Positions 1 to 38,753 of a DNA stretch of 38,753 bases are shown here, piece by piece. Position 1 is the first letter of the stretch. The number at the start of each line of letters is the position of its first letter. The notes under the pieces are model-generated. The model had not been told where the DNA came from. It saw nothing but the letters and a program-made list of their open reading frames with translations, and did not search any database. Source of the stretch: Pseudomonadota bacterium (GTDB taxonomy: Bacteria > Pseudomonadota > Gammaproteobacteria > Xanthomonadales > Xanthomonadaceae); assembly GCA_020161335.1 (NCBI GenBank), contig JAIUOJ010000016.1, positions 1 through 38,753 on the forward strand, written 5' to 3'. A program made the position numbers and the translations under genes.

Positions 1-2
1 CC

Positions 3-1991
3 ATGACGACGCCCAGCCGCCGCGACCTCGCCAACGCCATCCGTTTCCTCGCCATCGACGCCGTGGAGGCCGCCAAGTCCGGCCATCCGGGCATGCCGAT
101 GGGCATGGCCGACATCGCCGAAGTGCTGTGGAACGAGGTGCTGCGCCACAACCCGGGCAACCCGAAGTGGCCCAACCGCGACCGCTTCGTGCTGTCCAAC
201 GGGCACGGTTCGATGCTGCAGTACGCGCTGCTGCACCTGGCCGGCTACGACCTGCCGCTGGACGAACTCAAGCGCTTCCGCCAGCTCGACTCGATGACGC
301 CCGGCCACCCCGAGAACTTCATGACCCCGGGCGTGGAAACCACCACCGGCCCGCTCGGCCAGGGTTTTGCCAACGCGGTCGGCTTCGCGCTGGCCGAGAA
401 GCTGCTGGCGCAGCGCTACAACCGCGAAGGCTTCAACGTCGTCGACCATCGCACCTGGGTGTTCATGGGCGACGGCTGCCTGATGGAAGGCATCTCGCAC
501 GAGGCCGCCTCGCTGGCCGGCACCTGGGGCCTGGGCAAGCTGGTCGCGTTCTGGGACGACAACGGCATCTCGATCGACGGCGAGGTCAAGGGCTGGTTCA
601 CCGACGACACGCCCGCGCGCTTCGAGGCCTACGGCTGGCGCGTGATCCGCAACGTCGACGGCCACGACCCGGTCGAGATCCGCACCGCGATCGACACCGC
701 GCTCAAGCACGACGACAAGCCGACGCTGGTCTGCTGCCGGACCACGATCGGCTTTGGTTCGCCGAACAAGGCCGGCAAGGAGTCCTCGCACGGCGCGCCG
801 CTGGGCAAGGACGAGATCGCCCTGACGCGCGGGAAACTGGGCTGGGACCACGGGCCTTTCGAGGTGCCGCAGGCGATCGCCGACGCCTGGGACGCGCGCG
901 CCGCAGGCGCGAAGCGCGAGGCCGAGTGGCAGTCCGTGTTCGATGCGTATGCGGCGCAGTACCCGGACCAGGCGGCCGAGCTGCAGCGTCGCCTCGACGG
1001 GGTGCTGCCGGCCGATTTCGCGCCGGCGGCCGATGCCTACGTCGCGAAGCTGCAGGCCGAGGGCCCGGTGGTGGCTTCGCGCAAGGCCTCGCAGATGGCG
1101 ATCGAGGCGTTCGCGCCGTTGCTGCCCGAGCTGATCGGCGGTTCGGCCGACCTCGCCCACTCCAACCTCACCCTGTGGAAGGGCAGCAAGCCGGTCACCG
1201 GCGGCGATGCCGGCGCGAACTACGTCAACTACGGCGTGCGCGAGTTCGCGATGACCGCGATCAGCAACGGCCTTGCCCTGCACGGCGGCTTCATTCCCTA
1301 CGACGCCACCTTCCTCGTCTTCAGCGACTACGCGCGCAACGCGGTGCGCATGAGCGCGCTGATGCACGCGCACGCGATCCACGTCTACACGCACGACTCG
1401 ATCGGCCTGGGCGAGGATGGCCCGACCCACCAGCCGGTCGAGCACCTGGCGTCGCTGCGCTACATCCCGAACAACGACGTCTGGCGCCCCTGCGACGCGG
1501 TGGAGTCGGCGGTGTCGTGGCAGGTCGCGATCGAGCGCAAGGGCGGCCCGAGCTGCCTGGTGTTCTCGCGCCAGAACCTGCAGCACCAGCCGCGCGATGC
1601 CCGGCAGGTGGCCGACATCGCGCGCGGCGGCTACGTGCTGAAGGATTCGGCTGGCGCGCCGGACATCATCCTGATCGCGACCGGTTCGGAAGTGGAGCTG
1701 GCGACCGCCGCCGCCGCGCAGCTCGGCGACCACGTGCGCGTGGTGTCGATGCCGTCGAGCAACGTCTTCGACCGCCAGGACGCGGCCTACCGCGAATCGG
1801 TGCTGCCGCGTGCCGTGCGCAAGCGTGTTGCGATCGAAGCCGGCGTCACCGGCTTCTGGCGCCAGTACGTGGGCCTCGACGGCGCGGTCATCGGCATCGA
1901 CACCTTCGGCGCCAGCGCCCCGGCCGGCGACCTGTACAAGCACTTCGGCATCACCGTCGACGCCGTGGTCGCGGCGGCGAAGGCGCTCTGA
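3..1991 (+). CDS. tkt: Transketolase
   Basis: Thiamine-diphosphate enzyme of the non-oxidative pentose phosphate pathway; it moves two-carbon ketol units between sugar phosphates in the cytoplasm. The protein is 662 aa, the usual bacterial length, and appears complete, with ATG two bases from the window edge. The N-terminal half has the family hallmarks SGHPGMPMG (about residue 26), [12 protein letters not shown], and the ThDP-binding stretch from GDGCLMEG to DDNGISIDG. The middle pyrimidine-binding domain has NYGVREFAM with the expected catalytic Glu, and [15 protein letters not shown]. The C-terminal domain (from about residue 540) is complete. Its promoter lies outside the window. It converges on bolA, and its last codons lie inside a 120-bp tandem duplication. 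Identification is secure; which tkt paralogue it is cannot be told. Confidence 0.98.
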
Positions 1992-2007
1992 CCTGCCTTG
2001 CCCCTCT

Positions 2008-2025
2008 CCCGCTCGCGGGAGCGGG
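2008..2025. repeat. REP-like hairpin, copy 1
   Basis: CCCGCTC-GCGG-GAGCGGG, a perfect 7-bp stem with a 4-base loop, sits in a CCCCTCTCCCGC...GAGGGCGG context typical of intergenic repeats in Xanthomonadaceae. It begins 16 bases after the tkt stop. It may limit read-through or protect the 3' end, but no T tract follows, so it is not a classic intrinsic terminator. Confidence 0.7.
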
Positions 2026-2128
2026 CTGGGACGAGGGCGGTGCGTCGAAGCGTTGCCCCGCCGCCCGCAGCAGCCGTCGAGGCGGTGGTCACAGCGGCGA
2101 AGGCGCTCTCACCTTTCATGCCCCCTCT

Positions 2129-2146
2129 CCCGCTCGCGGGAGCGGG
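2129..2146. repeat. REP-like hairpin, copy 2
   Basis: The same stem-loop as at 2008-2025, present in the second unit of the tandem duplication. Its flank (GGTTGGGGTGAGGGCGG) is closer to the usual form of this repeat than copy 1. It lies 31 bases past the bolA stop in the direction of bolA transcription. Confidence 0.7.
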
Positions 2147-2176
2147 TTGGGGTGAGGGCGGCGGTCGAAGCGCTGC

Positions 2177-2500
2177 TCAGCCGCCCGCGGCAGCCTTGTC
2201 ATGCGTGCTGCCGCCGCGACAGGTCGGGGAATCCGGTGCGGCACCGGCAGCGGCCCATTCGTCCGGCGTATAGGTATGCAGCGCCAGTGCGTGGATCTGC
2301 GTCATCAGCGGGCCCAGCGTGCGATAGACCAGCTGGTGGCGCTGCACGGCGCGCTTGCCGGCGAAGGCATCGCCGACCACCACCGCCTTGTAATGCGTCT
2401 CCAGTCCGCGGCTGTGCATGTGGCTCTCGTCCAGCACCTGCAGGTGCGTGGGCGACAGCGCCTGCAGGGCGGCGCGGAGCTGGTCGGCTTTCGTGCTCAT
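2177..2500 (-). CDS. bolA: BolA family protein
   Basis: BolA proteins are small KH-like regulators that bind monothiol glutaredoxins with a shared Fe-S cluster and, in E. coli, affect morphology and biofilm genes. This one is 107 aa, close to E. coli BolA. It has the class signature: VVVGDAFAGK, then RHQLVYRTLG, then HALALHTYTPDEW. The ATG at 2500 (MSTKADQLR) is chosen because the open frame upstream (to 2647) is Arg/Ala-rich and unlike BolA. The last six codons and the stop lie in the second unit of the 120-bp duplication, so the tail after TPDEW may have been reshaped by it. It ends convergent with tkt and lies 73 bp downstream of the acetyl-CoA hydrolase gene on the same strand. Confidence 0.92.
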   Translation of the reverse strand: MSTKADQLRAALQALSPTHLQVLDESHMHSRGLETHYKAVVVGDAFAGKRAVQRHQLVYRTLGPLMTQIHALALHTYTPDEWAAAGAAPDSPTCRGGSTHDKAAAGG

Positions 2501-2573
2501 GGCGCGATGATACGCGTGGCGCGCCTTGGCCGCGGATCCGGCGGCGCCACGCCCGCGCACCGCTGCGTTGCAT

Positions 2574-4529
2574 TCATCCCGCCGGCCGTCGCGTCCGTGC
2601 CAGCGCCAGGCGCAACAGGCGCGCCTGCAGCCGGTCGCCGAGGCCATGCGGGCTGGCCAGGTCCATGCGCGCCAGCGCTTCGCGGTCGTCGTCGCCCGTG
2701 CCGGCGAGCGCCGCCACGACGGTCGCCAGCGTCGCGCGCCGGGTGCCGGTGCCGGCCTTCAGCCAGGCCAGCGCCCGCACCAGGCGCTGTTCGACCGGCG
2801 TGAAGTCGCTGCCCAGCGGGTAGTCGGGCAGGGTGCCGTCGGCGCGGAACGGTGCCAGCGCCCCGGCGAGCGCCTCCGGCACGTGCCGTGCCCATGCGGC
2901 GGGCATGGCGAAGTCGCGGCGCAGCTTGCGGTCGCGCTTGGCGGTCTCCAGCAGGTCGGGCACGAAGCGCGCGTCGGTCACGGCGGCCATCGCCGTGATG
3001 CAGTCCTCGTCCGGCTTGCCGCGCAGGTCGGCGATGCCGTATTCGGTGATGTAGAGGTCGCGCAGGTGGCGCGGGATCGTGGTGTGGCCGTAGTTCCAGC
3101 GGATGTTCGATTGCGCCGCGCCATCGGCGTCGCGCGTCGCGCGCAGGAGCAGGGCCGAGCGCCCATCCGGCAAGGCGTGCGCCATCGCCACGAAGTTGTA
3201 CTGGCCGCCGACGCCCGACACCACCCGCCCGTCCTCCAGCCCGTCGGACACGGCGGCGCCGAGCGCGGTTGCCATCATGCAGGTGTTGAAGAAACGGCCG
3301 TCGCGCCGCTGCAGCCGCTCGAGGCCTTCGTCGAGGCCGTACAGTTCGTTGACTTCGCTCACGCGGCGCATGCCGATGCCGCGCCGGGTGGCGTCGTCGA
3401 GGCCGTGCAGCCAGTCGTAGAAGTCCTGCGAGCCGAGGTAGAACGCGCCGTGCAGGAACTCGCCGTCGCGCTCCAGCAGTTCGCGCTCGAGCGCGCTCGC
3501 GCTGTGATCGTTCACGCGCCGCATCAGCGGCGCCTTGTCCACCACCTTGCGGCGCAGGATGCCGGTCTCGACCAGGCGCTTGAAGCCCTCGTTGATCATC
3601 TCGCTGCAGCCGTACAGGCCTTGCGCGAACGGCTCGAGGCCGCCGCTGGCGACGACGGCCGGGTGCTGGTCGATGCCGGGCGACAGCGCCGCGAGCGCGC
3701 GCCGGTAGGCCGCGTTGTCGGTGTGGCGCAGCACCAGCGCATGGCACAGCGCGTCGGACAGCGCGCCGATGCCGATCTGCAGCATGCCGCCATCGCGCAC
3801 CAGGGCGCTGGCGTACAGGCCGATCGCGTGCTCGGCGTCGCCGACCGGCTGGCGCGGCAGCGCGAACAGCTTCGGATGCGGTCCCGGCGGCGCGACCACC
3901 AGGTCGAACCAGTCGCTGGGCACCGCGGCGGTGCCGTCCAGCCAAGGCAGCCGCGGATCGATCTCGGCCACCAGCAGCGGGCGCGGCTGTCCCGACGCGA
4001 CGATGGCGTCGACCGCGTCGAAGGTCAGGTCGGTGTTCGACGAGAGTGACAGGCGCGAGCCATCGGCGTTCGCGGCCACCTTCTGCACGATGCAGTTCAC
4101 GCCGCGGTCGGAGAGCGCGCGTGCCACGTGCGTGTAGTTGAGGCTGGCGTAGCGCCGCTGCGCCTGCGACGAGCCGAGCAGGGCGCCGGACTGCAGGTAG
4201 AACTCCTCGACCGAGACGTGTGCCGGCAGCGCATCGCGCCGCTGCGCGTCGACGTAGGCCAGGCGCGGGAAGTCGGCGCCGAAATGGCGCTCGGCGAAGG
4301 GGCCAAGGAAGCGCTGTTCCAGTCCCGGCTTCGCCCGCGGCGGGTCCAGCGACAGCGCCGTGTACAGCGTGAGCGGCCGCGACGGATCGGCCGCGACGCG
4401 CGCGTACAGCGCGTTGAGCAGGCGATGCGGCTTGCCCAGGCCCAGCGGCGCACCGACGTGCAGGTCGCGCGGCAGGCGTTCGAGCATCTGCGCGACGGCG
4501 GCTTCGAGGGTGTCGAGGATCATCGGCAT
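2574..4529 (-). CDS. Acetyl-CoA hydrolase/transferase family protein
   Basis: Cytoplasmic CoA-transferase/hydrolase of the family that includes acetate:succinate CoA-transferases and propionyl-CoA:succinate CoA-transferase. The protein is 651 aa, longer than the roughly 500 aa of the classical members; I recall a long subgroup in Pseudomonas and Xanthomonas annotated by its C-terminal domain. Seen in the sequence: an N-terminal half with LQIGIGALSDAL (about residue 250), GLYGCSEMINEGF, and a C-terminal half with VSGVGGQYNFVAMAHALPDG and YITEYGIADLRGK, both typical of the family C-terminal domain. The start is MPMILDTLEAAV at 4529 (or M at 4523); the open frame farther upstream overlaps modC and is a shadow. 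The natural acyl-CoA and acceptor cannot be told from the sequence. Confidence 0.85.
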   Translation of the reverse strand: MPMILDTLEAAVAQMLERLPRDLHVGAPLGLGKPHRLLNALYARVAADPSRPLTLYTALSLDPPRAKPGLEQRFLGPFAERHFGADFPRLAYVDAQRRDALPAHVSVEEFYLQSGALLGSSQAQRRYASLNYTHVARALSDRGVNCIVQKVAANADGSRLSLSSNTDLTFDAVDAIVASGQPRPLLVAEIDPRLPWLDGTAAVPSDWFDLVVAPPGPHPKLFALPRQPVGDAEHAIGLYASALVRDGGMLQIGIGALSDALCHALVLRHTDNAAYRRALAALSPGIDQHPAVVASGGLEPFAQGLYGCSEMINEGFKRLVETGILRRKVVDKAPLMRRVNDHSASALERELLERDGEFLHGAFYLGSQDFYDWLHGLDDATRRGIGMRRVSEVNELYGLDEGLERLQRRDGRFFNTCMMATALGAAVSDGLEDGRVVSGVGGQYNFVAMAHALPDGRSALLLRATRDADGAAQSNIRWNYGHTTIPRHLRDLYITEYGIADLRGKPDEDCITAMAAVTDARFVPDLLETAKRDRKLRRDFAMPAAWARHVPEALAGALAPFRADGTLPDYPLGSDFTPVEQRLVRALAWLKAGTGTRRATLATVVAALAGTGDDDREALARMDLASPHGLGDRLQARLLRLALARTRRPAG

Positions 4530-4620
4530 CGGTCGGCGGGGTCCATCGGGTGTTTGCGGGTGGCCGCGACCGGCGCGGGCATGCGCGGAGGATGCCTTGC
4601 GGTGCGCGAACGTGGCGTGG

Positions 4621-5241
4621 TCATGCCAGCGCGTGCACCACGTGGGCGAGGCGGCGCACGTCGTCCTCGGTGTGGCTGACGTACACCATCGGCAGCGCGA
4701 TCTCATCGCGCACGCGCTGCAGGTAGGGGATCAGCTCCTCGCGGCGGGCCTGGTCGAGGGCCGACAACGGTTCGTCGAACAGCAGGATCGCCGGCTGCGA
4801 GAGCAGGGCGCGGCCGATGGCGACGCGCTGGGCCTCGCCGCCGGACAGGTTGCCCGGATGGCGCTGCAGCAGGTGGCCGATGCCGAGCAGATCGACCACG
4901 GCGTCGAGTGCGAAGGCCCGGCCGTCGCCGCGTTGGCCGTGGCGGCCGTACAGCAGGTTGGCGCGCACGTCGCGATGCGGGAACAGGCGCGCGTCCTGGA
5001 ACACGTAGCCGATGCGGCGGCGGTGGGTGGCAAGGTCGATCCGCGCCGCGCTGTCGAACAGGATGCGGCCATCGATCGCGATCCGGCCCGAGACCGGGCG
5101 CACCAGCCCGGCGATCGCGTTCAGCACCGTGGTCTTGCCCGCGCCGGACGCGCCGGTCAATGCGAGCACGCGCGCGTCCTCGACGATGCGCACCTGTCGC
5201 TCGAACTGGCCGCGACGCAGCAGGATGTCGATGTCGAGCAT
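4621..5241 (-). CDS. modC: Molybdate ABC transporter ATP-binding protein, short form
   Basis: ATPase that powers molybdate import with ModB and ModA at the inner membrane. Walker A GASGAGKTT (about residues 31-39), Q-loop FQDARLFPH, signature LSGGEAQRVAIGRALL, Walker B ILLFDEPLSALD and switch His in YVSHTEDD are all present. It is 206 aa, against about 350 for E. coli ModC, and stops just after the ATPase core, so the C-terminal MOP/TOBE molybdate-sensing domain is absent. The 91 bases downstream do not encode one in the same frame. The ATG overlaps the modB stop by one base (TGATG), so the two are translationally coupled. Assignment to molybdate rather than another anion rests on the neighbouring modA and the molybdopterin-domain gene. 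Confidence 0.93.
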   Translation of the reverse strand: MLDIDILLRRGQFERQVRIVEDARVLALTGASGAGKTTVLNAIAGLVRPVSGRIAIDGRILFDSAARIDLATHRRRIGYVFQDARLFPHRDVRANLLYGRHGQRGDGRAFALDAVVDLLGIGHLLQRHPGNLSGGEAQRVAIGRALLSQPAILLFDEPLSALDQARREELIPYLQRVRDEIALPMVYVSHTEDDVRRLAHVVHALA

Positions 5242-5933
5242 CAGTCGCGCTCCCGCCCGCGCTGGCGCCGCACCAGCCATTCCGAGGCCAGCAGCGCGGC
5301 CAGCGAGATCGCGATCGCCACCGCGGCCAGGCGCCAGATGCCGGCCTCGCCGCCGGGCACCTGCATCAGGCCGTAGATCGCCGAGGCCAGGGTCTGGGTT
5401 TCGCCGGGGATGTTGGATACGAAGGTGATGGTGGCGCCGAACTCGCCCAGGGCCTTGGCGAAGCCGAGCACCGCGCCGGCGACCACGCCCGGCCACGCGA
5501 GGGGCAGGGTGACCGTGAAGAACACGCGCAGCGGGCTGGCGCCGAGGGTCGAGGCGGCCTGCTCGAGGCGGCGATCCACCGCCTCGATCGACAGCCGGAT
5601 CGCGCGCACCACCAGCGGGAAGCCCATGATCGCGCTGGCCAGCGCCGCGCCGGTCCAGCGGAAGGCGAAGCTGATCCCGACATGTTCGTGCAGGAAGCGC
5701 CCGAGCACGCCGTTGTGGCCCAGCCACACCAGCAGCGCGTAACCCACCACCACCGGCGGCAGCACCAGCGGCAGGTGCACCAGCGCATCGAGCAGCTCCT
5801 TGCCGAAGAAGCGGCGCCGCGCGAGCAGCCAGCCGACCGCGATCCCGGCCGGCAGGCTGGCCAGCGACGCCGTCGCGGCCACCTTCAGGCTGAGAAGGAT
5901 CGCCGTGGTTTCGGCCGGGGTGAACGACAGCAT
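5241..5933 (-). CDS. modB: Molybdate ABC transporter permease
   Basis: Inner-membrane channel subunit of the molybdate importer. The 230-aa protein has about five membrane segments and the binding-protein-dependent transport motif around GFAKALGEFGATITFVSNIPGETQTL (residues about 150-175; EAA-loop type), which in ModB contacts the ATPase. LPLVLPPVVVGYALL near residue 55 is also typical of ModB. The start MLSFTPAETTAILLSLK places the first membrane helix right after the N terminus. It lies 7 bp after modA and overlaps modC by one base, so the three genes form one operon. Confidence 0.95.
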   Translation of the reverse strand: MLSFTPAETTAILLSLKVAATASLASLPAGIAVGWLLARRRFFGKELLDALVHLPLVLPPVVVGYALLVWLGHNGVLGRFLHEHVGISFAFRWTGAALASAIMGFPLVVRAIRLSIEAVDRRLEQAASTLGASPLRVFFTVTLPLAWPGVVAGAVLGFAKALGEFGATITFVSNIPGETQTLASAIYGLMQVPGGEAGIWRLAAVAIAISLAALLASEWLVRRQRGRERD

Positions 5934-5940
5934 GTGCGGT

Positions 5941-6765
5941 TCAGAGCAGCGAGAAGCCGTGTTCGCGGAAGATCGCGGAGGCTTCCGGCGAGTGCAGCCA
6001 GTCGAGGAACTCCAGTGCCGCCGGATGCGTGCTGGTGAGGATGCGCGCGACCGGATAGACGATCGCCGGATGCGAGTCGTGCGGGAACGTCGCCAGCACC
6101 TTCACCTTGGGCTCGGCCTTTGCGTCGCTGGCGTACACCACGCCCAGCGGCGCCTCGCCACGCGCGACCAGCAGCAGGGCGGCGCGCACGTTCTCGGCCT
6201 CCGCCACGCGCGGCTGCAGCGCGTCCCAGGTGCCCATCGATTCGAACGCGGCGCGCGCGTATTTGCCGGCCGGCACGCTCGCGGTCAGGGCCAGCGCGAG
6301 GCGGCCATCGCGGCCGAGCAGCGGCCGCAGGTCGGTGCCCGGTTCGAGGTTGAGCGGCGTCGCCTTGCTGTCGGCGGGCGCGACCAGGACCAGTTCGTTG
6401 CCGAGCAGGTCCTCGCGCGAGGCGCGGTCCACCAGGTCGCGCGCCTGCAGCCAGTCCATCCAGTCGCTGTCGGCGGACATGAAGACGTCGGCCGGCGCGC
6501 GCTGTTCGATCTGCCGGGCGAGCGCGGAACTGGCGGCGTACGACACCTGCACCGGCTGCCCCGAGCGGCGCTGGTAGGCGGCGACCACCGCGTCCAGCGA
6601 CTCCTTGAGGCTGGCCGCGGCGAACACGGTCAGCGGTTGCGCGCGCATCGCGGCGTCTTCGGTGGTGGCCGGCGCCGGCGCCGGGGCGCAGGCCGCCAGG
6701 GCCAGGCCCAGCACCAGCGCCGCCAGCCAAGATGCGATCCGCGCCGCGCGGGTCGGCGCACTCAT
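5941..6765 (-). CDS. modA: Molybdate-binding periplasmic lipoprotein
   Basis: Captures molybdate (or tungstate) in the periplasm and delivers it to ModB. The 274-aa precursor has a signal peptide ending in LALAAC, a lipobox with Cys26, so the protein is probably lipid-anchored rather than free. The mature part begins with the conserved [14 protein letters not shown] and continues with [26 protein letters not shown], whose Ser residues form the oxyanion pocket in known ModA structures. The C terminus has [21 protein letters not shown] as in the family. Its ATG overlaps the stop of the upstream molybdopterin-domain gene (ATGA), showing co-translation. Confidence 0.95.
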
Positions 6766-7277
6766 GGTGCCACCACCACGTTGATCGCCTCGACCTGGCG
6801 CACGCTGCGCGCGGCGCGCGTGTCGCCGGGCACCAGCAGGCGCAGCGGCCCGTCCTTGTCGTCGAGCGCGGCGCCCGCGCAGCGATCCACGAGCCAGGCT
6901 TCGCGGTTGCCGGTGCCGGGATCGAGCTCGGCCAGCGAGAACAGCACGCGATAACCGTCGCGCGCATCGACCAGCACGTAGCGGCCCAGGTGCGCGCTGC
7001 GCAGCGCGCCTTCGGGCACCGCGCCGCTGGCGCGCAGCAGCGCCATCAGCGGGATGCCCTCGCAGGCCAGTTCCGCGTCGTGCACGCGGGCGGTGACCGG
7101 CTGGCGCGGCAACGCCGCCAGCGTGGCGGCGTCGAGCGGCACCGCGACCGGCGACGCGATCGGCGCCGGCGCGGGTTCGGAGGCGCGCAGGTGCGGATCC
7201 TGCGCGGCGGCCGGGAGGGCAAGGGCGAGCAGCAGGCAGGCGGCGGATGCCGTTCGCAGCGCAGGGAGTCGTGTCAT
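6762..7277 (-). CDS. Small exported molybdopterin-domain protein
   Basis: Exported protein of 171 aa with a sulfite-oxidase-type molybdopterin-binding fold. A signal peptide ([25 protein letters not shown]) precedes the mature chain at about residue 26. The core has [15 protein letters not shown], then [17 protein letters not shown], and ends with [21 protein letters not shown], the pattern I know from small proteins annotated as molybdopterin-dependent oxidoreductases. The first Cys sits where such proteins may ligate Mo, but whether the small forms really bind cofactor is not established. The start at 7277 puts the signal peptide at the N terminus. It overlaps modA by 4 bases, so molybdate uptake and this protein are made together; a periplasmic redox partner is inferred only. 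Confidence 0.8.
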
Positions 7278-7302
7278 GGGCCGTGGCTCGGGAAGGGGGC
7301 GA

Positions 7303-8166
7303 TCAAAGCGTGTCCAGCGGGATGCGCAGGTAGCGCACGCCATTGTCGTCGGGCGCCGGCAGCGCGCCGGCGCGGACATTGGTCTGCACCGCCGGCAGGA
7401 TCAGCGCCGGCATCGACAGCGTGCGGTCGCGCGCCTCGCGCAGCTGCACGAACGTGGCCTCGTCGATCCCGTCGCGGACATGGAGGTTGCCGCGCTTCTG
7501 CGCGCCGATGGTGGTTTCGCAGGCCACGTCGCGCCCGCCCGGGCCGTAGTCGTGGCAGACGAAGACGCGGGTGTCGTCGGGCAAGGCATACAGCCGCAGG
7601 ATCGAGCGATACAGCTGGGACGCGCTGCCGCCGGGAAAATCGCAGCGCGCGGTGCCGCCATCGGGCATGAACAGCGAATCGCCGGTGAACAGCGCATCGC
7701 CGACGAGGTAGGCATTGCTGTCGCTGGTGTGCCCGGGCACGGCGATCACGCGTGCATCGACGTTGCCGACACGGAAGGCGTCGCCGTCGGCAAACAACCG
7801 GTCGAACTGCGAACCGTCCACCGGGAAATGCGCGCCGAGGTTGAAGATCGGCCGGAACGTCTTCTGCACCGTGCGGATGCCTTCGCCGATCGCCAGGGTG
7901 GCCTGCGGCAGGCGTTGTTTCAGCCAGTGGCCCGCCGAGAGGTGGTCGGCATGCGCGTGGGTCTCGAGGATCCAGCGCACCTCGAGCGCGTGCGCCCCGA
8001 CGTGCGCCAGCAGGGCCTGGGCGGACGCCGCGGACGTGCGACCGGCGGCGAGGTCGAAGTCGAGCACCGGGTCGACGATCGCCGCGTGCCGCGACGCCGG
8101 GTCGGACACCACGTAGCTCCAGGTGTGGCTGTCGGCGTGGAAGAACGGCGCGACGGTCGGTGTCAT
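7303..8166 (-). CDS. MBL-fold metallo-hydrolase, persulfide dioxygenase-like
   Basis: 287-aa cytoplasmic metallo-beta-lactamase-fold enzyme. Metal motifs are complete: THAHADHLS (about residues 75-83), the His in VPGHTSDSNAYL, the Asp in FTGDSLFMPDGGTARCDFPGGSA, and CHDYGPGG. The segment GTARCDFPGGSASQLYRSI resembles ETHE1-type persulfide dioxygenases and the MBL domain of Xylella/Agrobacterium Blh proteins more than glyoxalase II. In that family the metal is usually a single iron oxidising glutathione persulfide to sulfite; the activity here is inferred. No predicted signal peptide. It is the first gene of the minus-strand run (25 bp before the molybdopterin-domain gene) and is divergent from a DUF442-type gene, the other half of Blh fusion proteins. 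Confidence 0.82.
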   Translation of the reverse strand: MTPTVAPFFHADSHTWSYVVSDPASRHAAIVDPVLDFDLAAGRTSAASAQALLAHVGAHALEVRWILETHAHADHLSAGHWLKQRLPQATLAIGEGIRTVQKTFRPIFNLGAHFPVDGSQFDRLFADGDAFRVGNVDARVIAVPGHTSDSNAYLVGDALFTGDSLFMPDGGTARCDFPGGSASQLYRSILRLYALPDDTRVFVCHDYGPGGRDVACETTIGAQKRGNLHVRDGIDEATFVQLREARDRTLSMPALILPAVQTNVRAGALPAPDDNGVRYLRIPLDTL

Positions 8167-8265
8167 GGCGCGATCGTTGCGGAGGAAAAGGGATGCCCGG
8201 CGATGATCCTGACACGATGCGCATTCCGGAAGCGTAAAGTGGGACAACCCCACGGAGCCCGCGCG

Positions 8266-8847
8266 ATGAACCCGACGACCGTCTCCCGGCAGCATGGCAT
8301 CGGCGTCCTGCTTGCCGCCACCGTGCTGGCGACGGCCTGCGCCGCGCCGGCGTTCGCCGCCGATCCAGCGGCGCAGGCCTTGGCCGCGGCCGATGCGCCC
8401 CCGGCACCGTTGCGCCTGCACGCGCCGCGCGAGGGCCTGCTCACCGCCGGACAACCTGGCGCCGGCGACTGGCAGGCGCTTGCGGCCAAGGGCGTGGCCA
8501 CGGTGATCGACCTGCGCACCGACGGCGAACGCCCGGGACGCGACGAACGTGCCGAAGTCACCGCCGCGGGCATGGCCTACCACGCGATTCCGGTGGCCGG
8601 TGCCGAGGCGCTGACCGCGGACAACGCCAGCCGCTTGTGGACGCTGCTGCAAGGCGCGCCGGGCACGGTGCTGGTGCACTGTGCCTCGGCCAACCGCGCA
8701 GGGGCGCTGCTGGCGCTGGCGGCCGCGCAGCACGGCGCGATGACGCCGGTGGACGCGCTTGCCTTCGGTCGCGCGGCCGGGCTGTCCAGTCCCGTGCTGG
8801 AAGCCGACGTGCGCGCGCGCCTCGGCCTGCCCGACAGCAACGACTGA
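8266..8847 (+). CDS. Exported DUF442/tyrosine-phosphatase-like protein
   Basis: 193-aa precursor with a signal peptide probably cut at AFA-AD (about residue 31). The mature domain has GQPGAGDWQALAAKGVATVIDLRTDGERPG, typical of the DUF442 (Blh phosphatase-like) and related dual-specificity folds, and a catalytic loop VHCASANRAGALLAL. The loop is C-x4-R rather than the C-x5-R of classical tyrosine phosphatases, which matches the CRSGTR-type loop of DUF442 sulfurtransferase-like proteins. Substrate unknown: phosphatase or sulfurtransferase activity are both possible, and a periplasmic location is unusual for either. Start ATG 8266 has GGAG 8 bases upstream. It is divergent from the MBL-fold hydrolase and converges on the nuclease gene. 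Confidence 0.75.
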   Translation: MNPTTVSRQHGIGVLLAATVLATACAAPAFAADPAAQALAAADAPPAPLRLHAPREGLLTAGQPGAGDWQALAAKGVATVIDLRTDGERPGRDERAEVTAAGMAYHAIPVAGAEALTADNASRLWTLLQGAPGTVLVHCASANRAGALLALAAAQHGAMTPVDALAFGRAAGLSSPVLEADVRARLGLPDSND

Positions 8848-8861
8848 TCCCGGCGCCCCGC

Positions 8862-9647
8862 TCAGTCGAGCGTGGCGTTGAGCAGGGCCGCGAGGCGCGC
8901 GCCGGCCAGCTGCACCTGGCGTTCGGCGGTGGCGCGATGGTGGGCGAGGTAGGCATCGTCGACCTTGGCGCGGCGCGGATAGAAGCCCGGCGTGCGCACG
9001 ATGCGGCACGACTGTTCCGCCCAGGCGGCCGGCGACACGACACCCGCCGCCCTGGCCGGGACCGGCGACGACAGGCGCCGCACGTAGGCGTCCTCGTCGA
9101 GCCGGGCCGCGGCGAGCATGTCGAGGTCCCACAGGGCATGCAGGTGCGTGCCCTTGCCGCGGTAGTGGACCTGCACGTCGTTGCCGCCGCGGTCGTGGCC
9201 GTTGCCGGCGTGCAGCGGCTGGTGGACGTCGCCGACGAAGTGGACCACGAACTTGAGCGCCTGCAGGCGCGCGGCATCGTCGCGGGTGCGGTCGGCGAGG
9301 ATCGCCGCCTGCGCGTCGATCGCTGCGACCACGCAATCGCCGCCGGGGCAATCGCGCGCGGCGTCGTAGCGGCAGTCGTCGCCGCTGAAGTTGACGTAGT
9401 GCCATTTCGCGCTGCGTCGCCCCAGCTGCGGGTCGCGTTCGCGCAGTTCGTCGGCCCAGTTGGCGACATCGGCCAGCGAATGCAGGTGCTCGGTCGCCAG
9501 CAGGCGCGAGACTTCGGCCTGCGCCAGCGGCGTGAGCCGGGGTTCTGCCAGCCTCGCCACCATGCGGTGGCCGAGCGGGCGCCATGCCTGCGCGGGCAGG
9601 GCGATCAGCAGCAACAGCAGGCAGCACAACGCGAACGGGCGGGTCAT
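8862..9647 (-). CDS. S1/P1-type secreted nuclease
   Basis: Zinc-dependent nuclease of the S1/P1 family, which cuts single-stranded nucleic acids and can remove 3' phosphates. The 261-aa precursor has a signal peptide ending at ALPAQA, leaving Trp as residue 1 of the mature protein (WRPLGHRMVARLAE). In this family the N-terminal amino group of that Trp binds zinc, so the cleavage site is strongly supported. Other metal ligands are visible in VANWADELR, KWHYVNF, FVVHFVGDVHQPLHAG and GTHLHALWD. Cys pairs around DCRYDAARDCPGGDC suggest a disulfide. It acts outside the cytoplasm, probably in nucleotide scavenging. It lies 62 bp downstream of ompW on the same strand. Confidence 0.93.
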   Translation of the reverse strand: MTRPFALCCLLLLLIALPAQAWRPLGHRMVARLAEPRLTPLAQAEVSRLLATEHLHSLADVANWADELRERDPQLGRRSAKWHYVNFSGDDCRYDAARDCPGGDCVVAAIDAQAAILADRTRDDAARLQALKFVVHFVGDVHQPLHAGNGHDRGGNDVQVHYRGKGTHLHALWDLDMLAAARLDEDAYVRRLSSPVPARAAGVVSPAAWAEQSCRIVRTPGFYPRRAKVDDAYLAHHRATAERQVQLAGARLAALLNATLD

Positions 9648-9709
9648 GCCGGCAACTCTAACCGACACGCCCGCCCACTCGCGCCCCCGTCCATGGGGGG
9701 ATCCCCGGG

Positions 9710-11514
<1,805 letters not shown>

Positions 11515-11540
11515 TCCCGCGGTAGCACCAGGCGATACCC

Positions 11541-11571
11541 GAAGCCCCGCCCGCGCGGGGCTTCTTGTGTT
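11541..11571 (+). terminator. Intrinsic terminator of gap
   Basis: GAAGCCCCGC-CCGC-GCGGGGCTTC forms a perfect 10-bp stem with a 4-base loop (11541-11564), followed by TTGTGTT. The 26-base distance from the gap stop and the T-rich tail make this the clearest terminator in the window. Confidence 0.88.
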
Positions 11572-11629
11572 CGGCGGCCAGCCCGTTAAGGTGGCGGCAA
11601 CATGCCCTTGGGGGCATTGGGGAAGCGCG

Positions 11630-14371
11630 ATGGAAGGACTCTTGACCCTGCTGGTGCTGGCGCTGCTCGCCGTGCCGTTCCTGCTGGTGGTGGCGCTGGT
11701 CTCGATCAGCGGCCTGAAGCGCCGGGTGGCGGAACTCGAGGAGGCGGTCGGCGCGCTGCGGGTGCGCACGGCCGATGCCGCGGACCTGCGCGGGCCGGGC
11801 ACCGCCGACAGCGTGGCGCGGCCCGCGGCCGCGCCGTCGGAACCGCGGGAGGTCGCCGCCGGGCCGACGCCGGCGCGCGAGGCCGTGGCGACACCTCCCT
11901 TCGTGCCCCCGGTGGTGGCCGCGCAGGCGCCCGAGGCGCCGTCGCGCGCTGCCGCGCCCACTCCTGACGCGGGCGCGCCGCCGCCGTTGCCGCCGCGCGC
12001 CGCGACCCCCACCGTTGCGGCGCCGGACCGCGTGGCGCCCGCGTCGCCACCGCCGCCGAACCTGGTCGAGGTCGCGCTGCGCGCGGTGAAGCGCTGGTTC
12101 ACCGTCGGCAACGTGCCGGTCAAGGTCGGCATGCTGGTGCTGCTGGCGGGCGTGGCCTCGTTGCTCAAGTACGGCAGCGACCAGGGCTGGTTCCGCCTGC
12201 CGATGGAGCTGCGCCTGGCCGGCGTGGCGGCCGCGGCGCTGGCCGGGCTGGTGTTCGGCTGGCGCAAGCGCGTCGACAAGCCGGCGTTCGCGCTGGCGCT
12301 GCAGGGCGGTGCGATCGGCGTGCTGCTGCTGGTGGTGTTCGCCGCGTTCAAGATGTACGGGATGATCCCGGCCGGCGCCGCGTTCGGCCTGAGCATCGTG
12401 CTGATCGCCGGCATCGGCGTGCTCGCCGTGCTGCAGGATTCGCGCACGCTGGCGGTCTTGGGCCTGCTGGCCGGCTTCCTCGCGCCGATCTGGTTGTCGA
12501 CCGGCAGCGGCAACCATGTCGCGCTGTTCTCGTACTACGCGGTGCTCAACGCGGCGATCTTCGGCATCGCGTGGAAGAAGTCGTGGCGGGTGCTCAACCT
12601 GCTCGGCTTCGTGTTCACCTGGGGCATCGGCACGCTGTGGGGCGTGCTGTCGTATTCGCCCGAGAAGCTCGCCAGCACGCAGCCGTTCCTGGTGCTGTTC
12701 TTCGCGTTCTACCTGCTGATCCCGATCCTGTACGCGCGCCGCCGCCCGCCTGGCCGGCGCGACCTGATCGACGGCTGCCTGCTGTTCGGCACGCCGCTGG
12801 TGGCGTTCGCGCTGCAGGCCGCGCTGCTCGACGGCGAGCGCATGCCGCTGGCGTTCTGCGCGCTGGGGCTGGCGGCGATCTACGCGGTGCTGGCGTGGGC
12901 GCTGCGCCGCCGCAGCGGCTACGACGTGCTCGCGCAGGCCTACGCGTTGCTGTCGGTGGGCTTCGCCACGCTGTCGGTGCCGCTGGCGCTGTCGGCGCGC
13001 GCGACCGCGAGCGTGTTCGCGCTCGAGGGCGCGGCGCTGGTGTGGCTGGGCCTGCGCCAGCAGCGCCTGTTGCCGCAGTGGACCGGGTTCGGCCTGCAGC
13101 TGGCGGCGGCGCTGGCGTTCACGCTTGGCCTGTCGACGGTGCTGCCGCCGGATGCACGCGCGATCGCCAACCCGGCGTTCATGGGCGCGCTGCTGATCGC
13201 GCTCGCCGGCTTCGCCAGCGCCTGGTGGTACCGCGCCGACGGCGATGCGCGCATCGCGCTGGGCTACTACCTGTGGGGCCTGGCGTGGTGGGGCGGTACG
13301 GTGTTGAACGAGGTCTGGCGCTTCGTCGACGACGACGCCCGCGTCGACGTGCTGCTCGCGGCGGTGGCCGCGACCGGCTGGATCGCCGCGGAAGTGCATC
13401 GCCTGCGCCCGGCGCGGGCCCTGGCGATCACCACGCTGCTGGCGCTGCTGGCGGCGATCCCGATCGCGCTGGCGCAGACCGCGATCCACGACCAGCCGTT
13501 CGGCGGGCATGGCGCGTGGGCCTGGCTGGTGTTCGCGGTGCTCGGCATGCGCGGCCTGGTGTGCCTGCGCGCGGACGAGGACCGGATCGGCGACGCCGCG
13601 CAGTTCGCGTGGTGGATGGTCTGGCCGTCGGTGCTGTCGCTGTTCGCGCTGTGGGTGGCGGACGAGGCCGGACTGGCCAATGGCTGGCTGCTGGCCGCGG
13701 TGGTGCTGCCCTGGCTGCTGCTGGTGGTGGCGTCGATGCGCGCCTGGCCGCTGCTGCGCGTGCCGCGTGGCGCGGGCTTCGATGCGCTGCGCATGCCGCT
13801 GCAGGTCGCGGCCTTCGCGGTGCTGGCGCTGTGGTGGACGCTCACCCAGTTCGCGCCGGGCGCGGCCACGCCGCTGCCGTGGATCCCGCTGCTCAACCCG
13901 CTGGAGCTGCTGCAGGCGGCGGCGCTGGTGCTGCTGGCGCGCTGGCTGTGGTCGGAGGCGGCGCCGCAGCCATTGCGCGCCGCGCGCGTGACCCTGCTGT
14001 CGCTGGCCGGCTTCGTCTGGATCACCATGGTCACGCTGCGCGCCGTGCACCACCTCGGCGGCATCGGCTGGGGCGATGGCCTGGTTTCGAGCAGCCTGGC
14101 GCAGACCAGCCTCACCGTGGTCTGGAGCCTGCTCGGCGTGATCGGCTGGATCGCCGGGTCGCGCCGCGGGCAGCGCACGCTGTGGCTGGTCGGCGCGATC
14201 CTGATGGGCGTGGTGCTGGCGAAGCTGCTGCTGGTCGATCGCCAGCACCTGGGCGGTCCGCTCGGCATCGGCTCGTTCATCGCCTACGGCCTGCTGTGCA
14301 CCGTGGTCGGCTATTTCGCGCCGGCGCCGCCGCGCGCCGCATCGACGACGCCCGAGGAGGCGCAGGCATGA
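11630..14371 (+). CDS. DUF2339 multi-spanning membrane protein
   Basis: Large inner-membrane protein of unknown function, 913 aa. An N-terminal membrane helix (residues about 3-24) is followed by a short coiled-coil-like stretch (KRRVAELEEAVGAL), then a Pro/Ala-rich linker to about residue 145. WFTVGNVPVKVGMLVLLAGVASLLKYGSDQGWF marks the start of the DUF2339 core, which continues as roughly 25 or more hydrophobic helices to the end. PxxxRL and GLLAGFLAPI resemble other DUF2339 proteins I recall. A small hairpin ATGCCC-TTGG-GGGCAT (11602-11617) lies 13 bases before the ATG and may affect translation. The stop overlaps the DUF3999 start (ATGA), so the two are made together. No transport or enzymatic motif is visible. 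Confidence 0.85.
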   Translation: MEGLLTLLVLALLAVPFLLVVALVSISGLKRRVAELEEAVGALRVRTADAADLRGPGTADSVARPAAAPSEPREVAAGPTPAREAVATPPFVPPVVAAQAPEAPSRAAAPTPDAGAPPPLPPRAATPTVAAPDRVAPASPPPPNLVEVALRAVKRWFTVGNVPVKVGMLVLLAGVASLLKYGSDQGWFRLPMELRLAGVAAAALAGLVFGWRKRVDKPAFALALQGGAIGVLLLVVFAAFKMYGMIPAGAAFGLSIVLIAGIGVLAVLQDSRTLAVLGLLAGFLAPIWLSTGSGNHVALFSYYAVLNAAIFGIAWKKSWRVLNLLGFVFTWGIGTLWGVLSYSPEKLASTQPFLVLFFAFYLLIPILYARRRPPGRRDLIDGCLLFGTPLVAFALQAALLDGERMPLAFCALGLAAIYAVLAWALRRRSGYDVLAQAYALLSVGFATLSVPLALSARATASVFALEGAALVWLGLRQQRLLPQWTGFGLQLAAALAFTLGLSTVLPPDARAIANPAFMGALLIALAGFASAWWYRADGDARIALGYYLWGLAWWGGTVLNEVWRFVDDDARVDVLLAAVAATGWIAAEVHRLRPARALAITTLLALLAAIPIALAQTAIHDQPFGGHGAWAWLVFAVLGMRGLVCLRADEDRIGDAAQFAWWMVWPSVLSLFALWVADEAGLANGWLLAAVVLPWLLLVVASMRAWPLLRVPRGAGFDALRMPLQVAAFAVLALWWTLTQFAPGAATPLPWIPLLNPLELLQAAALVLLARWLWSEAAPQPLRAARVTLLSLAGFVWITMVTLRAVHHLGGIGWGDGLVSSSLAQTSLTVVWSLLGVIGWIAGSRRGQRTLWLVGAILMGVVLAKLLLVDRQHLGGPLGIGSFIAYGLLCTVVGYFAPAPPRAASTTPEEAQA

Positions 14372-15738
14372 TCCGGTCGACGTGGGGTGGTCGAAGCGCG
14401 TGGGCGCTGGTGCTGGTCCCCTGCCTGGCGTTGGCGTCTATGGCCGACGACTATGCGTGGCAGTGGCCGCTGGCCACGCCGGAGGCCGATGCCGGCGCCT
14501 ATCGGGTCGAACTGGACGCGGCGGTGTACGGTGCGGCGCGGTCGCCGGGCCTGCACGACGTCGACGTGCTCAACGCCGAGGGCATTGCGGTGCCCGCGCA
14601 GCTGTTCGCGCCGGACGCCGCGCCGGACGCGGGCACGCGGCGCCTGCCGCTGCGCTGGTTCGCGCTGCCGCAGCCGCTGGCGGAGCGCACGGGCGACATC
14701 GCGATGTCGGTCGAGCGCGACGCCGACGGCAGCGTGCGTCGCGTCGAGACGCGGCTGTCCGGCGCGACCACGGCCGACGCCGGCGACGGAGGCAGCTGGC
14801 TGGTCGACGCCAGCGCGCTGCGCGAGCCGGTCGCGGCGCTGTGGCTCGAGTGGGCGCCGGAGGCGGGCAGCATCGATCGTCGCTACCGCATCGAGGGCAG
14901 CGACGATCTCCGCGACTGGCGCCTGCTGCAATCGCAGGCCCCGTTGCTCGACCTCGCGCGCGACGGCGAGCGCCTGCAGCAGCGTCGCCTGCCGGTCGAC
15001 GCGCAGGCGAAGTACCTGCGGCTCACCCCGGCCGGCGGCACCGGCGCGCTGCGCCTGACCGGCGTGGAAGCCGAGTTGCGCCGGGCCGCGACCGCGCCCG
15101 ATCCGCTCTGGCAATCGCTTGCCGGCCGGGCCGTCGAGGAGCGCGGCGTGGTGCATTACGAGTTCGACCTCGATGGCCGCTTCCCGGTCGAAAGCGCCGA
15201 CGTGCAGCTGGCCGGCAACAGTACCGGCGAATGGACGCTGTACAGCCGCGACGATGCCGAGGCGCCGTGGCAGCGTCGTGCCGGGCCGTGGATCAGCTAT
15301 CGCATCGGCGCCGACGAGCGTTCCGCGCCGCAAGCGCTCGATCGCCGCGTGCGCGACCGCCACTGGAAGCTGGTGGGCCGCGTGCCGTCGCCGCAAGCGC
15401 CTGCGCTGCGCCTGGGCTGGCGGCCGGAGGCGCTGGTGTTCGTCGCGCAGGGCACGCCGCCGTACCGCCTCGTGGCCGGCAGCGCGCGGGCAGCGCGCGG
15501 CGACGCACCGGTGGCGCGTTCGCTGGACGCGATCCGCGGCGCCCGCGGCGCATCGTGGCAGCCGGCCGTCGCCACGCTGGGCGCGGCGCAGCCACTGGCC
15601 GGCGATCGCGCGCTGCAGCCCGCCCCGGAGCCGCGCGACTGGCGTTCATGGATCCTGTGGGGCCTGCTGGTCGCCGGCGCCGCGCTGGTCGCGGGGTTTG
15701 CCTTCAGCCTGCTGCGGCAGCCGCGCGCATCGTCGTGA
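14368..15738 (+). CDS. DUF3999 exported membrane-anchored protein
   Basis: 456-aa protein with an N-terminal signal (SAWALVLVPCLALASMA), a long extracytoplasmic region, one C-terminal membrane helix (WILWGLLVAGAALVAGFAFSLL, about residues 426-447) and a short basic tail. The middle contains segments that look like beta-sandwich repeats: RRYRIEGSDDLRDWRLLQ and AKYLRLTPAGGTGALRLTGVEAEL resemble discoidin-like carbohydrate-binding folds, and a later DLDGRFPVESADVQLAGNS is typical of DUF3999. Function is unknown. It overlaps the DUF2339 gene by 4 bases; this pair occurs together in many proteobacteria, so an envelope complex of a polytopic protein and a periplasmic partner is the natural inference. 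Confidence 0.82.
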   Translation: MIRSTWGGRSAWALVLVPCLALASMADDYAWQWPLATPEADAGAYRVELDAAVYGAARSPGLHDVDVLNAEGIAVPAQLFAPDAAPDAGTRRLPLRWFALPQPLAERTGDIAMSVERDADGSVRRVETRLSGATTADAGDGGSWLVDASALREPVAALWLEWAPEAGSIDRRYRIEGSDDLRDWRLLQSQAPLLDLARDGERLQQRRLPVDAQAKYLRLTPAGGTGALRLTGVEAELRRAATAPDPLWQSLAGRAVEERGVVHYEFDLDGRFPVESADVQLAGNSTGEWTLYSRDDAEAPWQRRAGPWISYRIGADERSAPQALDRRVRDRHWKLVGRVPSPQAPALRLGWRPEALVFVAQGTPPYRLVAGSARAARGDAPVARSLDAIRGARGASWQPAVATLGAAQPLAGDRALQPAPEPRDWRSWILWGLLVAGAALVAGFAFSLLRQPRASS

Positions 15739-15753
15739 GCGTTGTCGCGAGCG

Positions 15754-16359
15754 TCAGCCGTGCCTGCGCGCGAGCAACACCTTGAACGCGGCCAGCGCAA
15801 AGAAGTAGAACGCCATTCCCGCCACGGCGGTGTGCGGTCGCTCGATCCATTCGCCGCCGCCGGGCAGCTGCAGGCCGGCGACCACCGCCGGCGTCAGGCC
15901 CAGTCGTGGCAGGGGCAACACCACGGCGCCGAACACCGCCGCCAGGTAGGCGACCACCGAGAACGCCCAGGTGCCGACCTGCCGGTTCGCCTCGCGCGCG
16001 TCGGCGGCCTGGTTGCTGGCGATCCACAGCAGTTTGCCGCCCACCAGCCACGCGAACACCGGCAGCGGCCACCACTGCCCGAAGCCGATGCAGATCGCGA
16101 GCACGAACAGCAGGTAGAACGCGGACAGGCCGAGCGTGGCCAGCACCCGCTGCCAGCGTTGCCCGCCGGCCATCGTCGGCACCATCGCGAAGAAGCCGGC
16201 GCCGTGCACCAGCACGAACTCCATCAGCATCATCGCCACGATCGTCTTCACCGCGTGGGGCCCGAAGGCGTGCGGCGCGATCCAGACCACCACGCAGGCG
16301 AGGCCGGAGACGACGTCGATGGCCGGTGCCAGGAAGCGCAGTGGCGGATGTGGCGGCAT
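15754..16359 (-). CDS. Unknown integral membrane protein
   Basis: I do not recognise a named family. The 201-aa protein has six or so hydrophobic segments: near residues 8-28, 37-60, 72-95, 98-112, 128-150 and 180-196. It resembles in size and layout small polytopic proteins of the DoxX/DUF4345 kind, but I see no decisive motif. LVHGAGFFAMVPTMAGGQRW in the second loop and a charged C terminus RRHG are notable. It converges on the DUF3999 gene (15 bp between stops) and is divergent from pgk, with a 361-base gap between its start and the pgk start. Codon use matches its neighbours, so it is a real gene. Confidence 0.7.
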   Translation of the reverse strand: MPPHPPLRFLAPAIDVVSGLACVVVWIAPHAFGPHAVKTIVAMMLMEFVLVHGAGFFAMVPTMAGGQRWQRVLATLGLSAFYLLFVLAICIGFGQWWPLPVFAWLVGGKLLWIASNQAADAREANRQVGTWAFSVVAYLAAVFGAVVLPLPRLGLTPAVVAGLQLPGGGEWIERPHTAVAGMAFYFFALAAFKVLLARRHG

Positions 16360-16449
16360 CGGCAGGGTCCAGTGGATCGAGAAGGCGTCGGCGGCGCGGC
16401 GAACGGCGAAACAGGCCGATCACCGCCACGCCGATCCCGGCAAGGCCGT

Positions 16450-16478
16450 TTGCCTGCCTTGCGGGTGACGACGACAAT
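16450..16478 (+). promoter_or_regulatory. Candidate pgk promoter, upstream of the first copy of the pgk 5' end
   Basis: TTGCCT (16450-16455), 17-base spacer, GACAAT (16473-16478), followed by AGCCGGG. It is the best promoter match in the 361-base gap and sits 29 bases before the ATG of the duplicated 5' end, not before the real pgk start. Transcription from it would give a 5' leader of roughly 235 bases for pgk. Confidence 0.6.
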
Positions 16479-16507
16479 AGCCGGGAACCCACGGCGACGG
16501 CGCATCC

Positions 16508-16582
16508 ATGACCATCCTCCGCATGACCGACCTCGATCTCTCCGGCAAGCGCGTGCTGATCCGGCAGGGCGAGCCGGCATGA
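16508..16582 (+). pseudogene. 24-codon leader ORF: duplicated pgk 5' end
   Basis: This ORF begins with 20 codons encoding the same amino acids as the start of [23 protein letters not shown], then reads GEPA and stops at TGA (16580-16582). It differs from the real pgk copy at only two bases in the shared 61, both silent third positions (CTC here, CTT in pgk codons 9 and 11). It lies directly behind the best promoter, so it is probably transcribed and may be translated. It may be a remnant of the original gene start, left behind when the 152-base insert arrived, or it may have become a leader peptide. The peptide itself contains only the first beta strand of PGK and cannot be active. Confidence 0.8.
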
Positions 16583-16720
16583 GTGGACTGCCCTATCGGC
16601 AGTCCACGCCGGCGAGCGACCGGCCATGGATGGCCGGGCCGGTGGTTCCGAAGCCGATCCTGCAACGCCATGGATGGCGCGTTGTCCAGACTTTTTCCTC
16701 GACCCGTTGCGAGTAGCCCG
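16569..16720 (+). repeat. Hairpin-rich 152-bp insert in the pgk leader
   Basis: Three stem-loops follow one another. First, GTGGACTGCC-CTATC-GGCAGTCCAC (16583-16607), a perfect 10-bp stem further flanked by GCCGGC on both sides. Second, CCGGCCA-TGGA-TGGCCGG (about 16621-16638), a perfect 7-bp stem. Third, CAACGCCA-TGGA-TGGCG(C)GTTG (about 16667-16688), an 8-bp stem with one bulge. The last two share the core CCATGGATGG. A CTTTTT run follows at 16691-16696. The composition is that of a REP-cluster or small non-autonomous element; no transposase is present. The real pgk has no clear Shine-Dalgarno in the last bases of the insert. Confidence 0.7.
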
Positions 16721-17896
16721 ATGACCATCCTCCGCATGACCGACCTTGATCTTTCCGGCAAGCGCGTGCTGATCCGGCAGGATCTCAACGTGCCGATCGA
16801 CGACAACGGCCGCATCACCTCCGAACAGCGCATCACCGCGTCGATCCCCACGCTGAAGCTGGCGTTGGAGAAGGGTGCGGCGGTGCTGGTCACCTCGCAC
16901 CTCGGCCGGCCGAAGGAAGGCGAGTGGAGCGCGGAGAATTCGCTGGCGCCCGTGGCGAAGCGGCTGGGCGAGCTGCTCGGCACCGAGGTGCCGCTGGTGC
17001 GCGACTGGGTGGACGGCGTGGAGGTGGCGCCGGGCAGCATCGTGCTGCTGGAAAATTGCCGCATGAACGTCGGCGAGGGCAAGGATGACGAGGCCCTGTC
17101 GAAGAAATACGCCGCGCTGTGCGACGTGTTCGTGATGGACGCCTTTGGCACCGCGCATCGCGCGCAGGCCTCCACGCACGGGGTGATCCGCTTCGCGCCG
17201 GTCGCGGCCGGCGGCCCGCTGCTGATGGCCGAACTCGATGCGCTGGACAAGGCGCTCGCCAACCCCGCGCGTCCGCTGCTGGCGATCGTCGCCGGCAGCA
17301 AGGTCTCGACCAAGCTGGAACTGCTGACCAGCCTGGTCGGCAAGGTCGACCAGCTGATCGTCGGCGGCGGCATCGCCAACACCTTCATCGCCGCCGAAGG
17401 CCACGCGGTGGGCAAGTCGCTGTACGAGGCCGACCTGGTCGGTACCGCGCGGAAGATCGATGCCGATGCGAAGGCGCGCGGCGCCGAGATCCCGCTGCCG
17501 ACCGACGTGGTGGTGGCCAAGGCCTTCGCCGCCGACGCGCCGGCCACGGTGAAGCCGGTGGACGCGGTCGCCGACGACGACCTGATCCTCGACATCGGCC
17601 CGGAGACCGCCGCGCGCTACGCGGCGCTGATCGCTTCCGCCGGCACGGTGGTCTGGAACGGCCCGGTCGGCGTGTTCGAGTTCGACGCCTTCGGCAAGGG
17701 CACCGAGACCCTGGCGCGCGCGATCGCCGCATCGAAGGCGTTCTCGATCGCCGGCGGCGGCGACACCCTGGCGGCCGTCGACAAGTACGGCATCGCCGGC
17801 GACGTGTCCTACATCTCCACCGGCGGCGGCGCCTTCCTCGAATTCCTCGAGGGCAAGACCCTGCCCGCGGTGGCCGCGCTCGACGCACGCGGCTGA
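16721..17896 (+). CDS. pgk: Phosphoglycerate kinase
   Basis: Transfers a phosphate between 1,3-bisphosphoglycerate and ADP in glycolysis (reverse in gluconeogenesis). 391 aa, full length. Visible motifs: RQDLNVPID (substrate-binding Arg/Asp), [38 protein letters not shown], the ATP-side [38 protein letters not shown] and [13 protein letters not shown]. The first 20 codons are duplicated 213 bases upstream; this downstream copy continues into the complete enzyme, so it is the functional start. Codons 9 and 11 are CTT, uncommon in this GC-rich sequence, where the upstream copy has CTC. The gene converges on a GNAT gene with 7 bases between stops. Confidence 0.97.
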
Positions 17897-17903
17897 CGCC
17901 GGG

Positions 17904-18506
17904 TCATCGCCCGCGCGCTTGCCATGCCTGCGCGGGCAAGGCATGGACCTCGGCATCGGCGAGCGTGTGGCCAGCGATGAAGCGCGGCCTGGGCGGATCC
18001 TCGCGCTGGAAGCCCAGGCGCGCCAGCAGGCGGCGGGAGGCATCGTTGCGCGCGTCGATGTCGGCCTCGACGCGCCGCAGGGCCAGCGCGTGGAACCCCC
18101 AGTCGAGCACCAGCGACACCGCCTCCGTCGCCAGTCCGCGGCCCCAGTGGTCGCTGCGCAGGGCATAGCCGATCTCGGCGAGGCGGCGACGCGCGTCGAA
18201 CCGGAACAACGAGCAACTCCCGATGACGGCATCGCCGCGGCGCTCGGTCACCAGCCAGTGAATCCTGTCGCGGTGCGTGAACTCCGTGCACATCTCCTCC
18301 ACCTTGCCCTCGGCCTGCGCGCGGACCTGCATCGGCACGCTGGTCCAGTAGCGCATCACCGCCGGGTCGGAGAACAGCGCGAACACGCCGTCGGCGTCCG
18401 CCGCGCCCGGGCCGCGCAGGCGCACGCGTTGTCCTGCCAGGACAGGAAAGCCGGGCAGGCGCGCGAGCAGGGCGTGGACGTCGCTGGACATGTGCGATAT
18501 CGCCAT
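17904..18506 (-). CDS. GNAT N-acetyltransferase, RimJ/RimL type
   Basis: 200-aa acetyl-CoA-dependent acetyltransferase. It opens with RVRLRGPGAADADGVFALFSDPAVMRYW, the typical RimJ-like N terminus, has RLAEIGYALRSDHWGRGLATEAV (about residues 107-130) with the acetyl-CoA-binding RGLATEA loop, and RRVEADIDARNDASRRLLARLGFQRE with the family N-S-R-LL helix. Substrate is unknown: an amino group on a protein N terminus or small molecule. Two ATGs are possible, 18506 (MAISHMSSDV) and 18491 (MSSDVHALL); neither has a strong Shine-Dalgarno. It is divergent from pyk and its start region overlaps the likely pyk promoter zone. Confidence 0.88.
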   Translation of the reverse strand: MAISHMSSDVHALLARLPGFPVLAGQRVRLRGPGAADADGVFALFSDPAVMRYWTSVPMQVRAQAEGKVEEMCTEFTHRDRIHWLVTERRGDAVIGSCSLFRFDARRRLAEIGYALRSDHWGRGLATEAVSLVLDWGFHALALRRVEADIDARNDASRRLLARLGFQREDPPRPRFIAGHTLADAEVHALPAQAWQARGR

Positions 18507-18516
18507 CGGGCTCGGC

Positions 18517-18522
18517 TAGGAT
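18517..18522 (+). promoter_or_regulatory. Candidate -10 element of pyk
   Basis: TAGGAT followed by AGCGGGC, 55 bases before the pyk ATG and 10 bases outside the divergent GNAT start. No convincing -35 at the right distance. It matches the TANNAT plus GC-rich pattern seen before other genes here. Confidence 0.4.
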
Positions 18523-18577
18523 AGCGGGCTTGTGCGGCGCCCCCGCACTTCCCTCGACTGCCACCGGTTCCAGGCCC

Positions 18578-20044
18578 ATGTCCGAACACCAGCGCCGTAC
18601 CCGCATCCTCGCCACGCTTGGCCCTGCCACCGATCGCCCGGGCGTCCTCGACGCGATCCTGCGCGCGGGCGTCAACGTGGTGCGCCTGAACTTCTCGCAC
18701 GGCGATCCGTCCGGGCAGGTCGACCGGGCGCAGGCGGTGCGCGAGGCCGCGGCGCGCGTCGGGGTGGAGGTGGGCATCCTCGCCGACCTGCCGGGCCCGA
18801 AGATCCGCGTCGAACGCTTCGCCGAGGGCAAGGTGTCGCTCAAGACCGGCGACCGCTTCGACCTGCTGGCCAGCGCGGACGCACCGCCCGGCACCCAGCA
18901 CGAGGTCGGCGTGAGCTACCTCGGCCTGCCCGGCGACCTGTCGCCTGGCGACGTGCTGATGCTCGATGACGGCATGGTGCAGCTGCAGGTGGAGCGCATC
19001 GAAGGCCAGCGCATCATCAACACTGTGCTCAACGACAGCGTGCTGTCCGACCGCAAGGGCGTGAACAAGCTGGGCGGCGGGCTGTCGCTGGGCGCGCTGA
19101 CCGAGCGCGACCGCGAGCTGATCGGCATCGCGGCCGGCATCGGCGTCGATTTCATCGCCGTGTCGTTCTGCCGCAACGCGGCCGACATGAACGAGGCGCG
19201 CGCGATCGCGCGTTCGCACGGCAGCGATGCGGCGGTGGTCGCCAAGGTGGAACGTGCCGAGGCAATCGAGAACCTGGCCGAGATCATCGATGCCAGCGAC
19301 GTGGTGATGGTGGCGCGCGGCGACCTCGGCGTGGAGATCGGCGATGCCGAGCTGCCGGGCCTGCAGAAGAAGATCATCCGCGAGTCGCTGGCGCGCAACA
19401 AGGTGGTGATCACCGCCACGCAGATGCTGCAGTCGATGGTCGACAGCCCGATCCCGACGCGCGCCGAAGTGCTGGACGTGGCCAATGCGGTGATCGACGG
19501 CACCGATGCGGTGATGCTGTCGGCCGAGACCGCCGCCGGCAACTTCCCGCTGCGCGCGGTCGAGGCGATGGTGCGCATCTGCGTGGGTGCCGAGCGCCAG
19601 TTCTCGCACGAGACGAACTTCGAACAGGCCCAGCGCAACCTCGAGCGCGCCGACCAGGCGATCGCGATGGCCACGATGTTCCTCAGCGCGCACATCGGCG
19701 TGCGCGCGATCGTGGCGATGACCGAGTCCGGTGGCACCGCGCGCTACCTGTCGCGCTTCCGCGCCGGTGCGCCGATCTATGCCTTCACCCGTTCCGAAGG
19801 GTCCCGCCACCGCATGGCGATGATGCGCGACGTGTTCCCGATGGATTACGACAGCCGCGGCCAGACCCCGCGCGAGGCCGCGCGCGGCAGCATCCGCAAG
19901 CTGGTCGAGGCCGGCCTGCTGGTGCCCGGCGACCGCGTGGTGTTCACCAGCGGCGAGCACATGGAAACCAAGGGCGCCACGAACACCCTGCGCCTGCTGC
20001 AGATCGGCACCGACGGCCGCGCCGAGGGCCTGGGCGAGCTTTGA
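18578..20044 (+). CDS. pyk: Pyruvate kinase
   Basis: Makes pyruvate and ATP from phosphoenolpyruvate and ADP, the last step of glycolysis. 488 aa, typical of the bacterial enzyme. Motifs: RTRILATLGPATD at the N terminus, RLNFSHG (about residue 39), DLPGPKIRVERF, then the B domain, VSFCRNAADM, the active-site AVVAKVERAEAIENL with the catalytic Lys/Glu, and MVARGDLGVEI. ATQMLQSMVDSPIPTRAEVLDVANAVIDGTDAVMLSAETAAG is the family signature. The C-terminal allosteric domain is present and ends in EHMETKGATNTLRLLQI. The stop is directly followed by the ATG of the TonB-C-like gene (TGAATG), so that gene is probably co-transcribed. Confidence 0.98.
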   Translation: MSEHQRRTRILATLGPATDRPGVLDAILRAGVNVVRLNFSHGDPSGQVDRAQAVREAAARVGVEVGILADLPGPKIRVERFAEGKVSLKTGDRFDLLASADAPPGTQHEVGVSYLGLPGDLSPGDVLMLDDGMVQLQVERIEGQRIINTVLNDSVLSDRKGVNKLGGGLSLGALTERDRELIGIAAGIGVDFIAVSFCRNAADMNEARAIARSHGSDAAVVAKVERAEAIENLAEIIDASDVVMVARGDLGVEIGDAELPGLQKKIIRESLARNKVVITATQMLQSMVDSPIPTRAEVLDVANAVIDGTDAVMLSAETAAGNFPLRAVEAMVRICVGAERQFSHETNFEQAQRNLERADQAIAMATMFLSAHIGVRAIVAMTESGGTARYLSRFRAGAPIYAFTRSEGSRHRMAMMRDVFPMDYDSRGQTPREAARGSIRKLVEAGLLVPGDRVVFTSGEHMETKGATNTLRLLQIGTDGRAEGLGEL

Positions 20045-20602
20045 ATGCATGGCATCGACAAGGATGTTCGTCGCCGTGGCGCCTCTTGGGCTTGGGTCGG
20101 GGTTGCCGGTCTGCTCGCGGTGCAATCGATGGCGCACGCGGTACCTGCGGTCGAGGATGAAGGTGAAGAGCAAGGTCTCTCGCCGGGAGAGGTGCTTGTC
20201 GTCGAACGGGGGGATGGCGGGCGCTACTGGCAGTTGGAGATCAACCGCGATGCAAAGCGTGTGCCGCGGTACCCGCAGGGGTTGCTGGAACAAGGCATCG
20301 AAGGCTGCGTGAACGTGGGTTTCGTGATCAGTGCGCAAGGCATTCCGGAGCGGTTCCGGATCCTCAAGTCGGGCTCGAACCAGCCGAGCAGGCAAACGAT
20401 CCGGCAGTTTGGTTCCGCCGTCGTCGCGGTGCTCAAGCATTGGCGGTGGCGACCGGGTCCGGAGAATCCGGCGGCCTTCCCCGGCTTCGCGTCCGTGCCG
20501 ATGGGATTCGGCGTGATCGAGCAGCGCAGCGGCGGCGCCGTCGACTGGCATGCGCATTGCCGCATCGAGGACCTGGGCGCGTTCATGCGCGCCGGTGGCT
20601 AG
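20045..20602 (+). CDS. Exported TonB C-terminal-domain-like protein
   Basis: 185-aa protein, not a full TonB. A signal peptide (VAGLLAVQSMAHA, cleavage about residue 32) is followed directly by a short acidic stretch and a TonB-C-type domain: VPRYPQGLLEQGIEGCVNVGFVISAQGIPERFRILKS, then FGSAVVAVLKHWRWRPG. There is no proline-rich periplasm-spanning region, and the N-terminal hydrophobic stretch looks cleavable, so it is more likely a soluble periplasmic protein than an energy transducer. Some bases between 20150 and 20400 are less GC-biased at third positions (GAT, GAA, GGT, CAA) than in pyk or fbaB, which hints at a different history. It begins right after the pyk stop with no strong Shine-Dalgarno. 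Function is unknown. Confidence 0.7.
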   Translation: MHGIDKDVRRRGASWAWVGVAGLLAVQSMAHAVPAVEDEGEEQGLSPGEVLVVERGDGGRYWQLEINRDAKRVPRYPQGLLEQGIEGCVNVGFVISAQGIPERFRILKSGSNQPSRQTIRQFGSAVVAVLKHWRWRPGPENPAAFPGFASVPMGFGVIEQRSGGAVDWHAHCRIEDLGAFMRAGG

Positions 20603-20712
20603 GAACGGTCCGGAGCGAGGGCACTGTTGTCGGTACCGACGGGGCCTGGCGTTGCGTTTCGCTGCGACGCGCGCGTGGTTGCTCCCGTCGCAGGCGCGTG
20701 GACGAACGGGGC

Positions 20713-20718
20713 TATAAT
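20713..20718 (+). promoter_or_regulatory. -10 element of fbaB
   Basis: TATAAT, a perfect consensus in a very GC-rich region, followed by CCCGCCCC, 37 bases before the chosen ATG. There is no clear -35 at 17 bases. A GTCGGTACCGAC palindrome at 20629-20640 lies further upstream and could be a regulator site, though this is only a shape. Confidence 0.65.
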
Positions 20719-20754
20719 CCCGCCCCTTTTCCGCCGATGGCCGGACGTCCCGAC

Positions 20755-21768
20755 ATGAGCATCGAAACGCTGGCCGAGACCGCCCAGGCGCTGGTCGCAC
20801 CGGGCAAGGGCATCATCGCGATCGACGAGTCGACGAACACGATCGCCAAGCGCTTCGAAGGTGTCGGCATCGCCAACAGCGAGGAGCATCGCCGCGCCTA
20901 TCGCGAGCTGCTGCTGGCCACGCCCAAGCTCGGCGACTACATCAGCGGCGCGATCCTCTACGACGAAACCCTGCGCCAGTCGACCAAGGCCGGGGTACCG
21001 TTCACCCAGGTCATGGCCGCGAGCGGGATCATCCCCGGCATCAAGGTGGACAAGGGCACGCAGGCACTGGCGGGGTTCCCCGGGGAGCGGGTCACCGAAG
21101 GCCTGGACGGCCTGCGCCAGCGGCTGGAGGAGTACTACAAGCTGGGTGCGCGCTTCGCCAAGTGGCGCGCGGTGATCACCATCGGCGACGGCACGCCGTC
21201 GGGCACCTGCATCGAGGCCAACAGCCACGCGCTCGCGCGCTATGCCGCGCTGTGCCAGGAACAGGGCTTGGTGCCGATGGTGGAGCCGGAAGTGCTGATG
21301 GACGGCGACCACGACATCGAGACCAGCTACGAGGTGCACGAGGTGGTGCTGCGCTCGCTGTTCGACGCGCTGTACAACAACAACGTCGCGCTGGAAGGCA
21401 CCATCCTCAAGGCGTCGATGGTGCTGCCGGGCCAGGACAGCGGCGAGACCGCGACGGTCGAGGACGTGGCGGAAGCCACGCTGATGTGCCTGAAATCGTC
21501 GGTGCCGGCGATCCTGCCCGGCATCGTGTTCCTGTCCGGCGGCCAGGACGACCAGGCCGCGACCGCGCACCTCGACGCGATGAACCGCATGGGCCCGCAC
21601 CCGTGGCCGCTGTCGTTCTCCTACGGGCGCGCGATGCAGTCGGCGGCGCTCAGGATCTGGTCGCAGGATCTCGCCGGCAACGTCGCCAAGGCGCAGGAGA
21701 CGGTCTTCGCCCGGGCCCGCGACAACGGCCTGGCGGCGCAGGGCCGCTGGAGCCGCAAGGCGGCCTGA
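20755..21768 (+). CDS. fbaB: Class I fructose-bisphosphate aldolase
   Basis: Cleaves fructose 1,6-bisphosphate to two triose phosphates, or the reverse, through a Schiff base. 337 aa. The sequence has GKGIIAIDESTNTIAKRFEGVGI at the N terminus, KWRAVITIGDGTPSG, VPMVEPEVLMDGDHDIE, and the Schiff-base Lys219 in LEGTILKASMV, followed by PGIVFLSGGQDDQAATAHLDAMN. It matches the eukaryote-like class I enzyme used by Xanthomonas rather than the zinc-dependent class II. Start MSIETLAETAQAL at 20755 matches the family; an in-frame ATG at 20737 would add six residues and leave a leader of about 12 bases from the -10. It has its own promoter. Confidence 0.97.
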   Translation: MSIETLAETAQALVAPGKGIIAIDESTNTIAKRFEGVGIANSEEHRRAYRELLLATPKLGDYISGAILYDETLRQSTKAGVPFTQVMAASGIIPGIKVDKGTQALAGFPGERVTEGLDGLRQRLEEYYKLGARFAKWRAVITIGDGTPSGTCIEANSHALARYAALCQEQGLVPMVEPEVLMDGDHDIETSYEVHEVVLRSLFDALYNNNVALEGTILKASMVLPGQDSGETATVEDVAEATLMCLKSSVPAILPGIVFLSGGQDDQAATAHLDAMNRMGPHPWPLSFSYGRAMQSAALRIWSQDLAGNVAKAQETVFARARDNGLAAQGRWSRKAA

Positions 21769-21814
21769 TCCGGCCCGCCCCCGGGGGGCTCTGCCGGGGC
21801 CCCGCTCGACCGCA

Positions 21815-21836
21815 GACGCCGGCGAACGCCGGCGTC
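21815..21836. terminator. Hairpin downstream of fbaB
   Basis: GACGCCGGC-GAAC-GCCGGCGTC forms a perfect 9-bp stem with a tetraloop, 46 bases after the fbaB stop. A second G/C palindrome lies just before it (GCCCCCGGGGGGC around 21777-21789). No T run follows, so it could be a factor-assisted end or a repeat rather than a classic terminator. Confidence 0.5.
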
Positions 21837-21935
21837 CTGCATGGGGCCGCGTGGCCCGTGCCGGCCATCCCAGCCCGCCGTCCCGGGTGCGCCTGAACAG
21901 CCGCGCACCGCAAGGCGACGACTAAAATGCATGCC

Positions 21936-21964
21936 TTGCATATAGATGCTTAAGCATCTATTAT
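21936..21964 (+). promoter_or_regulatory. marR promoter with palindromic operator filling the spacer
   Basis: TTGCAT (21936-21941), exactly 17 bases, TATTAT (21959-21964). The 20-base perfect palindrome ATAGATGCTTAAGCATCTAT (21942-21961) fills the spacer and overlaps the -10. This is where MarR-family repressors bind to block RNA polymerase. A further inverted repeat, ATGCA-N5-TGCAT (21927-21941), overlaps the -35. The stretch is an AT-rich island in a GC-rich genome. The start point would be about 21971-21973, at the marR ATG. Confidence 0.8.
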
Positions 21965-21972
21965 TTGCCGCG

Positions 21973-22455
21973 ATGCAGCATGACCCCGCCAATCCGACCC
22001 TCGGCTACCTCATTGCCGACCTCACCCGCCTGTTCGGCCGGGTGTTCGACCGACGTGCCGCCCATCTCGGCCTGACCCGGGCGCAGTGGCGCGCGCTCAA
22101 GCGCATCCATGACCGCCAGGGCCTGAGCCAGGTGGAACTGGCCGACGAACTGGACATGGAGCCGATCGCGGTGGGGCGCGTCGTCGACCGGCTGCAGAAG
22201 GCCGGCTTCGTCGAGCGCCGGGCCGATCCCGATGATCGCCGTCGCTGGCGCCTGCACCTGCTGCCGCAGGCGATGCAGGTGATGGATGGCATCGTCGACG
22301 TCTCCACCCAACTGCGCAGCGAAGCCCTCGAAGGCCTGTCCGACGACGACGTCGAGGCCACGCTGCAGGCGCTGCGCCACATCCGCGACAACCTGGTGCG
22401 CCTCGACCGTGACGGTCGCGGCACCGCCCCACGCAAGGAAGGACACCCCGCATGA
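21973..22455 (+). CDS. MarR family repressor of the emrAB operon
   Basis: 160-aa winged-helix regulator, most like EmrR/MprA-type proteins. TRAQWRALKRIHDRQGLSQVELADELDMEPIAVGRVVDRLQKAGFVERRADPDDRRRW holds the helix-turn-helix (about residues 55-85) and the DPDDRR wing. Such proteins bind operator palindromes as dimers and release them when a phenolic or toxic ligand binds. The start at 21973 (MQHDPANPTLG) is preferred; an ATG at 21946 lies inside the operator palindrome. No Shine-Dalgarno precedes 21973, in keeping with a leaderless mRNA from the promoter at 21936-21964. The gene overlaps emrA by 4 bases (ATGA). Confidence 0.92.
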   Translation: MQHDPANPTLGYLIADLTRLFGRVFDRRAAHLGLTRAQWRALKRIHDRQGLSQVELADELDMEPIAVGRVVDRLQKAGFVERRADPDDRRRWRLHLLPQAMQVMDGIVDVSTQLRSEALEGLSDDDVEATLQALRHIRDNLVRLDRDGRGTAPRKEGHPA

Positions 22456-23555
22456 GCGAGCACACCGATCCGGCCGAGGCCTCGCCGGCCGCCCCGCAGG
22501 CGCCGAAGCGCCGCCGCGTGCCGCGCTGGCTGTGGATTGCCGGCCCGCTGCTGGTGGCCGGCTTCTTCGGCTGGCAGTGGTGGCAGTCGAGCCGCGAGGC
22601 CGACACCGACAACGCCTACGTCAAGGCCGAACGCATCCTGGTCGCGCCGCAGGTCGGCGGTCGCGTGGTCGAGGTGGCGGTGCAGCAGAACCAGCCGGTG
22701 AAGCGCGGCGACCTGCTGTTCCGCATCGACAGCGATCCGCTGAAGATCGCGCTGGCGCAGAACGAGGCGCTGCTTGCGCGCATGGCCAACTCGGCCAGCG
22801 CCAGCCGCGCCAAGGTGGAGGGCACGCACACCTCGATCCAGGCCGCGCGCGAGACGCTGTCGTGGGCGCAGCGCGACCTGCAGCGCATGACCGACCTGTC
22901 GCGCCAGCAGCTGGTGTCGCGGAAGATGGTCGACGACGCGCGGCACGCGGTGGCCGAGGCGCGCACCGACCTTGCCGACGCGCTCGCCACCGAGAACGAA
23001 GCCACCGCCGCGCTCAGCGGCAGCGTCGGCACCCCGACCACCGACCTGCCCGAGTACCGCGCCGCGCTGGCGCTGGTGGAGAAGGCCAGGCTCGACCTGG
23101 CGCATGCCGAGGTGCGCGCGCCGGTCGACGGCATCGTCGGCCTGCACGACCTGCAGGTGGGCGAATACCTCAACGTCGGCCAGACCGCCATGCCGTTGGT
23201 GGCGAGCGACCCGGTGTGGGTCGAGGCCAATTTCAAGGAAACCCAACTGGCGAAGATGCGCGTGGGCCAGCCGGCGACGATCGAGGTCGACAGCTATCCG
23301 GGTGTGAAGTGGAAGGCGCATCTGGCGTCGATCGCACCGGCGTCGGGCGCGGAGTTCAGCGTGCTGCCGCCGCAGAACGCGACCGGCAACTGGGTCAAGA
23401 TCGTGCAGCGCATCCCGGTGCGGCTGGAACTCGATGCCCGGCCGGCGGACGCGCCGCCGCTGCGCGCGGGCATGAGCGCGCGGGTGACGATCGACCTGGA
23501 CGCGGTCGGCGACCAGGCCGCCACCGCCACCGCGCCGACTGCCGCCGCGCACTGA
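22452..23555 (+). CDS. emrA: EmrA-type membrane fusion protein
   Basis: Periplasmic adaptor of a tripartite MFS efflux pump; it would link EmrB to an outer-membrane channel. 367 aa with a basic cytoplasmic N terminus (KRRRVPRW), one membrane anchor (residues about 25-41), then DTDNAYVKAERILVAPQVGGRVVEVAVQQNQPVKRGDLLFRID, the HlyD/biotinyl-lipoyl signature. A long helical hairpin (about residues 95-200) is followed by LDLAHAEVRAPVDGIVGLHDLQVGEYLNVGQ and a beta-barrel part. Translationally coupled to marR by ATGA and 28 bp before emrB. No outer-membrane factor gene is in the cluster, so a TolC-like channel must be supplied from elsewhere. Confidence 0.93.
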   Translation: MSEHTDPAEASPAAPQAPKRRRVPRWLWIAGPLLVAGFFGWQWWQSSREADTDNAYVKAERILVAPQVGGRVVEVAVQQNQPVKRGDLLFRIDSDPLKIALAQNEALLARMANSASASRAKVEGTHTSIQAARETLSWAQRDLQRMTDLSRQQLVSRKMVDDARHAVAEARTDLADALATENEATAALSGSVGTPTTDLPEYRAALALVEKARLDLAHAEVRAPVDGIVGLHDLQVGEYLNVGQTAMPLVASDPVWVEANFKETQLAKMRVGQPATIEVDSYPGVKWKAHLASIAPASGAEFSVLPPQNATGNWVKIVQRIPVRLELDARPADAPPLRAGMSARVTIDLDAVGDQAATATAPTAAAH

Positions 23556-23583
23556 AGCGCGCCCGCGCCTGCGCGTCGCCGCC

Positions 23584-25122
23584 ATGATCGATCGACTCAA
23601 GCAACACGCCGCCGCCGGCGGCACCGGCCTGCTCGTGGGCTCGGTGATGCTGGCCACGCTGATGCAGGCGCTGGATACCACCATCGCCAACGTCGCGCTG
23701 CCCGACATGCAGGGCGCGCTGTCGGCCACCCAGGACCAGGTGGCGTGGGTGCTCACCAGCTACATCGTCGCCTCGGCCATCCTCACCCCGATCACGGGCT
23801 GGATGTCGGGCCGTTTCGGGCGGCGTCGCGTGCTGGTGGTGTCGGTGGCCGGCTTCACGCTGGCCTCGCTGCTGTGCGGCATCGCCAACGGCATTGGCGA
23901 GATGGTGCTGTTCCGCCTGCTGCAGGGCATGTTCGGCGCGGCGCTGGTGCCGATCTCGCAGTCGCTGTTGCTCGATACCTTCCCGAAGGAGAAGCACGGC
24001 GCGGCGATGGCGCTGTGGGGCATGGGCATCATGATCGGCCCGATCCTCGGCCCGCCGCTCGGCGGTTTCCTGACCGAGAACTACAGCTGGCGCTGGGTGT
24101 TCCTGATCAACCTGCCGATCGGTGCGCTGGCGCTGGCCGGCATCCTCGCCAGCGTGAAGAAGGACGTGCCGCAGCAGCGGCCGCTGGATTTCACCGGCCT
24201 GCTGCTGCTCGCTTTGGGTATCGGTGGGCTGCAGCTGATGCTCGACCGCGGGCAGGGCGAGGACTGGTTCGGCAGCCTCGAGATCCAGGTCGAGGCCGCG
24301 GTCGCCTTCCTCGCGCTGTATGCCTACGGCCTGTGGTGGTGGAACCGGCGAGAGCGCGCGCTGCTCGACCTCGGCCTGTTCCGCAACGCCAATTTCGCGA
24401 TCGGCTGCCTGCTGATCTTCGTGATCGGCATCGTGCTGTTCGCCACGCTGGCGTTGCTGCCGCCTTACCTCAGCAGCCTGATGAACTACCCGGTGCTGAC
24501 CATCGGCCTGGTGCTCGCGCCGCGCGGCATCGGCACGATGCTGAGCATGATGATCGTCGGCCGGCTGCTGGGCCGCATCGACGCGCGCTGGCCGATCCTG
24601 ACCGGGCTGGCGCTGATGGCGCTGTCGCTGCACGGGATGACGCGTTTCGGGGTCGAGGCGGCGATGACCGACATCGTATGGCTGGGCGTGGTCCAGGGCT
24701 TCGGCCTGGGCCTGGTGTTCGTGCCGATCTCCACCGTGGCGTATTCGACGCTGCAGCCGGCGCAGCGGACCGAGGCCGCCGGCCTGTTCAGCCTGATCCG
24801 CAACATCGGCTCGTCGGTGGGCATCTCGGTGGTGTTCACGCTGCTCGCGCGCGGGACGCAGACCAACCACGCCGAGATCGCCGCGCGCGTGCCGGCGTTC
24901 GGCGCCGAGACCACGCTGCTGCCGCCGGGGCTGGATCCGGCCACCGCGTCCGGCGCCGCCTGGCTGAATGCGGAGGTCACGCGCCAGGCCGCGGCGATCG
25001 CCTATGCCAACGACTTCCAGCTGATGCTGTGGCTCACGGTGTGCGCGATGCCGCTGGTGCTGCTGATGCGCGCGGCGCGCGCGCCCGCTGGCGTGGCAAC
25101 CGATGCGGCGGCGGCGCACTGA
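23584..25122 (+). CDS. emrB: EmrB-type MFS efflux permease (DHA2 family, 14 TM)
   Basis: Proton-driven drug exporter of the inner membrane, partner of EmrA. 512 aa. Family motifs are clear: LMQALDTTIANVALPDMQGAL with the conserved Asp in TM1, the loop GRFGRRRVLVVS (motif A), and GIMIGPILGPPLGGFLTENYSWRWVFLINLPIG (motif C and the DHA2 signature, about residues 147-180). Hydrophobic segments fit 14 membrane helices. It likely exports hydrophobic uncouplers or phenolic compounds, inferred from E. coli EmrB and from the MarR-type regulator upstream. Its last codons and the following bases nearly repeat the 3' end of emrA. Confidence 0.94.
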   Translation: MIDRLKQHAAAGGTGLLVGSVMLATLMQALDTTIANVALPDMQGALSATQDQVAWVLTSYIVASAILTPITGWMSGRFGRRRVLVVSVAGFTLASLLCGIANGIGEMVLFRLLQGMFGAALVPISQSLLLDTFPKEKHGAAMALWGMGIMIGPILGPPLGGFLTENYSWRWVFLINLPIGALALAGILASVKKDVPQQRPLDFTGLLLLALGIGGLQLMLDRGQGEDWFGSLEIQVEAAVAFLALYAYGLWWWNRRERALLDLGLFRNANFAIGCLLIFVIGIVLFATLALLPPYLSSLMNYPVLTIGLVLAPRGIGTMLSMMIVGRLLGRIDARWPILTGLALMALSLHGMTRFGVEAAMTDIVWLGVVQGFGLGLVFVPISTVAYSTLQPAQRTEAAGLFSLIRNIGSSVGISVVFTLLARGTQTNHAEIAARVPAFGAETTLLPPGLDPATASGAAWLNAEVTRQAAAIAYANDFQLMLWLTVCAMPLVLLMRAARAPAGVATDAAAAH

Positions 25123-25232
25123 AGGCGCGCCCGCGCCAACGTGACGTAACGCACGGACGCGGCCTGGGTTGACCCGCATTCGCGGCGGATCACCCCCGTC
25201 CAACGGCATGCGCGGCCGTCACCCGGGGCCGC

Positions 25233-25238
25233 TAGAAT
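25233..25238 (+). promoter_or_regulatory. Candidate -10 of the RND operon
   Basis: TAGAAT followed by CGGGCGG, 31 bases before the adaptor ATG and about 110 bases after the emrB stop. It implies the RND pair is transcribed on its own, not only as an extension of the marR-emrAB operon. No regulator gene or palindrome is visible beside it. Confidence 0.45.
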
Positions 25239-25268
25239 CGGGCGGTTTCCCCCAACGCCCCCTCGCCG

Positions 25269-26378
25269 ATGCCCATGCCCGCCCGGTTCCGACCGCTTCC
25301 CTTCCTGCTGTCCGCCTGCGTGGTCGCCACGCTGGCCGGATGCGGTGACCGCAGCGCCGGGGCCGGCGAGCGCCAGGGCGGCGGCGTGCCCGCAGCGGTG
25401 GTGACCACGCAGCAGGTGGCGATGCAGCCGTGGAGCGACACCATTTCCGCGCCGGGCACGGTGAAGGCGCGCGAATCGGTGACGATCACCGCCAAGGTCA
25501 GCGAGACCGTCGAGCGCGTGCATTTCGAGAGTGGCGACGAGGTGTCGGGCGGCGCAACCCTGGTCACGCTGTCGGGCAACCAGCAGCAGGCGGCGCTGCA
25601 GGCCGCCGAAGCCGCGGCCAAGGAAGCCGAGCAGCAGTTCCGCCGCGGCAGCGAACTGGTGCAGCAGCAGCTGATCGCGCGCTCGCAGCTGGACACGCAG
25701 CGCGCCACCCGAGATGCCACGCTGGCGCGCGTGGCGCAGATGCGCGCCGACATCGGCGACCGCCGCATCCGCGCGCCGTTCGCGGGCGTGCTCGGCATCC
25801 GCCAGGTCAGCCCCGGTGCGCTGGTCACGCCGGGTACGGTCGTGGCCACGCTCGACGACATCTCGCGCGTGCACGTGGACTTCCAGGTGCCCGAGGTGCA
25901 GCTGTCGCAACTGGCGACGGGGCAGCGGCTGCAGGGCAGCAGCGTGGCGTGGCCGGGCGAGGTGTTTGAAGGCGCGGTCTCGAGCATCGATACGCGCGTC
26001 GATGCCACCACCCGCGCGGTCACCGTGCGCGGCGACTTCCCCAACGCCTCTCGGCACCTGCGCCCGGGCATGCTGGTGCAGGTGCAGGTGGCGCGCCCGC
26101 AGCGCGAGGCGCTGGTGCTGCCGGAGATCGCGGTGGTGCAGGTGGGGCGCGACACCTTCGTGTGGCGGGTGAAGGACGACGACACCGTCGAACGCGCGAT
26201 CGTGGCGGTCGGCGAGCGCCGCGCCGGCCAGGTCGAGGTGGTCGAGGGCCTGGCCGCGGGCGATCGCGTGGTGGTCGACGGCACCGGCAAGCTGCGCCCG
26301 GGGATGCAGGTCACCGAGCCCGCCACGGGCAAGGCGTCGCCGGCCGAGGCCGCGCCGGCGCCGGCCGCGCAGGGCTGA
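25269..26378 (+). CDS. RND efflux periplasmic adaptor lipoprotein
   Basis: 369-aa HlyD-like adaptor of a resistance-nodulation-division pump. The N-terminal signal ends in LAGC with Cys25, so it is a lipoprotein anchored to the inner membrane. GTVKARESVTITAKVSETVERVHFESGDEVSGGATLVTLS is the lipoyl half-domain, followed by a short coiled-coil hairpin (residues about 105-160), RIRAPFAGVLGIRQVSPGALVTPGTVVATLDDISRVHVDFQVPE, and a beta-barrel. LPEIAVVQVGRDTFVWRVKDDDTVERAIVAVGER is the membrane-proximal domain. The short hairpin is like MexC/VexA-class adaptors. It lies 6 bp before the permease gene. Confidence 0.94.
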   Translation: MPMPARFRPLPFLLSACVVATLAGCGDRSAGAGERQGGGVPAAVVTTQQVAMQPWSDTISAPGTVKARESVTITAKVSETVERVHFESGDEVSGGATLVTLSGNQQQAALQAAEAAAKEAEQQFRRGSELVQQQLIARSQLDTQRATRDATLARVAQMRADIGDRRIRAPFAGVLGIRQVSPGALVTPGTVVATLDDISRVHVDFQVPEVQLSQLATGQRLQGSSVAWPGEVFEGAVSSIDTRVDATTRAVTVRGDFPNASRHLRPGMLVQVQVARPQREALVLPEIAVVQVGRDTFVWRVKDDDTVERAIVAVGERRAGQVEVVEGLAAGDRVVVDGTGKLRPGMQVTEPATGKASPAEAAPAPAAQG

Positions 26379-26384
26379 CCGGGG

Positions 26385-29300
26385 ATGAAGCTCTCCGACA
26401 TCTCCATCCAGCGCCCCGTGTTCGCGGTGGTGATGAGCCTGCTGCTGCTGGTACTGGGCGCGATGTCCTTCATGCGCCTCACGCTGCGCGAATTGCCCAA
26501 CATCGACCCGCCGATCGTCTCGGTCGAGGTCACCTATCCGGGCGCGTCCGCCGCCGTGGTCGAGACCCGCGTCACCCAGATCCTCGAGGACGGCCTGGCC
26601 GGCATCGAGGGCATCCGCACCATCCAATCGTCGAGCCGCAACGGCCGCGCCGACGTGACCATCGAATTCAACCTCACCCGCGACATCGAGGCCGCCGCCA
26701 ACGACGTGCGCGACCGCGTGAGCCGGGTGATGAACCGCCTGCCGGAGGAGGCTGATCCACCGCAGATCGCCAAGGTCGAGGCCGACGCCGACGTGATCTT
26801 CTGGTTGAACATGAGTTCGACCCGGATGGACACGATGGAGCTGACCGACTACGCCGACCGTTACGTCGTCGACCGGCTGTCGGCGCTCGACGGCGTGGCG
26901 CGCGTGCAGATCGGCGGTGGCCAGCGTTACGCCATGCGCATCTGGCTGGACCGCGACGCGATGGCCGCGCGCGGCATCACCGCCGGCGACGTGGAGAACG
27001 CACTGCGTCGCGAGAACGTGGAACTGCCCGCCGGCCGGATCGAATCCGAGACGCGCGACTTCACCCTGCGCGTGGAGCGCGCCTACCACCAGCCTGCGCA
27101 GTTCGCGGAGATCCCGCTGGGCAAGGGCGACGACGGCTACGTGGTCCGGCTGGGCGACGTGGCCAAGGTGGAACTGGGGCCCGAGGAACGCCGCGCCTAC
27201 CTGCGCAGCAACGGCCAGCCGAACGTGGGCCTCGGCATCGTGCGCACGTCCACCGCGAACGCGCTGGACGTGGCCCGCGCCGCGCGTGCCGAAGCCGAGG
27301 TGATCCAGCAGACCCTGCCCGAGGGCACCGACATCTTCGTCGCCTACGACGGCACCACCTTCATCGACGCCGCGATCAAGCGCGTGTACTGGACGCTGGG
27401 CGAGGCGATGGTGCTGGTGTTCCTGGTGATCTGGCTGTTCCTCGGCAGCCTGCGCGCGGCGCTGATCCCGGCGGTGACGGTGCCGGTGTGCCTGGTCGCG
27501 GCGTTCATCGCGCTGTATGCCTTCGGCTTCTCGATCAACCTGCTGACCCTGCTGGCGCTGGTGCTGTGCATCGGCCTTGTCGTCGATGACGCGATCATCG
27601 TGCTCGAGAACGCGCAGCGTCGCGTCGACCTCGGCGAACCGCCCCTTGTCGCGGCCAAGCGCGGCACCGCGCAAGTCGCCTTCGCGGTGATCGCCACCAC
27701 CGCGGTGCTGGTGGCGGTGTTCCTGCCGGTCGGCTTCATGGAAGGCAATACCGGCCGCCTGTTCCGCGAACTGTCGGTGGCGTTGGCCGGCGCGGTCGCG
27801 CTGTCGGCGTTCGTCGCGCTGACGCTGACGCCGATGATGTGCTCGAAACTGCTGCGTCCGCACACGAAGCAGACCGGCTTCAACGCCTGGATCAACCGCC
27901 AGCTCGGACGGGTGAGCAGCGGCTACGGCCGGCGCGTGGAGCGGCTGGTGGCGATGCCGTCGCGGCGCCTGCTGGTGGTGGTGATGGCCGCGATGGCGCT
28001 GTGCGGCCTTGCCGCGGCGCTGCTGTTCGCGCGCGTGCCCAGCGAACTGGCGCCGACCGAGGACCGCGGCCGGTTCTTCGTGATGATGGACGGCCCGGAA
28101 GGCGCCGGCTTCGACTACACCGTGGCGCAGATGCAGCAGGTGGAGAAGATCGTGCTCGACGCGGTCGGCGGCGACGGCCCGATCGAGCGCGCCAATTCGC
28201 GCGTGCCCCGCGGCTGGGGTGGCAGCGAGGAGATGCACACCGGGCAGGTGATCGTGTTCCTGCGCGACTGGAGCCAGCGCACGCAGAGCACCGACGACGT
28301 GGTGGCCAGCCTGCGCGGCGGGCTCTCGGCGCTGCCGGGCGTGCAGGTGCGCGCCAATGCGTCCGGCGGCCTGATCGGCGGGCGCGGCGGCCAGCGCTAC
28401 CAGCTGGTGCTCGGCGGCCCGGACTATGCCGAGCTGGCGGAGTGGCGCGACCGCGTGCTGCAGCGCATGGCCGGCAACCCGAACCTGCTCGACGCCGATT
28501 CGGACTACAAGGAAACGCGGCCGCAGATGCGCGTCAACATCGACCACCTGCGCGCGGCCGACCTCGGCGTGCCGGTGACCGAGATCGGGCGCACGCTGGA
28601 GACGATGATGGGCTCGCGCCGTGTCACCACCTACGTGGAGGACGGCGAAGAGTACTACGTGATGCTGCAGGCCGGGCGCGAGAACCGGATGACGCCGACC
28701 GACCTGGCCGACACCTTCGTGCGCGCCGGCAACGGCGCGCTGGTGCCGATGTCGAACCTGGTGACGCTGACCGAGATCGCCGAGCCGGGCAACTTCAACC
28801 GCTTCAACCGGCTGCGCGCGATCACGGTCAGCGCCGGCCTCGCGCCCGGCTACACCATGGGCGAGGCGCTGGCGTGGACGCGGCAGGTGGTGGCCGAGGA
28901 ACTGCCCGACCACGCGCAGATCGACTGGAAGGGCGAGTCGCGCGAGTACCAGGAGGCCGGTGGCGCGATCCTGGTCACGTTCGCGCTGGCGCTGCTGATC
29001 GTGTACCTGGTGCTCGCCGCGCAGTTCGAGAGCTTCATCCATCCGTTCGTGATCATGCTGACCGTGCCACTCGCGGTGCTGGGCGCGCTGATCGGCCTGT
29101 GGATCACCGGCGGCACGCTCAACCTGTTCAGCCAGATCGGCATCGTGATGCTGGTCGGGCTCGCGGCCAAGAACGGCATCCTGATCGTCGAGTTCGCCAA
29201 CCAGCTGCGCGACGATGGCCGCAGCGTGCACGAAGCGATCGCCGAAGCGTCGGCGGTGCGCCTGCGCCCGATCCTGATGACGGCCGCGGCGACCATCATG

Positions 29301-29522
29301 GGCGCGGTGCCGCTGGTGCTCGCCGGCGGACCGGGCTCGGCCAGTCGCGCGACCATCGGCGTGGTGATCATCTCGGGCGTGGCCTTCGCGACCCTGCTCA
29401 CGCTTTTCGTCGTGCCGGCGTTCTACGCGTTGCTGGCACCGTTCACGCGTTCGCCCGAGGCGCTGGCGAAGAAGCTCGAACAGCTGGAAGCGGACACGCC
29501 CGCGGTCAGCGGGCACGCCTGA
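26385..29522 (+). CDS. RND multidrug efflux permease (HAE-1 family)
   Basis: 1045-aa inner-membrane drug/proton antiporter of the AcrB type. The N terminus SIQRPVFAVVMSLLLLVLGAMSFMRL is the first membrane helix. ELPNIDPPIVSVEVTYPGASA follows, then the pore and docking domains. TM4 contains GLVVDDAIIVLENAQRR with the Asp pair used for proton transfer, and TM10 has LVGLAAKNGILIVEFANQLR with the expected Lys. Internal symmetry of two large periplasmic loops is complete. The start has GGGG right upstream. The protein is the usual AcrB length. No outer-membrane factor is present in the cluster. Substrates are unknown; assignment to a named pump is not possible from the sequence. Confidence 0.95.
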   Translation: MKLSDISIQRPVFAVVMSLLLLVLGAMSFMRLTLRELPNIDPPIVSVEVTYPGASAAVVETRVTQILEDGLAGIEGIRTIQSSSRNGRADVTIEFNLTRDIEAAANDVRDRVSRVMNRLPEEADPPQIAKVEADADVIFWLNMSSTRMDTMELTDYADRYVVDRLSALDGVARVQIGGGQRYAMRIWLDRDAMAARGITAGDVENALRRENVELPAGRIESETRDFTLRVERAYHQPAQFAEIPLGKGDDGYVVRLGDVAKVELGPEERRAYLRSNGQPNVGLGIVRTSTANALDVARAARAEAEVIQQTLPEGTDIFVAYDGTTFIDAAIKRVYWTLGEAMVLVFLVIWLFLGSLRAALIPAVTVPVCLVAAFIALYAFGFSINLLTLLALVLCIGLVVDDAIIVLENAQRRVDLGEPPLVAAKRGTAQVAFAVIATTAVLVAVFLPVGFMEGNTGRLFRELSVALAGAVALSAFVALTLTPMMCSKLLRPHTKQTGFNAWINRQLGRVSSGYGRRVERLVAMPSRRLLVVVMAAMALCGLAAALLFARVPSELAPTEDRGRFFVMMDGPEGAGFDYTVAQMQQVEKIVLDAVGGDGPIERANSRVPRGWGGSEEMHTGQVIVFLRDWSQRTQSTDDVVASLRGGLSALPGVQVRANASGGLIGGRGGQRYQLVLGGPDYAELAEWRDRVLQRMAGNPNLLDADSDYKETRPQMRVNIDHLRAADLGVPVTEIGRTLETMMGSRRVTTYVEDGEEYYVMLQAGRENRMTPTDLADTFVRAGNGALVPMSNLVTLTEIAEPGNFNRFNRLRAITVSAGLAPGYTMGEALAWTRQVVAEELPDHAQIDWKGESREYQEAGGAILVTFALALLIVYLVLAAQFESFIHPFVIMLTVPLAVLGALIGLWITGGTLNLFSQIGIVMLVGLAAKNGILIVEFANQLRDDGRSVHEAIAEASAVRLRPILMTAAATIMGAVPLVLAGGPGSASRATIGVVIISGVAFATLLTLFVVPAFYALLAPFTRSPEALAKKLEQLEADTPAVSGHA

Positions 29523-29586
29523 AGACCGCGCATCGGCACTTCATTCTCGCGGGTTGCGGGCACCGATGTTCCGGTGCCGTTGCCAG

Positions 29587-29649
29587 CCGTCATCGCGGCG
29601 AAGGCCGGGATCCGGCCGGGCGTTTGCACGCTACGCGCCAGGATGACGG
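29587..29649. repeat. REP-like inverted repeat
   Basis: Outer arms CCGTCATC (29587-29594) and GATGACGG (29642-29649) are perfect complements, and inside lies GGCCGG-GAT-CCGGCC (about 29603-29617). The motif CGTCATCGCGGCGAAGGCCGGGATCC is like the CGTCATTCCCGCGAAGGCGGGAATCC repeat common in Xanthomonadaceae, but degraded. It sits 65 bases past the RND permease stop and may serve as its 3' end. Confidence 0.6.
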
Positions 29650-29693
29650 GGCATGCGGGATGGCGGCAGATGCCCGTGGCGCGGTGGCGCGCC

Positions 29694-29699
29694 TACAAT
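29694..29699 (+). promoter_or_regulatory. Candidate -10 of the GNAT gene at 29.7 kb
   Basis: TACAAT followed by CGCGG, 29 bases before the GNAT ATG, with the same spacing and context as the -10 elements of gap and the RND operon. Confidence 0.45.
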
Positions 29700-29727
29700 C
29701 GCGGTCGTCACCCGTACAGGCCTGCCC

Positions 29728-30270
29728 ATGCGCTGGCATGACTCGAACATCGATGTGGGCGACGGCACGCGCCTGCGCCCATGGCGCATCGACGACCTCG
29801 ATGCGCTGGTCAGGCATGCCGACGACGAGCGGATTTCGCGCGGCACCAGCGACCGCTTTCCGTTTCCGTACACGCGGGCCGATGGCGAAGCCTTCCTGTC
29901 CGGGCGCGTGGTCGGGTTCGACGATCCCGTGTTCGCCATCGAAATCGACGGCGAGGCCTGCGGCGGGATCGGCGCGCGTCCGTTCGCGGGCGAGCGCGCG
30001 GTCGGCGCGGAACTCGGCTACTGGCTCGGCCAGGCACACTGGGGGCGTGGCGTGATGACGCGGGTGGTGTCGGTGTTCGCGCCGTGGGCCGAGCAGGCCT
30101 TGGGCGTGTCGCGGCTGCAGGCGGGGGTGCTCGACTTCAACCTCGCCTCGGCGCGCGTGCTGGAGAAGAACGGCTTCGTCGCGGAAGGAGTGCTGCGCCG
30201 CGCGGTGCGCAAGCGCGGGTGCCTGCACGACCTGCGCCTGTTCGGCCGGCTCGCCGACACCGTCGGCTGA
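29728..30270 (+). CDS. GNAT N-acetyltransferase, RimJ/RimL type
   Basis: 180-aa acetyltransferase. RLRPWRIDDLDALVRHADDERI is the typical N terminus, AELGYWLGQAHWGRGVMTRVV (residues about 93-113) the acetyl-CoA loop region with the variant RGVMTR, and RLQAGVLDFNLASARVLEKNGFVAEGVLRRAVRKRGCLHDLRLFG the usual C-terminal half. It is a second RimJ-like enzyme, separate in sequence from the one next to pyk. The loop before it (DRFPFPYTRADGEAFLSG) is characteristic of a subgroup common in bacteria. Substrate unknown. It is probably a single-gene unit. Confidence 0.88.
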   Translation: MRWHDSNIDVGDGTRLRPWRIDDLDALVRHADDERISRGTSDRFPFPYTRADGEAFLSGRVVGFDDPVFAIEIDGEACGGIGARPFAGERAVGAELGYWLGQAHWGRGVMTRVVSVFAPWAEQALGVSRLQAGVLDFNLASARVLEKNGFVAEGVLRRAVRKRGCLHDLRLFGRLADTVG

Positions 30271-30385
30271 GTGCCGCCGGCGGCCTCCGCGGACGCGGCC
30301 GGCGCCTGGAAATCGGGTATCTTCGCGTTTCCCGTGCGCTCGCCGGCCCGGCCGCAGCGTCCAACCGCCCCGCAGGAGAGCGTCC

Positions 30386-31885
30386 GTGGAAGAAGTGCTT
30401 GGCTGGATCAACGGCATCATCTGGAGCAATGCGCTGATCGCGCTGTGCCTCGGCGCCGGCTTGTGGTTCACGGTGCGCACGCGGGTGATGCAGGTGCGCG
30501 GCTTCGCCGAGATGTGCCGGCTTACCGTGACCGGGCAGAAGTCCGACGCGGGCGTGTCGTCGTTCCAGGCGCTGGCGATCTCGATGGCCGGGCGCATGGG
30601 CATCGGCAACATCGCCGGCGTCGCCACCGCGATCGCCTACGGTGGCCCCGGCGCGGTGTTCTGGATGTGGGTGATGGGCTTCCTCGGTGCATCCACCTCC
30701 TACATCGAGTGCACGCTGGCGCAGATCTACAAGGAAAAGGATGCCGAAGGCCGTTACCGCGGCGGCCCGGCGTACTACATCGAGAAGGCCATGGGCCTGA
30801 AGTGGTACGCGGTGACGTTCGCCGTCGCCACCGTCATCGCCACCGGCCTGCTGCTGCCGGGCGTCCAGGCCAACGCCATCGCCGACAGCGCCACCAACGT
30901 GCTGTGCGGCACCGCCGGCTGCGAGGCGCTCGGGGGGGCTGGCGGCACGAAGCTGTGGATCGGCCTGGCCGTTGCCGCGGTGCTGGCGCTGATCATCTTC
31001 GGCGGCATCAAGCGCATCGCCGCGTTCGCCGAGTTCGTGGTGCCGTTCATGGCGCTGGCCTTCATCCTGATGGCGGTGACGGTGATGATCCTCAATGCCG
31101 GCAAGGTGCCGGACATGTTCGCCGACATCTTCTCCAGCGCCTTCGGTGCGCATGCGGCGTTCGGCGCGATCATCGGCCAGGCCATCGCCTGGGGCGTCAA
31201 GCGCGGCATCTACGCGAACGAGGCCGGCCAGGGCACGGGCCCGCACGCGGCGGCCGCGGCCGAGGTCTCGCACCCGGCCAAGCAGGGCTACGTGCAGGCA
31301 TTCGCGATCTACTTCGACACCATGCTGGTATGCACTTCCACCGCGTTCCTGCTGCTGTCGACCGGCATGTACAACACCTTCCGCTCGGTCACCGAGAACG
31401 GCCAGCAGAAGCTCGAGGCGATCTTCACCGGCGTGCCCGGCGTGCAGCCGTCCGAGGGCGCGCAGTTCACCCAGGCCGCGGTCGAATCGGTGCTGCCGGG
31501 CTGGGGCGCGGGCTTCGTGGCCCTGGCGCTGTTCTTCTTCGCGTTCACCACGATCATGGCCTACTACTACATGGCCGAGACCAACCTGACCTATCTCGCC
31601 GGGGTGAAGAAGACGCATCCGCTGGCGACGCTGCTGTTGCGGCTGGGCATCATCGGCATGGTGGTGTTCGGCGCGTACCACAACGCGGCGATGGCGTGGA
31701 CCCTGGGCGACATCGGCGTCGGCCTGATGGCGTGGCTCAACGTGATCGCCATCCTGATCCTGCAGAAGCCGGCGCTGCAGGCGCTGCGCGACTACGAACG
31801 GCAGAAGAAGCTGGGACTCGACCCGACCTTCGATCCGGATGCATTGGGCATCCGCAACGCCGATTTCTGGCGCAACCGGGGCTGA
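30386..31885 (+). CDS. Sodium:alanine symporter (AGCS family)
   Basis: 499-aa inner-membrane transporter for alanine or glycine driven by sodium. MAGRMGIGNIAGVATAIAYGGPGAVFWMWVMGFLGASTSYIECTLAQIYK (about residues 66-115) and GIYANEAGQGTGPHAAAAAEVSHPAKQGYVQ (about 274-304) are the family signatures. About ten to eleven membrane helices can be drawn. The start codon is GTG at 30386 (EEVLGWINGIIWSN), with AGGAGA six bases upstream, a strong ribosome site. A TATCTT sequence at 30318-30323 might be the -10. It ends 3 bp before the next ORF, so that methyltransferase gene is likely co-transcribed. Confidence 0.93.
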   Translation: MEEVLGWINGIIWSNALIALCLGAGLWFTVRTRVMQVRGFAEMCRLTVTGQKSDAGVSSFQALAISMAGRMGIGNIAGVATAIAYGGPGAVFWMWVMGFLGASTSYIECTLAQIYKEKDAEGRYRGGPAYYIEKAMGLKWYAVTFAVATVIATGLLLPGVQANAIADSATNVLCGTAGCEALGGAGGTKLWIGLAVAAVLALIIFGGIKRIAAFAEFVVPFMALAFILMAVTVMILNAGKVPDMFADIFSSAFGAHAAFGAIIGQAIAWGVKRGIYANEAGQGTGPHAAAAAEVSHPAKQGYVQAFAIYFDTMLVCTSTAFLLLSTGMYNTFRSVTENGQQKLEAIFTGVPGVQPSEGAQFTQAAVESVLPGWGAGFVALALFFFAFTTIMAYYYMAETNLTYLAGVKKTHPLATLLLRLGIIGMVVFGAYHNAAMAWTLGDIGVGLMAWLNVIAILILQKPALQALRDYERQKKLGLDPTFDPDALGIRNADFWRNRG

Positions 31886-31888
31886 GCC

Positions 31889-32734
31889 TTGGCCGGACGG
31901 CCGCCGGAGCGCCCCGAGCGGGATTCGCCCTGGGCCGTGCGTCGCCCGCAGGCCGCGGCCGCCGCCGCCGCGCGTCCACGCCATGACGGCGAACTGCGCC
32001 TGTATGGCCTGAATGCGATCGGTGCGGTCTTCGCCAGGCGGCCGGCCGCGATCCGCAAGCTCTACCTGTCGCAGGCCCGCATCCCGCAGCTGCAGCCGTT
32101 GCTGAGATGGTGCGCGGCCCACCGCGTCGGCTATCGCGTGGTCGACGACGAGGATGAGCTGCGCAAGCTGGCCGCGAGCACCCACCACGAAGGCGTGGTG
32201 GCCGACGTGCTGCGAGAGGCGCCGCTCTCGCTGGATGCGTGGCTGCACGCCCTGCCGGATGGTCCCTGCTGCGCGCTGTGGCTGGACGGCGTGGGCAATC
32301 CGCACAACCTCGGCGCGATCCTGCGGTCGGCGGCGCATTTCGGCGTGTCGGCGCTGCTGCTGCCGGCCGATTCCTCGCTGTCGCTGTCGGGGGCCGCGGC
32401 GCGCGTCGCCGAAGGCGGCGCGGAAGCGGTGCCGATGGTGCGCATGGGCGGGGCCGGCGAGGCCATCGCGCAACTGCGCGCGGCGGGGTTCGCCCTGGCG
32501 GCGACCGTGGTCCGCGGTGGCGATGATGTCTTCGCCACGCGCCTGCCCGAACGCCTGGCCTACGTGCTTGGCGCGGAAGGCGCAGGCATGGGCGAGGCAC
32601 TGGCATCGGCCTGCGACCTGCGCGTGTCCATCCCCGGCAGCGGCGCAGTCGAAAGCCTCAATGTCGCGTCAGCGACGGCAGTGCTGCTGGCGCAGTGGGC
32701 GCAGGCGCGCGTCATGGCATCGACGGCGCGCTGA
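31889..32734 (+). CDS. TrmH/SpoU family RNA 2'-O-methyltransferase
   Basis: 281-aa SPOUT-fold methyltransferase that uses S-adenosylmethionine to modify the 2'-hydroxyl of a tRNA or rRNA nucleotide. LRLYGLNAIGAVFARRPAAIRKLYLSQ is the substrate-binding N-terminal domain. Motif 1 is DGVGNPHNLGAILRSAAHFG, and the knot motifs 2-3 are YVLGAEGAGMGEALASACDLRVSIPGSGAVESLNVASATAVLLAQW near the C terminus. The start is uncertain: TTG at 31889 (assumed), or GTG at 31937; the first 30 residues are Ala/Arg/Pro-rich and not conserved. The gene is 3 bp behind the AGCS symporter. The target RNA cannot be told from the sequence. Confidence 0.88.
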   Translation: MAGRPPERPERDSPWAVRRPQAAAAAAARPRHDGELRLYGLNAIGAVFARRPAAIRKLYLSQARIPQLQPLLRWCAAHRVGYRVVDDEDELRKLAASTHHEGVVADVLREAPLSLDAWLHALPDGPCCALWLDGVGNPHNLGAILRSAAHFGVSALLLPADSSLSLSGAAARVAEGGAEAVPMVRMGGAGEAIAQLRAAGFALAATVVRGGDDVFATRLPERLAYVLGAEGAGMGEALASACDLRVSIPGSGAVESLNVASATAVLLAQWAQARVMASTAR

Positions 32735-32742
32735 GGATTCGC

Positions 32743-34146
32743 CTACGGCGTGGCCTGCTTGGGCTGGCTCCCGAAGCCGCCTTCGGCTTCCGCCGCGAGG
32801 TAGGCGAAGACCGCGTACGCGGCCACGTTCTGCGCGACGTCCCCGGCGATGATCTTGTCGAAGGTGTCGTCGGCGTTGTGGTGCAGGTCGAAGTAATGCG
32901 TGCCGTCCTGGCCAAGCCAGGCCCAGGCGCCGCCGATCGCGGCCAGCGGCGAGATGTCCGGGCCGGCGCTGCCCTTGCCCGGCATCGGTTCGATGCCCAG
33001 CGGCGCGAGTGCCCCGGCGATGCGCGCCACCGCCGCCTGCGCGTGCGCGGGCGCGCTGGTGTTGAAGCCATAGATGCGGCCGGCGCCGAAGTCGCTTTCC
33101 GCGGCGATGGCGTGGCGTGCGACGTCGGCGGCGTGGCGACGCGCGTACTCGCGGCCGCCGAGCAGGCCCTGCTCCTCGTTGGCGAACGCGATGACGCGGA
33201 TCGTGCGCTTCGGCCGCTGTGGCAGCTGGCCGATCAGGCGCCCGGCGGCCATGGTGATGCCGATTCCGGCGGCGTCGTCGATCGCGCCGGTGCCGAGGTC
33301 CCAGGAATCGAGGTGGCCGCCGATCACCACCACCTCGTCGGGCGCGGCGCGCCCGGTCATCTCGGCGATCACGTTGTGCGACGTGTACTCGCCGTCCCAG
33401 CCGCAGTCCAGCGCAAGGCGCACGCGCACGGGCCCCAGCCGCAGCAGGCGCGCGAGCTGGTCGGCATCGGGCAGCGACAGTGCGGCCGACGGGATCGGCG
33501 CGAGCCCGTCGTCGAAGCGCGTGATGCCGGTATTGGCGACGCGATGCGGACTGGTGCCGATCGAGCGCATCAGGTAGCCGATCGCGCCCTTGCGGATCGC
33601 CTCGGACGGTCCCTTGCCGCGCACCGCGCCGGCCTTGCCGTAGCCGCTGCCGTCGCGGGCGCGCGCCATCGGCATGTCGACGAAGGCGATCTTGCCGGCC
33701 AACGCGCCCGCCGGCGCGGCCTGCAGCGCCTCGACGCTGTCGAAGCGCACGATCTCGGCTTCGACCGTGCCACCCGGGCTGCCGCCGAGCGCGGTGACCA
33801 CCAGCGGCTGCGCATGCGCGCCGAGGACCTGCGCGTGCTCGCTGCGGCGTTCCCATTTCGGGAAGGTGACCGGCTCGGTCCAGACCTTGTCGTAGCCCAG
33901 TGCATGGAATTTCGCCTGCGCCCATGCCACCGCGCGTGCGTCGGCCTCGCTGCCGGCCAGGCGCGGCCCGATCTCGGTGGTCAGCGATTCGATCACCGCC
34001 ATCGCGGTGCCGTCCGCCAGCGCCTGCGCGCGCAGCACGGCGGCGGTCTCCAGCGCCGCATCGGGGATCGTGGTTTCGCGCGGAGGCTCGGCGGCGTTCG
34101 CGGCGAAGGGCAGGGCGATCAGGAGCGCAAGCAGGGGACGGTGCAT
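32743..34146 (-). CDS. Exported M28 family zinc aminopeptidase-like protein
   Basis: 467-aa precursor of a metallopeptidase that trims N-terminal residues or releases glutamate-type substrates outside the cytoplasm. The signal peptide (MHRPLLALLIALPFAANA) is at the start chosen, 34146; the longer frame to 34194 is not needed. A protease-associated (PA) insertion lies near residues 125-240. The M28 core has GGHLDSWDLGTGAIDDAAG (His, Asp ligands), AFANEEQGLLGGREYA (Glu pair), ESDFGAG and DLHHNADDTFDK (last His). It converges with the methyltransferase gene (8 bases between stops). A hairpin separates it from mscL upstream. Confidence 0.93.
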   Translation of the reverse strand: MHRPLLALLIALPFAANAAEPPRETTIPDAALETAAVLRAQALADGTAMAVIESLTTEIGPRLAGSEADARAVAWAQAKFHALGYDKVWTEPVTFPKWERRSEHAQVLGAHAQPLVVTALGGSPGGTVEAEIVRFDSVEALQAAPAGALAGKIAFVDMPMARARDGSGYGKAGAVRGKGPSEAIRKGAIGYLMRSIGTSPHRVANTGITRFDDGLAPIPSAALSLPDADQLARLLRLGPVRVRLALDCGWDGEYTSHNVIAEMTGRAAPDEVVVIGGHLDSWDLGTGAIDDAAGIGITMAAGRLIGQLPQRPKRTIRVIAFANEEQGLLGGREYARRHAADVARHAIAAESDFGAGRIYGFNTSAPAHAQAAVARIAGALAPLGIEPMPGKGSAGPDISPLAAIGGAWAWLGQDGTHYFDLHHNADDTFDKIIAGDVAQNVAAYAVFAYLAAEAEGGFGSQPKQATP

Positions 34147-34175
34147 GGGCGGAAGTCCATCGGGAACACGAGGAA

Positions 34176-34206
34176 CGGGCCGCGGGCCTGGCACGCCCGC
34201 GGCCCG
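34176..34206 (-). terminator. Hairpin between mscL and the M28 peptidase
   Basis: CGGGCCGCGGG and CCCGCGGCCCG form a perfect 11-bp stem with a 9-base loop, 22 bases past the mscL stop. On the minus strand it is followed by TTCCTCGTGTT, a weak T-rich tail. It may end the mscL transcript before the peptidase gene. Confidence 0.6.
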
Positions 34207-34227
34207 CGGCAGGGACGGCGGCAGGCC

Positions 34228-34632
34228 TTACTTCCTGAGCGCGTCGCGGATCTCGCGCAGCAGCAGCACGTCCTCCGGCGGCGCGGCCGGGGCGGCGTCG
34301 GGCTTGCGGTGCAGGCGATTGATCGCCTTGACCAGCATGAAGATGGCGAAGGCCACGATGATGAACTGGATGATCGCGTTGACGAAGCTGCCGATGCCGA
34401 CCGTCAGCGCGGGCACTTCGGCGCCGCTGGCGTCCACCGAGGCTTCGCGCAGCACCCACGCCCACTTCGAGAAGTCGACGCCGCCGGTCAGCAGGCCGAC
34501 GAAGGGCATGATGATGTTGTCCACCAGTGCCGACACGATCTTGCCGAAGGCGCCGCCGATGACCACGCCCACGGCGAGGTCGATGACGTTGCCGCGCATC
34601 GCGAATTCCTTGAACTCACTCACCATGCCCAT
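34228..34632 (-). CDS. mscL: Large-conductance mechanosensitive channel
   Basis: Inner-membrane pore that opens at high membrane tension to release solutes after osmotic downshock. 134 aa, near E. coli MscL (136). [45 protein letters not shown] is the highly conserved TM1 region, [30 protein letters not shown] is TM2, and the C terminus has the amphipathic bundle with [15 protein letters not shown]. Three closely spaced ATGs exist at 34638, 34632 and 34626. GAGGAG lies directly before the first and exactly six bases before the second, so 34632 ([10 protein letters not shown]) is the best start. Confidence 0.97.
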
Positions 34633-34702
34633 CGGCATCTCCTCGCAGGTTGTCGGGGTGGGAACGGCGGGGCCTGCGTGCGGCACCCGCGGTCGCGGCA
34701 CA

Positions 34703-35419
34703 CTATGCCGCCGGTGCGCGGATGTGGCAACGCAGTTCCAGCACATCGTCCAGCCGCGCCACGCAGGCGTCGCCCGGCTGCAGCGCGGCCACGCCGGCGG
34801 GGGTGCCCATGAACACCAGGTCGCCCGCGCGCAGCGCGTAGAGCTTCGACAGTTCGTGCAGGATCTCGGGCACGTCCCAGATCAGCTGGTCGAGCGTGGA
34901 CTGCTGGCGACGTTCGCCGTTGACGTCCAGCGACAGCATCCGCGGCGCCAGCGCGCCGACGTCGGCCGCGGCGACCAGCGGCGACAGCGGTGCCGACTGG
35001 TCGAATCCCTTGGCGACGTCCCAGGGCAGGCCCTTGGCCTTGGCCGCCGCCTGCAGGTCGCGGCGGGTGAGGTCGAGCCCGACCCCGTAGCCGAACACCA
35101 GCGCCTGCGCCGCGTCCACCGGCAGTTCACCGGCGGGTGCGTCGCGGCCAAGCGCGACCACCAGTTCCACCTCGTGGTGCAGGTCGTGCGTGCCGGGCGG
35201 ATAGGACACCGCGCCATCGACCACGACCGCATCGGCGGGCTTCATGAAGAACACCGGCGTGCCGCGTTCGGCCTTCGACGCCGGCGCGGTGGCGCCCATC
35301 TCGCGCGCGTGATCGGCGAAGTTGCGGCCCACGCAGTAGATGCGGTGCACCGGGAACTGGCCGCCGCCGCGCACCGGCACGCGCGGCGCGGACGCGGCGG
35401 TCACCACGTCGGTCGTCAT
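34703..35419 (-). CDS. Fumarylacetoacetate hydrolase family protein
   Basis: 238-aa member of the FAH family, closest in pattern to fumarylpyruvate/acylpyruvate hydrolases. [20 protein letters not shown] at the N terminus is the typical start, [24 protein letters not shown] carries the metal-binding Glu and the following Asp-rich loop, [40 protein letters not shown] is the core and [19 protein letters not shown] is the family's C-terminal signature. It hydrolyses C-C bonds in acylpyruvates with Mg or Mn. No aromatic catabolism genes are nearby. The gene follows the 96-aa membrane protein gene on the same strand, 13 bp apart. Confidence 0.9.
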
Positions 35420-35432
35420 GGCGCGAAGCGGT

Positions 35433-35723
35433 TCAGCGCAGGGCGGGTTTGGAGACGACGCGATACTCGGCGTCGAGCGTGTCCGCGGCGGCCGGCCGCA
35501 CCCTGGCCTGTGGCCGGAAGGCGCTGCGCAGCAGGCCGAACGCGATCATCGCGGCACCCACGAACAGCGCGGCCACCAGCAGGACGGCCAGGATCGCCAC
35601 GCCGAGCAGCGCGAACACCACGCGCAGCAGCGCGCTGCGCGGCTTGCGCGGCGAGAACAGCAGTCCACGCAGCGTGGAGCCGTCGAAACGGGCGTGCAGG
35701 GTGCGGAAGAAGGGCGATGCCAT
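35433..35723 (-). CDS. Small single-span membrane protein
   Basis: 96-aa protein of unknown function. A basic N-terminal part (SPRKPRSALLRVV) precedes one long hydrophobic stretch (about residues 35-65: FALLGVAILAVLLVAALFVGAAMIAFGLL), perhaps two short membrane helices, and a basic/acidic tail (RPQARVRPAAADTLDAEYRVVSKP). I recall similar small proteins beside FAH-hydrolase genes in Xanthomonadaceae but give no function. The ATG at 35723 fits. It lies directly upstream of the FAH hydrolase and is divergent from the Rieske gene. Confidence 0.65.
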   Translation of the reverse strand: MASPFFRTLHARFDGSTLRGLLFSPRKPRSALLRVVFALLGVAILAVLLVAALFVGAAMIAFGLLRSAFRPQARVRPAAADTLDAEYRVVSKPALR

Positions 35724-35806
35724 TGGCGTGGGGGTGCGACAATTGCGGGCGTCCAGTATCGGGCGCCCCCGGCATGAAGTTGTAACAGGATCGTTAACGC
35801 CCCGTC

Positions 35807-36163
35807 ATGAACACGCCCGCCCCACGCAAGGTCCTGATCGCACTGGCCGCCATTCCCGATGGCGGCTTCGCCGAAGCGGAAGCCGCGGTCGACGAGGGCG
35901 ATGCCGAATCGCTGTTGCTCTACCGCGACGGCGGCCAGGTGCGCGCCTGGCTCAACATCTGCCCGCATGCCGGACGCCGCCTGGACTGGTCGCCGGGCCA
36001 GTTCCTGAAGTCGAAGGACGGGCTGCTGGTCTGCGCCGCACACGGTGCGAGCTTCGAACTCGAGGGCGGCACCTGCGTCGCCGGCCCGTGCCGCGGCGAA
36101 GCGCTGCGTGCGGTCGCGGTGGAGGTGTCGGCCGAGGGCGACGTGCTGCTGCGGCACGATTGA
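35807..36163 (+). CDS. Rieske [2Fe-2S] protein
   Basis: 118-aa protein with a complete Rieske cluster-binding site: CPHAGRRLD (Cys52, His54) and LVCAAHGASF (Cys76, His79), in a small ferredoxin-like domain with no membrane segment or signal. After it, LEGGTCVAGPC holds an additional Cys pair often seen in small Rieske proteins. It probably passes electrons in the cytoplasm, but no partner oxygenase or reductase is nearby. The ATG at 35807 is the first in frame; a TAA precedes it. The 83 bases upstream have a small AT-rich patch (TTGTAACAGGATCGTTAAC, 35779-35797) that could be a regulatory site. Confidence 0.9.
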   Translation: MNTPAPRKVLIALAAIPDGGFAEAEAAVDEGDAESLLLYRDGGQVRAWLNICPHAGRRLDWSPGQFLKSKDGLLVCAAHGASFELEGGTCVAGPCRGEALRAVAVEVSAEGDVLLRHD

Positions 36164-36238
36164 CGCCGGCCCGGTGCGACCCGGCGCGCGCCGCGCTCCA
36201 TCGTGCCGACATCGGCGCCGGTGCCGGGCTCGCGTCCT

Positions 36239-36991
36239 TCAGTGCCGCGGCACCAGCCCCTCGTCGGTCAGTGCCATCGTGGCCAGGTCGAAGCCCTTGC
36301 CGGTTTCGCGTCGGGCGGCGACGGCAAGTTCACGCAGGGCCTGGGCATTGCCGGTGCGCTGGGCTTCCTCGCGCAGCAGGATCATCGACACCAGCTTGTA
36401 CATCATGCTCTCCGCCAGGCGCTGGCGCAGCGCCATGTCACCAGGCACCGCGTCCTGGCGGGAAAGCAGCCTTTCGACCTGGCCGCGCACGCCGCCGACC
36501 TGTGCCTTCGTCGGCAGCGGCGCATCGTTGGCGGTCATCCACATCACGGTGAAATAGGCGGCGGTCACGTCGGCGAGGTCTTCCTTGCGCAGTCCGTAAG
36601 GCCCGGCGGCGATCGCGAACTGGCCGTGCAGCGGCCGCGCGCGGAAGTAGTCGCCGAAGCGTTCGGCCGCCGGCTTGCCGACGCGGCGCGACAGGGCGTC
36701 GAGGTATTCGCGCTCGGCCAGGCGCGAAACCGCGGGATCGTAGCGGACCCGGAGATCCTGGCCTTGTCCCGTCGGGCGCGGCCGCGCGGTCGCCTGCGTG
36801 GCAGGCCGTTGGCGGGTGGAGGCGCGGTCGCGGGTGGCCGAACGCATCACCGACTGCGCGAGTGCCGTGCTGCCGTAGTCGGGAACCGACCACATCATGC
36901 TGTCGCCGCCGATCATCACGCCGTCCTGCGCTGCGGCCATCACCGGGCACAGGGCCAGGGCGGCATACATCCAGACACGCCAGCTTCGCAC
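36239..36991 (-). CDS. Exported protein, DUF6683-like
   Basis: 250-aa precursor of unknown function. The signal peptide (VWMYAALALCPVMAAAQ) follows a GTG start at 36991 that has a strong AAGGAGG six bases upstream; ATG 36970 is an alternative. A linker rich in Thr, Arg, Pro and Gln (residues about 45-75) leads to a helical domain: LRVRYDPAVSRLAEREYLDALSRRVG, then GPYGLRKEDLADVTAAYFTVMWMTANDAPLPTKAQVGGVRGQVERLL. This pattern is, as I recall, that of DUF6683. No catalytic motif is visible. It lies downstream of the SLC13-type permease on the same strand with 182 bp between. Confidence 0.72.
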   Translation of the reverse strand: MRSWRVWMYAALALCPVMAAAQDGVMIGGDSMMWSVPDYGSTALAQSVMRSATRDRASTRQRPATQATARPRPTGQGQDLRVRYDPAVSRLAEREYLDALSRRVGKPAAERFGDYFRARPLHGQFAIAAGPYGLRKEDLADVTAAYFTVMWMTANDAPLPTKAQVGGVRGQVERLLSRQDAVPGDMALRQRLAESMMYKLVSMILLREEAQRTGNAQALRELAVAARRETGKGFDLATMALTDEGLVPRH

Positions 36992-37004
36992 CGCACGCCT
37001 CCTT

Positions 37005-37030
37005 GTCCTGCATCGACGTCCTGTATCGAT
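37005..37030. repeat. 13-bp tandem repeat in the 5' leader of the DUF6683-like gene
   Basis: GTCCTGCATCGAC and GTCCTGTATCGAT (37005-37017, 37018-37030), followed by a third GTCC. It ends right at the strong ribosome site of the gene downstream. It may be an operator or simple slippage. Confidence 0.6.
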
Positions 37031-37073
37031 GTCCAAGTGTGCACCCGTTCCCGCGTTCGCGGAAGCAACAGCC

Positions 37074-37117
37074 GCGAAGGCGCGGAGGAGGGCGCTCCCG
37101 CCGTTTCGCGCCTTCGC
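37074..37117. terminator. Long inverted repeat after the SLC13-type permease
   Basis: GCGAAGGCGCG (37074-37084) and CGCGCCTTCGC (37107-37117) form a perfect 11-bp stem with a 22-base loop. It lies 57 bases past the permease stop (minus strand) and before the DUF6683-like gene, so it may end that transcript or be a GCGAAGGCGCG-type repeat. No T run follows. Confidence 0.5.
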
Positions 37118-37173
37118 CGTGCCCCATCCACCTTCGGTACCTTCCCCGCAGGGGCGGGAACCGCGATGCCGGA

Positions 37174-38753
37174 TCAGAACAGCAGGTTCACCATCAGCAC
37201 CACGATCGCGGTGTAGATCATCGACAGCGGCACGCCGAGCTTCCACAGTTCGGCCGGACGATAGCCGCCGGGGCCGATGATCATCGACATCACCGGATTG
37301 GACTGGGTGACGAAGTTGTTCGAGGCCGACAGCGCGACGATCAGCGCGAACGCGGTCGGGTTGCCACCCGCGGCCAGCGCGAGGTTGATCGCCAGCGGCA
37401 CCATCACGATCGTCGCGCCGACATGGCTGATCACGATCGAGAACGCGGCGGTGAGCGCGGCGACCGCCAGTTCGATCACCCAGATCGGCAGGCCGCTGGG
37501 CAGGCGTTCGATGCTGTGGCCGGCCACCCAGGCCGCGGCGCCGCTGCTGTCCATCGCCCAGCCCAGCGGGATCAGGCAGGCCATCAGGAACACCGTCTTC
37601 CAGCTGATCGCCGAATAGGCCTCGTCCATCTTCAGCACGCCGAACACCAGCATGCCGGCCACGCCGGTCATCAGCGCGATCGACGTCGGCACCTTGGACG
37701 ACAGCGCGATCAGCATCGTCACCGCGAAGATGATCATCGCGATCTTGAACTTGTGCGGCCGCTGCTCGCCCTTGGGATAGTCGGTGACGACCACGAAGTC
37801 GCGCTTGGCCGCGGTCTGGTCGAGGTCGTGCCAGATGCTGTGCAGCACCAGCATGTCGCCCGCGCGCAGCGGCACGTCGCGCACGTCGTCGCGCAACACG
37901 GTCTTGTCGCGGTTGACCGCGAGCAGGCTGATGCCGTGCTGGCGGCGCAGCTGCAGCTGCGCGGCGGTCTTGCCGATGAACTTCGAGGTCGGCGGGATCA
38001 CCGCCTCGGAGATGCCGGCGCGGCTGGGATTGAACAGGTCGGCGAAGTGGCGCAGCCGCGAATTCATGCGCAGGAACTGGTTCTGCGCGAAATCCGCCAC
38101 CTGCTGCCGCGGGCCCATCGCGCCGAGCACGCTGCCCACCCAGATGCGGGCGTCGCCCGGCGGTGCCAGCCGCGACTCGTTGCCGGTCTGCAGGGCCAGC
38201 AGCAGCGGCGCGTTGTGCAGCGCCTCCGCTTCGCCGAAGGTCATGCCCACCAGCGGGCTGTCGGCGGTCACGGTGAGTTCGTGGACCTCGCCCTCGATGC
38301 CGTAGGTGCGCGAGAAGTAGCTTTCGGTGCGCGCCGGCGTGACGTTGGCGTCGCCATCACCGCGCAGCTGCTTGTCGCCGCGGAAATGGAAGTAGGCCAG
38401 GCCCGCCAGCAGCAGGGTGAGGCCGATCGGCGCCGGCGCGAACATGTTCAGCGGTTCCAGCGTGGCCGCGCCGGAGGGCAGGTTGGCATTGGCCGCGACC
38501 AGCAGGTCGTTGAGCAGGATCAGCGGCGAGTTGCCGACCATGGTCAGCGCGCCGCCCATCACGATCGCCACCGCCACCGGCAGCAGCAGGCGCGACAGGC
38601 TGATGCCGGTGCGCGAGGACAGGCGCGAGACGACCGGCAGGTACAGCGCCATCACCGACGGGTTCTGCATCACCGAGGAATTGAGGCCGGCGATGCCGGA
38701 GGTGAACAGCAGCAGGCGCTGCTCGACGCCGTGTGCGCGCCGCAGCAGCCACG
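37174..38753 (-). CDS. SLC13/DASS-type permease with two RCK_C domains (5' end outside the window)
   Basis: At least 525 aa of a membrane permease; translation runs in from beyond the right edge, so the N terminus is missing. In the visible part: SSVMQNPSVMALYLPVVSRL and GALTMVGNSPLILLNDLL (re-entrant loop and membrane helix typical of the divalent anion:sodium family), then a cytoplasmic pair of TrkA_C/RCK_C domains (about residues 140-200 and 225-290 from the visible Met at 38673, including LLAVNRDKTVLRDDVRDVPLRAGDMLVLHS). The second membrane half follows, with ISHVGATIVMVPLAINLALAAGG and SASNNFVTQSNPVMSMIIGPGGYRPAE near the end. Sulfate, citrate or another dianion are possible substrates. 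The RCK_C pair hints at ligand gating. Confidence 0.88.
   Translation of the reverse strand, partial: WLLRRAHGVEQRLLLFTSGIAGLNSSVMQNPSVMALYLPVVSRLSSRTGISLSRLLLPVAVAIVMGGALTMVGNSPLILLNDLLVAANANLPSGAATLEPLNMFAPAPIGLTLLLAGLAYFHFRGDKQLRGDGDANVTPARTESYFSRTYGIEGEVHELTVTADSPLVGMTFGEAEALHNAPLLLALQTGNESRLAPPGDARIWVGSVLGAMGPRQQVADFAQNQFLRMNSRLRHFADLFNPSRAGISEAVIPPTSKFIGKTAAQLQLRRQHGISLLAVNRDKTVLRDDVRDVPLRAGDMLVLHSIWHDLDQTAAKRDFVVVTDYPKGEQRPHKFKIAMIIFAVTMLIALSSKVPTSIALMTGVAGMLVFGVLKMDEAYSAISWKTVFLMACLIPLGWAMDSSGAAAWVAGHSIERLPSGLPIWVIELAVAALTAAFSIVISHVGATIVMVPLAINLALAAGGNPTAFALIVALSASNNFVTQSNPVMSMIIGPGGYRPAELWKLGVPLSMIYTAIVVLMVNLLF

Follow-up and report, generated by a model that had tools for sequence, protein, structure and literature searches.

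The leader of a bacterial pgk gene carries a copied gene start and a dispersed element with paired GGA-loop hairpins

We analysed a window of 38,753 nt, which is contig C16 of a draft genome of 252 contigs and contains the gene pgk on its forward strand. The first 61 nt of pgk are present twice, at positions 16508–16568 and 16721–16781, with 59 of 61 letters identical and a spacing of 213 nt. An ATG opens both copies, and the repeat comparison places the true start of pgk (391 aa, 16721–17896) at the second, while an insert of 152 nt (16569–16720) lies between them. Among the 20 direct-repeat families listed for the window, out of at least 60, this is the only one of at least 45 nt with more than 90% identity. 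The first copy opens a leader ORF of 24 codons on the same strand (16508–16582, stop TGA at 16580–16582), and both differences between the repeats are silent when the leader codons are compared with those of pgk. The repeat with its ATG starts and insert, the leader length and the silence of the two differences had been described in an earlier sequence-only reading of this DNA and were reproduced here. Additionally, a stretch of about 120 nt is duplicated in tandem elsewhere in the window (1954–2004/2074–2124 and 2001–2040/2122–2161); this duplication repeats the last codons and stop of an ORF ending at 1991 (84% over 51 nt) and also copies a different palindrome (93% over 40 nt).

The insert was correctly noted by the sequence-only reading, which missed, however, that it holds a dispersed repeat with two GGA hairpins, here termed element E (16566–16682, forward strand), parts of which recur elsewhere in the window's own genome. 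The covariance model of E was built from 22 copies at other genes, and the copy at pgk is the only strong one in the window (model R1, 104.5 bits, E-value 3.3e-23; next best 16.6 bits); Rfam 15 models gave no match to 15900–17200 up to an E-value of 1. The overall structure of E comprises three hairpins within about 103–128 nt. In the consensus of the 22 copies, about 120 nt long, SL1 is built of two stems (outer and inner), whereas SL2 and SL3 each have one, of 8 bp and 3 bp, respectively. Specifically, sequence and consensus folds place SL1 of the window at 16573–16613 on the forward strand, with its outer stem at 16573–16578/16608–16613 and its inner stem at 16583–16592/16598–16607, and the leader stop falls between these two stems. 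SL2 (16620–16637, forward strand) presents the loop AUGGAU at 16626–16631, and SL3 (16664–16683, forward strand) presents the same loop at 16670–16675, 38 nt past that of SL2; both loops follow the pattern ANGGAN. The fold of the whole window leader barely beats shuffles (z −1.69).

We compared the region upstream of pgk in relatives. A same-genus search covered 52 genomes including the window's own and recovered the pgk start in 49 of them (none for G034, G068, and G070). The leader is carried by ten of the 49 (G000, the window's genome, and G001, G008, G011, G014, G015, G022, G032, G036, and G074) and is absent from the other 39, so that it is dispensable. In G008, G011, and G032 the leader is doubled in tandem with a period of 211–213 nt; copy number thus varies, a feature missed by the earlier reading. 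A sample of 395 genomes from the family, including 36 of the same genus, added the carriers G076 and G230, which belong to two other genera; two candidates were scored per genome, so that its yield is a lower bound. Two carriers were found among 80 named records, namely L122 (Luteimonas), which seems to be identical to G001, and the Lysobacteraceae record L133, which was assembled from a metagenome. Across the order, 398 genomes were searched with a pattern that required particular letters and allowed two mismatches, so that the yield is likewise a lower bound; it hit 27 places in 24 genomes, of which five lie at pgk, all five in carriers, and 22 have no pgk nearby. This search added G597 and G665 from a different family, whose PGK proteins are 75% and 74% identical. 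So far, 15 distinct genomes in two families of the order carry 18 leader copies. When the trait is mapped onto a tree of pgk from which the first 120 nt were left out, seven or more changes are required among the 49 genomes.

The junction is common to all 18 leaders: the pgk copy runs through codon 20 and is followed by the residues GE of GGCGAG, continuing as GEP in 17 leaders and as GEL in G022. The earlier reading had rightly proposed the relatives as a test. Since relatives in two families carry the same leader, an inert one-off scar is ruled out. An assembly artefact, which the draft state of the genome with its 252 contigs might suggest, is extremely improbable, as 14 other genomes show the same structure and two of them, G008 and G011, are single-contig assemblies.

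To place the pgk copies of E among the others, we trimmed all copies to the same model ends and searched for nearest relatives of the pgk copies from all 15 carriers plus the leaderless G212 (16 genomes). For each of the 19 pgk copies, a pgk copy from a different genome is closer than every one of the 92 other E sequences, and GGCGAGCCGG stands at the left end of E in 14 of 15 pgk copies and in none of 79 others, so the junction of pgk and E would have arisen once before the two families split, or was transferred. Leaders match the gene of their own genome at a mean of 59.1 of 61 positions and one another at 54.3 of 61, and for 13 of 15 no other carrier's gene is closer than their own. Tandem copies that are almost identical (G008, G011, and G032) and homology over about 80–90 nt upstream of both ATGs (G076 and G230) point to a tandem duplication of the unit E, UTR and first 61 nt of pgk, which was later homogenised. 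The flanks of the repeat, formerly called unrelated, are unrelated in the window but not in these last two genomes. By eye, G025, G031, G212, and G254, and doubtfully G024, also have E or part of it at a pgk that lacks the leader; these are either ancestral or collapsed arrays.

The leader frame, with its start and stop, is open in all 18 copies of the 15 genomes, and in most of them the stop sits at the base of SL1. Compared with the pgk genes of the same genomes, the leaders show 18 silent and ten replacing codon differences. The earlier reading took the silent changes in the window as a hint of a selected peptide, proposing that translation of the PGK-like 24-mer controls pgk. The open frame, the position of the stop and the 18 silent differences are in line with this proposal, but the replacements include L9P, L11R, D10Y, K14E, and R15C, the stop is shifted in L133, G597, and G665 (31, 30, and 31 codons, respectively), and homogenisation with a constrained gene can yield silent differences and could give the open frame for free. 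In addition, eight of the 28 differences (seven silent, one replacing) come from G001, and the other 20 split into 11 silent and nine replacing. It seems that in G001 the pgk gene rather than the leader has changed, because its leader is 60/61 identical to that of G036. Features of a leader-peptide attenuator were also sought; the peptide varies, and a terminator scan of 16350–16850 revealed no terminator-like site. We regard control of pgk by this peptide as improbable; selection on the peptide is unproven and probably not what matters most here, and because the leader tolerates changes such as L9P and L11R, the peptide is probably a by-product.

The leader itself is very probably transcribed, as judged from a promoter motif conserved among relatives. 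In the window, the promoter-like sequence TTGCCT-N17-GACAAT (16450–16478, forward strand) contains a TTTG-N-ACAAT motif that ends 29 nt ahead of the leader ATG. In 46 of the 49 same-genus genomes (all except G023, G062, and G063) the motif is no more than 130 nt away from the first ATG, and in all ten carriers among them it precedes the first leader, ending 29–105 nt before it. Since a strict sigma-70 scan found zero sites in 16350–16850, the earlier view of this site as the only good promoter rests on this conservation; the expectation that the leader is transcribed agrees with the same motif.

The loops of E were then compared across copies. In the alignment of 15 pgk sequences, A and GGA are invariant in both loops and both N positions vary; the SL2 loop of G597 and G665 has five letters, AGGAU. 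The 22 copies at other genes share the SL2 pattern and nearly share that of SL3. Among 73 distinct copies, which include the training and pgk copies, the letters A, G, G, and A were found 57, 60, 58, and 56 times in the 61 SL2 loops scored and 59, 62, 61, and 62 times in the 63 SL3 loops scored; some of the unscored copies bear the loop on a changed stem. Each N position varies among three or four letters. A further 37 copies formed a separate set, drawn from 28 genomes in 27 other genera, and show ANGGAN in 31 SL2 and 33 SL3 loops, and GGA in 34 of each. Double changes occur in 24 of 33 base pairs of this set, with a covariation score of 0.446 versus 0.143 in shuffles; fitting this alignment to the model gives an advantage to pairing but not to the loop letters, and the double changes lie mostly in SL1. 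In SL2, the stem GGCC/GGCC is replaced by GUCC/GGAC, GGGC/GCCC, or AGCC/GGCU, and in G008 the stem is GCAC/GUGC, with the loop still ANGGAN; the exceptions are L291 (stem GACC/GGUC, loop AGAGAU) and L289 (stem GGGG/CCCC, loop CAGGAG). Finding copies by similarity cannot explain why only the two N positions vary within six adjacent letters. Variant elements in G665 (L246 1501–1628 and L253 1501–1628) combine the left end and first hairpin of E with other downstream hairpins, and again place AGGA in the loop position (GGCAGGAGCC, GCGCAGGATGCGC).

E is widely dispersed. With 150 candidates scored per genome, matches at an E-value of at most 0.01 number 12 in G000, 18 in G008, 12 in G015, 125 in G026, 9 in G076, 3 in G597, and 11 in G665. 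At a threshold of 1e-5 with stricter filters, at least one copy is present in 43 of 60 family genomes and 40 of 53 genera, and the window's genome has only five copies at 1e-5. Frequently an ORF runs into E and takes its stop codon from it: a sense ORF of at least 80 codons ends within the first 45 nt of E in 21 of 55 non-pgk copies, versus two of 55 on the other strand and one of 55 at a control position (counted with a GC3 filter because the DNA is GC-rich), and many copies lacking an ORF end are inner members of arrays. One reversed copy in the window's own genome (L004 1475–1596, contig C221) apparently lies within the N-terminal part of an opposite-strand ORF, which from its motif looks like a radical-SAM (HemW-like) gene. 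Tandem arrays of E also exist at loci other than pgk. Arrays of three to five E-like units with a period of about 113–126 nt were seen at L241 1027–1621 and L091 524–1104 (G026), and further ones at L238 1249–1618 (G008) and L259 1274–1607 (G076). At 23 other E loci, flanking direct repeats are short or weak (best 63 nt at 75%), so the gene-start duplication is special to pgk in that sample. A transposon target-site duplication is ruled out by the lack of strong repeats at these loci, in agreement with the earlier statement that the pgk repeat is not an ordinary target duplication.

E might instead work as DNA, as a REP-like hairpin kept for transposition with ANGGAN as a DNA recognition sequence. 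It is dispersed, forms tandem arrays and overlaps stop codons as some REPs do (PMC3733652); against this stand the strand bias at gene ends (21/55 versus 2/55) and loop letters that match the CsrA rule exactly, and we consider this reading rather unlikely. GTAG/CGTC REPs resemble E in that they are scattered palindromes, extend across the ends of genes and can provide a stop codon (PMC3733652), but E is not of this type, a palindrome of 20–40 bp: it has about 103–128 nt, three hairpins with ANGGAN loops and no end tag, and by eye the consensus of the 22 copies ends untagged in GGGTGAG on the left and GGCA on the right.

A further reading is that the leader is a neutral minisatellite, a slippage product beside a repeat-prone hairpin element without effect on pgk. 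This is possible, given the tandem arrays of E at other loci, the absence of the leader from most relatives and the seemingly unconstrained replacements within it. However, a 61-nt repeat with copies about 213 nt apart should collapse easily, and yet two families retain the identical junction; in addition, E at pgk keeps its loop letters while the stems change.

CsrA/RsmA sites are generally of the form ANGGAN. Read at the level of sequence, the loop pattern of E is the described signature of such sites, paired as for one dimer, with two GGA (ANGGA) loop hairpins whose loops lie 38 nt apart, and the window's genome has a csrA gene for a protein of 68 aa (90.5 bits against a cut-off of 27). CsrA recognises GGA-loop hairpins, two per dimer (PMC7366521), and E most likely binds one RsmA/CsrA dimer. 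We see about an even chance that an array of E, 5'UTR and pgk codons 1–20, inherited and homogenised, puts RsmA-type sites into the pgk leader and favours expression. The array unit would be E, 5'UTR and the first 61 nt of pgk, with the last unit continuing into the real gene; a single tandem duplication would have been inherited or transferred, and slippage or gene conversion would keep the copies alike and produce gains (two leaders) and losses (no leader left). The conserved promoter would yield a transcript of leader ORF, E, UTR and pgk. Ribosomes on the leader would halt in or just past the first half of SL1, as on other genes ending at E, and leader translation may deliver ribosomes to E just as happens where ordinary genes end. 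RsmA on SL2 and SL3 could then shield the untranslated stretch from decay or premature termination, giving more pgk.

That RsmA favours pgk is a guess by analogy, and the sign could be opposite, with repression possible. The guess draws on two precedents: in X. citri, RsmA stabilises hrpG mRNA via its 5'UTR (PMC3937308), and CsrA favours the gap part of the Legionella tkt-gap-pgk-pyk operon (PMC5338858). Classic start-blocking repression is not indicated, because the ribosome-binding region of pgk is free of any GGA. Several observations count against the array reading. RsmA did not bind the GGA-containing leaders of hrpC and hrpE (PMC3937308) and still bound RsmU after its four predicted GGA motifs had been replaced (PMC7694677), so GGA motifs are not a sufficient predictor; furthermore, 39 of the 49 same-genus genomes lack the leader, the window's genome has few E copies at the 1e-5 threshold, and its leader as a whole folds little better than shuffles.

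Several known systems share parts of this arrangement. RsmU, an RsmA-sequestering sRNA that derives from the XC1332 3'UTR of Xanthomonas campestris (PMC7694677), is like E an RNA at an mRNA 3' end with several GGA motifs; RsmA binds RsmU and is predicted to bind E, but RsmU is a single locus reported as limited to Xanthomonas, whereas E is dispersed in many genera and has two ANGGAN hairpins. The hrpG 5'UTR (PMC3937308), which comes from the same family, resembles the pgk leader in its length and its GGA hairpin, but it has no repeat element or duplicated gene start, and RsmA binding is demonstrated there and predicted for pgk. In Legionella pneumophila, CsrA acts on a glycolytic transcript that includes pgk, as it putatively does here; unlike in the window, the site lies within the gap coding region and there is no leader array (PMC5338858). 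The ingredients are thus known: CsrA hairpins, RsmA sponges at 3' ends, and REP-like elements that provide stop codons. Among the open-access literature matches listed, we recognised no earlier description of E or of the duplicated pgk start.

Homologues of CsrB, CsrC, RsmV, RsmW, RsmX, RsmY, and RsmZ are reported absent from all sequenced Xanthomonas genomes (PMC7694677). We tentatively suggest that E may be the family's distributed RsmA-binding system, an amplifiable two-site module that plugs genes into RsmA control, with processed 3' ends titrating RsmA where CsrB/RsmZ-type sRNAs are missing; the pgk array might then be a copy-number dial, in which every additional unit brings one more dimer site to a glycolytic leader and costs a copied gene start. 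Of the two findings, the E family is of greater interest than the pgk leader: with paired GGA hairpins in 40 of 53 genera sampled in the family, it would offer a directly testable answer on how RsmA is wired and buffered there, and it would exemplify a repeat element that draws housekeeping genes, including pgk, into a global regulon.
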